Positions 1 to 64,000 of a stretch of 64,000 nucleotides of DNA are shown piece after piece. Made by a program: the position numbers and the translations under genes. Below the pieces are notes generated by a model, which was given only the letters and a program-made list of their open reading frames with translations, was not told the DNA's origin and searched no databases. Where the stretch lies: positions 248,001-312,000 of the forward strand of contig WYAX01000015.1 of assembly GCA_011525625.1 (NCBI GenBank), written 5' to 3'. The stretch's first letter is position 1, and each line of letters starts with the position of its first letter. The DNA is from Nitrospira defluvii. GTDB taxonomy: Bacteria; Nitrospirota; Nitrospiria; Nitrospirales; Nitrospiraceae.

Positions 1-1
1 G

Positions 2-1588
2 ATCAGCATCAACACATTGTTGGTCACGGGGACGATTTATCTCTCCGGCGCGGCAAGCTCAGAACTGTATCTCACCTATTTTCTTCTGCTCCTGATCGCG
101 TCGTCGGCACCGTCGCTCAAGCAACTGCTCGGCCTGTCGATGATCATCTGCGGCGGGTATGGCGTACTCGTGTATGAACAGACGATGCAGTCCGGGTCCC
201 TGGCTGTGGGCCATCTGCTCGGGATTCCCGTGTTGTTGATCATGTCGGTGTTTTACGGATTGATGCTTGAAACGGTGACCGCGGAGCGACGCCGCAATCG
301 CCTGTTGCGGGAAGATGTGCAGGAGTTGACACAGTCTGAGCAGGTGTTGGAGGAACGACGGGCACAACTGGAGACGCGCGTGCAGGGGTTGAAGCAGGGG
401 TTGTCTCGCGCGAATCAGGAGATTCGTCAGGGCAAGGTCGAGCGGACGGGGCTGGAACGGCAGTTACGCGAGGCTCAAAAGTTCGAGGCGGTGGGCCGGT
501 TAGCGTCTCGATTGGCACATGAATTTAATCACCTGTTGACGGTGATCGGGAATCAGACCGGCGTCATGGTGTCCCGGTTGAAACCCGGCGATCCCTTGCA
601 TGGACCGGTGGAGGAGATTTTTCGGAGCGGGGAACGGGCGGCGGCGGTGACGGCTCAGCTGTTGGCGCTGCACGTGCACGACACGACCGTTCGGGATACC
701 TTGTCGCTCGGTCAGGCCATCGAGTCGATGCGCGACACGTTTTACGGACTCCTTCCTGGTCGTATCGATGTCCGCGTGCCGGACCCCTCGGTGCCCGTAC
801 TGGTGGAGGTCGGGCACGATCGGTTGGAGTATCTGTTGCTTCATCTGGTGGCCAACGCCCGGGATGCGATGCCGAAGGCTGGTCGGGTGGACATCGCGGT
901 GGAGGTGGTCTCCGGTGAGTTGCTGCCTGTTGAACAGTTGGAAAAGAATCCCCGCAAACGCATGGCTAGGATTTCTGTGAGCGACAGCGGCGGGGGGATG
1001 AATTCGGATGTGCAAGCGCAGATGTTCGAACCGTTTTATTCGACGAAGGAAACCCATGCCGGTCTCGGGCTGACACAGGTCTACGGGATCGTACGGCAAC
1101 ACGGGGGGATGGTTGAGGTGCAGAGTCAGCCGGGACAAGGGACGACTGTCCGGGTCTACCTTCCACTCGTGGAACGCCATGGAGTCGTGCGTGATACGCG
1201 TGTGCTTCGCGAGGCGGTGTCAAAGGGCGCGGAGACGGTGTTGGTGGTGGAGGAGGATGAGATTGCCAGGAAACTGGCCTGGTCGACGCTCCATTCTCAT
1301 CGGTATCACGTACTGGAGGCGGGGTCGGCGGTGGAGGCCTTGCTCGTGGCGCAACAACACAATGGGCCGATTCATCTCACGGTCAGCCATCTGTCGCTGG
1401 CAGAGATCAGCGGGCGCGAGTTGGCGAAGCGTCTGGTGCTTCAACATCCGAAGATGAAAGCGCTGTTCGTCTCAGGGTTTTCCGATGACACGATCGCCAG
1501 CCATCGGGTAAACAAAAAGTATTTTCTGCAGCAACCCTACCGTCAGCACGATCTGGCCGAAAAGGTTCGGGAATTGCTGGATGCATGA
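2..1588 (+). CDS. Hybrid sensor histidine kinase with degenerate receiver (5' partial)
   Basis: The reading frame is open to the left edge, so the true start lies outside the window; residues below are numbered from the TTG at 17. Hydrophobic membrane segments lie near residues 18-50 and 66-84, followed by a long charged coiled coil (about 85-155). A HisKA box holds the phospho-acceptor His168 (LAHEFNH), and the ATPase domain has an N-box at NARDAM (280-285), DSGGGM and GLGLTQVYGIVRQHGG. The last 120 residues have a receiver fold beginning VVEEDE, but the phospho-acceptor Asp is replaced by His458 and the conserved Lys of the KP motif by Gln506. The kinase core looks active; the receiver cannot be phosphorylated conventionally. 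It converges with the rhomboid gene. Signal and partner are unknown. Confidence 0.9.
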   Translation: MSINTLLVTGTIYLSGAASSELYLTYFLLLLIASSAPSLKQLLGLSMIICGGYGVLVYEQTMQSGSLAVGHLLGIPVLLIMSVFYGLMLETVTAERRRNRLLREDVQELTQSEQVLEERRAQLETRVQGLKQGLSRANQEIRQGKVERTGLERQLREAQKFEAVGRLASRLAHEFNHLLTVIGNQTGVMVSRLKPGDPLHGPVEEIFRSGERAAAVTAQLLALHVHDTTVRDTLSLGQAIESMRDTFYGLLPGRIDVRVPDPSVPVLVEVGHDRLEYLLLHLVANARDAMPKAGRVDIAVEVVSGELLPVEQLEKNPRKRMARISVSDSGGGMNSDVQAQMFEPFYSTKETHAGLGLTQVYGIVRQHGGMVEVQSQPGQGTTVRVYLPLVERHGVVRDTRVLREAVSKGAETVLVVEEDEIARKLAWSTLHSHRYHVLEAGSAVEALLVAQQHNGPIHLTVSHLSLAEISGRELAKRLVLQHPKMKALFVSGFSDDTIASHRVNKKYFLQQPYRQHDLAEKVRELLDA

Positions 1589-1603
1589 GCGGTACGACAA
1601 TCG

Positions 1604-2308
1604 CTAGTATCGCCAGGATCTGGCACGTGTGGGCGCAAAGAATCGTACCTCGGGTCGTTTAAAGAAACCGATCAACAGCATCCCCGCGACAAATCCGCCG
1701 ATGTGAGCGAAGAACGCCACTCCGCCTCCCTGGGCCCCGAGGCTGGCCCCTCCGTTCAGTAACTGCATCACGAACCAAAATCCCAAGACAAGGCCGGCCG
1801 GGACGTAGGTCGTTCCCACGACCGGGGCCAACAGCAGCACGCGGGCATGGGGAAACAGCAGCAGATAGGCGCCGAGGACGCCGGAAATCGCCCCGCTGGC
1901 ACCGACCATGGGAACGGTCGAGGTCGGGTCGGTGAGGGCATGACTGAGTGCCGCCAGGATTCCGCAGGTCACATAAAACACGATAAATCTGCCATGTCCC
2001 ATGATGTCCTCGATGTTGTTTCCGAAGACCCAGAGGTAGAGCATATTGCCGATCAGGTGCATCCAGCTGCCGTGCAAAAACATGCTGGTGAGAATGGTGG
2101 CGTACGAAGGAATGGCGACCACCTCCGGGGGGAGCGATGCCTGGCCGAATACCACGGAGGGAATGGCGCCGAATCGATAGACGAACGTTTCGCCGGTCAT
2201 CGGACCCAGGGAGCTTTGGTAGAGAAAGACGAGGGCGCAGGCGACGATGAAGGCGACGGTGACAACGGGTGTCCGTTCGGTCGGGTTATCGTCGCTGAGC
2301 GGCAGCAT
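1604..2308 (-). CDS. Rhomboid family intramembrane serine protease
   Basis: The 234-residue product is a polytopic inner-membrane protease that cuts transmembrane segments of substrates. The family signature is complete: H84-x3-N88 in the second helix, catalytic Ser138 in GASGAISG, and catalytic His202 in AHIGGF of the sixth helix. About six membrane helices are visible, matching the basic bacterial rhomboid core without an extra domain. The gene starts 24 bp after the DHH phosphoesterase gene on the same strand and is probably co-transcribed with it. The substrate cannot be inferred. Confidence 0.93.
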   Translation of the reverse strand: MLPLSDDNPTERTPVVTVAFIVACALVFLYQSSLGPMTGETFVYRFGAIPSVVFGQASLPPEVVAIPSYATILTSMFLHGSWMHLIGNMLYLWVFGNNIEDIMGHGRFIVFYVTCGILAALSHALTDPTSTVPMVGASGAISGVLGAYLLLFPHARVLLLAPVVGTTYVPAGLVLGFWFVMQLLNGGASLGAQGGGVAFFAHIGGFVAGMLLIGFFKRPEVRFFAPTRARSWRY

Positions 2309-2332
2309 CGCGATCTTCCGAAGCGAGGATTG

Positions 2333-3187
2333 TCATGGCGCCGGGCGCGGAAGCCGGGGGTTTGACGGCAGTGACCCATCGGCATGCAACGGAACAGAGA
2401 ATCCAGCGGCGTGTGTATGGCCGCCGCCACCGAAGGATGCGGCGATGGTTCCCACATCGGTCCCATCTTCGCGTGACCGCATGCTGTAGTACCGTCGTCC
2501 GTTTCGGTCGTGCCAGATGAGGCAGAACGGGTGGTCGGCAGACAGCCGCTCGCCGATTTGGCTGGTTAAGGCGGCGCTGTGCACAGCTGGAATGATCGCA
2601 CCCTCGAATTGTACCAGCGTTGCATGGGAGGCCAATTTCGTGACGAGTTCGTTTTCATACCGAAGGATCGCCCGACCTTCCCGTTCGAGTTCCGGTTGCT
2701 CGAAACTGCTCCACAGCGCAAAGTTGAACGGATAGGATGCGAGCGCGGCGCTGATTTCACGGCTGTTCGGGAGGGCCCAGTTCCAGAGATCCTTGTCCTG
2801 AATGTAGCGCAAGAGCCAGGGGGCCGGTTCATCATGTGCCCATTCCCATGCCAGGACTGCTCCGGACTTTTTCAGATCAAAGTAGGCGTAGGGGAGGTCG
2901 GCCAGGGTTTGTTCGGCGGTAATATGATGGTCTAAGACGACCAGGCTGGCAGCGTCTTTGGCCATGGCCTCAAGCGTCGTCCTGGCATAACTGAAGTCCA
3001 CAATAACGACGTGATGTCCGGCCAGGCCGGCCGGCGGGACTTCGCCATGCTTGACGGGGCGATACTCCGCATTGGGATAACGCCGCCAGATTGCCCAGGC
3101 AGCGCCGAACCCATCCGCACATTCTGCGTGATACAGAACAAGAGTGGGGGGAGCGTTCGATAGGCTACGCATGGAGGCTGGACTCAT
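2333..3187 (-). CDS. DHH/DHHA1 family phosphoesterase
   Basis: This 284-residue cytoplasmic protein has the DHH hydrolase motifs: DGFGAA near residue 25, VIVDFSY with Asp64, and DHH at 86-88. The C-terminal DHHA1 substrate-binding motif GGGGHTHAAGF lies at about 253-263. These residues bind two metal ions in family members that hydrolyse nanoRNA, pAp or other phosphodiesters. The N-terminal YHAECADGFGAAW resembles the stand-alone phosphohydrolase branch rather than RecJ, and there is no exonuclease extension. Two ATG starts (3187 and 3172) are possible. The substrate (oligoribonucleotide, pAp or cyclic dinucleotide product) is undetermined. Confidence 0.88.
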   Translation of the reverse strand: MSPASMRSLSNAPPTLVLYHAECADGFGAAWAIWRRYPNAEYRPVKHGEVPPAGLAGHHVVIVDFSYARTTLEAMAKDAASLVVLDHHITAEQTLADLPYAYFDLKKSGAVLAWEWAHDEPAPWLLRYIQDKDLWNWALPNSREISAALASYPFNFALWSSFEQPELEREGRAILRYENELVTKLASHATLVQFEGAIIPAVHSAALTSQIGERLSADHPFCLIWHDRNGRRYYSMRSREDGTDVGTIAASFGGGGHTHAAGFSVPLHADGSLPSNPRLPRPAP

Positions 3188-3283
3188 AAGCGCTGCACCA
3201 TACCATGTCCCCGTAGGGAGACTAAAGGGCTATCACGCTCGAGCGGATGGGTGGCATCGCCGACCGATCCGGCGGGGGCGGCG

Positions 3284-4339
3284 TTATCCCGGCACGGGTA
3301 GTTGGTTGAGATGGTCGATCAACTGGCGGAGGCGTCCGGCGTTGCGGCGATTGAACGAAAACGTCAGGCGTGCCAGATCCTTCAATCCCGGTTCATCCAT
3401 CTCTTCCGGAAGCGACGGTCGCTGTTCGAAGGTCCCTTCCGTCAGCATGTCTTTGAACTGCCGCTGGAGGTCCTCGACCTGCGGGTCGGTGAGTGGGGTC
3501 TTCAACCGAATGACCAGCTGTCGTCCTACGAAGCGGAGTGAGTGATACCGTCGATAAAACGTGCGAATTTCCGTCACGGCGTCTTCCACGTTATCGACGA
3601 TGGTAAAGAGCGAGAGGTCTTCGGGATTGATGAGGCGTCGCTTCAACAGTTGGTCGGTAATAAAGGAATTCCAGTGATTCCAGTAGTCGCAACCAGGAGC
3701 CTGAAGGCAGACGATGGGTTTGGGGTCGCTCTTGCCGGTTTGCACGAGCGTCATGATCTCGAATCCCTCGTCATGTGTCCCGAACCCTCCAGGAAAGAGC
3801 GCGATGGCGTGGGACTCCTTCTGGAACATGAGTTTTCGGGTGAAAAAATATTTGAAGGTGACGAGTTTGGGATCATCGGCGATGACCGCATTGGCGCCCT
3901 GCTCGAAGGGCAGCATGATATTCACGCCGAAACTGTGTTCGCGGCCGGCTCCTTCCTGTGACGCACGCATGATCCCGTCCGCCCCGCCGGTGATGGTCAT
4001 GTAGCCTTCTTCCACCATGCGCCGGGCGAACTGAAAGGCGAGTTGGTAGTTGGGATCGTCGGCGGGGGTACGGGCCGACCCGAAGACGCTGATCTTGAGG
4101 CGTTGCCGGTAGCCCTGAAACACTCTGAAGGCGTGACGCAGCTCTTTCAGGGCCCGGTTGACGATCTTCAGATCCAGGACATCCAGGTTCGATTCGGACA
4201 ACCGGATGACCCCGGCCAGAATTTCCTTCATCAGCGCGGCCTGAATATCGTCGTCAGGGCGATCGAGCAGGGCCGTGATTTGCGTCAGCATTTCATCTTT
4301 GGTCGGAGCTGGTTTGGAACGGGCGGCAGGGGTTTTCAT
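3284..4339 (-). CDS. LOG-family (TIGR00730-like) Rossmann protein
   Basis: The 351-residue protein carries the LOG (lysine-decarboxylase-like) core: SVFGSAR at 84-90, TITGGADGIM near 115-124, and the family hallmark PGGFGTHDE at 183-191. In characterised members this pocket binds a nucleotide monophosphate and releases free cytokinin-like base plus ribose phosphate. An N-terminal helical region of about 80 residues and a C-terminal extension of about 100 residues make it longer than the roughly 190-residue small LOG proteins, so the precise substrate is uncertain. No transmembrane segment or signal peptide is seen. It is separated by about 100 bp from genes on both sides. Confidence 0.85.
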   Translation of the reverse strand: MKTPAARSKPAPTKDEMLTQITALLDRPDDDIQAALMKEILAGVIRLSESNLDVLDLKIVNRALKELRHAFRVFQGYRQRLKISVFGSARTPADDPNYQLAFQFARRMVEEGYMTITGGADGIMRASQEGAGREHSFGVNIMLPFEQGANAVIADDPKLVTFKYFFTRKLMFQKESHAIALFPGGFGTHDEGFEIMTLVQTGKSDPKPIVCLQAPGCDYWNHWNSFITDQLLKRRLINPEDLSLFTIVDNVEDAVTEIRTFYRRYHSLRFVGRQLVIRLKTPLTDPQVEDLQRQFKDMLTEGTFEQRPSLPEEMDEPGLKDLARLTFSFNRRNAGRLRQLIDHLNQLPVPG

Positions 4340-4440
4340 GGATGGTCACCTAAAGCACGGTACACTCCGGACGCGCATCGTCGGAGTAGGAAATCATAAC
4401 AAGCCGGGAAGATGGACGCAAAGCATTCATCGAAGGCGGG

Positions 4441-5217
4441 TTAAGAGAGGTCTGATGCCCGCGGAAGATTCTGCAGCACCCAGGCGCGAATTTTGGATTC
4501 ATCGATAGAAGGGAGCGGCGCGAACTGGATGTCGACCCCCGGATACGTGCCGAGCATTCCTCGCTCTTCATGGAATTCCGGTTCATCACTGCTGTTGAGA
4601 ATGGTGCCGCGCACGGAGAAGCTCAAATCCGCCCCAGGCAGCATAAACGAGAGGATGATCGTGGTTCCGGGAAGCAGCAGGGTACGGCTTTCGATGAAGG
4701 CTCCTACGTGACTGAGCTGGCGGATGGTGGCGGTGTGTTTCGCGCCTTCGCCTTCGCCGTTCGTCACACGAATCGTTGCGGGGAGACAGGTGTCGCACCG
4801 TTTCGGTGCCAGAGCCAGATCTCGCGCCGTCAGAATGCCGACCGGTTGCCCTTGTTTGGTGACGATCAGGAGCGAGGCGCCGGTGGAGGCCATCAGGCTG
4901 GTGGCATCGTCCAGGATCTGATCGCATTCGACGGAGTGGACGGGCTTCGACATGATCGATCGCACTTCCACGTCGTGGGGCTCCAGTCCCTGTGCGACGA
5001 CTTTCTTCACGATGTCGCTCGACGTCATGATGCCGAAAGTGGCCTCACCGTCTTTGATCAGCAGGCAGGGCATGCGCTCCCGTTCCAGGAGCAGGGCGGC
5101 TTCGCTGACAGAGACATCCCCGGGAATCTGCACCACGCCGGGGGTCATCATATGGGCCACCATAGGGGTAGAAAAATGAGTCGGTTTGTCACGGAGCATG
5201 GAGCCGGTCTTGGTCAT
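4441..5217 (-). CDS. CBS-CBS-PilZ domain protein
   Basis: Two CBS repeats (about residues 19-75 and 85-138, each with the MM/IMS..V and GI(M/L)T..D pattern) are followed by a PilZ-like barrel (about 145-250). CBS pairs commonly bind adenosine nucleotides and PilZ domains bind c-di-GMP, so the protein could join energy status with second-messenger signalling. The PilZ motif is noncanonical: the RxxxR arm is not evident and the second motif reads QLSHVG instead of D/NxSxxG, so c-di-GMP binding is doubtful. A CxxC pair (141-144) sits at the domain junction. No output domain is present, so it probably acts through a protein partner. Confidence 0.82.
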   Translation of the reverse strand: MTKTGSMLRDKPTHFSTPMVAHMMTPGVVQIPGDVSVSEAALLLERERMPCLLIKDGEATFGIMTSSDIVKKVVAQGLEPHDVEVRSIMSKPVHSVECDQILDDATSLMASTGASLLIVTKQGQPVGILTARDLALAPKRCDTCLPATIRVTNGEGEGAKHTATIRQLSHVGAFIESRTLLLPGTTIILSFMLPGADLSFSVRGTILNSSDEPEFHEERGMLGTYPGVDIQFAPLPSIDESKIRAWVLQNLPRASDLS

Positions 5218-5285
5218 GATTTAAGCCTGTTTCTCGCCGTGAGAGGGGCTGACATGTCGGCCCGGCGACCTCCACATCGAAAGAA

Positions 5286-5294
5286 AGTATACCA
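5286..5294 (-). promoter_or_regulatory. Extended -10 promoter for the CBS-PilZ gene
   Basis: On the minus strand the sequence TGG-TATACT forms an extended -10 element (TGn plus 5/6 TATAAT match) about 70 bp upstream of the CBS-PilZ start. No good -35 is visible at the usual distance, which is normal for this promoter class. Confidence 0.45.
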
Positions 5295-5328
5295 GATCGA
5301 TTTGCCGGTTCAGCTTGCCCATCTTCCC

Positions 5329-5358
5329 TTGTCAACCAAGCGGTTAGGCGCTTAGACT
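5329..5358 (+). promoter_or_regulatory. Candidate sigma-70 promoter for the DUF692/dus group
   Basis: TTGTCA at 5329-5334 and TAGACT at 5353-5358 are 18 bp apart, giving a start site near 5365 and a very short leader before the ATG at 5379. The match to -10 is only 4/6. Confidence 0.35.
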
Positions 5359-5378
5359 GCACAGAAACTCTAGTCACT

Positions 5379-6893
5379 ATGGTTGCTTCAAAATATGACA
5401 AATGTGATCTGATGGAAAGCGAATTCATACAACGTGCGAAGGCCCTCCCGGCACTAGGTGCGGGGCTGTCGGTCGATGTCTATTCACCCGATGTGCTGCA
5501 GCTCGTTCAGGCCCTCGGAGAGGCGCAATGGCGTCCCGGCTATCTGGAAGTCTTCAAGGCAACGACGTCGGCCATGCGCTGGCTGCGGCGGCAGCTGCCG
5601 GATCTGCCGCTGACCTACCACGGTGAAGGACTGTGGACCACACAGCCCGACTTTCCTCAGAGTCATTCCGGACGGCAAGGGGTGGCGGAGGCCTGTGCGC
5701 AATTGGCCGCCCTGAGGAGTGCGTGGCTCAATCATGAATGTGCCACCAAGCAGATGGCGGGTTACGCATTCGGCACCTATTTGCCGCCGCTCTATACGGA
5801 GTTGTCGGCAACAATGACTGCGGAGAATGTCACCTTCCTGCAGGCGCGGGTCGACGCGCAGGCTCGGCAGGACGCAATCGATCCCGCGCTCGTGCTGCTA
5901 GAGATGCCGCCGCTCACCTATTTCGGTTGTGGCTCTCTCGCAATCCCCCGGTTCTTCCGCCGGGTGACCGAGCGGTCGGCGTGCGGGTTGGTGCTGGATA
6001 TCGGACATCTGTGGACCGTCTACCGGTATACCGGTGCCTGGCGTCGGCGGACGGTGGAATCCTTCGTGGCCGAGTTTCTGGACGAATTTCCCATGGAGCG
6101 GGTGATCGAAATTCACGTCGCCGGGTTGGCAGAGTTCCCGATGAGGGCTGATGGCGGCACGGCGGACGACGTGCGTGAGCGGCCCTATTGGATCGATGCG
6201 CACGGGGCACCCATCCCCGCTCTATTGTTCGAGATGCTGGCCCAGGTCCTCGCGCACCCGCGACTGCGGTCGTTGAAAGGGGTGGCCTTGGAAGTCGATA
6301 CCAAACCGATTGCGACGATTGTCGAAGAGTACGGTCGATTCGTGACGCGGTTTGACAGGACCATCACGGAGGTGCAGCGAATCGGGCATGCGGGATCACT
6401 TCCGTCCCTCCAAATAGAGACGGGTTATGAAATTGATGTGCCGCAGATTCTGACGGCGGATGAGCGTTCGGCATTACAGCATCAGTATCGATCGTATGTT
6501 CACCGAGTCACCGCATGTGATCCCCGGTCGATAGACGGCGAATTGTCCCTGCTGGGCGGCTCGCCCGAGGACCTGAGTCGGTATCGTACGACCTATCTGC
6601 CGCATGAATTGCTGCATTGGGGGGGGGAGTTGCAGGACATGTTTCCGAAGACTTGCGGTTTGCTGGGGGATGCCGGGGTGTCGCTGGAGCAATTTGTTTC
6701 CGCATGGTTCAGTCGGCCCAGACCGGAGCAGGACGACTATGATTTTTTCCTGCTGAAGATCGATCGGTTTGTCGAGTTCGTGGAACAGTGGTGCCCGGCG
6801 GCGGGGCGCTGCGCGAGCGAGGAGGCGCGGGAGTTACGAGATGCCTATCGTGCAGCGAATGAGCCGATCGGGTCGGTCGAGGAGCGCGTATGA
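5379..6893 (+). CDS. DUF692/MNIO-type multinuclear non-heme iron oxidase with extra C-terminal domain
   Basis: Residues 25-310 match the DUF692 (UPF0276, MbnB/TglH-like) TIM barrel. The metal-ligand positions are all recognisable: His81 in YHGEG, the His119-Glu120 pair, Glu175, Asp207 in LDIGH (usually LDxNN), His246 in IHVAG, Asp273-x-His275 in DAHGAP and Glu305-x-Asp307. Known members bind two or three irons and modify cysteines of ribosomal peptides, normally with a partner protein and a short precursor encoded nearby. Neither is obvious here. About 190 further residues (315-504) form a second region I do not recognise. The 3' end overlaps dus by 4 bp (ATGA). No strong ribosome site marks the start; Met12 at 5412 is an alternative. 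Confidence 0.78.
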   Translation: MVASKYDKCDLMESEFIQRAKALPALGAGLSVDVYSPDVLQLVQALGEAQWRPGYLEVFKATTSAMRWLRRQLPDLPLTYHGEGLWTTQPDFPQSHSGRQGVAEACAQLAALRSAWLNHECATKQMAGYAFGTYLPPLYTELSATMTAENVTFLQARVDAQARQDAIDPALVLLEMPPLTYFGCGSLAIPRFFRRVTERSACGLVLDIGHLWTVYRYTGAWRRRTVESFVAEFLDEFPMERVIEIHVAGLAEFPMRADGGTADDVRERPYWIDAHGAPIPALLFEMLAQVLAHPRLRSLKGVALEVDTKPIATIVEEYGRFVTRFDRTITEVQRIGHAGSLPSLQIETGYEIDVPQILTADERSALQHQYRSYVHRVTACDPRSIDGELSLLGGSPEDLSRYRTTYLPHELLHWGGELQDMFPKTCGLLGDAGVSLEQFVSAWFSRPRPEQDDYDFFLLKIDRFVEFVEQWCPAAGRCASEEARELRDAYRAANEPIGSVEERV

Positions 6894-8071
6894 ATTTCTG
6901 GAAAACCCTGCCGCAGCCGATTCTTGGTTTGGCCCCGATGGACGGGGTGACCGATGCGGCCTTCCGGCGTGTGGTCGCGACCGAGGGGCGCCCCGACATC
7001 ACCTTCACCGAGTTCACCAACGTCAACGAGATCTGCCGCGGGCCGGATCATTTGCTGTCGTCGCTCATCTACAGCGACATGGAGCGGCCCATTGTGGCGC
7101 AGCTCTATGGCAAGGATCCGGAGCAGTTCTATCGCGCGGCGCAGGTAGTCTGCGAGCTGGGGTTCGACGGGCTCGACATCAATATGGGCTGCCCGTCCAA
7201 GAGTGTCGCTGCCTCCGGTTCCGGGGCGGCGTTGATCAAGACGCCGGAGTTAGCCCATGCCATTCTGCGGGCCGCCCGACAGGGCTTGGAGGATTGGGCC
7301 GGTGGGCAATCCATTCATACATTAGGGTTTAAGCCGTCTCGGATTGAATTCATTCATGAGCTGAACCATCGTCGTTCCGGCGCTCCGGTCGTACCGCGCC
7401 GGCTCTTGCCGCTGTCCATCAAGACCAGACTCGGGTTCGATTGCGTGGTCGTGGAGCGATGGGTGGAACATTTGCTGGAGGCGTGTCCCGCAGCCATCAC
7501 GGTGCATGGTCGTACCTTGCAGCAGATGTATCGCGGGGCCGCCGACTGGTCGGCCATTGCCGAGGCGGCAAAGCTGGCTCACGGCACGGAGACGTTGATC
7601 TTAGGCAACGGCGATCTCACGACCCTGGTCGATGCAGTCCGCCGTATGACGGAGAGTGGGGTCCAGGGTGTCTTGGTCGGACGTGGGACACTCGGCTCCC
7701 CATGGTTTTTCCGCGAAAAGGAGCGAGCGCGCCGGGCCTTTCAGGAGCAGCAGGATCTCACCTCGCTTCCCGCCACCGTCTGGGAGCCGCCCGTGTCGTT
7801 GCACCATCGCATGCGGATCATGGTGGACCATGCACGGCAGTATGAAGCCATTGCCGGCGTGGAGCGCTTTCGCAGTCTTCGCAAACATCTCGGGTGGTAT
7901 TGCAAAGGGTTTCCCCATGCGGCGGCCATGCGCGCGAAAATGTTCGGGGTGTCGACCGTGCAGGATGTGGAACGCATTGTTGCCGAGTTTTGCCAGGTCT
8001 CGTTGTCGGAAGATGCGGCCTCGTCCGATTCCCTACCTGCCGTTCATCTGCCTTTTCCCTGCGCGTCTTGA
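6890..8071 (+). CDS. tRNA-dihydrouridine synthase
   Basis: The 393-residue flavoenzyme reduces specific uridines of tRNA to dihydrouridine using FMN. Diagnostic sequence includes LAPMDGVTD near the N-terminus, GFDGLDINMGCPSKSV with catalytic Cys101, the FMN-binding ITVHGRT, and LGNGDL followed by VGRGTLGSPWFF. It is longer than the usual 320-350 residues because of an insertion around residues 145-170. Translation is probably coupled to the upstream iron oxidase through the overlapping ATGA. The subfamily, and so the exact uridine position, cannot be assigned from sequence alone. Confidence 0.92.
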   Translation: MNFWKTLPQPILGLAPMDGVTDAAFRRVVATEGRPDITFTEFTNVNEICRGPDHLLSSLIYSDMERPIVAQLYGKDPEQFYRAAQVVCELGFDGLDINMGCPSKSVAASGSGAALIKTPELAHAILRAARQGLEDWAGGQSIHTLGFKPSRIEFIHELNHRRSGAPVVPRRLLPLSIKTRLGFDCVVVERWVEHLLEACPAAITVHGRTLQQMYRGAADWSAIAEAAKLAHGTETLILGNGDLTTLVDAVRRMTESGVQGVLVGRGTLGSPWFFREKERARRAFQEQQDLTSLPATVWEPPVSLHHRMRIMVDHARQYEAIAGVERFRSLRKHLGWYCKGFPHAAAMRAKMFGVSTVQDVERIVAEFCQVSLSEDAASSDSLPAVHLPFPCAS

Positions 8072-8074
8072 TCC

Positions 8075-8707
8075 ATGCGATTGATTCTGGCCTCTACGTC
8101 TCCACGCCGGCGTGAACTTTTGACCTTATTGGGCATACCCTTCGAGGCCGTCGTCCCGCTGTTTATCGAGGACGTGACGTCGGCTGTGCCTGCCGAGCAG
8201 CAGGCGATGACGTTTGCGATCGGCAAGGCCCGCTCCTGTCTCCCGAGCTGTCACGACGCACTCAGTCTCGGAAGCGACACCTTAATCAGCCTTGAGCAGG
8301 AGGTGATGGGAAAGCCCGTTGATTTGATCGATGCAGAAGCCATGCTCCGGCGCCTGGCCGGCCGGACGCACAGGATCGTGACCGCCGTCGCGCTGGTTGG
8401 GCCTGAGCCGACAGCTTGCGAGGTCCGGCTCGCGACTGTGTTGGTCGCGATGAAGCCTCTGGAGGAAGCCGCGCTGGCTGCGTATCTGCGTACGGGTGAT
8501 AGCTTGGGGAAGGCCGGGGCCTACTCCATCCAAGGAGGCGGGGCGACGCTGATCGAGCGGATTGAGGGGGACTACACCGCGGCCGTTGGGTTACCACTGC
8601 GGTTGGTCGCTGAGTTATTGCATCTGCGCGGCATGCCCTGTCCCGTCGATATTGAACAGCTTTACGCCCGCAAGCCCTACCCCAACTGGAATCGGTTCGG
8701 TTCGTAG
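8075..8707 (+). CDS. maf: Maf family nucleoside triphosphate pyrophosphatase
   Basis: The 210-residue protein begins LILASTSPRRRELL, the Maf SxRRxxLL signature, and has the catalytic loop LGSDTLI with Asp68 followed by GKP and RLAGRTH. Maf proteins hydrolyse non-canonical or excess nucleoside triphosphates to the monophosphate and are linked to septum control. The gene starts 3 bp after the dus stop and is likely the third gene of that operon. Confidence 0.9.
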   Translation: MRLILASTSPRRRELLTLLGIPFEAVVPLFIEDVTSAVPAEQQAMTFAIGKARSCLPSCHDALSLGSDTLISLEQEVMGKPVDLIDAEAMLRRLAGRTHRIVTAVALVGPEPTACEVRLATVLVAMKPLEEAALAAYLRTGDSLGKAGAYSIQGGGATLIERIEGDYTAAVGLPLRLVAELLHLRGMPCPVDIEQLYARKPYPNWNRFGS

Positions 8708-8737
8708 TGGCATGTCCGTCTGCCGAACGGTCTGAGA

Positions 8738-8767
8738 TTGAAAAGGCCGTCTCAATCCTTTTACAAT
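8738..8767 (+). promoter_or_regulatory. Sigma-70 promoter
   Basis: TTGAAA (8738-8743) and TACAAT (8762-8767) are separated by 18 bp and lie 35 bp upstream of the ATG at 8803. Both boxes match consensus at 5 of 6 positions. Confidence 0.6.
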
Positions 8768-8802
8768 GCGCCCTTGTTCAGAGACGTGTCAGGGAGGTAG
8801 GC

Positions 8803-9477
8803 ATGCGCGCTGATCGTGGCAAAAAAAATGTGGGTGGGCAATCTCACGCGGTGGTGGGTCTCATCGTCGGAGCACTGGTGTTGGCGGCGGCGGGACCGGT
8901 CTGGGCGATTGACGTCAAATTGTCTCCGGAGGAAGCAAGGAAGGCGTTGGAGGCCGGCCGAGTTCCGATGGAGAAAGCCGGCTCGCCGGAAGACGTGAAG
9001 AAAATTCTGCAACAAGCCTCGCTGGTCACGCGTGTAGGCGCAGACCCTGAGAAAGATCCCTGCGGCGCCAGCGCCATCCTCCGCACCAAGCGGTATCGGC
9101 TTGAAGCGTTTGGCCGCCAGGAAGCGGCGGAATCCAAAAAGCAAAAGAAAGATGTGCGCATGCCCGACGAGTTTATTCAGAAGGTCGTGGATATGCCGAA
9201 CATGGAAGTGGAAGTGCAGCTCTGCGGCGACGATGAATACTTTGCGGAGAAGGCCGACGTAGTGTTTCAGCAAAAGGGAAAGAACATTCGCCCGGTCGAT
9301 CTCAGCCCGGCCGATCGAGGGAGAAAGAATGAGGGCGCAGGTCCCGCGTATCGTTCGAGATTCACGGCGCGGTTTGGTTATGAATCGTTCGACCCGAATG
9401 CCAAGACCACCGTCATTGTGACCTTGCAGGATGGGCAGACCATGCAGTTCGATGCCGATTTTTCGCAGGTGAAATAA
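8803..9477 (+). CDS. Secreted protein of unknown function
   Basis: The ATG at 8803 is chosen because AGGGAGG (8791-8797) sits at ribosome-binding distance and the product then opens with a clean signal peptide (VVGLIVGALVLAAAGPVWA, cleavage near residue 35). The mature part, about 190 residues, is charged and lysine-rich, has two well-separated cysteines that could form a disulfide, and contains no catalytic motif I recognise. The last 60 residues (AKTTVIVTLQDGQTMQFDADFSQ) look beta-rich. It follows its own promoter and ends in a hairpin, so it is probably expressed alone. Confidence 0.7.
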   Translation: MRADRGKKNVGGQSHAVVGLIVGALVLAAAGPVWAIDVKLSPEEARKALEAGRVPMEKAGSPEDVKKILQQASLVTRVGADPEKDPCGASAILRTKRYRLEAFGRQEAAESKKQKKDVRMPDEFIQKVVDMPNMEVEVQLCGDDEYFAEKADVVFQQKGKNIRPVDLSPADRGRKNEGAGPAYRSRFTARFGYESFDPNAKTTVIVTLQDGQTMQFDADFSQVK

Positions 9478-9487
9478 TTCGCGAAGG

Positions 9488-9514
9488 CCGGTGCGGGATG
9501 CTTGCCCGCACCGG
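9488..9514 (+). terminator. Stem-loop after the secreted protein gene
   Basis: CCGGTGCGGG pairs perfectly with CCCGCACCGG around a 7-nt loop. A pyrimidine-rich tract (9531-9557) rather than a clean T-run follows, so termination is probable but not certain. Confidence 0.55.
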
Positions 9515-9578
9515 AGTCGCTCGTGCGAGTCTCTTCCCTTTCTCCTCTCTTTCTTTCATGCGCGTGATGCTGTGCCGG

Positions 9579-9607
9579 CCGAATCTCCCTGTTGAGTCGT
9601 CTCGTCG
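9579..9607 (+). repeat. Left imperfect direct repeat flanking the haloperoxidase region
   Basis: This 29-bp segment matches 11725-11753 at 25 of 29 positions, with the core GTTGAGTCGTCT identical. The rest of 9515-9795 contains no gene I can support. Confidence 0.45.
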
Positions 9608-9795
9608 CCCGCGATAAATCGGTACCGCATCGTGACAAGAGCCGAGCGAGGTCCCGTCTGTGCAGCCCAGTACACTGTTGGTGCTAGGGGAGGGCGGACG
9701 ATCGACTGTTACGGGACGAGAGCGCGGGCTTCCAAGCCGTCTCGCGTCTCACGCACAAGTCGTGTGGGATGCACTGGTCAAGCGAAGTGGTGAGT

Positions 9796-11199
9796 TTACG
9801 CGCCGGACCACAAGTCTTTTGCTTTGGCATAGGCGCCATTGCCCACTTTTTCTCCAAGATCGAGCCCGACGACATTGCCCTCATAGAAGTGAATGCCGCC
9901 ATACAGACGCGATTCTCCGGCTTCTCTGGCTGCCGCGGTAAACGTAGGCCAGTGCAGAACGATATCGGTAACGGGCTCAGTGGGATCGGCTTTGAGTGGG
10001 ACGTCCTGAGAATAATAAAAACCAAACGTATCGCTATTGGTGAATTTCTTAAGAATGGTGGCGGCGGCCATCGAAAAGCCGCTGTGGCCTGATGTGAATT
10101 CGGCAAATGGTGGGGTGGGGAATGTGGGAACTTGAAATGGCTTCCAGAATTCTCCAGTAATCTCCTGCGTTCCCTTACCTGCCCCACCCCAGGCGAGGAT
10201 GCGCTTGCCGCGGAACATGTGGCGAATAGCAGTGACCGGACGCACATAGTCAAACGCAACTTTAGCGTCCCACGTCGCAATGCTGGCATCGAACACAGCG
10301 TTGGATAAGGCGAAAAATAGCTTTACGCTCTGATTCACATCGAGGTTGTCGCGCTCGACGACGAATGCGGCGAATTCGGTCCAATGACCGGGTGGCAATT
10401 CGGAGTTCGGGCCGTCTGCCCAATACTCGGCGATGACTTTCTGCTCAGGGGTGAGGCGAGCCTGAATATCAATGACATGCCTCGCCTGATCCAGAAACCC
10501 TTGGCTGAGCGGGGGCTGGGGTGCCGTAGGGGGACGGCACTGATCGCCGCTTGTGAGTGCGAATGGTTTGACATGCTGCCAATGGGGACAAATGAATTTG
10601 GGGGTTTTCAGCTCGTGGTCGGAGTTTAAGTAGGAAAGAGGTTGCCATCTGCCCGGGAAATCGATTGCGTCCGGATCGGCTGGGAGTAAAACAGACATGG
10701 GTCTGTTGACGGGAGCATAGCCAGTGGTGTCGGCATATAAGCCGGATTGATTCGAATTGTCGCTGTGACGAAATGCCAACACATCGTCCGCTGCCTGGTT
10801 ACCGACATCGACGGGTGGGGGCGTTGGTCCTCCGATGACAATCCCTTCTTTCGCCAATTGTTTGGCCAGCATAGATTCATAGGCCGTTTTGAAAACGGGG
10901 TCGAAAATACTAGGCGGAAATTGATCGATCAACGTGCGGTAGGCAGCTTGACTGATGGCCTTTCGTCTGTTGGCTTCCGTGTGTTGGGGCACAGGCTTCC
11001 TGGGTGTAGTCCTGTGAACCGGCTTCGCGACGCTGTCATAGGCACACCAGGCATCGTAGATCGTCGTGTGGACGATGCTGATCGACCGAGCCACCTGTGG
11101 GGGGCCTCCGCGATCTCTGTCCAGGCTGGTCGATGGAAGTTTGCCTACTGCGCGAATGGCTTCCAGCAGAATATTGTTCCATTCCACGATCAGATTCAT
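9796..11199 (-). CDS. Vanadium-dependent haloperoxidase (PAP2 superfamily)
   Basis: The start at 11199 is set by GAGGAGACCTCA-ATG on the minus strand. The 467-residue product has every vanadate-binding residue of the family at correct spacing: Lys313 and Arg320 (KVAFDYVRP), Ser370-Gly371-His372 (TSGHSG), Arg431 and catalytic-pocket His437 (RLYGGIH). Such enzymes oxidise halides with hydrogen peroxide, or act as phosphatases when vanadate is replaced by phosphate. No signal peptide is evident. The gene reads as lower in GC and richer in TTT/AAA codons than its neighbours, is alone on its strand, and lies between direct repeats, which suggests acquisition. Confidence 0.88.
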   Translation of the reverse strand: MNLIVEWNNILLEAIRAVGKLPSTSLDRDRGGPPQVARSISIVHTTIYDAWCAYDSVAKPVHRTTPRKPVPQHTEANRRKAISQAAYRTLIDQFPPSIFDPVFKTAYESMLAKQLAKEGIVIGGPTPPPVDVGNQAADDVLAFRHSDNSNQSGLYADTTGYAPVNRPMSVLLPADPDAIDFPGRWQPLSYLNSDHELKTPKFICPHWQHVKPFALTSGDQCRPPTAPQPPLSQGFLDQARHVIDIQARLTPEQKVIAEYWADGPNSELPPGHWTEFAAFVVERDNLDVNQSVKLFFALSNAVFDASIATWDAKVAFDYVRPVTAIRHMFRGKRILAWGGAGKGTQEITGEFWKPFQVPTFPTPPFAEFTSGHSGFSMAAATILKKFTNSDTFGFYYSQDVPLKADPTEPVTDIVLHWPTFTAAAREAGESRLYGGIHFYEGNVVGLDLGEKVGNGAYAKAKDLWSGA

Positions 11200-11441
11200 T
11201 GAGGTCTCCTCTTCTTTAAAGTTCCTCAGTGCATGACACGGAATGGCCGATATGCCGGCAATCGCCCTCACGTGTGCATTTGGGCCTATACGTAGTGCCA
11301 TCCTGCGCGATGTGCGGCCATTTCCCGTTCTCGCGTTCCGCAATCATCGTGCCAACGCTATGAGGAGCATTGGTTCTTGGTGTATTTATGGAAACGTATG
11401 GAGAAGAAGTGCGCCAACGATTACCTGTCTGAATGTGATCG

Positions 11442-11475
11442 GATACAGGTGTATCGCAGTAGATACGTATATCTT
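11442..11475. promoter_or_regulatory. Pair of dyads upstream of the haloperoxidase
   Basis: GATACA-GG-TGTATC (11442-11455) is a perfect palindrome; AGATA-CGTA-TATCT follows at about 11461-11474. The close pairing of two AT-rich dyads suggests a regulator site, but no cognate regulator is known. Confidence 0.3.
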
Positions 11476-11724
11476 TCTGGGCTGAACCGCTGAGCCTGTT
11501 GAGTTCGGAGTCATCATAGTCATGCGCCCGACTCGCCAGGGCTTTACGGCTGCGGCCATGTGGGGGTAGTTCGCACAGGGTCACACTCGTACACTTCGGC
11601 GGTAGCCGTTGTTCTCACGTCGTACCGCTTCAGCATTGAGGCGCCCCTCCACGCCTGTTTTGCCGCGACGAGTCAAGCCATCAAGGCTTGCGCTCGATCG
11701 TCTCGACCTCCTTGGTAGCGCTAA

Positions 11725-11753
11725 CCGCATATCCCGGTTGAGTCGTCTGGTCG
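11725..11753 (+). repeat. Right imperfect direct repeat, ending 12 nt before pdhA
   Basis: Partner of 9579-9607 (25/29 identical). It ends immediately upstream of the pdhA start codon, so an insertion here would have separated pdhA from its original upstream sequence. Confidence 0.45.
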
Positions 11754-11764
11754 TGGCATGCATA

Positions 11765-12742
11765 ATGACCGACATGGACGAGCACGATCTGCGTTCCCTG
11801 TATCGCCAGATGCTCTTGATTCGCCGATTTGAAGAGAAGTCGGCGGAGATGTACGCGCTTGCCAAGATCGCCGGGTTTCTCCACCTCTATATCGGTGAAG
11901 AGGCGATCGCCGTGGGAGCCGTCGCTGCGCTCAGGCCGGATGACTATGTCATCAGCGCCTATCGCGACCATGGACATTGCCTGGCTCGCGGGTCTGATCC
12001 CGGTAGGGTGATGGCCGAACTGTTCGGCAAAGCGACCGGGTTGTGTCAGGGCAAGGGGGGCTCGATGCACCTGGTGGACCTCGCGAATCGATTCATGGGC
12101 GGCTATGCCATCGTGGGCGGACACATCCCATTGGCGACCGGGCTGGCCTTTGCCACGAAATATCGGAAACAAGACCTCGTGACCGTGTGTTTCTTCGGGG
12201 AAGGAGCCGTTCCAAGTGGGCAGGCCCACGAAGCCTTCAATCTGGCGGCCCTCTGGAAACTTCCCGTGATCTTCATCTGTGAAAATAATCGCTATGGCAT
12301 GGGCACGCCGGTGGCACGTGCCGTTGCCCTCTATGACAATGTGGCGGAGGCCGCCCGCTCCTACGGCATCATGGCCGAGCGTGTCGACGGCATGGATGTG
12401 TTGGCGGTACGGGAGCTGATGCGCACGGTGGTGGACCAGGTGCGTGCGGGGCATGGACCGTTTTTTATCGAGGCGATGACCTATCGATTCATGGGGCATT
12501 CCATGGCGGATCCCTCGCACGGCCATTACCGGAGCAAGGACGAAGTCGAAGAACATCGCAAGCGAGACCCGCTCGTGTTGCTGAAACACCAGATGCTGAG
12601 CCAGGCGCTCTGCAGCGAAGGCGATTTCAAATCTTTGGAGCAGGAGGTCGGGGAGGTGGTCGCGGCAGCGGTGAAGTTTGCCGACGAAAGCCCGTTTCCC
12701 GATCCTTCGAGCTTGCATGCCGACGTCATGGTGGAGGAGTAA
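11765..12742 (+). CDS. pdhA: Pyruvate dehydrogenase E1 component, alpha subunit
   Basis: The 325-residue protein is the thiamine-diphosphate-binding half of E1, decarboxylating pyruvate (or a related 2-oxo acid) and passing the acyl group to the E2 lipoyl arm. It has LYRQMLLIRRFEE at the N-terminus, GQCQ-like LCQGKGGSMH, and the TPP motif ending in ENN at 173-175. The motif starts GEGA (145-148) instead of the usual GDGA, so a glutamate replaces the Mg-binding aspartate. ATG 11765 was chosen by alignment to family starts; no ribosome site is visible and 11774 is possible. The pdhABC-lipA order supports pyruvate as substrate. Confidence 0.9.
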   Translation: MTDMDEHDLRSLYRQMLLIRRFEEKSAEMYALAKIAGFLHLYIGEEAIAVGAVAALRPDDYVISAYRDHGHCLARGSDPGRVMAELFGKATGLCQGKGGSMHLVDLANRFMGGYAIVGGHIPLATGLAFATKYRKQDLVTVCFFGEGAVPSGQAHEAFNLAALWKLPVIFICENNRYGMGTPVARAVALYDNVAEAARSYGIMAERVDGMDVLAVRELMRTVVDQVRAGHGPFFIEAMTYRFMGHSMADPSHGHYRSKDEVEEHRKRDPLVLLKHQMLSQALCSEGDFKSLEQEVGEVVAAAVKFADESPFPDPSSLHADVMVEE

Positions 12743-12750
12743 GACCACCC

Positions 12751-13728
12751 ATGTTGTTATCCTATCGGGACGCGCTCAACCAGGCCATGCGCGAAGAGAT
12801 GCGGCGAGACTCGCGCATCGTGTTGATCGGCGAGGAGGTGGGGTACTACCAGGGCGCGTTCAAGGTGACCAAAGGGTTCGTCGAAGAGTTCGGCCCGCAC
12901 CGGGTGGTGGATACGCCGATCACGGAGGCGGGCTTTACCGGACTGGCGATCGGTGCAGCCGTGGCCGGACTTCGGCCGATCGTGGAGTTGATGACCATGA
13001 ATTTCGGCATCGTTGCGCTGGACCAGATCGTCAACAATGCCGCCAAAATCCGTTACATGTCAGGCGGCCAACTGTCCGTCCCGTTGGTGATTCGTGGGCC
13101 CGGCAGCGCGGCGCATCAATTAGGGGCACAGCACTCGCAAAGTTTGGAAGCTTGGTTCTGCCATGTGCCCGGCTTAAAGGTCGTGGCGCCGTCCACGCCC
13201 CACGATGCGAAGGGGTTGCTGAAGAGTGCGATCCGCGATCAAAACCCCGTCGTCTTTATCGAGGCACAACTGCTCTATGGCACGAAAGGTGAGGTCGCCG
13301 AGGGCGAGTATACGATTCCTCTCGGGCGGGCCGACGTGAAACGGGCGGGGACCGATGTGACGGTCGTGGCCTATTCCAAAATGTTACTGGTTGCGCTGGA
13401 AGCGGCGGAGCGGTTGAGGCAGGACGGGCTCGACGTCGAGGTCATCGATCCGCGTACGTTGAAGCCGTTGGACCTGGAGAGTATCGTCACCTCCGTCAAG
13501 AAGACCGGGAGGATGGTGATTGTGGAAGAAGGGTGGCGCTTCTGCGGATTGGGGGCGCAAATTGCGGACAGTGTCTACGCCGCCGCGTTCGACTACCTGG
13601 ATGCACCGATCGTGCGCGTGACCGGAGAGGATGTACCGATGCCGTACAGCCGGCCATTAGAGGACGCGGCCATTCCGGATGTGCCGCGTGTGGTCGCCGC
13701 CATTCACTCACTCTGTGGTGTCGCATGA
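12751..13728 (+). CDS. pdhB: Pyruvate dehydrogenase E1 component, beta subunit
   Basis: A 325-residue transketolase-like subunit that completes the E1 active site with PdhA. Recognisable features are YRDALNQAMREEM at the start, GEEVGYYQGAFKVTKGF, RVVDTPITEAGFTGLAIGAA, and the C-terminal VIDPRTLKPLD and VRVTGEDVPMPYS segments. It starts 8 bp after pdhA and is co-transcribed. Length and motifs are typical of two-subunit E1 enzymes. Confidence 0.94.
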   Translation: MLLSYRDALNQAMREEMRRDSRIVLIGEEVGYYQGAFKVTKGFVEEFGPHRVVDTPITEAGFTGLAIGAAVAGLRPIVELMTMNFGIVALDQIVNNAAKIRYMSGGQLSVPLVIRGPGSAAHQLGAQHSQSLEAWFCHVPGLKVVAPSTPHDAKGLLKSAIRDQNPVVFIEAQLLYGTKGEVAEGEYTIPLGRADVKRAGTDVTVVAYSKMLLVALEAAERLRQDGLDVEVIDPRTLKPLDLESIVTSVKKTGRMVIVEEGWRFCGLGAQIADSVYAAAFDYLDAPIVRVTGEDVPMPYSRPLEDAAIPDVPRVVAAIHSLCGVA

Positions 13729-13791
13729 AAAACGGGCGGCGCAGGTGTCGCACCGGTCGTCGCCGGTGGGTGGTGTGTTGGAGGGGAGTTC

Positions 13792-14991
13792 ATGGCTAGT
13801 CGCGTCGTCATGCCGAAACTGACGGATACGATGGAGGAAGGGGTCTTGCTCGCCTGGAAAAAGCGCGAGGGGGAGCAGGTGCATGCGGGCGAAGTGATCG
13901 CCGAGATCGAAACCGACAAGGCGGTCATGGATCTGGAAGCCTTTGCCCCCGGCCTCCTGCGCAAGATCCTCGTGCGTGAGGGTGAGACGGTGGCCTCCGG
14001 CACGTTGATCGCGGTGATCGCCGAGGCCGATGAAGACATTGCCTCGGCCTTGTCGGACGGCGCGACGGCGGCGCCCTCAATCGGCCTAGGGGCAAAGCCC
14101 GCGTCCCCCGAAGGCACGGTCTCACCAACGTCGCCAGGTCGGCCAGGAGGAGAACGGGTGCTTGCCTCTCCGCGGGCGAAAGCCCTTGCGGCTGAACGGG
14201 GCATTGAGCTCTCGACCCTCACCGGCACCGGTCCTGGCGGGCGTATTGTCGAGGACGATGTCGTCGCGGCGTCGGCCCCTGCGACGTCCCCATTGTCCGT
14301 CGGGGCAGATCAGCCCTTGAGCCAAATGCGAAAAGCCATCGCTCGGGCGACCGTCCAGAGCAAAGCACCGGTGCCGCATTTTTATCTGACCGTCGAGATC
14401 GACATGGAGCAGGCCGAGCGGGTACGTGACGGGTTCAAGCAGAGCCGCCAGCCGCACCCCTCCATCACCGATGTGCTCATCAAGGCTGCGGCCTTGGCGC
14501 TGACGCGACATCCGGAGGTCAACGTGTCGTTTGCGGGCGAAGCCATCAGGCAGTATACGCAGATCGATATCGGCGTGGCGGTCGGGATGGAAGACGGCCT
14601 GATTACGCCGGTCGTTCGAAATTGCGGCGCAAAGACTTTAACGGAGATTTCTGTCGAGACGAAGCAGTTGATCGATCGAGCCAGGCAGAAGCGATTGTCG
14701 CCGCAGGAGTACACCGGGGCGACCTTTGCCATCTCCAATCTCGGCATGTTCGACGTGGATCAGTTTATTGCGCTGCTCATGCCGCCGCAGGCGGCGTCGA
14801 TTGCCGTGGGGGCGATTCGCGATGTGCCGATCGTCGCCAAAGGTGCGGTTACAGCGGGGAGGCGCATGAAGGTCACTCTGTCCTGCGATCACCGTGCTCT
14901 GGATGGATTGATGGGCGCGCAGTTTCTCAAAGAGTTCAAGCGGGTGTTGGAGCATCCGCAGGAATTGCTCATGCCGGCGGTGACGTCATGA
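13792..14991 (+). CDS. pdhC: Dihydrolipoamide acetyltransferase (E2) of pyruvate dehydrogenase
   Basis: The 399-residue E2 core has one lipoyl domain (1-75, lipoylated Lys43 in ETDKA), a proline/alanine linker, a peripheral-subunit-binding domain (about 120-155, ASPRAKALA...GRIVEDDV) and the acyltransferase domain with the catalytic CDHRALDG near the C-terminus. It transfers the acetyl group to CoA. A single lipoyl domain is the simplest E2 layout. The E3 (dihydrolipoamide dehydrogenase) gene is not in this window. It overlaps lipA by 4 bp. Confidence 0.94.
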   Translation: MASRVVMPKLTDTMEEGVLLAWKKREGEQVHAGEVIAEIETDKAVMDLEAFAPGLLRKILVREGETVASGTLIAVIAEADEDIASALSDGATAAPSIGLGAKPASPEGTVSPTSPGRPGGERVLASPRAKALAAERGIELSTLTGTGPGGRIVEDDVVAASAPATSPLSVGADQPLSQMRKAIARATVQSKAPVPHFYLTVEIDMEQAERVRDGFKQSRQPHPSITDVLIKAAALALTRHPEVNVSFAGEAIRQYTQIDIGVAVGMEDGLITPVVRNCGAKTLTEISVETKQLIDRARQKRLSPQEYTGATFAISNLGMFDVDQFIALLMPPQAASIAVGAIRDVPIVAKGAVTAGRRMKVTLSCDHRALDGLMGAQFLKEFKRVLEHPQELLMPAVTS

Positions 14992-15935
14992 GTTTCATTC
15001 AGATCGATCCGCGGACCTCACCCGGGGAGAATCGGCCATCGGCTCTCGGCCATCAGCCAGCAACTCTACCGTCCCGCCGCTTGCCGCCCTGGTTCAAAGT
15101 TCGGCTCCAGACCGGGCCGGATTATCACGACATTCGCCAGACGATGGACCGGCTCAAGCTGCACACGATCTGCGAGGAAGCTCGTTGCCCGAATGTGTGG
15201 GAATGTTGGAATGCCCGCACCGCGACGTTCCTCATTCTCGGCGATATCTGCACCCGGAGATGCCACTACTGCTCGGTGGCAACCGGTCGACCGCCTGCGG
15301 TCGATCACGAGGAGCCGTTGCGCGTGGCGGAGGCCATTCAGGCGCTCAATCTGCGCCATGCGGTGATCACATCGGTCAATCGCGATGAACTGGCAGACGG
15401 CGGTGCGTCGATCTTTGCCGACACCATCCGCCACATCAGGCGGTTGAGTCCCAGTTGCACGATCGAGGTGCTCATTCCGGACTTCGAAGGCAACGAAGCG
15501 GCGCTTGCGGCAGTGGCGGCTGCGCGTCCGGACATCCTGAATCACAATATCGAAACGGTGAGACGCTTGTTCCCGTCGATCCGGCCCCAAGGCAAATATC
15601 AGCGGTCGATCGAGTTGCTGGGACAAGCCAAGCAGATGGGGATGACCACGAAATCGGGATTGATTGTCGGCATGGGCGAATCGACGGATGAGGCCCGCGA
15701 AGTCATGCGCGACCTGCGCTCAGTCGACTGCGACATCATGACGATCGGGCAGTATCTCCAGCCGACGAAAGATCACCTGCCCGTCGCGCGCTTCTACCAT
15801 CCCGATGAATTCGCCGCCTTGAAAGAAGAAGGTCTTGCCCTCGGTTTCCGTCACGTCGAATCAGGGCCCTTGGTCCGCAGTTCCTACCATGCCGAACAGC
15901 AAGTGGCAGGACGTGGCCACAGTACGACTCCCTGA
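14988..15935 (+). CDS. lipA: Lipoyl synthase
   Basis: A 315-residue radical SAM enzyme that inserts two sulfurs into octanoyl groups on E2, making lipoate. It has the auxiliary cluster motif CEEARCPNVWEC (C-x4-C-x5-C), the radical SAM CTRRCHYC (C-x3-C-x2-C), and the C-terminal RSSY segment. The ATG overlaps the pdhC stop (ATGA), which couples cofactor synthesis to its main client. About 35 low-complexity residues precede the conserved core. Octanoyltransferase lipB is not in the window. Confidence 0.95.
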   Translation: MSFIQIDPRTSPGENRPSALGHQPATLPSRRLPPWFKVRLQTGPDYHDIRQTMDRLKLHTICEEARCPNVWECWNARTATFLILGDICTRRCHYCSVATGRPPAVDHEEPLRVAEAIQALNLRHAVITSVNRDELADGGASIFADTIRHIRRLSPSCTIEVLIPDFEGNEAALAAVAAARPDILNHNIETVRRLFPSIRPQGKYQRSIELLGQAKQMGMTTKSGLIVGMGESTDEAREVMRDLRSVDCDIMTIGQYLQPTKDHLPVARFYHPDEFAALKEEGLALGFRHVESGPLVRSSYHAEQQVAGRGHSTTP

Positions 15936-15993
15936 CCACAGTCCGTCGACCTGCCTGTCTGACGCTGCGCGTAACTGCGCCGGTGATCTCCGT

Positions 15994-17097
15994 TCAGCGG
16001 TCCGTCTCCGTATGGTGCGTCGGCGCAATCGCGGCCGTCAGAAGCACCATGATATCGCCCTGCTGGAGGCCCCCGCTCCGATCGAAGTCAAACAGCGGAA
16101 TGACGGACTTGTCTCGGTACAATTGGAGCAACAGGTCGGGTGTTAGCTGTTCCGGTCTCTTTCCGACTTCATCCGCGCGGACCGGTCGTTCGACCAAGCG
16201 GATTTTCCCGCCGGCGGTCAGTAAGTCGTTCAAATAATGCACCATGTGTCCATGTTCGACGGCTGCGGCCAAGATATAGCCGCCGAAGGTGGCCGGCGAC
16301 ACGATTGCGTCGGCTCCACCTTGGCGGAGGAGCTTGACGTTCTCTTCCTGCTTGGCGCTGACAATGATACGCACGGTGGGATTCAGATGCCGGGCAGTGA
16401 GAAGCATCAACGCATTCGAATCGTCACGTCCGGCAGAAATGATGACGGCTTTGGCCTTGTGAATCGCGGCGTCCTTGAGGACCTCTTCCTGCGCTGCGTC
16501 GCCCTGGAACGCGGCGACGCCGAGCGCCCCGGCCAGACGCACGCGTTCCTCCTGCTGATCGATCACGACGATCTGATCGGGTGGTGTCCCCCGGGCGAGC
16601 AGCTCCTTCACGGTCGACTGCCCCGTGTGGCCGAAACCGCAGATGATGCAATGTTGGTGCAGGGCTGCGTGAAGCTTTGCCATGCGGTACCCCTCCATGT
16701 ACTGCCGAATGATCAGCTGATAGGCGGTGCCAAGAAAAAGAAACCAGATGACCAACCGGGCCGGTGTGACGATTAACGCGTCCAGCAGGCGGGCGGTTGT
16801 CGACACGGGAACGATGTCGCCATAACCCACAGTGGTAATGGTGACCATGGTGAAGTACACCACGTCGGAGAAGGACACATGTCCGTCGATTTGATCCCGC
16901 AGTCCGTTTCGATGCAGCCAGAGCAGAAGGAAGACCAGGATGAACAGGAGGAAGGCAAGCCCGAACCGTGCGGTCAAAGTCTGGAAGGGGGACCACGTGT
17001 CGGGCATGACGATGACTCGGGGAGCCCCGCTCTGACTCATCCTGCCCAGGGTAGGCGCTGTTCCGGTGGGCGTCTGTCGTGTGGTCCGGGTGCTCAT
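15994..17097 (-). CDS. Potassium channel with RCK/TrkA-N regulatory domain
   Basis: A 367-residue inner-membrane protein with a first helix (about 42-61), the pore filter TTVGYGD (89-94 for TVGYGD), a second helix (about 105-130) and a cytoplasmic Rossmann domain beginning HCIICGFGHTGQ (149-160), followed by a C-terminal RCK subdomain. This is the MthK/Kch-type two-helix layout, where ligand binding to the RCK ring gates K+ flow. ATG at 17097 leaves an 82-bp gap after the mechanosensitive channel gene; the start has no strong ribosome site. Adjacency to MscS suggests joint use in osmotic or turgor control. Confidence 0.92.
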   Translation of the reverse strand: MSTRTTRQTPTGTAPTLGRMSQSGAPRVIVMPDTWSPFQTLTARFGLAFLLFILVFLLLWLHRNGLRDQIDGHVSFSDVVYFTMVTITTVGYGDIVPVSTTARLLDALIVTPARLVIWFLFLGTAYQLIIRQYMEGYRMAKLHAALHQHCIICGFGHTGQSTVKELLARGTPPDQIVVIDQQEERVRLAGALGVAAFQGDAAQEEVLKDAAIHKAKAVIISAGRDDSNALMLLTARHLNPTVRIIVSAKQEENVKLLRQGGADAIVSPATFGGYILAAAVEHGHMVHYLNDLLTAGGKIRLVERPVRADEVGKRPEQLTPDLLLQLYRDKSVIPLFDFDRSGGLQQGDIMVLLTAAIAPTHHTETDR

Positions 17098-17179
17098 AAA
17101 GAGTCGAAGAAGGCTGGGAGAGGCTGTCGCAGGTCCCTCCGGTGTACGCTCTCGGTCGCCTGTCGTCCGAATGGTTGCG

Positions 17180-18892
17180 TCATGGTGCCGAGGGCTTTGG
17201 CGGGGCCCCGGCAGGCGAGGACTTGGCCAGCAGGTCCCCAACGGAGTGGATACGGAAGGCCGGCGGTTGATAGGTTTCAGGCAGATATGTTTGCGGAATC
17301 GTGGTGGTATTGCCGTCGCGCACCTGAGCGTAGTGGGGTGACATGATTTCCACCCCGGCTTCATTGAAGGCATCCTGGATGTTCTGGTGAAGGTCCGAAT
17401 AGGTGACGGCCATCCTGTTTGGGGCGCCTGTGTAGGCGTTCAACTCGTATGTCACATAGAAGTCGTTGAGCGCTGTCTGCAACACGAACGGTTCCGGGTC
17501 CGAGAGAATATTTCTGGTGGCCAGTGCGGCGCTGTTGAGCAAGTCATGGACGGTTCGCCACGGCGTCTCGTAGCCGATGGTCACCGAGGTGTTGAGGATG
17601 AGCGGAGGAGCGGTCAAAGAGGTGGAACTGTAATTGATGATATGTGCGCCGAGAATAAGTGAGTTAGGAATGGTGATGTCGACGTTCTTGATGGTTCGAA
17701 TCCGGGTGACGAGCAGGGTCTTTTCCGTCACGTCGCCGACGGTATCGGCTATTTTGACGCGGTCTCCGAGTTGGAACGGACGCATGTACGTCAGAATAAT
17801 GCCGGCGATGGCATTGCTGACGGCGCCTGCGGAACCTAGGGAGAACAATACTCCGAGAAACACCGAGACGCCTCGAAAGGCTTCCGAATGAGAGCCGGGG
17901 ATGTAGGGGAAGATGGCCATGGCCGCGAAGGCAATGACCAAAAAGCGGACGATCTTAAACGTCGGGTCGGCCCAGTCGCGATGGAAGCCGGCGAAGGTGA
18001 TCGCCCCCCGCTGGATGCCATTGAACACCATTTGAATCAACTTGATGACATATCGCGTCACCATGATGATGACGATGATCGCTGCGAGGTCGGGTAAGGC
18101 GCTGAGGAAGGTCTGGGCGATCGTGGTGAGCGTGGTGACGACGGCCCGTACCAACGTGGAGGCCAGTTGTCGTGTCCACGGGAAGAGTCCCAGCACGGTC
18201 GTGAGATAGATGTAGACGATCACGATGGTCAGCGCGAAGCGCACACCGTTCGCGACGGCGATGACCTGCCGCGTGAGCGTCTGCGCGGACAGGACTTCGA
18301 CGCGCTGGATTTTGACCGCCTTGATGTAGGTTCCCTCCCAGAGCTGGATGCGGCGGTGTATTTTTGGAAAGACCTTGTGGAAGGTCATCAAAATGGCTAC
18401 GAGCACGGCGGTGGCTGCAATCGCCAGCGCCCCTTCCATTAGCAACGTTTCCAGGCTCAGCTCTTTTCGAACCTTGTGCAGCACCGTGCGCAGTTTGCCC
18501 GCATACTCCCGGGCCAGGTCCTGTCGCTGCCGGGCGTAAGGTTTGGCATCTCCATCGGTCACCGTGAGCAGAACCATGCTGTCGAGTGTGATGTCGGTGC
18601 CGTGCTCGGTTTCGGCGACGGTAATCGCGTCGAAGTTACTGAACGGCGCGTCGGCAATCTGGGTCAGGCGATCTCGAATCGCGTTGGCGCGATCCTGCGG
18701 AGTGAAGGAGCCGACCTTCTGATGGAGCGTAAAGAGAGATTCTCCAAGGTAGACCACCGGCGCTTCACGGATGTGTGCTCCCGGAACGTCTGCGGTGAGC
18801 GAGGTCGTCGACGAAGAGATTTGGCCGGAGGCCATAGCGGGAAAGATGAAGGCGCATACGAGAGAGAGGCAGAATCGACACCATCGGTTCAT
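17180..18892 (-). CDS. MscS family mechanosensitive ion channel
   Basis: With the start at 18892 the 570-residue product has a signal peptide (residues 1-22), a periplasmic domain of about 130 residues, several membrane helices and the MscS pore/beta region (GSAGAVSNAIAGIILTYMRPFQLGDRVKI, then VTEKTLLVTRIRT and PNS). MscS channels open on membrane tension to release osmolytes. It is larger than E. coli MscS (286 residues) because of the periplasmic domain and extra helices. It is probably co-transcribed with the downstream K+ channel. Confidence 0.92.
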   Translation of the reverse strand: MNRWCRFCLSLVCAFIFPAMASGQISSSTTSLTADVPGAHIREAPVVYLGESLFTLHQKVGSFTPQDRANAIRDRLTQIADAPFSNFDAITVAETEHGTDITLDSMVLLTVTDGDAKPYARQRQDLAREYAGKLRTVLHKVRKELSLETLLMEGALAIAATAVLVAILMTFHKVFPKIHRRIQLWEGTYIKAVKIQRVEVLSAQTLTRQVIAVANGVRFALTIVIVYIYLTTVLGLFPWTRQLASTLVRAVVTTLTTIAQTFLSALPDLAAIIVIIMVTRYVIKLIQMVFNGIQRGAITFAGFHRDWADPTFKIVRFLVIAFAAMAIFPYIPGSHSEAFRGVSVFLGVLFSLGSAGAVSNAIAGIILTYMRPFQLGDRVKIADTVGDVTEKTLLVTRIRTIKNVDITIPNSLILGAHIINYSSTSLTAPPLILNTSVTIGYETPWRTVHDLLNSAALATRNILSDPEPFVLQTALNDFYVTYELNAYTGAPNRMAVTYSDLHQNIQDAFNEAGVEIMSPHYAQVRDGNTTTIPQTYLPETYQPPAFRIHSVGDLLAKSSPAGAPPKPSAP

Positions 18893-19131
18893 CGCAAAAC
18901 TCTCGAAGTGGGTGCTTGAAACGTCGGGCACGCCGTCAACGGATCGACCTCGGATTGTGAGGGGCTGCGCGAGTGGGCGGTAATGTAGCGGAGATGCATT
19001 TCTTTCGCAATCCTTCCGGGCGCATTGGTGCATTGGTGTAGGCGTCGAGTCGATCCGCCGACAAGGAAATCCTGGGAGTCTATGCGAATGGTTCCCATGT
19101 GTGTCATGGCGGGAAGCCGACGCCGATTGCG

Positions 19132-20364
19132 TTACTCATAGTGCAGTGCCTCGATCGGGTTCATGCGGGAGGCTTTATTGGCAGGATAGAGGCCGAAGAA
19201 AATGCCGACGGCCAATGAGAACAGAAAGGCGACCGCGACAGCCTGTGAAGAAATAATCGTCGGCCAACCGACGACACGGGTGAGGACGCGCGCACCGGCG
19301 ACCCCGAGCAAGACGCCGACCACGCCGCCGATGGCGGTGAGAATGATCGCCTCGACGAGGAACTGCAGCAGAATATGGGAGCGTTTGGCGCCCACCGCCA
19401 TGCGAATGCCGATCTCTCTGGTGCGTTCCGTGACCGACACCAGCAGGATGTTCATGATACCGATTCCGCCGACCAGGAGCGAGATGGAGGCGATGCTGAG
19501 CAGCATGACCATCATGGTGCGGCTGGCGCCGGCAACGGTTTTCGCCACGTCTTCCATGGTGCGGATGGTAAAGTCGTTCTCCTCGGCCGGGTGAATGCGA
19601 TGTCGTGCGCGCAGGAGTTCTTTGATCTCTTCCACGGCGGACGGAATGCTGTAGCGATGCTGGGTGGCGACCATGATGATGCCGACGGTGCCGAGGAACT
19701 TCGTGCCCAGCACTTTGCGTTCGGCCGTCGTAAAAGGCAGGACGACGAGATCGTCCTGATCCTGGCCGGACAGCGATTGTCCTTTCGGCGATAGAATGCC
19801 GATCACGCGCAACGGGACATTCTTCATGCGGATCTGTGCGCCGATGATCTCCTCACCCCGCTCGAAGACATTGTCCGCGACGGTTTTCCCCAGTACGACG
19901 ACCTTGGCGGCGGAATCCTCATCGGCCTGCGTAAAAAAGCTCCCGTCGGCCACCGGCCAGTTGCGCAGGTCGGTGAAGGTGGTCGTGGTGCCGAGGGCGA
20001 CGGTGTTCCAGTTTTTGTGTTCGTGAATGACTTGCAGTACCGATCGGGAGGCATAGGTGACGAGGCTGATGTCGCCCACGCGCTTTTCGATGTCGCGCGC
20101 ATCATCGACGGTGAGGGTGGAGACACTGCCGAGTCCGCCGCGCACGCCTCCGGTGGTGGTCGCGCCGGGGACGATGATGAGGACGTTCGTGCCGAGGCTG
20201 GCAATCTCGCGTTGCACTGAGGCCGTCGCGCCCTGCCCGAGACTGACCATGCCGACCACGGCGCCGACGCCGATGACAATGCCGAGCATGGTCAGGCCGG
20301 CACGCAGGGGATTCCGTCGAAGGATGCGGAGGGCGGAGAGGATCGTCAACCAAACAAAGCTCAC
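19132..20364 (-). CDS. MacB/FtsX-type ABC permease (no ATPase domain)
   Basis: The GTG at 20364, 10 bp after the adaptor stop, gives a 410-residue protein with the FtsX-type layout: one N-terminal helix, a large periplasmic MacB_PCD domain (about 40-240), then three C-terminal helices ending NKASRMNPIEALHYE. The segment TERTREIGIRMAVGAK is the coupling helix typical of these permeases. In MacAB-TolC systems the permease works with an ATPase, either fused or encoded next door. Neither is present, so an ATPase from elsewhere must be used. The partner adaptor is immediately upstream. Confidence 0.9.
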   Translation of the reverse strand: MSFVWLTILSALRILRRNPLRAGLTMLGIVIGVGAVVGMVSLGQGATASVQREIASLGTNVLIIVPGATTTGGVRGGLGSVSTLTVDDARDIEKRVGDISLVTYASRSVLQVIHEHKNWNTVALGTTTTFTDLRNWPVADGSFFTQADEDSAAKVVVLGKTVADNVFERGEEIIGAQIRMKNVPLRVIGILSPKGQSLSGQDQDDLVVLPFTTAERKVLGTKFLGTVGIIMVATQHRYSIPSAVEEIKELLRARHRIHPAEENDFTIRTMEDVAKTVAGASRTMMVMLLSIASISLLVGGIGIMNILLVSVTERTREIGIRMAVGAKRSHILLQFLVEAIILTAIGGVVGVLLGVAGARVLTRVVGWPTIISSQAVAVAFLFSLAVGIFFGLYPANKASRMNPIEALHYE

Positions 20365-20374
20365 GAGGACTGCC

Positions 20375-21694
20375 TCATCGCATTTTCGGCCCGAACTCAA
20401 AACCCGGCGGCAGTTTTTCCTGCGCGGTCTCCTCGGCCGTCGCAAGGCCGACAATGGTCGCCTCGCCTTCGTGGACGTCGCCGGACGTGATGTCCGTAAA
20501 CAGGGAATCCGCAATGCCAAGTGTGACCGGTGCCGCGCGCACGCGTCCTGTCGCGTCGAGTATCCAGAGTTGGGGCGTCTTGCGATCGGCCGGCACACCC
20601 GGCATACGGAATCGCAACGCGGCGTTGGGCGCGCGGAGAGCCTCTTCGTTGCGGGCGGTCACGATCGAAATATTGGCGGTCATGCCTGGTTTGAGTTTGA
20701 GGTCGGGGTTTTCGACCGAGATGATCACATCGTAGGTCACGACGTTTTGAATGCTGACCGGCGCATTTCTGACCTGGGTCACAACGCCGTGGAAGAATTC
20801 CCTGGGGTAGGCGTCCACACGAAAATCCGCGGACTTACCTTCCGTGACTCCTCCGATATCCGATTCGCTGACGTTGGCGATCACTTGCATGCGAGTCAAG
20901 TCCTGGGCCAGGACGAACAACGTGGGCGTTTGAAAGCTGGCTACCACGGTCTGTCCTTCCTCGACGTTGCGGGACACGACGGTGCCGTTCACCGGAGAAA
21001 AAATTGTGGTGTACCCTAAATCGAGTTCGGCCGAGGCGAGCGTGGCCTTGGCTTGATCGACCTGCGCCTGGGTCAGGTCGAGTTGGGCTTCGGCGTCGTG
21101 CAGATTGGTGGTCGAGAGGTCCAGCTCGGATTGGGCGACGAATTGTTGCTCGCGCAACGCCGTCATCCGCGTAAATTCCAATCTGCGCTGCGCGAGCATG
21201 ATTCGAGCTTTGGCGAGGTTTGCCCGTGCGCTTTTCAGCGCCGCTTTGGCCTGACTGACCTTGGCCTGGTAGGGTTTCTGGTCGATTGAGGCCAGGATCT
21301 GTCCTTCCCGTACGACCGAATTGAAGTCGGCATAGAGTTTCGCGATCTTGCCCGAGACCTGACTGCCGACCTGGACGGAAATCACGGGATTCACGGCGCC
21401 TGTGGCGGTGACTAGGGAGGTGATCGGCCCACGTTCGACGGGAAGGGTCTTGTAATGAGCGGCCACTGGGTCATTCGCCCACCAGCGCCAGAGGATCAGG
21501 GCTAGGACCATGAGGAGGCCCACCATCGCCGTCACGAATGCCGTCCGTCCGCGTCCCGATGGAATCCCGGTGAGCGAGAGCGCGACTGGGACGGGGGGGT
21601 GGCCCTGACTTTGCACCATAGGTACCGAGGCCGACACGATCGGCGTGGCGTGAATGGGCTGTTGCGATTCCTGCTCCGGAGGCCTCGACCCCAT
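20375..21694 (-). CDS. MacA-like periplasmic adaptor (RND/HlyD superfamily)
   Basis: A 439-residue inner-membrane-anchored adaptor: a proline-rich cytoplasmic tail, one helix (about 51-70), a split lipoyl domain (SVQVGSQVSGKIAKLY...; SPVNGTVVSRNVEEGQTV), a helical hairpin of about 100 residues rich in Ala/Gln, then beta-barrel and membrane-proximal domains. It should link the adjacent FtsX-type permease to a TolC-like outer-membrane channel for export of a drug, peptide or lipid. The long hairpin favours direct TolC contact. Divergent from the NtrC-type regulator 260 bp away. Confidence 0.9.
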   Translation of the reverse strand: MGSRPPEQESQQPIHATPIVSASVPMVQSQGHPPVPVALSLTGIPSGRGRTAFVTAMVGLLMVLALILWRWWANDPVAAHYKTLPVERGPITSLVTATGAVNPVISVQVGSQVSGKIAKLYADFNSVVREGQILASIDQKPYQAKVSQAKAALKSARANLAKARIMLAQRRLEFTRMTALREQQFVAQSELDLSTTNLHDAEAQLDLTQAQVDQAKATLASAELDLGYTTIFSPVNGTVVSRNVEEGQTVVASFQTPTLFVLAQDLTRMQVIANVSESDIGGVTEGKSADFRVDAYPREFFHGVVTQVRNAPVSIQNVVTYDVIISVENPDLKLKPGMTANISIVTARNEEALRAPNAALRFRMPGVPADRKTPQLWILDATGRVRAAPVTLGIADSLFTDITSGDVHEGEATIVGLATAEETAQEKLPPGFEFGPKMR

Positions 21695-21955
21695 GCGCGT
21701 ACTCCCTCTGCCCCAGGAAGACGCAAGAGAGGTGCCGTTCTCACCGAGTCAAACAGTCGGCGGATTAGTCAGGAGCGTAGAGGGTCATGATTGTTGAGGC
21801 GGAGGCTTGCCGGGACCGATGGGGCATTTTGGGACAGCTGCCTGGTGCCGGTTGCGGCAGGACGCCCCTTGACCGCTCAGGAGTCGGCCGATTAGTCTGT
21901 GCGCGCATGCCTGGCGGATGCTGATGCGCCCGTCTGGTCCAGAGAGGAAGGCTGT

Positions 21956-23335
21956 ATGACAGAGGAATGGGGCGCAGTACTGGTGGTAGACGATGACGCC
22001 GACATGCGGAGTCTGCTTTGTGACGTCTTGCAGGGCCGCGGACATCAATGCATGGGGGTCGGCAGCGGAGACGAAGCGCTTCAGCAGTTGAGCGAGGAGG
22101 ACTACGCCGTCGTGCTCACCGACCTCCGGATGAAGGGCATGCAAGGCACCGAGTTGCTGACGGAGGTCAAACAGCGGTATCCCGATATCGGGGTGATTTT
22201 GATGACGGCGTTCGGCACGGTGGAGACGGCCGTCGATGCGATGCGGCATGGGGCCAGCGATTACCTGACCAAGCCGGTGAAGACCGAAGAATTGGTGCGG
22301 GTGGTCGAGCGCGCGATCCGCGAAGCGGCTCTCCGGCGCGAGGTGAGTCGTCTACGCAAAGAGGTGCACAAGGAATATAGCTTTCATCAAATTCTCGGCA
22401 AGAGCAAGCCGATGCAGGCCGTTTTCGATTTGATTCGACGGGTGGCCGATAGTCCGACCAATGTGCTGATTACCGGCGAGAGCGGCACCGGGAAAGAATT
22501 GGTGGCCAAGGCCATTCATTACAACAGCGATCGCCGCGATGCGCCGTTTGTCCCCGTCAATTGCGCGGCGATTCCGGAACAGTTGCTGGAAAGCGAGCTG
22601 TTCGGCCATATGCGAGGCTCCTTCACGGATGCCAAGGTGGATAAGCGCGGGTTGTTCGAGGAGGCGCAGAAGGGCACGCTGTTTCTGGATGAAATCAGCG
22701 AACTGCCGCTCATGTTGCAGGCGAAGTTGCTGCGTGCCATTCAAGAGCGGGAAATTCGACGTGTGGGCGCCACCAAGTCCATTCCAGTGGATGTACGGAT
22801 TATCGCCGCGACGAACTTGAATCTCGTCGACGAAGTAAAAAATAAGCGATTCCGCGAAGACTTTTACTACCGCCTCAATGTCATCGAGCTGCGGTTGCCT
22901 CCGTTACGGGAACGGCGGGAGGATATTCCGATTCTGGTGGATGCCTTTCTGAAAAAATGCGCTACCGCCCGCGGTAGGCAGGTGAAGGGGCTGAGTGAAC
23001 CGGCCCTGGCGATGCTGGCCGACTATGCCTGGCCGGGCAATGTCCGGGAATTGGAGAATGTCATCGAGCGGGCGGTGACGTTGAGTCACGGCGATATCAT
23101 CGGTGCGGAGGATTTGCCTATTCAGGTTCAAGGTGCTCGCGGCGATCGCCGGATTCTCGACGAAGCGGCCGAACGCACCCTGCCGCTGCACGAAATCGAG
23201 AAAGAATATATCGTGAAAATCCTCGAGAAGACGGGCGGCAATAAATATCAAGCCGCGCATGTCCTGGGTATCGATCGAAAAACCCTCTACCGTAAATTGG
23301 CCGAGATCGAAGGCAAACCTCACGCAGACGCCTAG
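21956..23335 (+). CDS. Sigma-54-dependent response regulator (NtrC family)
   Basis: The ATG at 21956 follows AGAGAGGAAG. The 459-residue protein has a receiver (Asp56 in VLTDLRMKG, Lys106), an AAA+ domain with Walker A GESGTGKE (174-181), and a Fis-type helix-turn-helix (GGNKYQAAHVLGIDRKTLYRKL). The sigma-54-contacting loop reads GSFTDA (221-226) rather than GAFTGA, while the flanking ELFGH is normal. It lies 18 bp before the PAS histidine kinase gene, its likely cognate kinase. Target promoters are not obvious, although two sigma-54 sites exist downstream. Confidence 0.93.
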   Translation: MTEEWGAVLVVDDDADMRSLLCDVLQGRGHQCMGVGSGDEALQQLSEEDYAVVLTDLRMKGMQGTELLTEVKQRYPDIGVILMTAFGTVETAVDAMRHGASDYLTKPVKTEELVRVVERAIREAALRREVSRLRKEVHKEYSFHQILGKSKPMQAVFDLIRRVADSPTNVLITGESGTGKELVAKAIHYNSDRRDAPFVPVNCAAIPEQLLESELFGHMRGSFTDAKVDKRGLFEEAQKGTLFLDEISELPLMLQAKLLRAIQEREIRRVGATKSIPVDVRIIAATNLNLVDEVKNKRFREDFYYRLNVIELRLPPLRERREDIPILVDAFLKKCATARGRQVKGLSEPALAMLADYAWPGNVRELENVIERAVTLSHGDIIGAEDLPIQVQGARGDRRILDEAAERTLPLHEIEKEYIVKILEKTGGNKYQAAHVLGIDRKTLYRKLAEIEGKPHADA

Positions 23336-23353
23336 CGTGGCCGTCTTACCCTC

Positions 23354-26032
23354 GTGCGGGGAGCCATGGTCGTGCAATCCTTCTCGCAACAATCCTTCGC
23401 CCGCGAATATGGCGGCCCGGTGCTGTTGGCCCTGGGCATCTTCGTCTTGGACCTGGCGGTCCCTGCGGAGGTCGCCGCCTGGCTGCTGTACGCGATCCCT
23501 GTCGCCCTGACCGCCGGAAGCTCCCGACCGCGTACACAGTTCGCTCTCATGGCGCTGGTCGCCTCTTTGGCGGTGGCCGGTCTGCTCGTCTCGCCTGCTG
23601 GATTCCCCCCGTTTTCTTCATGGCTGAATCGGCTCTTGGGTATCGGAGTGATGGGCCTCGTTGCGACGCTCGTGCGGGGCCAACAGATGAAGGAGATGTC
23701 GCCGGATGCCCGGAGCAGGGGGGCGGCACCGGACGACCGTGTCGTGACAGCGTCGGAGGTGTGTGCCGACAAGGCGGCCGACGTCGGACAAGCTCCGGCC
23801 GAAGCAGAACTTCATCGCGACAAACTGCGCTTCGAGGGGATTGTCCAGTCGGCGATGGATGCCATCATCACCGTAGATGACGCGCAAAAAATCGTGTTGT
23901 TCAATCAGGCCGCGGAGGACATGTTCCAATGGAGCGCGCTCGACATGTTGGGGCGGCGGTTGGACCGGCTGATCCCGGAGCGGTTTCGCAGTGTCCATGG
24001 CGAACACATCCGGGAGTTCGGCCGGTCCGGTGTCACGACACGGCAAATGGGATCGCTGGGCGTGATCATGGGCGTTCGAGCCAGCGGTGAGGAATTTCCT
24101 ATCGAGGCGGCCATTTCACAGATCGGCATCGAAGGGAGACGGTACTACACCGTCGTGCTTCGCGATATCACCGAGCGCAAGCGGTTGGAACAGGATCTGG
24201 CCGAGCGTGAGGCGCTGCTGCGGGCGATCATCGAGACGGAGCCGGAGTGTGTGAAGGTGCTCGCGCTCGACGGCACGGTTCGGACGATGAATGCCGCGGG
24301 GCTTGCCATGGTAGAGGCGACAAGCCCCGCACAGGTGGTCGGCAAGGATGTGTGTCACCTGGTGGCCGAGGAGTTTCAGTCCGTGTTTCGCGAAATGGTA
24401 CACAAGGCCGCGCACGGGGAAGCGGGACGGTTGGAATTTCGGCTGGTGGGGTTTCTCGGAACTCCTCGATGGCTGGACACTCATGTGGTGCCGCTGCGTG
24501 CCGCCGACGGCAGTGTGTCCGCCGTGCTGGGAGTGACTCGGGACGTGACGGAGTGGAAGAAGACCGAGCAGCTGTTGCGTCAAAGCGAAGAACGCTATCG
24601 ACGTCTGCTGGCGGTGCTGCCGGATGCCATTCTCGTCAATCGCGGGGGGCGGATCGTGTTCATCAATGAGCAGGGACTGCAGCTGTTCGGGGCGAGTCGG
24701 CCGGAAGACATGCTCGGCCGGTCGCTCTACGAGCTGGTGCATGCCGACTTTCATGATCTGGTACGGGAACGGATTCGGCACCTGCTGGATTGCGGCAGCA
24801 CGGTCCCCGAAGTCGAGGAGAAGGCCGTTCGATTGGACGGGGCCATCGTCGATGTGGCGGTCAGGGCCGCCCGGTTTCAAGACGAATCGGGAGTCGGCAT
24901 TCTGGTCGTGTTGCGCGATCTGTCGATGCGCAAGGTGTCGGAGCAACGGCTGCGGGATAGTGAGGAACGGCTTCAGAGTCTGTTGGGGTCGATGGAAGAT
25001 GTGATCTGGTCGTCGTCACTGGATCTGTCCACGCTGTTTTATGTCAGTCCGTCCGTGATGGAGATCTACGGCCGTCCGAGCGAGGCCTTCTTGGCCCGAC
25101 CGTTGTTATGGCTGGAGGTCATCCACCCGGACGATCGCGCGATCGCAGAGGAGGCGCGACAGGCACTCTCCACCATGGGGGAGTTCGATGTGGAGTACCG
25201 TATTGTCAGGCTCGACGGCGATCTGCGGTGGCTGCACGACCGCGGACGAGTCATTGAGGACGAGGCGGGCCATCCCCTGCGCATCGATGGGATCGCCAGC
25301 GACATCACGGAGCGGAAGCGGCTGCAGGCGCAGCTGCGCCGAACCGAGCGAGTAGCCGAACTCGGCACGGTGGCTTCCGGCATGGCCCATGAGATCGGCA
25401 CGCCCATGAACGTCATTCTGGGCCGCGCGGAATATTTGATGGAGCGGACGAAGGAAGAGCCGGTCAGGAAGGGGCTCCAGACCATTATCAGTCAGGTCGA
25501 ACGGATTACGCGGGTGATGAATCAGTTGCTGGCGTTTGCCCGCCGGCGTCCGGTCGAGCACCGGGCGTTGGATCTCCGTCAGATCATCGAGGACAATCTT
25601 GAGATCTTTCAAGAACGGCTCTCCCACAGCAACGTCACCGTGGACACGTCCTTTGCGGAGGGTTGCCCGTTCGTGCGTGCCGATGCGGATCAGATGAGTC
25701 AGGTGCTGATCAACTTGATCATGAACGCCATTCATGCGATGCCGGGCGGTGGCGTGCTGAAGGTCGCATTGGCGCCGGCAACGGATCGCGGCATGGTCAT
25801 GCTTGTCGTCGGCGATACCGGTCACGGTATGCCGAAGGACGTCATTGCCAAGATCTTCGATCCGTTCTATACGACCAAGGAATTCGGCAAGGGAACCGGA
25901 TTGGGGCTGACCGTCGTCAAGGGCATCATTGAGGAGCACGCCGGGACGATTCAGGTCGAAAGCGAGCCGGGGGTCGGGACGGTCTTCACGATCTGCCTGC
26001 CGGTTCATGCCGACTCCGGTCCGCAATCGTGA
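23354..26032 (+). CDS. PAS-domain sensor histidine kinase
   Basis: About 892 residues. The N-terminus has three to four short hydrophobic helices (21-105), followed by four PAS domains (about 155-280, 285-410, 411-535, 536-665) joined by coiled linkers, a HisKA domain with His679 in GMAHEIGTPMN, and an ATPase domain (NLIMNAIHAM, DTGHGMP, GKGTGLGLTVVKGI). It most likely phosphorylates the NtrC-type regulator upstream and possibly the lone receiver downstream. GTG 23354 has no ribosome site and ATG 23366 has one only 2 nt away, so the start is unsettled. No heme- or flavin-type PAS ligand is evident. Confidence 0.9.
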   Translation: MRGAMVVQSFSQQSFAREYGGPVLLALGIFVLDLAVPAEVAAWLLYAIPVALTAGSSRPRTQFALMALVASLAVAGLLVSPAGFPPFSSWLNRLLGIGVMGLVATLVRGQQMKEMSPDARSRGAAPDDRVVTASEVCADKAADVGQAPAEAELHRDKLRFEGIVQSAMDAIITVDDAQKIVLFNQAAEDMFQWSALDMLGRRLDRLIPERFRSVHGEHIREFGRSGVTTRQMGSLGVIMGVRASGEEFPIEAAISQIGIEGRRYYTVVLRDITERKRLEQDLAEREALLRAIIETEPECVKVLALDGTVRTMNAAGLAMVEATSPAQVVGKDVCHLVAEEFQSVFREMVHKAAHGEAGRLEFRLVGFLGTPRWLDTHVVPLRAADGSVSAVLGVTRDVTEWKKTEQLLRQSEERYRRLLAVLPDAILVNRGGRIVFINEQGLQLFGASRPEDMLGRSLYELVHADFHDLVRERIRHLLDCGSTVPEVEEKAVRLDGAIVDVAVRAARFQDESGVGILVVLRDLSMRKVSEQRLRDSEERLQSLLGSMEDVIWSSSLDLSTLFYVSPSVMEIYGRPSEAFLARPLLWLEVIHPDDRAIAEEARQALSTMGEFDVEYRIVRLDGDLRWLHDRGRVIEDEAGHPLRIDGIASDITERKRLQAQLRRTERVAELGTVASGMAHEIGTPMNVILGRAEYLMERTKEEPVRKGLQTIISQVERITRVMNQLLAFARRRPVEHRALDLRQIIEDNLEIFQERLSHSNVTVDTSFAEGCPFVRADADQMSQVLINLIMNAIHAMPGGGVLKVALAPATDRGMVMLVVGDTGHGMPKDVIAKIFDPFYTTKEFGKGTGLGLTVVKGIIEEHAGTIQVESEPGVGTVFTICLPVHADSGPQS

Positions 26033-26235
26033 CGATCACCCGTTACCCTGCTCCGGTTCGACCAGTGGCCTGCAGGCGGGGCAAGAGGCGGCTGTGGCGC
26101 TTCGGGACAGCCTCGGTCTCTCTGTGGGGTCTTTCTCGCCAACGTCGCCCGGACATCGACTCTGTTTGGAAAATCATTCAGTGCCGAATCGCCAATCAAC
26201 ACAAGGTGTTGCCTCGCACCAAATCTCGGGAACCA

Positions 26236-26250
26236 TGGCATATAGTTTGC
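26236..26250 (+). promoter_or_regulatory. Sigma-54 promoter upstream of the lone receiver
   Basis: TGGCATATAGTTTGC fits the -24/-12 consensus: GG (26237-26238), exactly 10 bp, GC (26249-26250), with TGGCA and TTTGC boxes. It shares GGCATAT-N3-TTGCGT with the site before the multicopper oxidase gene. A GTG with a ribosome site lies 43 bp downstream. Confidence 0.6.
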
Positions 26251-26292
26251 GTCGACCTACTGGGCATGGAAACCGGCTATTGGAGCCACAAC

Positions 26293-26697
26293 GTGAAAGG
26301 AAAGACCCCAGCCGTGTTATTGGTCGTGGAAGATGATAAGGACATGCGTAGTCTGCTGTGCGATGAGCTGTGGGGGGAAGGGTATCAATTGCAAGAAGCC
26401 AGTAACGGGGCGGAGGGGTTGGATGCCGTGATGCGGGCCGCACCGGACCTGATCGTGACGGACCTGAAAATGCCGTCCGGTGGTTTCGACTATGTGCATC
26501 GACTGCGAATGTGCGCGCCGGCCTGTCCCATCATCGTCATGACGGCGTTCGGCGATGCCAAAACCAAGGAGGAAGCCCTGAAAAACGGCGCCACCGCCTA
26601 TTTCGACAAGCCGCTCCGCCTGTCGGAGTTAAAGGCAACGGTCAAACGACTCCTCATACCATCCGGCGGCTTGCCGTCCGATCGCACCGTCCATTAA
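26293..26697 (+). CDS. Single-domain response regulator
   Basis: The protein is one receiver domain of 134 residues: acidic pocket VVEDD (11-15), phospho-acceptor Asp57 in VTDLKMP, Thr in MTAFG and Lys106 in FDKPL. No DNA-binding or enzymatic output is attached, so it probably acts by protein contact or as a phosphate sink. GTG 26293 is preferred because GGAG (26282-26285) is 7 nt upstream and the start falls after the sigma-54 promoter; ATG 26266 would lie almost at the transcription start. It lies between a kinase and a second sigma-54 activator. Confidence 0.82.
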   Translation: MKGKTPAVLLVVEDDKDMRSLLCDELWGEGYQLQEASNGAEGLDAVMRAAPDLIVTDLKMPSGGFDYVHRLRMCAPACPIIVMTAFGDAKTKEEALKNGATAYFDKPLRLSELKATVKRLLIPSGGLPSDRTVH

Positions 26698-26779
26698 TTC
26701 TCCGCGAGGGCTGGTGCACCGGTCCGATGGCCCCCCTGGTGAGAGGGTTGTCTTCAAGGTTCGAGGCGTAGTACATATA

Positions 26780-26810
26780 GGGCCTTTACAGTGAAGAAAG
26801 GCCCTTTCTT
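26780..26810 (+). terminator. Rho-independent terminator after the receiver gene
   Basis: GGGCCTTT and AAAGGCCC form a perfect 8-bp stem around a 9-nt loop, followed by TTTCTT. Its position also rules out the GTG at 26791, which lies in the loop, as the start of the next gene. Confidence 0.75.
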
Positions 26811-26838
26811 GGTTTCTTCTGAGATGAGGAGTGATGAG

Positions 26839-28242
26839 ATGGCCGGATCTCACGCACCAGCAGCACCCCTGTCCCCCTTCGCCGATCCCATTCTCGCCGC
26901 TCGCGTAGAAGCGCTTCGACAATTGGCCGACGGGCTGACCGATCGTGTGGCTGTCATGGATCGGGAGCTCAATGTCGTCTATGCCAACGATGCCGCCTGG
27001 GGGAAGTCAGGGAAGCCGCAGGCCGGAACCAAACCGGCCAAGTGTTATGAATCGTTCGTTCAAATGAAAGATCCCTGCGGGACCTGTCCTGCTGAGGCTG
27101 TCTTTGCGACGGGTGAAGTGCTCACCGTTTCCTGCAATACATCCGGTGATGGGACCGCCTGCGGTATGCGCCAGGCCTTTCCGCTTGTCTCCTCCGCGGG
27201 AGAGGTGGGTTCCATTCTCGTCCTGTTCCACAAACGGCCGGAGAGGCACGGTTTGTCGGCATCCCTCCCGCAGCAGAAGAGCGGCTCAGTACGACCGGAA
27301 CGAACCGAGTCACGGTTGGGAGACTTGGTCGGGGCAAGTCCGGCGATGAATCAGCTCTTTGAAATGATCCGATTGGTGGCGGATAGTTCGGCCACGGTGC
27401 TGATTCAGGGCGAAAGCGGCACGGGAAAAGAACTGGTCGCTCGAACGATTCACCAGACCAGTTATCGACGCGAGAAACCCTTTGTGGTCGTGGATTGTGG
27501 GGCGCTCCCGGAAACGTTGCTGGAGAGTGAACTGTTCGGCCATGTGAAAGGCGCGTTCACCGGAGCCGCCGGGGCCAAGCCCGGGTTGTTTGAAGAGGCT
27601 GACGGGGGCACGATCTTCTTGGATGAAATCGCCGACACCTCCCCGACGTTTCAGGCCAAGCTTCTGCGGGTGTTGCAGGAAGGGGAGATCAAGCGGGTCG
27701 GCGGTACGCAGCCGATCAAGATCGATGTTCGAGTCGTGTCGGCCACCAACAAGGATCTCACCGATTTGGTGAAGGCAAAGGCCTTTCGGCAGGACCTCTA
27801 TTATCGGTTGGCCGTGCTGCCTGTTCATTTGCCCCCGTTGCGTGAGCGGAGGGAAGATATCCCTTTACTGGTGACGAAGTTTATCGCGGACTCCTGTCAG
27901 CGGCATCGGCAAGAGCTTCGTCAGGTCAGCGAGGAGGCCATGCGTGCCTTAACTGCTGCGCCATGGCCCGGCAATGTGCGCGAACTACAGCACTACATCG
28001 AGCGGGCCGTGGTGACCACAACCCATGCGGAGTTGACTTGTGCGGATCTGGTCGCTGCCGGGTCCCAAGCCGAGCTCGCCGATCTTCGAACGGTCGGGCG
28101 ATATGCGGCGATGCAGGCTGAGCGGGCTCGCATACTCCAGGCGTTGCAGCAGACGTCGGGGAATCGGGTGAAGGCTGCACGCCTTCTCAAAATCAGCCGC
28201 GCGAGTCTCTATAACAAGCTTCACGAGTTTGATATCCGTTAG
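26839..28242 (+). CDS. Sigma-54-dependent activator with cysteine-rich PAS sensor domain
   Basis: ATG 26839 has GAGGAG 7 nt upstream. The 467-residue protein has an N-terminal PAS domain (about 20-130), AAA+ domain with Walker A GESGTGKE (191-198) and an intact GAFTGA loop (238-243), and a Fis-type helix-turn-helix at the C-terminus. The PAS domain holds five cysteines: Cys69, Cys80, Cys83 (PCGTCP), Cys99 and Cys108, suggesting metal or redox sensing rather than phosphorylation control. It is the nearest regulator to the sigma-54 promoter and dyad ahead of the multicopper oxidase, so I infer it activates that gene. Confidence 0.92.
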
Positions 28243-28379
28243 GTCGGCCTCCGTCGATTCTCCTCACCGGCCGAATCTCGGCCAGCCATAAAATTCCTTT
28301 CAAAATCAGCCTCATGCTGGGCATGGCGCCTACTCAGGCGCACCGGAGTTGCCCCTTATTGCCACAAAACGGAATCCGA

Positions 28380-28401
28380 ACTGTCCATCAGTATGGACAG
28401 T
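28380..28401. promoter_or_regulatory. 22-bp dyad, candidate activator (UAS) site
   Basis: ACTGTCCAT-CAGT-ATGGACAGT is a perfect 9-bp inverted repeat with a 4-bp spacer, about 195 bp upstream of the predicted sigma-54 start site, within the usual range for enhancer-binding activators. Confidence 0.5.
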
Positions 28402-28542
28402 CTAAGTGCTTGTATTTGCACGCTTGAAATTCACGTCCTCGTAGTCTGTCTAAAGGCGTGGAAAGTCACCGATAGTTCGCTGTTCGCCGTTGTCGCACCA
28501 TCGATTCATATCGCATTGATAATGCTAGTAAATGTGGCTTAC

Positions 28543-28556
28543 CGTCCGCGCGGACG
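28543..28556. promoter_or_regulatory. GC-rich 14-bp palindrome next to the -24 element
   Basis: CGTCCGCGCGGACG is a perfect palindrome ending 4 bp before the sigma-54 -24 GG. It could be a repressor or accessory site, or chance in a GC-rich genome. Confidence 0.3.
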
Positions 28557-28559
28557 CGT

Positions 28560-28574
28560 AGGCATATCAATTGC
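28560..28574 (+). promoter_or_regulatory. Sigma-54 promoter of the multicopper oxidase
   Basis: AGGCATATCAATTGC has GG (28561-28562), a 10-bp spacer and GC (28573-28574), with GGCA and TTGC boxes. It shares GGCATAT-N3-TTGCGT with the promoter at 26236. Predicted start site is near 28586. Confidence 0.6.
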
Positions 28575-28635
28575 GTTGTGCCGGGGTGCTGGTGAAGGTG
28601 CGGGTGATTAGGACCGGCCTCCGAATGACCTGCTC

Positions 28636-28650
28636 CCTCAAACTTTGAGG
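28636..28650 (+). promoter_or_regulatory. Leader palindrome
   Basis: CCTCAAA-C-TTTGAGG is a perfect 7-bp inverted repeat with a single central base, about 50 bp downstream of the predicted start site. A loop this small favours a DNA-binding site over an RNA hairpin. Confidence 0.3.
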
Positions 28651-28811
28651 ACACCCTTCACCAGCCCTTTTCTCTTTTGGAGCGTTTCGTGGAGGGGAGA
28701 AGGAGAGGCCGGAGCAGCCGGGGTCCTGCCTGACGGAGGCCGGTCACACGACCACGCTTTTTATTCACTCCCGCGGAAGGGCGCGGGATTATCAAGGAGG
28801 GAGGCCGACAT

Positions 28812-31800
28812 ATGAGGTCTTCAGTGCAGTCAAAACGCAGGCGCATCAGTCGCAAAGCGATGCTGAGCCTGCAGGCGGCGCTGCTCTCGGGCAGTTTGCT
28901 TGCCGCGCCGTGGGTGTTCGCGGCTGGGCCAGGCGATTCGTCGCACGACGGACATGCGACGCCGGTCGCTATGCCTGGTTGGACCCAGACCCTCAAGGGT
29001 CAAACCGTGGTGGAAAACGCCATGGAGGGTCGTGCCGGGAACGCAGAAAAGATGGAGATGCAGCACCACCGCCTGATGGAGAAGTTGGAGCAGCAGGCGG
29101 GCAACGATGCCAAGGCGCAGCAGACCTCCGGTGCATTCAACGAGATGTCGATGATGCACCAGTATATGGGGCAGGACGGCAGTAGCTTCCTGCTCGCGTC
29201 CGATTCGTCGAAGGGCGAGCCCGTCATGACCTCCGGCGGGAAGTGTCCGGCGAATGCACCGGTGAAGAAGTATGATGTGTCGATGATCAACATCGAAATC
29301 AGCTTGAACCGGTGGCTCGACTACTATCCCGGATATATGTACGTCCATACCGGGGAAATCGACAAGGTTCGCGCCGAAGAGACCAAGAACAAGGAAGCGC
29401 GCGAGAAGGAAGGCTTCGATCCTGGAGCGGTGACGACCGGAAACCAGGGCGATGCCATTCAGCCGCTGGTCCTTCGTGCCAACCAGGGCGACTGCGTAAA
29501 GATGACGCTGCGCAATCAAATGGAAGGCGAGGATGGCAGCTTGGTCATCCAGGCTTCCAGCATGATCGTCAGTGCCACCGGAAAGCCGGCCACGACGACC
29601 AATCCCGATACGGTGGTGTCGCCGGGTAAGTCGCAAGAGTTCGAATGGTATATCCATCCGACCATGCAGGAAGGTGTGCGTCAGTTCCATTCGTGGAGTA
29701 ATGATCGTGAGTTGACGGTGTTGGGGCTCTTCGGAGCCTTCATCGTCGAACCGAAGGGCTCCAAATATCTCGATCCGCTCGGCACGGGCAGCGCGCCCGA
29801 TGCGAACAGTGGATGGCAGGTCATGATCGATAACGGCACTGGACCTGACTTCCGTGAGTTCGTGCTGTTCTATCACGAGATCGGCGACGAAGCGTTCCGT
29901 CCGCTGAACAAGAAGGGTGACTTCTTGCCGCAGCGCGATCCGCTGACCGATGCCTATCGTCCGGGTGGCCGCGCGATCAACTATCGTAGCGAGCCGTTCG
30001 GTATCGACCAGATGCATTTGCAGCACGAGTATTTCGGGTTCGAAGATGAATCGCTGGCCTACAGCGCGTACACCTTCGGCGACCCACCCACCACGGTGGC
30101 CCGCGGTTACCTCGGTGACCCGGTCAAGTGGCGTCTCGTGCACGGTGGATCCGAAGTGTTCCACTCGCACCATCCGCACAGCGGAACCATCCGCTGGCAG
30201 CGGAGCCCGGGCACGGAGCTGAACAATCTCTGGGCGGCGGGTCAGGACGGACCGGTGAAGTATCCGGTCGTGCGAACGAAGTCCGATCGGGTGGACGTGG
30301 AAGTGATCGGGCCGTCCGAGTCTCTCGATCTGGAACCGGAATGCGGCGGCGGTGGCTGTCAGCACCTGGCCGGTGAATTCCTCTATCACTGCCATGTGGC
30401 ACACCACTATGTGGCGGGGATGTGGGGCTACGGCCGATTCTACAATACCTTGCAGGTCGGCAATGCCCATACCGACACGATGCCGGATATGCGTGAGTTG
30501 CCGGATCGGCAGGGTCGCATGAAGCAGGGCGTGTCGTCCGACAAGTTGATCGGGACGACCGTCGATTGGTTCGGTAAGACCTTCAAGATCGTCGATAAGA
30601 GCCAGAAGACGAACTGGAAGTCCGATCCTGTGATCGTGAACATCAAGGATTGGGTGGAAATGTTCATCCCGGCTCAGGGGCAACCTGGCCACACCAACGA
30701 TGAAAAGGGCCAGATCATGGCCTACGATGCGACGGTGTGGGATTGGAAGTGGGACGGCAACATCGCCCGCGGCGAGCGGGAGAGCACGGCGCTGAATCCC
30801 AAGTATCCAGCCGCCGCCAAGTGGGATGACAGCACCAGACCGGCGATCCTGTTCGATCCGACGACGGGAAAAATGGCCTGGCCGTTGTTCAAGCCGCACT
30901 TCGGCAAGCGGGTACCCTTCTCGGCGAACCACAGCGGTGCGCCATGGTTAGAGCCGATTCACCAGGATGAAAACGGTGAGCGGACCTCCGAGCCGGCGAA
31001 GCCGGGCGAACAGGGTCGTTGGAGCCTGTGCCCCGACAACGCCAATCGGAAGCATTACAACATTCACTTTGTCCGCATGCCGATCACTCTGGCCAAAAAG
31101 CAGGGCAAAGAGCCGGCCATGGTGGATAAAGACGGTCTGATCTACCTCCTTCACGAAGAAGAGCGGTTGACCAGAGCCAATGACGATCTGAAGCTTCCTG
31201 CCGTCATCCGCGCCAACGTGTATGACTGCGTGGACCTGTTGTTGACCAGCGAATGGGACGACGACGATTACACGAACTTCCAGTCGTCCAAGATCAACAT
31301 CCATCCTCACTTCTTCCAGTTCGACACCGGGAATTCGGACGGTGTGATCTCCGGAATGGAGTATGAGATGTCGGTTCGGCCGTTCACCATGTGGGGGAAG
31401 AAAACCAAGCATGGGTTGCCGGCACCGATGGTCGCGAAGCTCACCGGCGACGCCAAAGCCGGAGCCACCTCCATTAAGTTCCAGATGGCGCCTGGCGCCA
31501 CGCCGTTCCACGTCAACACCGAGTTGATGGTCGGTATGGACTGTTTGGAGAAGGGCAACGATCCGGCGGCATCACTGCCGCGGGATAAGAGCTGTCAGGA
31601 AGTCGTGCGTGTGAAGGAAATCAAGGGCGATGTCATCACGTTCTTCAAGCCGCTGAAGCACCATCACCCGGTGGGCGACCTCGTGTCCCCGGAGTTCGTG
31701 CGTTATCGGTGGTGGGTGGACGTGGACATGGGCACGGTGTTCTGGCATGACCACGCGTTCGGCGCGACCACCTGGCCCCATGGCGGGTTCGGCGTGACGA

Positions 31801-33749
31801 TCGTGGAGCCGTTCGGATCCACCTATCATGATCCGAAGAACGGCAAGTTGGTCTACAGCGGGCCGATCGCGGACATTCACAGCAATGAGCCGATCGGCGC
31901 CGGTGTCAGCGGCAGCTTCCGTGAGTTGATGGTTTCGATCCACGACACGGTGCCGCACACGGTCAATGTCATCGAAGCCGGCAATCCTCCGGGACAGCCG
32001 ATCGAAGTGGCGTTGGAAGCGGGCAAGACGGTGTCGTTCCAGATGCCGGATAAGATCTTGAACGCCCCGAACAAGTACATCAACGGCGGTACGCATACGA
32101 CCGGTAGCGGCTTCAACTTCCGCGCGGCTCCGTTTGCACAACGCCTGTCCAACAATCCGGACACCTCCAAGCTGTTCAGCAGCGCGGTCCACGGTGATCC
32201 GGGCACTCCGCTCCTGCGGGCGTACACGGGCGACACCATGGTGTTCCGCCTGTTGCACCAGCTGATGAACGAGTCGCACGTCTGGACGATCGCCGGCCAT
32301 ACCTTCCTCACGGAGCGGTATGCGGCGGATGCCAACCGGAAGAACTCGATTCACGTCGGGATCGCCGAGCGGTATGACCTCGTCTCCAAGGCGGGCGGAT
32401 TCCAGGGGATGCCTGGCGATTACATTCACTTCAACGGCAGAACGTCACACTTCGCCGAAGGTGGATGGGGCATCATCCGTGTGCTCGACAAGGAAACGGC
32501 GGACTTGAAGCCGCTGCCCAAGGGGACCAATCCTCTCGGGATCCCAGCGACACCAAATTCCGTCTGTCCGTCGGATGCTCCGGTGAAGAGCTTCAACGTC
32601 GTGGCGTTGGATCGCCCGATGAAGCTCAATCCGAAGTCCCCGGATGCGATCGAGGTGGACTTCGAGCGGAAGATCGAAATGACCATGCCGGAAGGCAAGA
32701 TCTTCGCGCTGGAGGAAGAAGCCGCGACCGTGGCGGGCAACGTGATGCCGAATCCGCTCACGCTGCGCGCGAATCTGGGCGATTGCATCAAGGTGAATCT
32801 GAAGAACAAGATGAAGGCGAGCCGGGCGTCGTTCTTTGCGCCGGGCCTGGCCTTCGATCCGAAAGACAGCCAGGGCCTGAATGTCGGCAACAACGCCGGC
32901 GACCAGACCGTGGCGCCGGGCGAAAGCCGCACCTATACCTACTACGCGCATCCTTTGAACAAGGAAACGACGTCGTTGGTCTGGGACGGCGGCAACATCG
33001 TCCTCAATCCGCGCAACGGATTGTACGGCGCGATCGTCATCGGGCCGAAGGGATCGCAATATCGTGATCCGGTCACCGGTGCCGATGTGTCGCAGAAGAA
33101 CGTGTGGCGGGCGGACGTCATTGTCGACGCCAGCCTGCCTGAGAACGTCGGCAAGCGGAACTACCGTGATGTGGCCCTCTTCTTCCAAGATGAGGACAAC
33201 ATTATCGGAACCGCGTTTATGCCGTACGTGCAGAACGTGGCCGGTTTGACGTCGGTGAACTACCGCGCCGAACCGTACAAGTTCCGTGAAGAGCAAGGGT
33301 GCTCGCTGGGCAAAATGTTCCAGCCTTGTGCGGTGGATAAGCCCGAAGATCCCGTGACGCCTTTGATCGAGGCGCATGCGGGCGATGCGATCCGTATCCA
33401 CGTGATCGGCGCAAACAGCGAGCAGAACGGCATGTTCAGTGTCGAAGGCCACGAGTGGCCGATCGAACCGTACATGCCGGGTGCGGATATGATCAGCGTG
33501 GTGGAATACGCCGGGTCTGAGACCCTCGACGTCTTCATCCGTGGCGGTGCGGGCGGACCGTATCGTCAGGTGGGTGACTTCGTGTGGTCGAATGCCCGGT
33601 TGCCCTACACGCAGTCCGGACAGTGGGGCTACCTCCGCGTGTTGCCGGTCGGCGATTCGCGGATTCAGCCTCTGAGCGCAAGCGGATCGGGTGCACGTCA
33701 AGCTGAGATCCAGCCTGATGCGCAAGCGATTCCGACGGCCATGAAGTAA
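28812..33749 (+). CDS. Giant exported multicopper oxidase with permuted copper motifs
   Basis: The 1645-residue protein has a signal peptide (residues 1-38) and a Met/His-rich stretch (about 44-130), then about six cupredoxin domains. Copper motifs seen: His451-Ser-His453-His454-Pro-His456 (L3 type), His526-Cys527-His528, His531/532 and Met537 (L4 type, full T1/T3 set with axial Met), His831-Pro-His833 (L1 type) and His979-Asp-His981 (L2 type). L3-L4 come before L1-L2, the reverse of laccases. The last two domain pairs lack complete sets. It should oxidise a substrate while reducing oxygen in the periplasm or outside. Large size recalls the MnxG/McoA manganese oxidases, but substrate is unproven. 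Monocistronic: sigma-54 promoter before, strong terminator after. Confidence 0.92.
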   Translation: MRSSVQSKRRRISRKAMLSLQAALLSGSLLAAPWVFAAGPGDSSHDGHATPVAMPGWTQTLKGQTVVENAMEGRAGNAEKMEMQHHRLMEKLEQQAGNDAKAQQTSGAFNEMSMMHQYMGQDGSSFLLASDSSKGEPVMTSGGKCPANAPVKKYDVSMINIEISLNRWLDYYPGYMYVHTGEIDKVRAEETKNKEAREKEGFDPGAVTTGNQGDAIQPLVLRANQGDCVKMTLRNQMEGEDGSLVIQASSMIVSATGKPATTTNPDTVVSPGKSQEFEWYIHPTMQEGVRQFHSWSNDRELTVLGLFGAFIVEPKGSKYLDPLGTGSAPDANSGWQVMIDNGTGPDFREFVLFYHEIGDEAFRPLNKKGDFLPQRDPLTDAYRPGGRAINYRSEPFGIDQMHLQHEYFGFEDESLAYSAYTFGDPPTTVARGYLGDPVKWRLVHGGSEVFHSHHPHSGTIRWQRSPGTELNNLWAAGQDGPVKYPVVRTKSDRVDVEVIGPSESLDLEPECGGGGCQHLAGEFLYHCHVAHHYVAGMWGYGRFYNTLQVGNAHTDTMPDMRELPDRQGRMKQGVSSDKLIGTTVDWFGKTFKIVDKSQKTNWKSDPVIVNIKDWVEMFIPAQGQPGHTNDEKGQIMAYDATVWDWKWDGNIARGERESTALNPKYPAAAKWDDSTRPAILFDPTTGKMAWPLFKPHFGKRVPFSANHSGAPWLEPIHQDENGERTSEPAKPGEQGRWSLCPDNANRKHYNIHFVRMPITLAKKQGKEPAMVDKDGLIYLLHEEERLTRANDDLKLPAVIRANVYDCVDLLLTSEWDDDDYTNFQSSKINIHPHFFQFDTGNSDGVISGMEYEMSVRPFTMWGKKTKHGLPAPMVAKLTGDAKAGATSIKFQMAPGATPFHVNTELMVGMDCLEKGNDPAASLPRDKSCQEVVRVKEIKGDVITFFKPLKHHHPVGDLVSPEFVRYRWWVDVDMGTVFWHDHAFGATTWPHGGFGVTIVEPFGSTYHDPKNGKLVYSGPIADIHSNEPIGAGVSGSFRELMVSIHDTVPHTVNVIEAGNPPGQPIEVALEAGKTVSFQMPDKILNAPNKYINGGTHTTGSGFNFRAAPFAQRLSNNPDTSKLFSSAVHGDPGTPLLRAYTGDTMVFRLLHQLMNESHVWTIAGHTFLTERYAADANRKNSIHVGIAERYDLVSKAGGFQGMPGDYIHFNGRTSHFAEGGWGIIRVLDKETADLKPLPKGTNPLGIPATPNSVCPSDAPVKSFNVVALDRPMKLNPKSPDAIEVDFERKIEMTMPEGKIFALEEEAATVAGNVMPNPLTLRANLGDCIKVNLKNKMKASRASFFAPGLAFDPKDSQGLNVGNNAGDQTVAPGESRTYTYYAHPLNKETTSLVWDGGNIVLNPRNGLYGAIVIGPKGSQYRDPVTGADVSQKNVWRADVIVDASLPENVGKRNYRDVALFFQDEDNIIGTAFMPYVQNVAGLTSVNYRAEPYKFREEQGCSLGKMFQPCAVDKPEDPVTPLIEAHAGDAIRIHVIGANSEQNGMFSVEGHEWPIEPYMPGADMISVVEYAGSETLDVFIRGGAGGPYRQVGDFVWSNARLPYTQSGQWGYLRVLPVGDSRIQPLSASGSGARQAEIQPDAQAIPTAMK

Positions 33750-33775
33750 GTAGGACCGTCATGGCGTAACACCGG

Positions 33776-33810
33776 ATGGGGGAGCTGCCTGTACCACGCA
33801 GCTCCCCCAT
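33776..33810 (+). terminator. Strong stem-loop terminator after the multicopper oxidase
   Basis: A perfect 13-bp stem (33776-33788 with 33798-33810, core GGGGGAGCTGC/GCAGCTCCCCC) surrounds a 9-nt loop and is followed by CTGTGTTTTG. Confidence 0.8.
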
Positions 33811-33911
33811 CTGTGTTTTGAGTCTCAGGAGAAGAATTCTGTGATCGGTTCCCTGTATGATCGAGGAATGTTGTCGATCGCAGCATGGACCAATCACAAA
33901 GGAGGCCATAC

Positions 33912-34901
33912 GTGACACTGGGGACCACAATTCAGAATGAACGGCAGAGGATGACGATGCGCTGGGTTGGGCAAGTCATGGGAATCGCAACGATGGCGCT
34001 CGCCTCGTCTTTCGCGAGCGCGTTTGCATCGACCTATGAAGAAGTGACGGTGTCGGATGGAGGGACGCTGACCGGGGTCGTCAAGTTAGAGGGCATCGTT
34101 CCAAAACCAAAAGGGTATAACCTCACCACGCTGCCCGATCCGTTCTATTGCGGGCGCATTTCCGATGGAGAAGGGTGGCGTATCCTGCAACCGTTCAATG
34201 TCGGACCCAAGGGTGAGTTTCGTGAAGTGGTGGTCTATCTCGAAGGGATCGAGAAGGGCAAGCCCTTCGCTGAAAAAGAGGTCCCGCAGATCGAAGCGAA
34301 GGATTGTCTCTTTCTGCCGTTTACGACCATCGTACGGGACGATCAGTCGGTGACGGTCGTCAACATGGATCCCGTCATGCACGATATTCAAGCGTATGAA
34401 ACGTCGAATTTAGGCGCCCGTGTCCTGTTCAACGTTCCGCTGCCGATGAATCCGCAGCATCCGCGGAACTTCAAGGATCGTACCGAAGCCGGGATGTATC
34501 ACAAACACATGGCTGGCCCCCCGATGAAAGAACTGGTTAAGCTCAGCAAGGGGCGCCGGATCTTCGTCATGCAGTGCGGGTTCCATGCCTACATGGAGAG
34601 CTGGGGAGTGGCCATCACGAATCCCTACTTTGCCAAGACAGATGAACAGGGCCGTTTCACCATGACCGATGTGCCACCGGGAACCTATAAGTTGGTCGTG
34701 TGGCATCCCTATATCAGAACGGCTACGGAACAAACCGTCACCATTGGACCGAAGGGAACCGTTGACACGACGATCGGGGTTCCTGCGCCGACCGGGCGGT
34801 TGTATGCCAATGAGGTGCTCGACCATGCGTATACCCGGTACAACGTGACGGAGGAAGCGAAGAAGGAAATCGATCCCCTGCTTCAAAAGCAGGAGCACTG
34901 A
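33912..34901 (+). CDS. Exported cupredoxin / carboxypeptidase-regulatory-like protein
   Basis: GTG 33912 has AAGGAGG 6 nt upstream. The 329-residue product has a signal peptide ending near FASAFAS. The middle part carries a cupredoxin-like site: His157 (MHDIQAYE) and Cys222-x2-His225-x2-Met228 (CGFHAYM), a type 1 copper ligand set as in the methylamine-utilisation/plastocyanin-like family. A carboxypeptidase-regulatory-like beta domain follows (TDEQGRFTMTDVPPGTYKLVVWHPY). It is probably a periplasmic copper electron carrier or docking protein. Position directly after the oxidase suggests it may exchange electrons with it, although a terminator separates the two transcripts. Confidence 0.85.
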   Translation: MTLGTTIQNERQRMTMRWVGQVMGIATMALASSFASAFASTYEEVTVSDGGTLTGVVKLEGIVPKPKGYNLTTLPDPFYCGRISDGEGWRILQPFNVGPKGEFREVVVYLEGIEKGKPFAEKEVPQIEAKDCLFLPFTTIVRDDQSVTVVNMDPVMHDIQAYETSNLGARVLFNVPLPMNPQHPRNFKDRTEAGMYHKHMAGPPMKELVKLSKGRRIFVMQCGFHAYMESWGVAITNPYFAKTDEQGRFTMTDVPPGTYKLVVWHPYIRTATEQTVTIGPKGTVDTTIGVPAPTGRLYANEVLDHAYTRYNVTEEAKKEIDPLLQKQEH

Positions 34902-34914
34902 TCCGACGCCGGTC

Positions 34915-34963
34915 ATGCAGAACGAGCCATTGCCGTTTCTGCATGGCCGCCATCGGCGGCCAG
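34915..34963 (+). other. Two adjacent stem-loops between the cupredoxin and FGE-like genes
   Basis: CATGCAGAA pairs with TTCTGCATG (34915-34946), and TGGCCGCC-ATC-GGCGGCCA (34945-34963) forms a second perfect stem. The two share two bases and so exclude each other at full length. No T-run follows; they may stabilise or attenuate the transcript. Confidence 0.45.
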
Positions 34964-34983
34964 CGAACGACGAGTGATGTACG

Positions 34984-35916
34984 ATGCCTATAACGTGCAC
35001 GATTGGCAGGATCGTCTTGGCAACGGTCGTGAGTATGACGAGTTGGTGGGCCGCTGCCGACTGGGCCTGCGCCGACCATGAGTTGCCGAAGCCCCCGCCC
35101 TTGTGGTCGCCGCTCGATGAGGCAGAGCGACTAGCATTGATCGACGTGCCGAGCGGCATGGCGCCGGTGCCGGCCGGTGCGTTTCTGATGGGGAGCGACC
35201 CAAAGTTCGATCGGGCGGCTGGTCCGCAAGAGCAACCGCAGCGTACGGTGTATGTCGATGCGTTCAGCATTGACCGCTATGAAGTCAGCAATGTGAATTA
35301 TCTGCGGTATGTCTTGGCCACGGGGGCTGCTTGGCCGCACTACTGGCGAGGCCAGCCGTTTCCCGAAAAAATGGCAAAACATCCGGTCATCGGTGTGACC
35401 TGGCGGGAAGCCGATGCCTATTGCCGCTGGCGCGGCACCCGCCTTCCGACGGAAGCGGAATGGGAGAAAGCCGCACGGGGGGAAGACGGACGTATGTTTC
35501 CGTGGGGAAACGAACCGGCCGGATGGATCAAAAGTAACATCGCGCATTCCGGGTCGAAGCGTGGCGCGAAATATCCTCCATTGGCGAACGTCGATCGCTA
35601 CGACAACGGCGTGAGTCCGTATGGTGTCTATCAATTGGCCGGCAATGTCAGCGAATGGGTTTCGGATTGGTTCGATCCGGAATACTATCGACGAGAGCAG
35701 AACCGGAATCCGGTGGGGCCGGAGTCTGGGCAGGATAAGGTGTTTCGCGGCGGGTCCTGGAATGAAGATCCCGAGGTCGCCCGTTCCGCCGGGCGGAATG
35801 CCGGTAGTCTGGATCACTGGAGTTACTTGACGGGATTTCGTTGCGCGCAATCGGGTGACACAAGCCATCAACTGTCGGCGGTCGATCCGGAACTTCTACA
35901 GAAGGTCGATCGCTGA
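34984..35916 (+). CDS. Exported FGE-like (SUMF1 domain) protein, first copy
   Basis: A 310-residue protein with a signal peptide (cleavage near WACA, residue 30) and a full formylglycine-generating-enzyme-sulfatase fold: [36 protein letters not shown] and a final FRGGSW...GFRC. The two copper-binding cysteines of true FGE, which follow the GGS motif, are absent; the stretch reads WNEDPEVARSAGR. It is therefore unlikely to make formylglycine and may be a structural or substrate-binding paralogue. No sulfatase is nearby. It is followed 33 bp later by a related gene. Confidence 0.88.
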   Translation: MPITCTIGRIVLATVVSMTSWWAAADWACADHELPKPPPLWSPLDEAERLALIDVPSGMAPVPAGAFLMGSDPKFDRAAGPQEQPQRTVYVDAFSIDRYEVSNVNYLRYVLATGAAWPHYWRGQPFPEKMAKHPVIGVTWREADAYCRWRGTRLPTEAEWEKAARGEDGRMFPWGNEPAGWIKSNIAHSGSKRGAKYPPLANVDRYDNGVSPYGVYQLAGNVSEWVSDWFDPEYYRREQNRNPVGPESGQDKVFRGGSWNEDPEVARSAGRNAGSLDHWSYLTGFRCAQSGDTSHQLSAVDPELLQKVDR

Positions 35917-35949
35917 GGGTGCGGCGGGAATATCGGAGGGAGGCCGAAC

Positions 35950-36912
35950 ATGAGGAGGCAGCGAAGAGGCGTGGCACGGGCACTCAAACGCGCGGGGCAA
36001 GCGTTCGTGATCGGAACGGCATTGTTCGCGCTGATGCCGGTCGCGCGGGCGCTGGATACACAAGACATCGTGATCGAGTGGACCGAAGAAGGGAAAAAAC
36101 TCGCGCAGGAGCGGGTGGCACAGTGGAAGACCAAGGAAGACATGGTCCTCATTCCGGCCGGTGAATTCCTGATGGGGAGCGAGAAGAAGACCGATCGTCT
36201 TGCTTATCGGAGCGAGCTTCCCCAACGATCGGTGTATCTGGATGCGTTCATGATCGGCAAGTATGAAGTCACGGCGCTGGAGTATCTCAAGTTTGTGCTG
36301 GCCACCGATCGTCTCCCCCAATTGGACTGGCGGTACGACGGCGGGAACTTCCAGGAATCGATGGCGCATCATCCGATCATGCATGTCAGTTGGTACGATG
36401 CGGATGCCTATTGCAGATGGGCGGGCAAGCGGTTACCGACCGAAGCCGAATGGGAGAAGGCGGCGCGCGGAGTCGACGGCAGGTTGTTCCCTTGGGGCAG
36501 TGAACTTGCGGGGCCGACTCGTGCGAATTTCGGCAGAACGGGTTTATCCGGACCGGTGCGGGATCGTCCCGAGCGGTTGTTGCTCTATCCGCCGATCATT
36601 TCCGTGGACAAATACGGCAATGCGCTGAGCCCGTACGGGCTCCATCAAACCATCGGCAACGTGGCCGAGTGGGTCGCCGATTGGTACGACCAGGATTATT
36701 ACAAGACCGCGCCGAGCCGGAATCCGAAGGGACCGGACACCGGCACGCAGAAAGCGTTCCGGGGCGGCGGGTGGATGGACAGCACGACCACGATGCGGGC
36801 CGCGATGCGCAACGGTACCGATCCGAAGACCAAGATCAATTGGATGGGGTTCCGGTGCGCGCAGGATGCCAAGGATGACGCGGGCCCGAAAGTCTCACTG
36901 GTGAAAGAGTAG
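35950..36912 (+). CDS. Exported FGE-like (SUMF1 domain) protein, second copy
   Basis: A 320-residue paralogue of the preceding protein with its own signal peptide (ending near ARA-LD) and the same blocks: [37 protein letters not shown] and FRGGGW...GFRC. The catalytic FGE cysteines are again missing ([13 protein letters not shown]). The ribosome site GGAGGGAGGCCGA closely copies the one ahead of the multicopper oxidase. Tandem retention of two exported, cysteine-free copies suggests a heteromeric scaffold or an assembly role for the copper proteins. Confidence 0.88.
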
Positions 36913-36990
36913 GTGGTTGCTGAAACGCGTTGACGTGATCGCGAGCCGTAGTCGATCGCTCGGTGTTGAATTGGCCTCAGGAAGGGGCCG

Positions 36991-37704
36991 GTGGTGAAAC
37001 GGAAGCCGTGCCTCATCGAACATTGCAGCACCTGCGGGCTTCGCGCGAAGGTCGTCCTGTGCGACATTGCGGGAGACGATCTCACCGAATTCGAAACAAT
37101 CAAGCGCACGCTTGAGTACGCGCCTCACCAGACCGTGTTCTATGAAGGGCATCTGTGTTTGGGCCTCTACGTGTTGTGCTCGGGCAAGGTGAAGCTCACT
37201 CGCTCGTCGACGAGGGGTCGCCGGCAGATCGTTCGCATCCTGGGCCCTGGTGAGTTGATCGAGAAACACGTCTTCGGGGAGGGGGCCATTCATGAAGTCA
37301 CGTGCGAGACGTTGGAACCCACTCACGTCTGCGTGATCGATAAGGAGCGTTACCTCGCACTCATCCGCAGAAATCCTCAACTCGCGATCAAGCTGATCCA
37401 ACTCCTCAGTCACGAAGTCGGGGTGAACATGGATCACCTCGATCAATTCACGTTCAAAACCGCCCGCGAGCGATTAGCCGGTCTGCTAGTGGAACTCGGC
37501 GATCGATTCGGCAAGAAACAGGACGATCATGTCCGGGTGGGGCTCACCCTCAAGCGGGAGGAAGTGGCTGAGATGGCGGGAATTACGGTGGAAACCGCCA
37601 TTCGCTTGCTGGGCGTGTTTCGCGATGAGGGAGTTCTCACCCTCGATGGTCGAACCATTACGTTGCTCAATCCGGACCGCCTTTCCAGAATCGCCCAACG
37701 CTAA
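36991..37704 (+). CDS. Crp/Fnr family regulator with N-terminal cysteine cluster
   Basis: The 237-residue protein has an N-terminal cysteine group (Cys7, Cys12, Cys15, Cys24), a cyclic-nucleotide-type barrel (about 40-150, with Cys56 and Cys63), a dimerisation helix and a winged helix-turn-helix (LKREEVAEMAGITVETAIRLLGVF). The cysteine spacing resembles, but does not equal, that of Fnr, so a redox- or oxygen-sensitive Fe-S cluster is possible. GTG 36991 starts it; a second GTG follows directly. It ends the group that begins with the multicopper oxidase and may control it or the nearby hemerythrin-like gene. Confidence 0.88.
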   Translation: MVKRKPCLIEHCSTCGLRAKVVLCDIAGDDLTEFETIKRTLEYAPHQTVFYEGHLCLGLYVLCSGKVKLTRSSTRGRRQIVRILGPGELIEKHVFGEGAIHEVTCETLEPTHVCVIDKERYLALIRRNPQLAIKLIQLLSHEVGVNMDHLDQFTFKTARERLAGLLVELGDRFGKKQDDHVRVGLTLKREEVAEMAGITVETAIRLLGVFRDEGVLTLDGRTITLLNPDRLSRIAQR

Positions 37705-38015
37705 ACGAACCGCTCCCACCTAAGCCGTGCGGTGTCGTGTCTGACGCGCCAGAGGCGCACTGCGACGTTCACGCGTGTAGATTCCACTCGCCTGCAATGC
37801 CTTCCATCCACATGTCTTCTCAGTGTCACAGCCCCCGTCGCTTTCCCGCGTACCTCCACGTATAGGTCCAACGGCCTATCCAAAACCTTGAGATCCATCA
37901 TAGGCCAGACCGGCCGATCCCAGTGTGACCCACGGCCCTGTTCGATAGAGTGCGCGCGGCATCACGCTGTCGGGTAGCTCGTACGGGGGAGCGTCCGTCA
38001 TGGGATCCTGTAACG
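37705..38015. other. Gene-free stretch between Crp/Fnr and hemerythrin-like genes
   Basis: No gene is supported. One hairpin, GCGCC-AGA-GGCGC (37746-37758), lies about 40 bp after the Crp/Fnr stop and lacks a T-run. I see no clear Fnr box. Confidence 0.4.
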
Positions 38016-38558
38016 ATGGTGTTTCCAGTTAACACGCGAAGCAGGATCGTCGTCGATCCGGTGGCCTTGCTCAAGCGGGAGCACCGAATGATTCTGGACC
38101 GGCTGATGATGGTTGAAACGGCGATGAGTCCCTGCTCCGTAGGGCACGATTCTGCGACGCAGACGAATCGAGAGACGATACACGAGTTGCTCGAATTTTT
38201 TGCCGGTCCCGTGGATGTGCATTTCACACGTGAAGCTATGCTGGTCGGCAGTCTCCGGAGAATCCTCGGACGGAAACAGGAGGAGCAACAGCAGTTCCAG
38301 AGCTTCCTGGACGAACACCGGGCGCTGAAAGCTGATGCGACCGCAGTGTTGAGGCGGCTTGCAAGAAAAGACGGGCAGGACGCAGCGGCGTCAACAGCGT
38401 GCGGTGAATTGCGGACAGTGACCGGAGCGCTCCGTGCGTTGATTCATCGCTATCGTGAACTGATTGTCTGCGAGGAGCGACTGCTGTTCACCTTAGCGGA
38501 GATGCGGCTCACCGCCGAACAACGGCGTCGAATCAGCCGCCGTATGCTGCAAGTGTGA
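38016..38558 (+). CDS. Hemerythrin-like domain protein, ligand set incomplete
   Basis: A 180-residue helical protein with hemerythrin-type motifs: EHRMI in the first helix, VHFTREAML in the second, DEHRALK in the third. The fourth-helix motif reads ELIVCEERLLF where HxxKEE..LF is expected, so one iron-ligand histidine is lost (Leu) and a Cys appears two residues on. It may bind a single iron, have altered O2 or NO affinity, or be non-metal. No signal peptide. The start is uncertain: ATG 38016 lacks a good ribosome site. Confidence 0.65.
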   Translation: MVFPVNTRSRIVVDPVALLKREHRMILDRLMMVETAMSPCSVGHDSATQTNRETIHELLEFFAGPVDVHFTREAMLVGSLRRILGRKQEEQQQFQSFLDEHRALKADATAVLRRLARKDGQDAAASTACGELRTVTGALRALIHRYRELIVCEERLLFTLAEMRLTAEQRRRISRRMLQV

Positions 38559-38790
38559 TGGTTTGCATGAGTGTGGGGACATGGATGAGGCGCGCGACTG
38601 GATGCCGTGAGGCCGGTGCGAACGTCGCCGATGCGGGATCGTCGAAGGAGGGCTGAGTGAGGAATGTTTACGATGTTTAGAGTTGTGCAGCGCATAGTTG
38701 CGCTGCTCCTGGCACAGACCGGTGAGGACAACACGGGAGGGCAACCCGGACGCCAGTCAGGCGTGTCGGTGACACATCAAGGAGGGGACT

Positions 38791-39492
38791 ATGATGCGGG
38801 TGCGGAGAGTCTTGGGGAACATTGGAATGTGGGGTGCAGGGGTTGTGATCGCCGCGGTGCTCGGTGTTTCTTCTGCGCAGCCGGCATCGGCTGAAGAGGG
38901 CACAGGGAATATGGTGTTCTTCAAAGGCGGGTTTATGAATTTGAACCAGGACCGGAGCGGGCAGATTTTTACGGACACCGCAGGGATTAGCGGCCTGAAC
39001 GGCGGAAATGCGGGATGGTATGCCGGGGCGGGCTTGGATCTGGTGATGTCGAAGGATGTCTGGGGCGGCATGGACAAGACCTGGGTGGTCGGTGAAATCG
39101 GGTTGCAGTTCAACAGCATCAACTCAAACCGTGTGAATAATGTCGCCGGGAGCATCGCGACCAGAACCTTGACCGACACGCTGGCCACCGATCCCCAGAA
39201 GGTCCAGCTCACGATGGTCACGATCGACGTCGCTCCCAAGATTAAGTTTATGGAGGGCCACGCATTTCGTCCCTGGATCATTCCGATCGGTCTGGATATC
39301 CATGTGATCAGCCCGCCTTCCAATCGCACGCAGTATCTCGATCTGGGTGTGCAGTTCGGAGGCGGGTTCGAGTATGCCGTGTGGAAGGCGTTCAAAGTCG
39401 GTGTGGATGCCCGCTATCACCTGACTGCGCGCCTGACCAACACGAACAACGACTATTTTCAGGTGGGCCCGTACGTCGGCATTTCGTTCTAG
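38791..39492 (+). CDS. Outer-membrane beta-barrel protein
   Basis: ATG 38791 has AAGGAGG 5 nt upstream. The 233-residue precursor has a signal peptide (residues 1-34, ASA-EE) and a mature part of alternating strands with aromatic ends (VFFKGGFMNLNQ, GWYAGAGLDL, FRPWIIPIGLD, VGVDARYHL), ending in phenylalanine as expected for BAM-dependent insertion. It resembles small eight-stranded OmpW/OmpA-like barrels. Function is unknown. The 232 bp upstream (38559-38790) hold no supported gene. Confidence 0.78.
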   Translation: MMRVRRVLGNIGMWGAGVVIAAVLGVSSAQPASAEEGTGNMVFFKGGFMNLNQDRSGQIFTDTAGISGLNGGNAGWYAGAGLDLVMSKDVWGGMDKTWVVGEIGLQFNSINSNRVNNVAGSIATRTLTDTLATDPQKVQLTMVTIDVAPKIKFMEGHAFRPWIIPIGLDIHVISPPSNRTQYLDLGVQFGGGFEYAVWKAFKVGVDARYHLTARLTNTNNDYFQVGPYVGISF

Positions 39493-39952
39493 TGTGAGTG
39501 AGGCGATGAGGCACCGGCCTCTGATAGACGCCAGCGGTCGTGTGTGAGAGAAGGAGTCCTACGCGGCCACGCCGGTTTGAGCCATGGGGCCTAATTGGCG
39601 TGGTCGCGGTCTTTTGCCCTCTGGAATCGGCTGGACTGCGATCGGGAAAGCCAGTCCCATCTCGATCGACAGGCCTACTGCAGGGGAAAGGCGAGGAGTC
39701 TGCAGGCGTTGTTGGGATGTGCCGTGCCGTCCTGTGCGAGTCCCTGTCAATGTGTCTGTCCCCAGTGCACGACGAGGGGGGACTCCCCCGCATCCCTCGT
39801 TCATCCGGACAGGCAGATGGTGCTCGTATTCGGCGAGGTCGTATGGTGCCCGAATTTGGTTCGTCCCACCCCGTCGTCACGTCACCGGTTCTTGCGACTT
39901 CCGTCGCGCTCTGTCATGGTAACCGTTTGCATACAGCCGAAAGGACAAGCTC
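39493..39952. other. Gene-free stretch of 460 bp
   Basis: No gene is supported. GAGGC-ACCG-GCCTC (about 39508-39521) and GGGGG-ACT-CCCCC (39777-39789) form short hairpins; neither has a T-run. AAAGGA near 39940 is the ribosome site of the next gene. Confidence 0.45.
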
Positions 39953-40426
39953 GTGTTTGCATTGGTGTGGATTCACCTGTTGGCAGCTGTGGTGTGGGTC
40001 GGAGGCATGGTATTCTTGTCGGTCGTGCTCGTGCCGGTCCTGAAGCAGGATGGAGGATTCGCCCGCCATGTCGTGCTGTTCCGGACCGTTGCCTATCGGT
40101 TCAGGGCTGTGGTCTGGGGAGCGATGGGAGTGCTTGTCGTCACCGGCTCGGCGATGGCCGTGGGCCGGTCGATTCCATTGATGACGCCAGGGCAGTGGCC
40201 GGCGATTTTTCTCGCCAAAATTTCAGTGGTCTCCCTCCTGTTCACCCTGACGTTACTGCACGATCTCGTGGTGGGACCAAGGGTTCGCCGGATTCTAGGA
40301 ACGGGAGAAGAGGAGCGAAGTGCAGGGGATCGGATGTTGGTCCGGTACTCGGCGCTGGTGCCACGCCTGTCGCTGCTCGTGGCGCTGCTGGTCTTGCTCC
40401 TCGCTGTGGTGCTGGCGCGCACCTAA
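39953..40426 (+). CDS. CopD-like four-helix membrane protein
   Basis: A 157-residue protein starting at GTG 39953 with about four membrane helices: HLLAAVVWVGGMVFLSVVLVP, AVVWGAMGVLVVTGSAMAVG, IFLAKISVVSLLFTLTLLHDL and LSLLVALLVLLLAVVLA. The opening HLLAAVVWVGGM and the later conserved HD are typical of CopD/YtfA-like proteins, some of which bind heme or help copper handling. Close to the copper oxidase region, so a copper-related role is possible but not shown. Confidence 0.72.
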   Translation: MFALVWIHLLAAVVWVGGMVFLSVVLVPVLKQDGGFARHVVLFRTVAYRFRAVVWGAMGVLVVTGSAMAVGRSIPLMTPGQWPAIFLAKISVVSLLFTLTLLHDLVVGPRVRRILGTGEEERSAGDRMLVRYSALVPRLSLLVALLVLLLAVVLART

Positions 40427-40594
40427 CGGGATGACTCACACGTCCGCCGGCGTTGGTCTAGTAGGATAGGGCTGGCTCACCGGTCTTCACGCAGATGGGT
40501 GATTCCGCGCCGCGCGAACTCGGTCGCCGACCGTACTCACATAGCCCGGAGACGCATAGAGGAATCGTCCGGGCAAGCCTCCGGTGCCACACGA

Positions 40595-41293
40595 TCAGCG
40601 AGAGGTAGGGGCGGTCGACGGACGCAGACTCTGGAGTAGACGATCGGCTTGCGACTGGCTGCTCAGCGCCAGTTTCATCACTACGCCACACAAGGTGAAC
40701 ACGACCGCATTCAGGATAAAAAATGCGACGGCAAACGAGCCGGTCGTAAACGCCCAGGCTTCGGAATCTGCCCGGTGACGCTGCAGAACCCTGGTTTCCT
40801 CGTCACGGATTTGTGCGGCGATATCCTGTATGGTCTCCATCGTTCGATTCTGCTGATTCCCAGCGACAACCGATTTTGCATGGGGCAGACCTTTGGTGCG
40901 TCGGGTTGCGATGGCCTGGTCCATTTCGTCCCCTCGCTGCTCGACCTGTGTGGCAAGAAAGGCCACTCGATCCTGCTGGAGGCGGTTGTCCCTCGTCAGG
41001 CTTCCGATCCGGCGGAGCTGTGTGTCAAGGGTGTCGATCGCTTGGCGATAGGGGGGAAGATACTCGTCGGAGCCGGTAATCAGGTATCCCCGCTGCTGGG
41101 TCTCGGCTCCGGCCACAGCGCTGCTCATCCGTTCCAACTCAATCAGCACCTGCTCGCTCTTGGTGGCCCAATGATTGGAGGTCTTGAAGTGGACCAAACT
41201 GAGAAAAGAGGCGACCACGATCGACTCGACCGCGATAAATCCTACGGCCAGCACGATCATCAGGCCTTTGCCGGCTAAGAGACGACGAAGCAT
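40595..41293 (-). CDS. Stand-alone CHASE3-domain membrane protein
   Basis: The 232-residue protein has an N-terminal helix (about 10-35), a helical periplasmic CHASE3 domain (about 38-180; the AGAETQQRGYLITGSDEYLPPY signature is clear) and a second helix (about 187-208), then only 25 cytoplasmic residues. CHASE3 domains normally sit in front of a kinase, cyclase or methyl-accepting domain. No output domain is encoded here or in the next gene on this strand, so it is either a trimmed sensor kinase or a partner protein. No frameshifted kinase remnant is visible downstream (40427-40594). Confidence 0.8.
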   Translation of the reverse strand: MLRRLLAGKGLMIVLAVGFIAVESIVVASFLSLVHFKTSNHWATKSEQVLIELERMSSAVAGAETQQRGYLITGSDEYLPPYRQAIDTLDTQLRRIGSLTRDNRLQQDRVAFLATQVEQRGDEMDQAIATRRTKGLPHAKSVVAGNQQNRTMETIQDIAAQIRDEETRVLQRHRADSEAWAFTTGSFAVAFFILNAVVFTLCGVVMKLALSSQSQADRLLQSLRPSTAPTSR

Positions 41294-41428
41294 GGGGTGG
41301 CGCTCCTCCGAAATAGTCCATGTTAGAAGTACCGGCCGCAGAAGGGTGAAGTCAACCCGACAAATCCCCTAAGGTGTCCGGCGATCTGTCCAAGTGTCTC
41401 GTATCGAAGCAGGTTGAGCAGGCCGTGG

Positions 41429-41444
41429 CTCGAAAATATTCGAG
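41429..41444. promoter_or_regulatory. Palindrome between the CHASE3 and sqr genes
   Basis: CTCGAA-AATA-TTCGAG is a perfect 6-bp inverted repeat, 203 bp upstream of the sqr start, in a 353-bp region without a gene. It follows a weak -35-like TTGAGC (41414-41419). Confidence 0.35.
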
Positions 41445-41646
41445 GAAGTGAATCAATCATGGACATTTCAGGCCTGGTGAATGCTCGAATCCAAATCGAT
41501 CGGGATGACTCTTAACAAGTACGGCGGGAATGGGCGGTGCATGGGTTCTGGAGAGGTCCGGAGCAGGACGTGGCGATCGCGGCCCTCACAGGATCGCAGT
41601 CTATATGAGGACGGAGCGTGGCTCCATCGTGAAGGGAGGGGGGATT

Positions 41647-42903
41647 ATGGCAAGGGTGGTCATCATCGGGGCGTCTATCGGTGGGTTGCCGGCAGCCTAT
41701 GAAGCCCGGGAGTTGCTGGCCAAGAAACATAAGGTCACGGTCATTTCGAATGTGGATTCGTTCCACTTCGTGCCGTCCAATCCCTGGGTGGCAGTCGGAT
41801 GGCGAACGAGGAAGGACATCAGTTTCGCCTTGGGGCCGGTGCTGGAGAAGAAAGGCGTGGAGTTCATCCATGCGGCGGCTGACCGGATCGAGCCGGAACA
41901 GAATCGTGTCATCACCTCAAAAGGCGAGGTGCCCTACGACTACCTGATCATCGCCACCGGACCGAAACTCAATTTCGGCGCGGTACCAGGGCTTGGTCCC
42001 AGCGGGTATACCCAGTCGGTCTGTAATGTGGACCATGCCGAGCAGGCCTGGGGGACCTATCAGGCGTTCTTGAAGGACCCTGGCCCGATCGTTGTGGGTG
42101 CCGCGCAAGGAGCCTCCTGTTTCGGTCCTGCCTACGAAATGGCGTTCATTCTGGATGCCGATTTGCGGAAAAAGAAACTACGGAAGAAGGTGCCGATCTA
42201 TTTCGTGACGCCGGAACCGTTCATCGGACACATGGGGCTTGCCGGTGTGGGCGCCTCACGTCGGATGATGGAGGACGAGTTCGCCGAACATTCCATCAAG
42301 CCGATCTGCAACACGGCGATCAAGGAAGTGCAGCCGGGGAAGTTCCTGTTGGACGGGGGCCAAGAAGTACCGTTCCGGTATTCGATGATCATCCCGCCTT
42401 TTGCGGGCGTCGATGCGGTGGCGGGAACGCCGGGGCTCTGCAATCCGAAAGGTTTTGTGAATATCGATGCCTATCAAGCCAATCCCAAGTATAAAAATAT
42501 CTATTCGGTGGGGGTGTGTGTGGCCATTCCGCCGGTGGAACAGACGCCGATTCCGACCGGCGCGCCCAAGACCGGATACATGATCGAGTCGATGGTCTCG
42601 GCAGCCGTGCACAATATCAAGGCCGATATCGACGACGATCCGAAACGGGAGACGGCGACCTGGAACGCGATCTGCTTGGCCGATATGGGCGACACCGGGG
42701 TAGCATTCGTGGCCCTGCCGCAAATGGCCCCGCGCAATGTGACCTGGGCGAAGAAGGGTAAATGGGTGCACCTTGCCAAAATTGCGCTGGAGAAGTATTT
42801 CTTGCGCAAGATGAAGAAGGGCGTCAGCGAACCCTATTACGAAAAGGTGATTTTGAAAGCCATGGGGATCGCCAAGCTGGAGGGGCCGGCCAAAACGGCG
42901 TGA
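41647..42903 (+). CDS. sqr: Sulfide:quinone oxidoreductase
   Basis: ATG 41647 has a GGGAGGGGGG stretch upstream. The 418-residue flavoprotein has the FAD-binding IIGASIGGLPAAYEARELL and a second nucleotide fold at YLIIATG. The three catalytic cysteines of type I SQR are found at Cys126 (VCNVDHAEQ), Cys158 (GASCFGPAYE) and Cys343 (NAICLADMGD); the Cys126-Cys158 spacing of 32 equals that of the Acidithiobacillus enzyme. PTGAPKTGYMIESM is also diagnostic. It oxidises sulfide to polysulfide and passes electrons to quinone at the membrane. It heads the group containing a TauE-type exporter and DUF2892 peptide. Confidence 0.9.
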   Translation: MARVVIIGASIGGLPAAYEARELLAKKHKVTVISNVDSFHFVPSNPWVAVGWRTRKDISFALGPVLEKKGVEFIHAAADRIEPEQNRVITSKGEVPYDYLIIATGPKLNFGAVPGLGPSGYTQSVCNVDHAEQAWGTYQAFLKDPGPIVVGAAQGASCFGPAYEMAFILDADLRKKKLRKKVPIYFVTPEPFIGHMGLAGVGASRRMMEDEFAEHSIKPICNTAIKEVQPGKFLLDGGQEVPFRYSMIIPPFAGVDAVAGTPGLCNPKGFVNIDAYQANPKYKNIYSVGVCVAIPPVEQTPIPTGAPKTGYMIESMVSAAVHNIKADIDDDPKRETATWNAICLADMGDTGVAFVALPQMAPRNVTWAKKGKWVHLAKIALEKYFLRKMKKGVSEPYYEKVILKAMGIAKLEGPAKTA

Positions 42904-42943
42904 ACATACGGTATTTCGTGACGATGATGGGGCAGACTCTCGC

Positions 42944-43747
42944 ATGATCGACCAGGCGGTCCGTGCCGTGTTGGCCGGTGTGCCCATGGGCCTGCAATTG
43001 GGTGCGACCGGGACGGGCGGTGCCATCCTGGGCGTGCCCATGATGGTCTATATCGCTGGCATCCCCGTGCGGCAGGCGGCGGCCATGTCCTTGATGATCG
43101 TGGCGACGTCCTCGCTGCTGGGGGCCTGGGAATACGGGCGTCACGGACTGGTCAAGCCCAAAGCGGCCGCCGCGTTCAGCTGGACGGGCATGGCCGGTGC
43201 CTGGGCCGGTGCGTTCGGTCACCACCTCGTGCCTGATGAGGTCTTGCTGATCTGCTTCGGTCTCCTGCTGCTCCTCACTCGCACGCTCATCTCCCGTCAG
43301 CGCGCGCTCATGAACCAGACCGAACAGCAGGACGGCTGTGCGACGCATTTTCCAAGGACCTGCTGGCTCAAAGTCGGAGCCATCGGGTTGGTGGTGGGAA
43401 CGTTGAACGGTGTATTCGGCGTCGGCGGGGGCTTCCTGGTCGTTCCTGCGCTCAGTGTCGTGCTGGGATTTCCCTCCAGGGTCGCCATCGGGACCTCACT
43501 CACCATCATTTCACTCATCTCCATCAGCGGCGTGATCGGCCACTTGCAGTTCGGCCGGATCGACTGGCCGTTGACGGGCTTGGTGCTGGTGGGCAGCCTC
43601 TCGGGCATGCTTGTGGGGGTGCGGGTAGGAGCATGGCTCTCGCCGACAACGATGGGCAGAATCACCGCCACCGTGACGGTCATGGTCGCGACGATCCTGA
43701 TCGTGGTCAATGTGGCCAAGCTGGCCGGATTCCAGATACCTCGATGA
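42944..43747 (+). CDS. TauE/SafE-family anion exporter
   Basis: A 267-residue membrane protein with about eight helices and the duplicated TauE motif, seen as GATGTGGAILGVPMMVYIAG near the N-terminus and GTLNGVFGVGGGFLVVPAL at about 155-175. Family members export sulfite, sulfonate or thiosulfate-like anions. Its place 40 bp after sqr suggests export of a sulfur oxidation product. The stop overlaps the next gene's start (ATGA). Confidence 0.85.
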   Translation: MIDQAVRAVLAGVPMGLQLGATGTGGAILGVPMMVYIAGIPVRQAAAMSLMIVATSSLLGAWEYGRHGLVKPKAAAAFSWTGMAGAWAGAFGHHLVPDEVLLICFGLLLLLTRTLISRQRALMNQTEQQDGCATHFPRTCWLKVGAIGLVVGTLNGVFGVGGGFLVVPALSVVLGFPSRVAIGTSLTIISLISISGVIGHLQFGRIDWPLTGLVLVGSLSGMLVGVRVGAWLSPTTMGRITATVTVMVATILIVVNVAKLAGFQIPR

Positions 43748-44769
43748 GACCAGGGCGTCACGTTCTCCTGCACCTCCTGTTCCGCAGCCTATGCTCATTG
43801 GGGGGCGGGTCTCTACTTGGAGCGTGGGACGGCCCGGCGCAGGCCGAGTGGTCGGCCATCGCCGAACAGAAGACCAGTTACACGACTGACGCCTTTCAGT
43901 TCTCCTCCGCCCGGCGACTTCGTTTGACGGAAGATCCCTCGCAGCCGACTGTGGTGTCGGCGGAGAAGCCGGAGGATGTGATTTGGGAACCGGCGTTAGA
44001 GGTCGTCCACTCGATGCCCACGGCGCAGGGGAAGAATGAACTCTCCGTGAAGGCGCAGGGCGCCGTGTATACGAACAATCCAATTTTTAACCATGCGGAC
44101 TACCGCATTCAGGACCGTTTCTCGCTCGACCGTGCGACGACGGTCCTGGTGCGCTACCGCTATGTGCCCAACCTCTTCCTCGGCCCCAACTTCGAGCGGC
44201 GCACCGGCACCCGATCCATCCGGGAGGAACGCGTCAGTTCGCACCATTGGCGGGCTGAACTCGAACGGCACCTCACCGAAAGCGTGACCGGCACGTTCAT
44301 CGCTCGCTTCGGCCTCCGTCGGTACAACGAATCGTTTGCGGAACGGAATACGAAGTTCTGGACGATCGGCCCGCGTCTCGATTATCGGGCGACGGACTGG
44401 CTGACCTTGATGCTGACCTATCTCTATGAGCGGGGCTTGGCCGACGGTCATGAGCAAACGCAGTTTGCGGATGATGTGTCCTATTATTTGCATATGGTGT
44501 CGGCTGGGGCGGAGGTTCGCTTCAATCGAGCATGGGAGCTCGGATTGACCTACGTGCATCGCCGAAAAACCTTCACCAGCGGCATCGCCGGCGACACCCA
44601 CGTGGACCGCTTCGATGCCACCCACCAGGGCATTGCGGAGCTCCGGTACCATATCTCCACGGCGGCGACGGCCATGCTGTCCTTTCAGTACGGGAAGCGG
44701 ACGTCGACGAATGTCCTCAGGGATTTTCAGGACACCATCGTCTCCATCGGCGGGCAATATCGGTTTTGA
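43744..44769 (+). CDS. Outer-membrane beta-barrel protein (sulfide operon)
   Basis: ATG 43744 overlaps the exporter stop. The 341-residue protein has a signal peptide (ending near PAQA-EW) and repeated amphipathic strands with tyrosine/arginine-rich faces, ending QYRF, a typical outer-membrane C-terminus. The strand density suggests 12-16 strands. It may provide outer-membrane passage for the product handled by the TauE-type protein, or for the RND pump that follows. No close family assignment. Confidence 0.75.
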   Translation: MRPGRHVLLHLLFRSLCSLGGGSLLGAWDGPAQAEWSAIAEQKTSYTTDAFQFSSARRLRLTEDPSQPTVVSAEKPEDVIWEPALEVVHSMPTAQGKNELSVKAQGAVYTNNPIFNHADYRIQDRFSLDRATTVLVRYRYVPNLFLGPNFERRTGTRSIREERVSSHHWRAELERHLTESVTGTFIARFGLRRYNESFAERNTKFWTIGPRLDYRATDWLTLMLTYLYERGLADGHEQTQFADDVSYYLHMVSAGAEVRFNRAWELGLTYVHRRKTFTSGIAGDTHVDRFDATHQGIAELRYHISTAATAMLSFQYGKRTSTNVLRDFQDTIVSIGGQYRF

Positions 44770-44877
44770 CGCTCACGGCAGAAGGTGATAAGTCTTTGAT
44801 CCGCCGGACAATCCTCTGTTTCGGTGAATCCTTTCCCCCTGGTGGGGCTCCCACGGGATAAGAAGGGAGGTGTACCG

Positions 44878-45066
44878 ATGAAACTCCATGATTGGTTGCG
44901 GTTGATTGCGGGGGTGTTCGTGTTGGCCTCGGTGGTGCTTGGGGCGACGGTCCATCCCGCATACAATTATGTTGCGGCGTTTGTTGCGGCGAATCTGATC
45001 CAGTCATCGTTTACCGGCTGGTGTCCCATGATGGCGCTGTTACGGAGGCTCGGTGTTCAGGAGTAA
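44878..45066 (+). CDS. DUF2892 small membrane protein (YgaP-like tail)
   Basis: A 62-residue peptide with two hydrophobic segments (LRLIAGVFVLASVVLGA and YVAAFVAANLIQSS) and the FTGWCPMMALLRRLG end. This matches the transmembrane domain that follows rhodanese in YgaP and that occurs alone near sulfide-oxidation genes. GGGAGGTG supplies the ribosome site. It overlaps the adaptor gene start by 14 bp, so the two are coupled. Too short to have an enzymatic role of its own. Confidence 0.85.
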   Translation: MKLHDWLRLIAGVFVLASVVLGATVHPAYNYVAAFVAANLIQSSFTGWCPMMALLRRLGVQE

Positions 45067-46144
45067 CAAGAGCAGCAGGACGGTCTGGTGGATGGCGCTG
45101 GTCGTCCTGGCCCTTGGGGGGTGCGGACAGGGGGAGGAATCGTCCAAGCCCGGGGCAGGGGCGCCGACGATGGCGGTCCGTCCCACTATCCATGCGCCGG
45201 TGGTCGAGGTGAAGGTCGGGGAGGTGCCTGTCAGCGTCGAGGTGACGGGACAGGTGACGGCGTTGTATCAAGCCACCCTGGCGAGTCGCATTCAGGGCAC
45301 CATCGATGAGTTGTCGGTTCGGGAAGGCAGTCCCGTGCGCAAGGGGCAGACGTTGCTCGTGTTGGACAATCGGGATCTGCAGGCCGAGCTGGCGCGCATG
45401 GCGGCAGAGCTCGACAATGCCGGCGCGCAGCGCCAACGCATGGAGGACTTGTATCAGAAAGATGCCGTCTCCAAACAGGAGCTGGAAAATGCCACGCGCG
45501 CGTTTCGAGTGGCGGAGGCAGGCCGGAAAGCCGTGCTGGCCCAATTGAGCTACACCGTCGTGAAAGCGCCCTTCGACGGCGTGATCACGGAGAAGAAAGT
45601 CGAAGTGGGTGAATTGGCATCCCCCGGGCAGCCATTACTCCGGATGGAAGACCCCACGCGGCTTCGGCTGGAAGCGATGGTCGCCGAGGGTGATGTGGGT
45701 CTGGTCACGGTCGGCGCGTCTATCCCAGTCGTCATCGATGCGCTGGGGCCCGAACCGCTCCAGGGAACGGTGTCGCAGATCCTGCCGGCCGGAGATCCCC
45801 AGACCCATACCTTTACGATGAAGGTGGAATTGCCGAAGCAGCCGAAGGTGAAGTCCGGGATGTTCGGCCGGCTGCGGCTGGAGCGGGGTCTGAGCCGTAC
45901 CTTGCTGGTTCCCAAAACGGCGCTCATCGAGCGAGGCGAGCTGGCCGGTCTGTTCGTCGTCGAGCAGGATCAGGTCGCGCGCTTGCGCTGGGTCAAACTG
46001 GGACGTCCGTTGGGGCAGGGGATTGAAGTATTGTCGGGGGTGAGTGCCGGCGAGCGGATCATCGCCGAGGCGACAAAGGGTGCGGACGGGGCTCTGGTGC
46101 AGGACGTGACGGCCGCGGCCCTGCCGGCGCCGCGAGGGGAATGA
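45053..46144 (+). CDS. RND efflux periplasmic adaptor lipoprotein
   Basis: A 363-residue adaptor starting at GTG 45053. The signal sequence ends in lipobox LALGGC, so it is lipid-anchored. A lipoyl half-domain (TLASRIQGTIDELSVREGSPVRKGQTLLVLD), a short helical hairpin (LARMAAELDNAGAQRQRMEDLYQKDAVSKQELENA), the second half (YTVVKAPFDGVITEKKVEVGELASPG) and a barrel follow. It should connect the downstream RND permease with an outer-membrane channel, which is not encoded here. The relation to the sulfide genes suggests export of a toxic sulfur or metal compound, but this is inference. Confidence 0.9.
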   Translation: MFRSNKSSRTVWWMALVVLALGGCGQGEESSKPGAGAPTMAVRPTIHAPVVEVKVGEVPVSVEVTGQVTALYQATLASRIQGTIDELSVREGSPVRKGQTLLVLDNRDLQAELARMAAELDNAGAQRQRMEDLYQKDAVSKQELENATRAFRVAEAGRKAVLAQLSYTVVKAPFDGVITEKKVEVGELASPGQPLLRMEDPTRLRLEAMVAEGDVGLVTVGASIPVVIDALGPEPLQGTVSQILPAGDPQTHTFTMKVELPKQPKVKSGMFGRLRLERGLSRTLLVPKTALIERGELAGLFVVEQDQVARLRWVKLGRPLGQGIEVLSGVSAGERIIAEATKGADGALVQDVTAAALPAPRGE

Positions 46145-46151
46145 GGGACCG

Positions 46152-49100
46152 ATGACGACTCCCCGCCTCGGACCAAGCGGCCGCCTCGCTGCGCTCTTCG
46201 TCGGCAGCAAACTTACCCCCCTCATCATCATCGGCGTGCTCCTGCTGGGGCTCCTCGCCGTTTTGCTGACGCCGCGCGAGGAGGAGCCGCAGATCGTCGT
46301 TCCCATGGCGGATGTCTGGTTGCCCTTTCCCGGCGCCTCCGCGAAGGTGGTCGAGGAACAAGTCACCAAGCCGATCGAACGCAAACTCTCCGAGATCAAA
46401 ACCGTCGAATACGTCTATTCCATGTCCCGCCCGGGCGGCGCCTTGATCATCGTGCGGTTCTACGTGGGCGAGCCGATGGAGCAGAGCCTGGTGGATCTCT
46501 ACGACAAGTTGATGTCGAACCAGGATCTGTTGCCGCCGGGTGCCCTCCCGTTTCAAGTGAAGCCGCGCGACGTCAACGATGTCCCGATCGTGACGCTGAC
46601 CTTGTCGAGCGCCAGGTACGACGATGTCCAGCTCCGGCAACTGGCCGATCAGGTGCTGGAAGATGCGAAGAAGGTCCCGGGCACCGCGGCAGGGTTCATT
46701 GTCGGCGGACGCAGCCGCGAGCTGCGGGTTCAGATCGATCCCACGCGCCTCAAGGCCTATGGTCTCACGCCCTTGCGGGTGGCCGGCGTCATTCAGGGCG
46801 AGAATCTTGCGCTGCCCACGGGACGGTTCGAAAGCCGGAATGAAAGTTTCCTGGTCGAAACCGGGCGATTCATTCGGTCTAAGGATGACCTCGAGACTCT
46901 GGTCGTCGGGGTGAACGAGCAACGCCCCGTTTACCTGCGGCAGGTGGCCGCGGTCACCGATGGACCGACCGAGACGACGAGTTATGTCTGGCATGGCGAG
47001 CGACCAGGAGAGGGGCGCTCCTCACTCGTGACACGTGAATCGCAGGAGGAATCGCGAGGGACACCTCACGAGGAACGCGTCACGCAAGAAGTTCCGGCGG
47101 TCACCGTAGCCCTCGCCAAACAGGCCGGCACCAATGCGGTGAGCGTCGCCCGCGGCGTGATTCACAAAGTCGAAGAGTTGAAGGGGACGGTGATTCCCGC
47201 CGACGTGCAAGTCACCGTCACCCGCAACTACGGCGAGACCGCCGACGAGAAGGCCAACGAACTGCTCTGGCATTTGCTGATTGCGGTGGTGGCGGTGGTG
47301 GTATTTCTGGGGTTGACCCTGGGCCTACGCCCGGCCTTCGTCGTGTCGATTGCGATCCCGCTGACTCTTGCGTTGACGTTGTTCGTCTCCATGCTCATCG
47401 GCTACAGCATCAACCGGGTCACGCTGTTCGCCCTGATCTTTTCTATCGGCATCCTGGTGGACGATGCTATCGTCGTCGTGGAGAACACCTATCGGCACCT
47501 GACGCTCAAGCGCCATCCCCATCGCGAGGCCTCGCTGGTGGCGGTCGACGAGGTCGGCAATCCGACCATCCTGGCGACCCTGACCGTGATTGCGGCCCTG
47601 TTGCCGATGGCGTTCGTCTCCGGACTGATGGGGCCCTACATGCGGCCCATTCCCGTGAATGCCTCCATCGCGATGTTCGTGTCCCTGCTCGTGGCGTTTG
47701 TCGTCATTCCCTGGTTCTGCCAGACCTGCTACCGCCCCGGCGTGAGGATGCACGGGGCCGGCGAACAGGCGTCGGAACAGGGCCGGACCTACCGGTTGTA
47801 CCAACGGTTGTTGGCGCCTGTGTTGTCCCATCCGCTGCTGGCCTATCTGGTGCTGGGCGTGATCGCCCTGTTCCTTGTTGGGTCGGTGTACCTGTTCTAC
47901 ACGCGCGACGTGGTGGTCAAGATGTTGCCGTTCGACAACAAGAGCGAATTGCAGCTCGTGATCGACCTGCCGGAAGGGACCACGTTGGAGGAGACGGCCA
48001 GGGTGACGAAACGGGTGACGGAGTACGTGCGGACGATCCCTGAGTTGCGCGATTACCAGGCCTATGTCGGCACGGCATCGCCGTTCAATTTCAACGGGCT
48101 GGTCAGACACTATTACCTGCGCGATCAGCCGCATGAAGCCGACATTCAGATCAACCTTCTGCCTAAGGAGGAACGGCAGGCCCAAAGCCATGAGATCGCG
48201 CAACGCATCCGTCCCGCCGTGCAACAGATCGGCCGGCAGTACGGCGCCAACGTGAAGGTGGTCGAAGTGCCGCCGGGGCCGCCGGTGCAGTCGGTGTTGG
48301 TGGCGGAGATTTATGGACCGGACTACGAACGCCAACTGGCGATCGCCCGCGACGTGCGCCGCCTCTTCGAACAGACGGCCGGTGTCGTGGACGTGGACGA
48401 TTACCTGGAGGCGGATCAGGTGAAGTATGTGTTCACCGTCGACCGCGCCAAGGCGGCGCTGGCCGGAATTCCGTCGGAAGAAATCGTCAAGACGCTGCGA
48501 CTGGCGCTTGAGGGCGCTCAGGTCGGCCTCGTGCACCTGCCGAAAGAGAAACGACCGGTGCAGGTGATGTTACGACTGCCGATCAGCGAACGCACCGGCC
48601 TCGAACATCTGGGCGAGTTGTCCTTGCGGAGCGCCGCCGGCTCGATGGTGCCGCTCTCGGAAGTGATCCGCGTCGAGCAGACAGTGTTGGAGAAGACGAT
48701 CTATCATAAGAATCTCAAACCGGTCGTCTATGTCGTGGCCGATGTCGGCATGGCCGGTCACGAGAAGGGCGAGAGCCCGGTGTACGGTGTGTTGGGTATC
48801 GGCAAGAAACTGGAGCAGTTCACCTTGCCCGAGGGCTACAGCCTCACGCAGCACTATGCGGTCCAGCCCTGGTCGGAGCAGCGATTCGCCATGAAGTGGG
48901 ACGGCGAATGGCACATCACCTACGAAACGTTTCGAGACATGGGCCTGGCGTTCGGGGCGGCCCTGGTGTTGATTTATCTCCTGATCGTGGCGCAGTTCCA
49001 GTCGTTCCTGACGCCGGTCGTGATCATGGCGCCGATTCCGCTCACCCTCATCGGCATCCTGCCGGGGCATTGGTTGACCGGCCCCTATTTCACCGCCACG

Positions 49101-49505
49101 TCCATGATCGGGTTCATTGCCTTGGCCGGTATCATCGTGCGGAACTCCATCCTCCTGGTCGATTTCATCCAACACCAGGAGGCGGAAGGTGTGCCGCTGC
49201 TGGAGGCGGTCATCCGCGCCGGCGCCATCCGGACCAGGCCGATTCTGCTCACGGCGGCGGCCTTGATGGTCGGCGCCTTCGTCATCATCCTCGATCCGAT
49301 CTTCCAGGGGTTGGCGGTGTCGTTGCTGTTCGGCGTCGGCGCGTCGACGGTTCTGACGCTGGTGGTGATCCCGGTGCTCTACTACTTATGGATCGGCACC
49401 GGTTCGGCAGGAGCGGCGATCGCGGTCCGCCATCCTGAGCAGGCTAGTGTCGAGGTCCAGGGGGTGCGGGACGAGCCAAGTGTCGGTACCGTCCGCCGTT
49501 CCTGA
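46152..49505 (+). CDS. RND-family efflux permease
   Basis: The 1117-residue inner-membrane pump has 12 helices and two large periplasmic loops, with the proton-relay Asp437-Asp438 in GILVDDAIVVVENTYRHL of helix 4. It groups by eye with AcrB/MdtB-like hydrophobe pumps rather than CusA (no CusA methionine cluster seen). Starts 7 bp after the adaptor stop. A Glu/Arg/Ser-rich insertion lies in the first periplasmic loop. The 3' end overlaps the convergent universal stress gene by 62 bp. No TolC partner is adjacent. Confidence 0.93.
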   Translation: MTTPRLGPSGRLAALFVGSKLTPLIIIGVLLLGLLAVLLTPREEEPQIVVPMADVWLPFPGASAKVVEEQVTKPIERKLSEIKTVEYVYSMSRPGGALIIVRFYVGEPMEQSLVDLYDKLMSNQDLLPPGALPFQVKPRDVNDVPIVTLTLSSARYDDVQLRQLADQVLEDAKKVPGTAAGFIVGGRSRELRVQIDPTRLKAYGLTPLRVAGVIQGENLALPTGRFESRNESFLVETGRFIRSKDDLETLVVGVNEQRPVYLRQVAAVTDGPTETTSYVWHGERPGEGRSSLVTRESQEESRGTPHEERVTQEVPAVTVALAKQAGTNAVSVARGVIHKVEELKGTVIPADVQVTVTRNYGETADEKANELLWHLLIAVVAVVVFLGLTLGLRPAFVVSIAIPLTLALTLFVSMLIGYSINRVTLFALIFSIGILVDDAIVVVENTYRHLTLKRHPHREASLVAVDEVGNPTILATLTVIAALLPMAFVSGLMGPYMRPIPVNASIAMFVSLLVAFVVIPWFCQTCYRPGVRMHGAGEQASEQGRTYRLYQRLLAPVLSHPLLAYLVLGVIALFLVGSVYLFYTRDVVVKMLPFDNKSELQLVIDLPEGTTLEETARVTKRVTEYVRTIPELRDYQAYVGTASPFNFNGLVRHYYLRDQPHEADIQINLLPKEERQAQSHEIAQRIRPAVQQIGRQYGANVKVVEVPPGPPVQSVLVAEIYGPDYERQLAIARDVRRLFEQTAGVVDVDDYLEADQVKYVFTVDRAKAALAGIPSEEIVKTLRLALEGAQVGLVHLPKEKRPVQVMLRLPISERTGLEHLGELSLRSAAGSMVPLSEVIRVEQTVLEKTIYHKNLKPVVYVVADVGMAGHEKGESPVYGVLGIGKKLEQFTLPEGYSLTQHYAVQPWSEQRFAMKWDGEWHITYETFRDMGLAFGAALVLIYLLIVAQFQSFLTPVVIMAPIPLTLIGILPGHWLTGPYFTATSMIGFIALAGIIVRNSILLVDFIQHQEAEGVPLLEAVIRAGAIRTRPILLTAAALMVGAFVIILDPIFQGLAVSLLFGVGASTVLTLVVIPVLYYLWIGTGSAGAAIAVRHPEQASVEVQGVRDEPSVGTVRRS
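46999..47090 (+). repeat. In-frame low-complexity insertion in the RND permease
   Basis: About 30 codons rich in Glu, Arg and Ser interrupt the conserved link between TSYVWHG and VPAVTVALAKQAGTNAV. The DNA contains an imperfect inverted repeat (GCGCTCCTC at 47015-47023, GAGGAACGC at 47070-47078) and a near-tandem 12-mer (starting AATCGC), suggesting a small repeat element inserted in frame. Confidence 0.45.
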
Positions 49506-50355
49506 CTACCAGTACCGGACAGCGTGCGCCGCGAATCACTGCCGTTGCCACACTGCCTAGGAGCAGCCGTTCCATCCCACGACGACCTTGCGTCCCCATC
49601 ACGATGAGCCGCGCCTTCATGCGTGCGGCATGAGCCAGGATCGACGCGGCCGGATCCCCGCGCAGTAGGAGCTGTTCTCCGACCCTCTCGCCGGATCGGG
49701 AGTCGGAGAGGGCCTGTCGGAATTGTTCCTCGATTTCTGTCTCCGTGGCATCCGCGTCGGCGACATGGAGCAGCAGGACCTCTGCAGGCAACAGCTTCGC
49801 CAGCTCGACCGCATGCCGAAGCGCCACGTTTGATGAAGGCGAAAAATCCGTGGCCACCAGAATTCGACCCAGGTTGAGGCGTAGTGGATGGACCGCAGGA
49901 TGGCCGCCGGCTGCGGCGTGGATGGTGAATACCGGGCAGTGGGCCCTGCGGAGCACAGCGTCCGCGACGCTTCCCAACTTGAGTCGATCCAGTCCTGATC
50001 GACCGTGCGTTCCCATCACGATGAGGGCGGCCCGGACTTCATCGGCAGTCTGCAGGATGATCTCTTCCGGGACCCCGGCGAGCAGTGTGTATTCAGCCGC
50101 GACCTGATGGTCGTTCGCAAGACGAACCACGCGGCCTAATTCGAGCAGGGCTTTGGTCCTGAGCGGATCGAGTGACCGGCGGGTGGTAGGCTTCCAGGAC
50201 GTGAAGCCGGGTGGCGCTTGGAGTACATGCACGACGGTGAGGCTCAGGTTCAGGATCGACGCCAGCTTGATGGCATACGCCACCGCGCGGGAGGCAGGCC
50301 TCGAGAAGTCGACGGCGAGGAGCAGGGTGCGTGTTGCGCGCGCTGGTGCGTTCAT
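49444..50355 (-). CDS. Tandem universal stress protein (UspA-UspA), second of pair
   Basis: The 303-residue protein has two UspA domains. Each carries the ATP-binding signature G-x2-G-x9-GS: GTHGRSGLDRLKLGSVADAV and GTQGRRGMERLLLGSVATAV. ATP-binding Usp proteins aid survival under stress and regulate ion transporters. The start overlaps the stop of the preceding usp gene by 4 bp. It is the last gene of a four-gene leftward operon, and its 3' end overlaps the RND permease gene on the other strand. Confidence 0.92.
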   Translation of the reverse strand: MNAPARATRTLLLAVDFSRPASRAVAYAIKLASILNLSLTVVHVLQAPPGFTSWKPTTRRSLDPLRTKALLELGRVVRLANDHQVAAEYTLLAGVPEEIILQTADEVRAALIVMGTHGRSGLDRLKLGSVADAVLRRAHCPVFTIHAAAGGHPAVHPLRLNLGRILVATDFSPSSNVALRHAVELAKLLPAEVLLLHVADADATETEIEEQFRQALSDSRSGERVGEQLLLRGDPAASILAHAARMKARLIVMGTQGRRGMERLLLGSVATAVIRGARCPVLVVRNGGRYRHLARPAPPGPRH

Positions 50356-51230
50356 GGCGACACCACCAGGACATCGCAGGGCGATCCGGCCAGAACATGG
50401 CGGGTGACGCTGCCAAGGAACAGTTCCTCGGCCCGCGATTGGCCCTGTTTGCCAAGGACGATGAGATCCGCAGTCTGGGCCTGCGCCTGGGCAAGGATGA
50501 CGGGAGAGGGATCGCCTCGTTCGATGAGGCAGGTCCTCTGCGGCACATGAGGAAGGCACTCGGTCATCAGCCGGTCGATGTGCCGGGCGGCCTCCTGTCG
50601 CTGTTCGTCGCAGTACCGCCGGATGGTGTCGTCGGTTGCGCCGGCGATGTGGAGCCTGGCTTCGAAGGGCACGCGAAACGCATGCAGGACGCTGATGTGC
50701 GCATGGGGAGCCACCAGGGCGGCCACCGCGAGCGCGGGTGCGGAATAGGACGAAAAGTCGACGGGCACGAGGACTCGCCCATAGGGCCTCTTCGGCGCAC
50801 GTTTGACGACCAGGGCCGGACGTCGGCAGGTCCGCAGGAGACGCTCGGCCGTTGTCCCGAGCAGGAGGTCGCGTAAGGGGTTGGTGCCTTGGGCCCCGAG
50901 GACCAGCAGATCGGCCTCTTCGGCGGCAGTGCGGATGGTCGCGATGACCTGACCGGTCACCACCTCTTCCGTTGCGGTCACCCCGGTTGTCTGGGTGAGC
51001 ATGGCTGCTGTGTCATGAAGCGAAGCGCGCGCCTCTTCCAGTAACGAGTGCTCGACGGCGGCCGACCCCCGCATCACGTTCCGCAGATCGTCCAGCGAGG
51101 AGCTGCTGATCGCGTGTAGCAGCCGAAGTGTGGCCCCCTGCTCCCTCGCGAGGAGGGCGGCGCGTTCGGCGGCAGCCCGGGCGTGTTCAGAAAAATCAGT
51201 GGCCGCGAGGATCGAAGTCAGAGTCTTCAT
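50352..51230 (-). CDS. Tandem universal stress protein (UspA-UspA), first of pair
   Basis: A 292-residue protein with two UspA domains. The signatures GAQGTNPLRDLLLGTTAERL and GKQGQSRAEELFLGSVTRHV are looser than in its neighbour: the second lacks the second glycine, so nucleotide binding there may be weak. ATG 51230 overlaps the cation ATPase stop by 4 bp, linking expression to ion transport. Residues 60-120 include a helical stretch after the first half-fold. Confidence 0.9.
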   Translation of the reverse strand: MKTLTSILAATDFSEHARAAAERAALLAREQGATLRLLHAISSSSLDDLRNVMRGSAAVEHSLLEEARASLHDTAAMLTQTTGVTATEEVVTGQVIATIRTAAEEADLLVLGAQGTNPLRDLLLGTTAERLLRTCRRPALVVKRAPKRPYGRVLVPVDFSSYSAPALAVAALVAPHAHISVLHAFRVPFEARLHIAGATDDTIRRYCDEQRQEAARHIDRLMTECLPHVPQRTCLIERGDPSPVILAQAQAQTADLIVLGKQGQSRAEELFLGSVTRHVLAGSPCDVLVVSP

Positions 51231-53998
51231 CGGCGATGCTCCCGTTGGGAAGGGAATGACGCTGTGCCCGAGCGCGCGGCTTGAGGCGGTGGCTGTTGCC
51301 GACTCACTCTGCGTATGATCGCCTTCTCGGTTTCCGCGATCGTAAAGACGAATAGGCCCACCAGCAACACCCGGCCCCACTCCGCCGGGCTCAGGTCGGT
51401 CGAATGAAACACGGCCTGCAGCGGAGCCGTGTGGACATAGGCGAGCTGGAGCAGGGCACAGACGCCGATGACCATCCAGACGTAGGAATTGCCGAACAAC
51501 CCCTCTCGTGAGAACACAGGGCGGAGGATGTAGCGGCTATTCAGGAGGTACCACATTTCCGCCATCACGACGGCGCTGACCGCGATGGTGCGTGCTCGTT
51601 CGATGCCGGCGCCTCGGTCCAGCTCCCAGAGAAAAAGGCCGAGGGCGCCGGTCATCATCAGGGCGGAGACCATGGTCAACCGCCAGACGAAGAACCAGGA
51701 CAACAGCGGCGCTCGGGGATCGCGCGGCGGTCGCGCCATGACATCCGATTCCGGAGGTTCAAACGCCAAGGCAAGCCCCAGGGTGCTGGACGTGACCATG
51801 TTGATCCATAGGACCTGCGCTGCGGTGAGCGGTAAGGTCCACTCAAACAGAATGGCCGCCGTGACGACCAGCGCTTCTCCCCCGTTGGTCGGCAGCATGA
51901 ACAAAATGAACTTGCGGATGCTGTCATAGATGCCGCGCCCCTCCCGCACGGCGCCGCTGATGGTGGCGAAGTTGTCATCGGCAAGCACCACATCGGCCAC
52001 TTCTTTGGCGGCGTCGGTCCCTTTCAAGCCCATTGCCACGCCGACATCGGCGCGTTTCAGGGCCGGGGCGTCGTTGACTCCGTCGCCGGTCATGGCCACG
52101 ATCTGCCCGGAGGCCTGGAGCGCGCCGACCAGCCGCAGCTTGTGCGCCGGACTCGTGCGGGCGAACACGTCCAGGTCCGACACGGCCAAGCGGAGCTGTT
52201 CGTCGTCCAGTTGTTCGATTTGACTGCCCGTCATGGCCGGTTTGTCCTGTCCGATTCCGAGGCGGGCGCCGATCGCACGAGCGGTTTCCGCATGGTCGCC
52301 GGTGATCATTTTCACCCGGATGCCGGCGGAGGCACAGTCCGCCACGGCAGCCGTCGCTTCCTCCCTCAGTGGATCAATGATTCCCAGCAGCCCGAGCAGT
52401 GTGCAACCGCCTTCGACGTCCTCAAACCGCAGGTCGAGTTGTGTGGCGGGCACTCGTTTCATGGCCATCGCCAGGGTGCGCATTCCCTGCCCGGCGGTAG
52501 CGTGCACCCGTTCGTCCCAGAGGGTTCGATCCATTGGGATTTCAAGGCTCTCGGCACGATAGGTGGTGCACATGCCGAACAGCCGTTCCGGCGCCCCTTT
52601 GAGGTAGATATACCGGTTCCCTTCATGGTCGTGGTTCATGGTTGCCATGAATCGATGCTCCGACTCGAAGGGGATGGCATCCACCCTGGGCCGGTTCTCT
52701 CGCTCACCGAGCGGATCCAGGCCGACCTTCACGGCCAAGGTGCAGAGGGCGCCCTCGGTCGGATCCCCCTCTACCTGCCAGGTTCCGTTCACCTGGCGTA
52801 ACGACGCATCGTTGCAGAGCACACCGGCCCTGGCCAGGTCCCTGATCTCAGGGTAGTCACCGGGGGAAACTACCGCTCCGTCACGGTGCAGTCCCCCCTC
52901 AGGAACGTAGCCGGCGCCGCTCACGTCGAAGGCCAGTGTGCCGGTGAGGACCGACTGTACCGTCATCTCGTTCTTGGTCAGGGTGCCGGTCTTATCCGAA
53001 CAGATCACCGTGACCGATCCCAGGGTTTCCACCGCGGGGAGGCGTCGGACGATGGCGTTGCGGGTAGCCATGCGTCGGACGCCGAGCGCCAAGGTGATCG
53101 TCATGATGGCGGGAAGGCCTTCGGGGATGGACGAAGCGGCCAGGGCGACCACCATCATAAACATGTCGTCGGCGGAGTGGCCGCGCCAGAGCACCCCGAT
53201 GAAGAAGGTGCTTACGGCGATGAGGCCGATCGCTGTGGCCAACCATCGGCTGAAGGCCGCCATTTGCCGGACCAGCGGAGTCGTCATCTCCTGCACGTCT
53301 TCCAACATGACGCTGATCCGGCCCAACTCCGTTCGACTCGCCGTTGCCACGACGATGCCCGTGCCCTGTCCGGAAGATACCAACGTGCCGGAATAGAGGA
53401 GGCAGCGGCGATCGCCGAGCGGCGCTTCGTACGGGACTGCGGCGGGCGTCTTTTCGACGACCGCCGATTCCCCCGTCAGGATCGCTTCGTTGACGAACAG
53501 GCTCTTGGCGCCGACCACGCGAAGGTCCGCCGGGATTTTATCGCCGGATGCCAGGGTGACAAGGTCGCCTTGCACCAGATCCTCGGCCGCGATCTGGATG
53601 CGTTCTCCTTGGCGGATCGCGGTCGTGCGGAGGGAGAGCAGGTTGCGAATGGCGTCGAGCGCCTCTTCGGCCTTCCCCTCTTGAATGAAGCCGATGACGG
53701 CGTTGACGACAACGGCGGCAAACAAGACCGCGGCATCGATCCAGTGACTCAGCAGGCCCGCGACGACTGCGGACCCGAGCATCATGTAGATCAGGACATT
53801 GTGAAACTGCAGAAGAAACCGGACCCAGACAGACCGTCTCGCCGGAGGCGGTAGACGGTTTGGTCCATGTTGAGCCAACCGTCGTGCGGCCTCCTCGATG
53901 GTCAGCCCGCGGCGAGGGTCGGTGTGCAGGCGTCCCACGACCTCAGCCACTGCCTGGCCGTGCCAGTGCTCGTGCTCGTCAGTTCTTGACGGCTCCAA
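51227..53998 (-). CDS. P2-type cation-transporting ATPase
   Basis: A 923-residue pump if TTG 53998 is the start (AAAGGA 5 nt upstream, 20-bp overlap with the antiporter gene); an upstream ATG at 54049 would add residues. It has a cation-ATPase N-domain, TGES actuator loop, PEGLP in helix 4, phosphorylated Asp335 in DKTGTLTKNE, KGAPE nucleotide site and TGDGVNDAPALK hinge, with C-terminal helices to the end. PEGLP and overall layout place it among Ca2+ or Na+/K+ pumps rather than heavy-metal P1B types. The transported ion is not fixed by sequence. It is flanked by a K+/H+ antiporter and two stress proteins. Confidence 0.92.
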   Translation of the reverse strand: MEPSRTDEHEHWHGQAVAEVVGRLHTDPRRGLTIEEAARRLAQHGPNRLPPPARRSVWVRFLLQFHNVLIYMMLGSAVVAGLLSHWIDAAVLFAAVVVNAVIGFIQEGKAEEALDAIRNLLSLRTTAIRQGERIQIAAEDLVQGDLVTLASGDKIPADLRVVGAKSLFVNEAILTGESAVVEKTPAAVPYEAPLGDRRCLLYSGTLVSSGQGTGIVVATASRTELGRISVMLEDVQEMTTPLVRQMAAFSRWLATAIGLIAVSTFFIGVLWRGHSADDMFMMVVALAASSIPEGLPAIMTITLALGVRRMATRNAIVRRLPAVETLGSVTVICSDKTGTLTKNEMTVQSVLTGTLAFDVSGAGYVPEGGLHRDGAVVSPGDYPEIRDLARAGVLCNDASLRQVNGTWQVEGDPTEGALCTLAVKVGLDPLGERENRPRVDAIPFESEHRFMATMNHDHEGNRYIYLKGAPERLFGMCTTYRAESLEIPMDRTLWDERVHATAGQGMRTLAMAMKRVPATQLDLRFEDVEGGCTLLGLLGIIDPLREEATAAVADCASAGIRVKMITGDHAETARAIGARLGIGQDKPAMTGSQIEQLDDEQLRLAVSDLDVFARTSPAHKLRLVGALQASGQIVAMTGDGVNDAPALKRADVGVAMGLKGTDAAKEVADVVLADDNFATISGAVREGRGIYDSIRKFILFMLPTNGGEALVVTAAILFEWTLPLTAAQVLWINMVTSSTLGLALAFEPPESDVMARPPRDPRAPLLSWFFVWRLTMVSALMMTGALGLFLWELDRGAGIERARTIAVSAVVMAEMWYLLNSRYILRPVFSREGLFGNSYVWMVIGVCALLQLAYVHTAPLQAVFHSTDLSPAEWGRVLLVGLFVFTIAETEKAIIRRVSRQQPPPQAARSGTASFPSQREHRR

Positions 53999-55745
53999 TG
54001 TCGTCCTTTCGATCGCCGGTCGGTTCAGCGGATGGTTGCGCGGACCCATCCGATGGACCTGTGGGATCCACCGAGGCGCGATACCGTTCGGCGTACTCAC
54101 GAATTCGATCTTTCGGCACCGCAAACCAATCCAAGGTGTGGCGAATCAGTGTCACCGAGGCTTCGACTTCCGGCTGAATGAGCTCGGTCGCCCCCACGGC
54201 CGCCAATTTTTCCGCTTCTGCCTGTCCGTGTGCGCGAGCCAGGATGCGAACGAGGGGATTCAGGCTACGGATGCGGCGAATCGTCAGCGCGGCCGTTTCG
54301 ATTTCGGGCAGGGCCACGACGATGAGCGACGCATCCGCCGCTCGGGCCTGCGTCAGCAATTCGTGATGGGAGGCGTCTCCGTACAGGCACGGGGTGCCCC
54401 GAATCTGGAGCCGCCGAACGATGTCCGGATCCCGCTCGATCACGATGTACGGTACCCCGAATTCCTCCAGAGCCTTTCCCAGCGCGTGGCCGACCCCCCC
54501 GAAGCCGCACAGCACCACATGCTGAGGAGGAATCTCTTGTTCGCCCGCCCACGATACCGCGAGTCGAGGGTCTCGCGCCAAGCGACGTTTGCCCAGCCAC
54601 TCGGGGACGTACCGCACCAAGGCAGCGTTCAACAGAATGGTCAGCAGCGAGGCGGCGAGTGTCGCGTTGTACACGTCGGCACCGACATGCCCCGCCGTTT
54701 TCGCCACCTGCACCAGCACGAACGAAAATTCTCCGATCTGCGTGAGACCGATGCCCACGAGGATCGCCGTCGACAACGCATATCCGAAGAGCCGCACCAC
54801 CGTCGCCCAAATCACCAGCTTTCCTACCATGATCAAGCCGATCATGGTGCCGAGCAGCGACAGGTTGTCGAGGATGACGTGCGGATCGATCAAGATGCCG
54901 ATGGTCACGAAGAAGAGCGCAACGAAGGCGTCGCGCAAGGAGATCAGGCGGGCCAACGTTTCATGTCCATATTCGGAGCCGCTGATGATCAGGCCGGCCA
55001 AGAACGCGCCCAGCGCGAGCGACAAGCCGACCATTTGCGTCACCGCCGCGGTTCCCAGACCGATGGCCAGGGCCACGAGCAGAAAGAGCTCCCGGTTCTG
55101 GGTTCTCGCCACACGCGTCAACAGGGGAGGAATGACCCTGGCTGCCAGATAGCCGAAGGGAGCCAGGATCAGCAAGGCCTTCAGCAGGGCCTGGCCGATC
55201 AAAATGAGCCGTCCCGATTCGAACGTGCCGAGCGCGGGCACGAGCACCGTCATCGCCACGACGGCGAGATCCTCGACCAGGGTAATGCCGATCATGACGC
55301 GTCCGTGGCGGGAGTGCAGCTCGCCGCGGTCCAGGAGGAGGCGGGCCAATACCATGGTGCTCGCCATCGAGATCGCCGCTCCGATCACGATACTCTGCGT
55401 GACGGGCCAACCGATCAGGCTGCCGACGCCGATAGACAGGAGGATGGAGAGGAGAATCCCGAGGGGGCCGCCGACCAGGGCGACCCATTTGACCCGCATC
55501 AGGTCCTTGACCGAGAACTCCAGTCCGATCGAAAACATCAGCAGAATGACACCGATCTCGGCGAAGAAATCGAACGTGTGGAGATCGGACACGGAAGGGC
55601 CGGGGGTAAAGGGGCTGATGGCGATACCGCCGAGGACGTACCCGAGCACGAGGGGTTGGCGTGCGACCCACGCGAGGGCGCCGCCTGCGACAGCGGCCAG
55701 AAAGACGGTGGCGAGATCTCGGAAGAATAAAGGGTCCGGATGCAC
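53979..55745 (-). CDS. KefB-type monovalent cation:proton antiporter with TrkA-N domain
   Basis: A 588-residue CPA2 antiporter: about 12 helices (residues 10-390) containing GVILLMFSIGLEFS and the core SMASTMVLARLLLDRGEL, then a RCK/TrkA-N domain from about 410 (HVVLCGFGGVGHALGKAL) that binds NAD(H) or other nucleotides. The Kef family exports K+ in exchange for H+ under electrophile stress; other family members handle Na+. It is the first gene of the leftward operon with the P-type ATPase and two Usp proteins. Confidence 0.92.
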   Translation of the reverse strand: MHPDPLFFRDLATVFLAAVAGGALAWVARQPLVLGYVLGGIAISPFTPGPSVSDLHTFDFFAEIGVILLMFSIGLEFSVKDLMRVKWVALVGGPLGILLSILLSIGVGSLIGWPVTQSIVIGAAISMASTMVLARLLLDRGELHSRHGRVMIGITLVEDLAVVAMTVLVPALGTFESGRLILIGQALLKALLILAPFGYLAARVIPPLLTRVARTQNRELFLLVALAIGLGTAAVTQMVGLSLALGAFLAGLIISGSEYGHETLARLISLRDAFVALFFVTIGILIDPHVILDNLSLLGTMIGLIMVGKLVIWATVVRLFGYALSTAILVGIGLTQIGEFSFVLVQVAKTAGHVGADVYNATLAASLLTILLNAALVRYVPEWLGKRRLARDPRLAVSWAGEQEIPPQHVVLCGFGGVGHALGKALEEFGVPYIVIERDPDIVRRLQIRGTPCLYGDASHHELLTQARAADASLIVVALPEIETAALTIRRIRSLNPLVRILARAHGQAEAEKLAAVGATELIQPEVEASVTLIRHTLDWFAVPKDRIREYAERYRASVDPTGPSDGSAQPSAEPTGDRKDDIGAVKN

Positions 55746-56001
55746 AGGGGTCCTATTCTATAGAGGGCCGCGCGGCGAGGGAAACGCTCAGCATGGTCAG
55801 GCCCATGGGCTAGTTGAGAAATAGAGGGCTCGTGGGCCAAAGTCAAATGCTGTGTGTTTCAGGGCTCGGGCGCCTCGTCAGTTGTCGCCTTCCGCCACAG
55901 GCTCACGGTCTGGTTGTAGCAAGACACCCCTGATCTCGCACGCTCTCAACATCACCGCTGGCGCCGCCTTCGATGTAGGTCTCCTGGCAGCGCCCCCTCT
56001 A
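55746..56001. other. Intergenic region between divergent operons
   Basis: No gene is supported. It should hold the leftward antiporter promoter, which I could not define. Confidence 0.35.
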
Positions 56002-56040
56002 TTGACAACCTGCTTGCCTGAAAGATAGTAATTAATTACT
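56002..56040 (+). promoter_or_regulatory. TetR promoter with overlapping operator
   Basis: A perfect -35 TTGACA (56002-56007) is followed after 18 bp by TAGTAA (56026-56031). The 14-bp palindrome AGTAATTAATTACT (56027-56040) covers the -10 and start site, the expected place for TetR autorepression. Confidence 0.6.
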
Positions 56041-56061
56041 TTCAATTGTAGTTGAAGTGAT

Positions 56062-56697
56062 ATGGCTCATCCCAAGCACCTTCCAGCGAAGCAACGTCGA
56101 ATTGAGACGGTTCAGGCTCTGATCGCCTTGGCGGCGGAACAGAATCCCACCGACATTACAACGGCCGCTGTTGCCAAGCGTATAGGCCTGACCCAAGGCG
56201 CGCTGTTTAGGCATTTCCCAAGCAAAGACGCCATCTTGAAGGCAGTCATGGAATGGGTGGCGGATCGTCTGTTGGCGCGAATCGACAGGGCGGCGCAATC
56301 CGCCTCCTCTCCTATCTCAGCGTTGGAAGCTGTCTTCCTCGCGCATATCGATTTTGTGGTCGAGCATCCTGGCGTACCACGGATGCTGATCGGCGAATTA
56401 CAACGATCCGAAGACACCGTCACCAAGCGGATGGTGCGGACCTTGCTCCGTTGCTACACCGAGCGCCTGATTCGGCTGATGGAACTAGGCAAGAGGCAGG
56501 GCCAGCTCGATCCAGACCTGGACACCGCCGCTGCTTCAACCCTGTTTGTTGGGACCATTCAGGGGCTGGTTATGCAGTCGTTGCTCACGGGAAATGTGTT
56601 ACACATCCGCCGTCAAGCGCCCGACGCGTTTGCCATCTATCGGCGCGGCATCGCATTCGACAGATCGCCAGGAGAGAAGCGATTCTCTCCGCGATAA
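56062..56697 (+). CDS. TetR family transcriptional regulator
   Basis: A 211-residue repressor with a TetR-type helix-turn-helix (residues 30-60, DITTAAVAKRIGLTQGALFRHFPSKDAIL) and a helical ligand-binding C-terminal domain. It starts 22 bp after a perfect 14-bp palindrome and precedes a complete efflux operon, so it most likely represses both itself and the transporter genes until an inducer binds. It corresponds in position to CecR (YbiH) of E. coli. Confidence 0.9.
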   Translation: MAHPKHLPAKQRRIETVQALIALAAEQNPTDITTAAVAKRIGLTQGALFRHFPSKDAILKAVMEWVADRLLARIDRAAQSASSPISALEAVFLAHIDFVVEHPGVPRMLIGELQRSEDTVTKRMVRTLLRCYTERLIRLMELGKRQGQLDPDLDTAAASTLFVGTIQGLVMQSLLTGNVLHIRRQAPDAFAIYRRGIAFDRSPGEKRFSPR

Positions 56698-56732
56698 CAA
56701 TCACCGTGCGTAGCGCAAAATTGGAGTGATCG

Positions 56733-58076
56733 ATGAACAGGCGAACAGTGGGTATCGCAACCCTGGCAGCATTCTGGATGATATGCCTGTCGGCGGCTGC
56801 TGAGCCGCCTCGGCTTTCCCCGGAGTTGCGTCTGAGTCTTCACGATGCGATCCAAGCAGCGGTGGACAATAACGTCAACGTCCGTTTGCTTAAGGAACGA
56901 ATCGCAGCGGCACAGTCCGCCGCCGACACCAGCCGCGGCGCCCTGCTGCCGAATCTCGCCGGATATATGAACGGCCGTAACCAGACTGTCAACCTCGCGG
57001 CCTTCGGCTTGCCGGCGGATCGGCTGGGCGGTCTGGGGCTCACCCGCAGCGTCACCGATCCGTTCGACGTATACGATGCTCGGGCGACATTGGTGCAAAA
57101 CGTGTTCAGTCTCAGTTTGATTCAACGGTGGCGTGCGGCGAAGACCGGTATCGATGTCGCCCACTTCGAGGCGGAGGTCGCTAAGCGCGATGTCATGACG
57201 ACCGTCGGCCTCTTGTACGTGGAAGCGTTGCGGGGGGACGAGGCCGTAAAGGCGCGCCGAGCCGACATCGACCTGAGTCAGCAGTTGCTCAAGTTGGCGC
57301 AGGATCGGAAGGCGGCCGGCGTGGCCACTGGTTTAGATGTGACGCGGGAAGAAGTGCAGCTGGAGAACAATCGCCAGCGCCTGCTGATGGCGCAGAATGA
57401 GCAGGAGAGCGCCCGGCTCAATTTGATCCGCGCACTGGGAATCTCCTTTGATGTACGGCTGGTCCTGACCGACGAACTGAAGTTCGTCGATGTAACCTCG
57501 CAGTCGGCCGATGTCGCCTTGTCGGTGGCCCACGAAAATCGAGCTGAGCTGAAAGCTCAGGCCCAACGGGAAAAATTAGCGTCCCTGAACCTCAGCTCGA
57601 TCACCAGCGAACGGCTGCCTTCGCTGGCGCTCAACGGAGACTATGGGTGGATCGGGCTGAAGCCCGACGAAGCCTTGGCGACACGATCGGTAGGGCTCAT
57701 GCTCTCGGTTCCCATTTTCGACGGGGGGCAGCGCGAGGGCCGTATTTCCGAGACGCGTAGCCGTGTGCGTCAGGAATCGATCCGGATGAAGGACGTGTCG
57801 GATCAGGTCACCCTTGAAGTGCGAAATGCTTTGCTCACCCTGGAATCCTCGACGCAGCAAGTCACGGTGGCGCAGAAGGGCTTGGATTTGTCGCTGAAGG
57901 AGCTGCAGTTCGCCCGTGACCGGTTCGCGGCCGGGTTGGCCACCAACATCGAGGTGACGAACGCGCAGACGTCCGTCGCGCGCGCCCGAGACAATCTCAT
58001 TGAGGCCCTGTTCCGGCTGAACGCATCGCGCATCAATTTGGCGCGAGCCAAGGGGGAAATCGAAACGCTCTTTTAG
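56733..58076 (+). CDS. TolC-family outer-membrane efflux protein
   Basis: A 447-residue protein with a signal peptide (ending near SAAAEP) and the duplicated TolC repeat: two long Ala/Gln/Leu-rich helical blocks, with the LDVTREEVQLENNRQRL and TNIEVTNAQTSVARARDNLIEALFRLNASRINLARAKG segments typical of the family. It forms a trimeric channel through the outer membrane. It follows tetR by 35 bp with ribosome site TTGGAGTG, so the operon carries its own exit duct, unlike E. coli ybhGFSR. Confidence 0.92.
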   Translation: MNRRTVGIATLAAFWMICLSAAAEPPRLSPELRLSLHDAIQAAVDNNVNVRLLKERIAAAQSAADTSRGALLPNLAGYMNGRNQTVNLAAFGLPADRLGGLGLTRSVTDPFDVYDARATLVQNVFSLSLIQRWRAAKTGIDVAHFEAEVAKRDVMTTVGLLYVEALRGDEAVKARRADIDLSQQLLKLAQDRKAAGVATGLDVTREEVQLENNRQRLLMAQNEQESARLNLIRALGISFDVRLVLTDELKFVDVTSQSADVALSVAHENRAELKAQAQREKLASLNLSSITSERLPSLALNGDYGWIGLKPDEALATRSVGLMLSVPIFDGGQREGRISETRSRVRQESIRMKDVSDQVTLEVRNALLTLESSTQQVTVAQKGLDLSLKELQFARDRFAAGLATNIEVTNAQTSVARARDNLIEALFRLNASRINLARAKGEIETLF

Positions 58077-58084
58077 GCATGCTG

Positions 58085-58140
58085 AATGGTCATTGGTGAT
58101 CGAGACCCTCCTCACGTTAGCCCAGTGACTCATGACCATT
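58085..58140. repeat. Inverted repeat between tolC-like and hlyD-like genes
   Basis: AATGGTCAT (58085-58093) and ATGACCATT (58132-58140) are perfect inverted copies with a 38-nt spacer, and GATCG follows both arms at similar distance. It may be a small dispersed repeat or a processing site. Confidence 0.4.
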
Positions 58141-58163
58141 GACGATCGCCAAAGAAGGGGAAT

Positions 58164-59279
58164 ATGAGCACTGATACGACCACTGTGCCTCACCACCCAC
58201 TGTCTTCAGGACTCGGCGGTCCGGGATCTGTGGGGCCGGCCGCTGCGGTGCCGCGCCGGGGAAACACCAGAATGTGGGGGTGGCTGATCCTTGCCGCCGG
58301 CGCGCTCGTTTCCGCTGCAGTTCTTTATTGGCAGTCGCAGCCTGCACCGGAGTCCGGAATATTGCGGGTAACGGGTAATATCGAGATGACCGACGCCGAG
58401 GTCAGTTTCAAGATCCCGGGTCGCGTGGTGGAGCGTCTGGTGTCGGAAGGGGAGACGGTCAAGGCGGGACAGATCGTCGCTCGTTTGGATACCAGTGAGT
58501 TGTCGCAGGAGGTCGCGTTACGCAAGGCGGAGGTTCGTGCGGCGGAGGCGGCGTTGGCTGAGCTGGAGACCGGCTCTCGACCGGAGGAGATTGCACAATC
58601 GGAAGCCGTGGTTCGGCGGGCGCAGGCGGAGGTGGAGCGTGCCAAGGCCGATTTCAGGCGCCTCAAGACGCTCTATGAGCAGGACAATGTCTCGGGGCAG
58701 GACTACGATGCGGCCAAGACGGCCGTGGACGTGACCGAGGCCAAACTCCGTGAGGCTCAGGAGCAATTGCGTCTCGTCAAAAAAGGCCCGCGCATGGAAA
58801 AAATCGACCGGTCACGGGCGGAGCTTCAGCAGGCCAAAGAGGCGCTGGCTCTGGCCGAGACCCGATTGAGCTATGCCACGCTGGCCTCACCGCTGACCGG
58901 CCTGGTGCTCTCACACAACATCGAGCCGGGCGAGTTCGTCGCCGCCGGGACGCCCATCGTGACCGTCGGCGATTTGGAACATGTCTGGTTGCGGGCCTAC
59001 GTGGATGAGACGGACCTGGGCCGGGTGAAGGCGGGCCAAGCGGCGCGGGTCAAGACCGACAGCTATCTGGCCAAGGGGTACGAAGGGCGCGTATCCTTCA
59101 TCGCCTCGCAAGCCGAATTCACGCCCAAGAGTGTCCAGACCGAGAAGGAGCGCGTGAAGCTGGTCTATCGCATCAAGATCACCATCGCCAATCCTGAGAT
59201 GGAGCTTAAAGCCGGCATGCCGGCCGATGCCCGGATCATGCTTTTGGATCGATCGGAGGCACCAGGTGGAGGCTCTTAA
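58164..59279 (+). CDS. HlyD-family periplasmic adaptor (YbhG-like)
   Basis: A 371-residue adaptor: proline-rich start, one membrane helix (about 38-54), a lipoyl half (VSFKIPGRVVERLVSEGETVKAGQIVARLD), a helical hairpin of about 110 residues, second lipoyl half (LSYATLASPLTGLVLSHNIEPGEFVAAGTP) and barrel domains. In the cecR-ybhGFSR layout this is the YbhG component, linking ABC-2 permeases to TolC. Its stop overlaps the first ATPase gene by 14 bp. Confidence 0.92.
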   Translation: MSTDTTTVPHHPLSSGLGGPGSVGPAAAVPRRGNTRMWGWLILAAGALVSAAVLYWQSQPAPESGILRVTGNIEMTDAEVSFKIPGRVVERLVSEGETVKAGQIVARLDTSELSQEVALRKAEVRAAEAALAELETGSRPEEIAQSEAVVRRAQAEVERAKADFRRLKTLYEQDNVSGQDYDAAKTAVDVTEAKLREAQEQLRLVKKGPRMEKIDRSRAELQQAKEALALAETRLSYATLASPLTGLVLSHNIEPGEFVAAGTPIVTVGDLEHVWLRAYVDETDLGRVKAGQAARVKTDSYLAKGYEGRVSFIASQAEFTPKSVQTEKERVKLVYRIKITIANPEMELKAGMPADARIMLLDRSEAPGGGS

Positions 59280-60219
59280 GCTCGTCCATTTGACGAGATC
59301 GTTCGGCGCGGTCCGCGCGGTCGAGGCTCTGACCTTCGACGTGGCACAAGGAGAAATTTTCGGCCTCGTCGGTCCGGACGGCGCCGGCAAGACGACGACG
59401 ATGCGGCTCTTGACCGGCGCCATGGAGCCGAGCGGCGGCGAGGCCTGGGTCATGGGGAAGCACGTCGTCCGGGAAGCGGAAGCCGTCAAGGATGACATCG
59501 GGTACATGAGCCAGCGGTTCGGTTTGTATCCGGATCTCACGGTGGACGAGAATATCCATTTCTACGCGGATCTCTACGGGGTTCCCGCGAGAGGCCGCGA
59601 GCACAAGATCCACGACCTGCTCTCGTTCAGCAACCTCACGCCGTTCAAAAAACGGCAGGCCGGCCGATTGTCCGGCGGCATGAAGCAGAAGCTGGGGCTG
59701 GCTTGCGCGCTGATCCACACGCCGAAAGTCCTGTTTCTGGACGAGCCGACGAACGGGGTCGATCCGGTCTCGCGGCGCGACTTCTGGCGGATTCTCTATT
59801 CCCTTTTAAAGGAAGGCGTCACGATCTTTGTCTCCACCGCCTATCTGGATGAGGCCGAACGCTGTCACCGCGTGGCGTTGCTCCACCAGGGCCGTCTCCT
59901 GGCCTGCGATACACCGGACCGAGTCAAAACTCTCATGCGGGGGACCATTCTGGAAGTCCGCGTCAATCGGGCGCGTGAGGCTGCGGCTCTGCTCAAGCAG
60001 CGTGTGAAAGCCGAGTCGATCGGACTCTTCGGCGATCGCATCCATGTGGTGACCATGGATCGGGCACAGACCGCGCACGAGGTGCCGGCCGTGCTGCAAA
60101 CCGGAGGATTTACGCTGCAGGGGCTCAGGCCGATCGAGCCATCTCTGGAAGATGTCTTTGTGTCGGTGCTGACGAGCGAAGGGGCCGTCTCTCAGCGGGA
60201 ACCCATCAATGCACGCTGA
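59266..60219 (+). CDS. ABC transporter ATPase, first half of a YbhF-like pair
   Basis: GTG 59266 with GGAGG 6 nt upstream gives a 317-residue ATPase. Walker A is GPDGAGKTTT, signature LSGGMKQK, Walker B VLFLDEPTNGVDP; the H-loop position is Ala (FVSTAYLDEAERC) where His is usual, so this site may hydrolyse ATP poorly. In E. coli both ATPase modules are fused in YbhF; here they are separate genes overlapping by 11 bp. Confidence 0.92.
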   Translation: MEALKLVHLTRSFGAVRAVEALTFDVAQGEIFGLVGPDGAGKTTTMRLLTGAMEPSGGEAWVMGKHVVREAEAVKDDIGYMSQRFGLYPDLTVDENIHFYADLYGVPARGREHKIHDLLSFSNLTPFKKRQAGRLSGGMKQKLGLACALIHTPKVLFLDEPTNGVDPVSRRDFWRILYSLLKEGVTIFVSTAYLDEAERCHRVALLHQGRLLACDTPDRVKTLMRGTILEVRVNRAREAAALLKQRVKAESIGLFGDRIHVVTMDRAQTAHEVPAVLQTGGFTLQGLRPIEPSLEDVFVSVLTSEGAVSQREPINAR

Positions 60220-61186
60220 TCGTGAACCCTATGCGGTTGTCGTCCAGGACCTGGAAAAGCGGTTCGGCTCGTTCATGGCCGTCAACCGGATCAGTCTGCA
60301 AGTGAAAACCGGCGAGATCTTTGGTTTTCTCGGCCCGAACGGCGCCGGCAAATCCACGACCATCCGAATGCTGTGCGGGCTGCTGGCTCCGACTGCGGGC
60401 ACCGGGACGGTCGCCGGCTTCGACATCATGCGGCAGGCCGAGCGGATCAAGGCCCACATCGGCTATATGAGCCAGAAGTTCTCGCTCTACGAAGACCTGA
60501 CGGTCGAAGAGAACATCGACTTTTACGGCGGCATTTACCGGATTCCCGCAGCGAAGAAAGCCGAGCGGAAAGAATGGGTCATCGGCATGGCCGGGCTTGG
60601 CCAACATCGAACTTCCCGGACCGCCGTGCTCTCAGGGGGTTGGAAACAACGACTCGCGCTGGGCTGCGCCATCCTGCACGAGCCGCCGATCATCTTTCTC
60701 GACGAACCGACGTCCGGCGTGGACCCGATCAGCCGCCGCAGCTTCTGGGATCTCATTTACACGCTGGCCGGGCGAGGTGTGACCGTCTTCGTGACGACGC
60801 ACTACATGGAAGAGGCGGAATACTGCGACCGGCTGGGATTGATCTATCGCGGGGAATTGATCGCCGATGGGACGCCGGACGAGCTGAAGACGCGCTTCAT
60901 GGAAGACGACATCATTGAGGTCCTGTGCGAGCAGCCACAGGAGGCGATGCTGGCGCTCGGGGAGATTGAAGGGGTCAAGGAAACGGCCCTGTTCGGCAAG
61001 GGACTGCACGTCGTCGTCGAGCGCCGGGCGGAGGGCGTGATGACTGCGATCAAGAACAGACTGGCTGAGCGGAAGTTCCCGGTGTCGCGGGCCGAGCGAA
61101 TCGTGCCGTCGCTGGAGGACGTGTTCGTCTCGCTGATCGAGGCACGGGATCGACAGGAACGGCCTCAGGCGGATGTGGCGAGATGA
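60209..61186 (+). CDS. ABC transporter ATPase, second half of a YbhF-like pair
   Basis: A 325-residue ATPase with Walker A GPNGAGKSTT, Q-loop YMSQKFSLY, signature LSGGWKQR, Walker B IIFLDEPTSGVDP and the catalytic H-loop His intact (FVTTHYMEEAEYC). Together with its neighbour it should make an asymmetric heterodimer with one full catalytic site. A C-terminal extension of about 90 residues is typical of ABC-2 drug exporters. It overlaps the permease gene by 4 bp. Confidence 0.94.
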   Translation: MHADREPYAVVVQDLEKRFGSFMAVNRISLQVKTGEIFGFLGPNGAGKSTTIRMLCGLLAPTAGTGTVAGFDIMRQAERIKAHIGYMSQKFSLYEDLTVEENIDFYGGIYRIPAAKKAERKEWVIGMAGLGQHRTSRTAVLSGGWKQRLALGCAILHEPPIIFLDEPTSGVDPISRRSFWDLIYTLAGRGVTVFVTTHYMEEAEYCDRLGLIYRGELIADGTPDELKTRFMEDDIIEVLCEQPQEAMLALGEIEGVKETALFGKGLHVVVERRAEGVMTAIKNRLAERKFPVSRAERIVPSLEDVFVSLIEARDRQERPQADVAR

Positions 61187-62316
61187 ACGCGCGGCGCATC
61201 TGGGCGGTCGCCCGCAAAGAGGGCATCCATATTATCCGCGACTGGCGCAGCCTGGTCATGGGGATCGCCATTCCTATTCTCTTATTGACCCTCTTCGGTT
61301 ATGCGCTGACGTTGGACGTGGATGAGGTGCCGCTCGTCGTTTGGGATCAGGGCAGCACGCAGGCCAGCCGCGACTTCATCAGCCGTTTCGAGGGATCGCC
61401 CTATTTCGCCCTCCGCCGCGTCGTGCAGGCCTATGCGGAGGTGGAGCGGGCGATCGATGCGGGGGAGGCTCTCGTGGCCTTGGTCATCCCGGTCGACTTC
61501 GCAATGGATGTGGAGTCGGGCCGGGTCGGGCGGGCTCAAGCGATCGTGGACGGCAGCGATTCCAACACGGCCACCATCGTGCTGGGCTATGTGGAGACCG
61601 TCGTGCGCACCTACAACCAGGATCTGGCGATCGAGCAGGCCGCCCGCACCAGCGGCCGAACCGTCACGATCCCGCTCGATCTGCGCCCGCGCGTCTGGTT
61701 CAATGCCGACATGGAATCGAAGAACTACATCATTCCGGGACTGATCGCGGTGATCATGATGGTCATCGCCGCGATGCTGACCTCGCTGACGGTGGCGCGT
61801 GAGTGGGAAACCGGCACGATGGAACAGGTGATTTCCACGCCGTTGAAAGGGCCCGAGCTGATCCTCGGCAAGTTGCTACCGTATTTCAGCATCGGGATGC
61901 TCGATGTGCTGGTGGCCGTACTGATGGGCGAGTTCCTCTTTGAGGTCCCGCTGCGCGGCAACGTTGCGCTCCTGTTCGGCATGGCCGCCGTCTTTTTGGC
62001 CGGCGCGCTCTCACTCGGCATGTTGATCAGCATCGTGACCAAAGCCCAGTTGCTGGCCAGCCAGCTCGCCATGGTGGTCACGTTCCTGCCAGCCTTCCTG
62101 CTCTCCGGGTTCATGTACGACATCAGCAACATGCCGAACGTGATCCAGGTCCTCACTCATGTGGTGCCGGCCCGATATTTCGTCTCGCTGTTGAAGGGCA
62201 TTTATCTCAAAGGGGTCGGACTGGAGCTGCTGATGATGGAGGCGGTGCTCCTGGCCGTCTTCGGCCTGCTCGTGCTCCTGGCCGCCAATCTGGTCTTCAA
62301 AAAAAAGATGGCGTGA
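61183..62316 (+). CDS. ABC-2 type permease (YbhS-like)
   Basis: A 377-residue permease: N-terminal helix (about 20-42), an extracytoplasmic domain of about 130 residues (EVPLVVWDQGSTQASRDF...; DGSDSNTA), then five helices with the ABC-2 signature TVAREWETGTMEQVISTPLKGPELILGKLLPYF. It forms a heterodimeric channel with the next gene product. The start overlaps the ATPase stop (ATGA). Confidence 0.93.
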   Translation: MNARRIWAVARKEGIHIIRDWRSLVMGIAIPILLLTLFGYALTLDVDEVPLVVWDQGSTQASRDFISRFEGSPYFALRRVVQAYAEVERAIDAGEALVALVIPVDFAMDVESGRVGRAQAIVDGSDSNTATIVLGYVETVVRTYNQDLAIEQAARTSGRTVTIPLDLRPRVWFNADMESKNYIIPGLIAVIMMVIAAMLTSLTVAREWETGTMEQVISTPLKGPELILGKLLPYFSIGMLDVLVAVLMGEFLFEVPLRGNVALLFGMAAVFLAGALSLGMLISIVTKAQLLASQLAMVVTFLPAFLLSGFMYDISNMPNVIQVLTHVVPARYFVSLLKGIYLKGVGLELLMMEAVLLAVFGLLVLLAANLVFKKKMA

Positions 62317-62323
62317 GAACACG

Positions 62324-63454
62324 ATGTTCGAACGGATCAAACAGATGCTGATCAAGGAATTCATCCAGATCCTCCGCGATCCGCGGATGAGGACCGTGAT
62401 TTTCGTGATGCCGCTGGTGCAGACACTGGTCTTCGGCTATGCCGTCACCACGGACGTCACGCATATCCCGACTGCAATCTTCGATCTGGACAACAGCCGG
62501 GCCAGCCGCGAACTCGTGGCGCGGTTCACCGGGTCCGGCTACTTCGACATGGTGACCTACGTCGATCGGGAAGAAGAGGCCCAACATCTCGTCGATCGCG
62601 GATTGGTCAAAGCGGTGCTACGGATAAACAAGGGGTTCGGGGACGAGTTGCGCGCCGCACGGACCGCGCCGCTCCAGATCATCGTGGACGGGACGGATTC
62701 CAATACGGCCGGCATCGTGCTCAACTATGCCGGACAGATCGCCGGCCGGTTTAGCGAGACGGTGCTGCAGACCCGCTTTGTCCGGGCGACCGGTCAGCCG
62801 GCCGCCCCGGCTCGCGTGGCGCTAGAGACGCGCGCCTGGTTCAACGAAAATCTTGAGTCTCGGAATTTTTACGTCCCCGGCGTCATCGTGCTGATCGTCA
62901 CGTTGGTCACCCTCATGCTGTCCAGCATGGCCGTGGTCCGCGAGAAGGAAATCGGCACGATCGAGCAGATCATGGTCACTCCCATCAGACAATCGGAGTT
63001 CATTCTGGGCAAGATGTTGCCGTTTGCGCTGATCGGGTTTGCCGATGTCGTGCTGGTGACTGTGATCGCCGCCTATTGGTTCGACGTTCCGATCAGGGGC
63101 AGTCTGCTGCTGCTCTTCGGTGCGACGAGCCTTTACCTGATGAGCACGCTGGGCATCGGCTTGCTGATCTCGACCATCAGTCGGACACAGCAGCAAGCGA
63201 TGATGAGCGCCTTTTTCTACTACTTCCCCGCCATGCTGCTGTCCGGGTTTGTGTTTCCGATCGCGAACATGCCTGAGACCGTGCAATGGCTGACGTACCT
63301 CAACCCGCTGCGCTACTTTCTCGTCATCATCCGCGGGATCTTTCTGAAAGGGGTGGGGCCCGGGATCCTCTGGCCGCAGATGTTGGCGCTCTTGATTTTG
63401 GGAACGGTGACGTTGTTGGTGGCGGCTCGGCGGTTCCACAAGACCGCTAGCTAG
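62324..63454 (+). CDS. ABC-2 type permease (YbhR-like)
   Basis: A 376-residue paralogue of the preceding permease with the same plan: helix at about 22-42, extracytoplasmic domain with DGTDSNTAGIVL, and the signature VVREKEIGTIEQIMVTPIRQSEFILGKMLPF, followed by five helices. It is the last transporter gene of the operon, starting 7 bp after its partner. Substrate (drug, ion or lipid) cannot be deduced. Confidence 0.93.
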   Translation: MFERIKQMLIKEFIQILRDPRMRTVIFVMPLVQTLVFGYAVTTDVTHIPTAIFDLDNSRASRELVARFTGSGYFDMVTYVDREEEAQHLVDRGLVKAVLRINKGFGDELRAARTAPLQIIVDGTDSNTAGIVLNYAGQIAGRFSETVLQTRFVRATGQPAAPARVALETRAWFNENLESRNFYVPGVIVLIVTLVTLMLSSMAVVREKEIGTIEQIMVTPIRQSEFILGKMLPFALIGFADVVLVTVIAAYWFDVPIRGSLLLLFGATSLYLMSTLGIGLLISTISRTQQQAMMSAFFYYFPAMLLSGFVFPIANMPETVQWLTYLNPLRYFLVIIRGIFLKGVGPGILWPQMLALLILGTVTLLVAARRFHKTAS

Positions 63455-63460
63455 ACGGAA

Positions 63461-64000
63461 ATGGCTATGTTCTGGAAGACGATAGTCGGGGTGGTCGGCC
63501 TCACTCTCCTGACGATAGGCGGAGTCCGAGCGGAGGACGCTCAGACCACGAAGAACGGCGCTGGACTCGACTGCCGGTATGAGCAGAGTGACGGTGAAAC
63601 GAGCGGTTCCGCATTCCCAAGCGATGACGTGTTCCGCCCCTTGATGGCGGATCCGAAGCAGCCGCAGTTCTTCGCCACCTATCAGTCCGTTCAGCGCAGA
63701 GAGCCCACAAGTACCGTCAAAGGGATCGGGAAGTCTGTGAACGTCGGCTCGGTGGGGTTCGGAGAAAATTTCGGCTTCTACACCAAGCGGCAAGGGTGTA
63801 ATGGTTGGCAGGTGGGCCTGTTGGCCGGGGTGTTTTCACAGTTCAATCTGGATGCGCCGTCTTCGGACTTGATCAATACCGATTACATCGTGGGCATTCC
63901 CGTCACTTGGCGGCGTGGTGACTGGTCGACACGGGTGCGCCTCTACCATCAGAGCAGCCATGTCGGAGACGAATTTCTTTTGGAGAATCCCGCATTCAAT
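63461..64000 (+). CDS. DUF1207 family exported protein (3' partial)
   Basis: The frame from ATG 63461 is open to the right edge (180 codons). The product has a signal peptide (ending near VRA-ED) and matches DUF1207: FPSDDVFRPLMADPKQPQF, SVGFGENFGFY, AGVFSQFNLDAP, DYIVGIPVTWRRG and RLYHQSSHVGDEFLL. Members are predicted outer-membrane barrels of unknown function. It starts 6 bp after the permease gene, so it may belong to the efflux operon. Confidence 0.85.
   Translation, partial: MAMFWKTIVGVVGLTLLTIGGVRAEDAQTTKNGAGLDCRYEQSDGETSGSAFPSDDVFRPLMADPKQPQFFATYQSVQRREPTSTVKGIGKSVNVGSVGFGENFGFYTKRQGCNGWQVGLLAGVFSQFNLDAPSSDLINTDYIVGIPVTWRRGDWSTRVRLYHQSSHVGDEFLLENPAFN

Follow-up and report, generated by a model that had tools for sequence, protein, structure and literature searches.

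The locus described here raises the question of how an iron oxidase of the MNIO (DUF692) superfamily operates when its operon holds no recognisable peptide precursor and the gene that follows encodes a dihydrouridine synthase. The window, a 64,000 nt stretch of the Nitrospira defluvii contig WYAX01000015.1 (assembly GCA_011525625.1), carries the gene on its forward strand as an open frame of 504 codons (5379..6893). The MNIOs described in the work cited here belong to RiPP clusters, and most of them rely on a partner encoded as a protein of its own or on an RRE fused to the enzyme (further sources on these enzymes are PMC10214503, PMC12257519 and PMC11117315). On balance, and with somewhat better than even confidence, the window protein is read here as a single-chain member of the superfamily with a built-in partner domain and an unlinked substrate, probably a protein.

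The gene is real and its presence is well beyond chance, because a match was found in 78/79 genomes of its family by profile search and in 35/37 by protein search; it is a nearly fixed core gene of the Nitrospira family. Across the phylum, the profile search placed this MNIO in 107/295 genomes, which divide into the 78 of the family itself (G276 and G314 with partial matches only), 7 from the rest of the order, 1 from the rest of the class and 21 from the distant family f21, which we take to be Leptospirillum and its kin. The one family genome without a match among those listed, which are ordered by kinship, is G032. The protein search returned a match in 41/61 relatives and the long protein in 40, since the sole match in G010 adjoins its DUF2063 gene and is due to its BufB; within the family it missed G032 and also G010, whose assembly is fragmented. 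Candidatus Nitrospira defluvii (FP929003.1) has an orthologue with 69 % identity to the window protein, which was found by a contig scan with exact short peptides, which reaches close relatives only. Other phyla were covered through a plasmid collection only, in which no place covered 80 % of the query for either the window protein or the L107 protein and all of the hits that were opened lacked the C-terminal tail.

Membership of the superfamily was predicted from both sequence and fold. The protein matched the Pfam family MbnB_TglH_ChrH (PF05114) over residues 62–308 with 49 bits against a cut-off of 25, and the family profile matched BufB with 99.0 % probability (E 5e-18, hhalign). The only NCBIfam families matched were MNIO families, each far under its cut-off (ApyH 37.7/400, BufB 36.1/310 and HvfB type 26.8/360 bits), which therefore indicates a distant MNIO branch that is none of the named types. 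A phmmer search of the whole protein against PDB sequences returned no match. Modelled in full with AlphaFold2 from 41 sequences (mean pLDDT 87.8, pTM 0.89), the protein contains a TIM-barrel catalytic domain at residues 26–310 (5454..6308, forward strand), for which the best PDB match was TglH (Z 25.8, rmsd 2.8, 268 residues), with MbnB at Z 24.0 and 3bww at Z 20.3. The top seven structure rows were all MNIOs, with Z in the range 20.3–25.8, and were followed by xylose-isomerase-like proteins from Z 16.5 downward, the first non-MNIO row. The assignment to DUF692/MNIO in the preliminary description is thus borne out by the Pfam match, by the fold and by the nine ligand positions considered below.

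The metal ligands were mapped by profile alignment with BufB (hhalign) and by a multiple alignment of 18 MNIOs. In TglH, the ligands of Fe1 and Fe2 are given as His71, His107, Glu151, Asp184, His216 and Glu258, and those of Fe3 as Asp184, Asn187, Asp229 and His231 (PMC10880893). The same nine positions in the window protein, all on the forward strand, are His81 (5619..5621; TglH His71), Glu120 in the motif ECAxK (5736..5738; at the Fe1 position of His107), Glu175 (5901..5903; the bridging Glu151), Asp207 (Asp184) and His210 (for Asn187) within the LDIGH motif of residues 206–210 (5994..6008), His246 (6114..6116; His216), Asp273 and His275 (6195..6203; the Fe3 ligands Asp229 and His231) and Glu305 (6291..6293; Glu258). 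All nine residues (H E E D H H D H E) are invariant in 47/47 orthologues, a set that leaves out L106, L110 and L111, in which no MNIO had been labelled, the truncated L116 and the split L117, and with rows of the A1 type thinned by hand. From alignment A1 (41 rows), duplicates, the fragments L042 and L069 and the early-stop or frame-problem rows L003, L024 and L047 were dropped before counting.

Every cluster position is therefore a His, Asp or Glu, and seven of the nine residues are identical to those of TglH. The two departures from the solved MNIOs are Glu120 for the second His of Fe1, where it aligns with the His of SEHL in BufB, and His210 for the Asn of Fe3; the solved types have Asn at D+3 (LDVNN, LDLHN and FDISN/FDASN). 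LDIGH in place of the common LDxNN had been pointed out in the preliminary description, correctly, as had the presence of all metal-ligand positions, which holds in that each carries a ligand-type residue but not in that two of these residues are non-standard. The standard ligand set that it implied does not apply; Glu120 at the Fe1 His position had been overlooked.

The signature of the Cys-modifying enzymes, His at the second Fe1 position together with Asn at Fe3, is replaced in this family by the invariant Glu120 and His210, and as judged from sequence the paired swap sets the enzyme apart from the Cys-modifying MbnB, TglH, HvfB and BufB. In the set of 18 MNIOs, 11 read HHEDNHDHE, 5 (the window's MNIO family) HEEDHHDHE and 2 plasmid MNIOs HDEDHHDHE; the set is small and was assembled through similarity searches of plasmid sequences, and bufferin-type enzymes, which are not independent of one another, make up the greater part of the 11 classic members. 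The plasmid MNIO of Streptomyces also has LDIGH and that of Piscinibacter IDVSH. As plasmid MNIOs of other phyla carry the same kind of paired swap, the swap is, on these alignments, not private to Nitrospira, and LDIGH is the mark of a subclass. Loss of the Fe3 residues is reported for PesH and PflD (PMC13060819), so departures at site 3 are compatible with membership of the superfamily. In HvfB, the site-3 residues are described as essential though site 3 seems empty (PMC13419390).

The swap hints at hydroxylase-like chemistry directed at some residue that is not Cys. This is the weakest step of the argument; its sole ground is that the swap is common to a std-like cluster. The std cluster MNIO (StdE) is reported to hydroxylate homocitrulline, and that cluster has a precursor and an RRE partner, unlike the window locus (PMC13174530). 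The std-like Piscinibacter plasmid cluster has an acid at Fe1 and His at Fe3, and its MNIO adjoins a carbamoyltransferase gene and a peptide ending in GLSNKARQKPW, which has SNK and a final Trp without the EWQE end of the std motif SNKEWQE. No YcaO gene was seen around the Piscinibacter MNIO, and in Streptomyces the small protein encoded next to the MNIO is without a std-like motif. The likeness to std is incomplete and the ligands of StdE itself lie outside the alignment; the link between the swap and non-Cys chemistry is therefore thin.

A histidine at D+3 also bears on whether the protein is instead a metal hydrolase or isomerase with an endonuclease IV or xylose-isomerase-like barrel, in which this His would be an ancestral zinc-type residue and the tail a nucleic-acid- or protein-binding module. 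LDxxH is the pattern of endonuclease IV-like barrels, in the fold comparison the MNIOs are followed by endonuclease IV and epimerases (Z up to 16.5), and RNA-modifying genes are found as neighbours, Dus overlapping the gene in one family and a pseudouridine synthase gene overlapping it in locus L041. Against this, the seven MNIO rows lie 3.8 to 9.3 Z units over the first other barrel, Pfam and NCBIfam match MNIO families only and the best PDB match of the tail is an MNIO partner, so a hydrolase or isomerase appears unlikely.

The C-terminal region that follows the barrel (residues 311–504; 6309..6890, forward strand) is predicted to be all-helical from the models, the match to TglI and the DUF2063 profile, and its partner-like part is residues 364–504. 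In the AlphaFold2 model it is helical except for a low-confidence loop region near residues 341–352; no strand occurs past residue 305, and the chain ends with a helical domain and no RRE. Pfam has no family that matches the window's own tail, PF09836 (DUF2063) matched 0/47 tails at E up to 10, and a search against PDB sequences gave no match to any partner protein. What had first been described as about 190 residues of unknown fold is accordingly of that length and has no Pfam match, but its fold is predicted to be helical, with a weak resemblance to TglI.

Comparison of a tail model with MNIO partner proteins had been proposed in advance. The tail was modelled alone (47 sequences; pLDDT 74, pTM 0.59), and its first Foldseek match among 350,542 PDB chains was TglI (8hi7_A), yet with E 0.35 (probability 0.84). 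By VIA, 8hci_A was matched with Z 6.1 (rmsd 6.3 over 133 residues, TglI 2–163) and 8hi7_A with Z 6.0 (rmsd 5.6 over 127 residues, TglI 1–156), and the next row had Z 5.3; the TglI match is weak in absolute terms, and helical bundles with Z below ~13 may represent a common arrangement. These low scores are nevertheless telling, because the authors of the TglHI structure reported no DALI relative for the helical half of TglI (PMC10880893) and the first match across the PDB is an MNIO partner. The DUF2063-RRE protein 3dee was absent from the best 50 of 91 Foldseek matches and from the VIA list, which is not evidence of absence. The same holds for VIA on the full-length model, where no partner protein occurred among the matches listed because the barrel fills the list.

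A second line of comparison was with BufC of the bufferin and oxazolin systems (BufB-BufC and HvfB-HvfC; DUF692 with DUF2063-RRE), to whose BufB the barrel is homologous. Against the DUF2063 part of the Nitrospira BufC, the tail scored 22.7 locally and 12.0 globally (hhalign). Column shuffles gave 12.4±3.0 for the local score, with 1/100 reaching 22.7, and 2.8±1.9 for the global score, with 0/100 reaching 12.0; they are a soft control, because helical periodicity is destroyed. Neither score was reached by any of 67 real-protein decoys, windows of proteins that are encoded at the loci of the family and represent no more than 16 further protein families. Plain hhalign probabilities for the tail against DUF2063 were 0.2–6 %, so that only the comparison with shuffles and decoys gives the scores meaning. 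The DUF2063 slice (columns 1–122) was set after the plain comparison (columns 1–130) and before the controls. As the tail aligns collinearly with DUF2063 of BufC at scores that no decoy reached, and as the model of the tail points, weakly, to TglI, it is fairly probable that the tail represents a distant PME-type-2 domain. Partner proteins of PME type 1 carry DUF2063 and a full RRE, and those of type 2 a helical domain of the TglI or NGO1945 kind that escapes the Pfam model, followed by an RRE that is often short or missing.

The tail was always found fused. A tail-only search of 118 genomes gave 44 hits, one per genome, in frames of 292–645 codons and in genomes all listed with the MNIO, and the tail was fused in 44/44. 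No free-standing copy was seen in these 118 genomes with at most 27 candidates scored per genome, a ceiling under which a distant free-standing tail could be missed.

These observations are consistent with a self-contained enzyme. In the TglHI complex of 3-thiaglutamate (pearlin) biosynthesis (PDB 8hi7, 8hci), contact with TglH is reported to come from the helical N-terminal half of TglI alone, the C-terminal domain being an RRE that binds the leader (PMC10880893). The window protein has the same barrel fold and a tail with a weak resemblance to the N-terminal half of TglI, and differs from TglHI in being one chain rather than two, with no RRE half and no scaffold peptide gene nearby. Its N-terminal barrel would house a multinuclear iron site at which O2 is used to oxidise a side chain. 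The fused tail, from its fold resemblance and profile, may replace the MNIO-binding half of a separate TglI- or DUF2063-type partner, clamping the barrel and poising the cluster with no need for a second gene. A chain that joins the barrel to the helical half but lacks an RRE would keep the partner's first job and give up leader binding, which fits the lack of a precursor; since the RRE half is missing, the substrate is probably met directly.

Partial precedents for such an arrangement have been described. HvfC is reported to be needed for the active mixed-valent state of the cluster, and an engineered HvfB-HvfC fusion, with the same domain order as the window protein, is reported to be more active than the co-expressed pair (PMC13419390). 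Natural fused MNIOs likewise join the MNIO to another domain, and MovX is described as needing no separate partner (PMC12452194, PMC13419390); the domain in these cases is an RRE or a nitroreductase, in contrast to the partner-like helical half seen here.

The genomic neighbourhood was compared between loci. The MNIO gene is followed on the forward strand by the gene for dihydrouridine synthase (Dus; 6890..8071; PF01207, E 1.4e-57) and, next in the operon, by a Maf-like gene (8075..8707; PF02545, E 6.3e-48, and synteny), and its upstream boundary is a divergent CBS-PilZ gene on the reverse strand (4441..5217; Pfam and synteny). The MNIO stop and the dus start overlap by four bases, ATGA, at 6890–6893. 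This overlap was found in 37/41 rows from several genera, equal to 35/39 distinct loci because two genomes are doubled (L029/L031 and L030/L032). The order MNIO-dus-maf is kept in the family loci with long enough flanks (L069 ends at the contig end), and a hypothetical gene after maf is also conserved, with no match in L045.

Outside the family, the surroundings of the gene are different. Within the order, the MNIO of two further families has other neighbours, namely gltBD in L038, L039 and L042 and a pseudouridine synthase gene in L041, and in f21 the next gene encodes a small lipoprotein in 6/13 loci and elsewhere, for example, a CheZ-like protein; the neighbour names gltBD, lipoprotein and DoxX were assigned by eye. 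No partner gene common to all loci was seen, and coupling to dus is therefore, among the loci compared, a trait of the family.

The overlap could be taken to mean that MNIO and Dus work together, with tRNA or a protein of translation as their target, and that the ATGA junction sets the ratio of the two products. Its conservation across several genera is in keeping with this, as is the record of MNIO genes beside peptidyl-tRNA hydrolase genes (PMC12452194). Yet dus is present at other sites, not adjoining, in the five f2/f3 genomes with the MNIO among the 61 relatives, it occurs in 13/20 relatives without a match to the window MNIO, and the window Dus matched none of the predicted neighbouring proteins in the Leptospirillum-like loci. 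Joint action with Dus is thus very unlikely, and Dus was rejected as a functional partner outside the family. Of the coupling to a dihydrouridine synthase noted at the outset, the overlap and its conservation in the family are real, but a functional role is unsupported; the overlap is probably the operon arrangement of one family rather than a functional coupling.

No precursor peptide gene was recognised in the dus-maf operon or in the upstream gap, in agreement with the preliminary description. The operon genes abut or overlap, so that no small ORF fits between them, and the 161-base upstream gap contains no small frame common to all 26 genus loci. Among the eight largest groups of upstream short frames, shown with up to six members each, the largest cover 18, 15 and 11 of the 26 loci; the 11-locus group starts with GTG, is ~30 codons long, has two Cys in the members shown and lies across the promoter-like site. 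A small upstream precursor was rejected because such frames reach at most 18/26 loci and the Cys-bearing group is GTG-started and lies on that site.

Classical bufferin components are patchy in comparison with the near-universal MNIO. Matches over cut-off were found for DUF2063 in 14/61 relatives and for DUF2282 in 11/61, all 11 also having DUF2063, and two further genomes had sub-threshold DUF2282 matches. A bufferin precursor over cut-off is absent in 50/61 relatives, and most genomes therefore have no classical bufferin partner. The bufferin genes are sporadic in the family, the window locus has neither a DUF2282 precursor nor an RRE, and its ligand set is altered relative to BufB and HvfB. 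Bufferin was rejected as the substrate for most relatives, as DUF2282 over cut-off occurs only where DUF2063 does. Separately, the same genome has a normal bufferin operon on another contig (L070), with BufB at 367.7 bits against the cut-off of 310 and DUF2063 and DUF2282 both over cut-off, and this operon served as an internal comparison.

These counts also bear on a conventional two-part MNIO, with its precursor and RRE protein elsewhere in the genome and the tail as a stabilising extension only. An operon without a precursor would be expected in that case, and a sizeable share of bufferin precursors is reported to be unlinked to MNIO genes (PMC12452194). As the classical bufferin partner is missing from most genomes and the tail appears to have a TglI-like core, a two-part system of this kind is rather improbable. 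The earlier alternatives, that the substrate is encoded elsewhere or that the tail replaces the partner, need not exclude each other: a TglI/DUF2063-like tail and the lack of a linked precursor favour both at once. The substrate is probably a folded protein, or a peptide encoded elsewhere.

A more specific candidate exists in the Leptospirillum-like group, where the substrate could be the adjoining lipoprotein, with invariant Cys beyond the lipobox, and Nitrospira would use another protein. Six aligned copies have C29, C102 and C129 in common (lipobox read by eye), and in 6 of the 13 loci with a labelled MNIO it is the very next gene, two of the 13 being cut off at that point. Bufferin precursors are described as carrying Sec signal peptides, with lipoprotein signals in ~16 % of Buf2 (PMC12452194). 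The gene is not beside the MNIO in L105 and L107, however, the lipoprotein was found in 0/61 Nitrospira relatives (in a search without a positive control) and two Cys could simply form a disulphide, which together make it a doubtful substrate, with a low likelihood.

Returning to the single-chain reading, a broader and distinctly tentative proposal is that the protein is a self-sufficient RRE-free MNIO that serves core metabolism and not the making of natural products. Its target would be a conserved residue of some folded protein in the aerobic chemolithotrophic Nitrospirota (Nitrospira and Leptospirillum), oxidised at a re-wired trinuclear site in which one His has moved from iron 1 to iron 3. 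Here an MNIO is close to fixation among the core genes of a major family of nitrifiers, with an apparent half-partner in its chain and a coupled ligand swap. A literature search for a Nitrospira DUF692 enzyme found no paper, and one for an MNIO-DUF2063 fusion or a Nitrospira MNIO gave no paper on the window protein among the matches listed. If correct, the single-chain reading would provide a natural one-chain system in which the effect of the partner's helical half on the iron cluster can be studied separately from the binding of a leader, and in which the Fe1/Fe3 swap can be tried as the divide between Cys chemistry and C–H hydroxylation. Nitrite oxidisers and comammox bacteria would then also be expected to share a conserved oxidative modification of protein.

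The start and upstream region of the gene were also compared between loci. The true start is probably Met12 (5412, forward strand), which leaves 493 aa, and Met1 is doubtful. Met12 is favoured because, in the upstream alignment of genus loci, codon 9 is TAG in the closely related L003 and a start codon is missing at codon 1 in L028, because full-length matches from other genera start at residues 11–13, with one at 7, in the protein search of 61 relatives, and because residues 1–7 have pLDDT <50 in the AlphaFold2 model. Upstream of it, a sigma-70-like site, TTGTCA-18-TAGACT (5329..5358, forward strand), is proposed as the MNIO promoter from its likeness to the consensus and its conservation. 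The motif scan found 1 such site against 0.3 expected, and the site is recognisable, in slightly altered form, in the upstream alignment of 26 genus loci.

In the Leptospirillum-like loci L102, L103 and L112-L115, which carry orthologues of the MNIO gene of the window, a gene for a small lipoprotein was located directly after the MNIO gene. Three cysteines were invariant in this lipoprotein, in the lipobox, a CP motif and an FxxC motif, and it is a candidate MNIO substrate within the Leptospirillum-like group.

Two plasmid loci from other phyla were also observed. The Piscinibacter gummiphilus cluster (L170 1493-5825) comprises genes for an MNIO, a carbamoyltransferase and a 57-residue peptide ending C-terminally in GLSNKARQKPW. 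By appearance it is of the std type, with an altered core. On the Streptomyces europaeiscabiei plasmid (L173 1-5798), a 533-residue MNIO bearing a long tail of its own, perhaps a second MNIO fusion type, was found with YcaO, metallo-beta-lactamase-fold, LuxE and acyl-CoA reductase genes as neighbours.

At the 5' end of the window MNIO gene, codons 1-11 (5379-5411) were apparently conserved at the DNA level genus-wide, even though translation seems to begin at codon 12; this may reflect a leader-region constraint.

A standard bufferin operon was also present on another contig of the same genome (L070 2525-5016, contig C28 of G000), consisting of genes for a DUF2282 precursor, BufB, BufC with DUF2063, and DoxX, the last assigned by eye. 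DUF2063 was found in 14 of 61 relatives.

Elsewhere in the window, the region 28812-36912 encodes a multicopper-oxidase-like protein of 1645 residues, after which come a protein with a CarboxypepD_reg domain and then two consecutive FGE-sulfatase-domain proteins. A vanadium-haloperoxidase/PAP2-like protein was encoded on the minus strand at 9796-11343 (VCPO_2nd match, E 2.7e-20).
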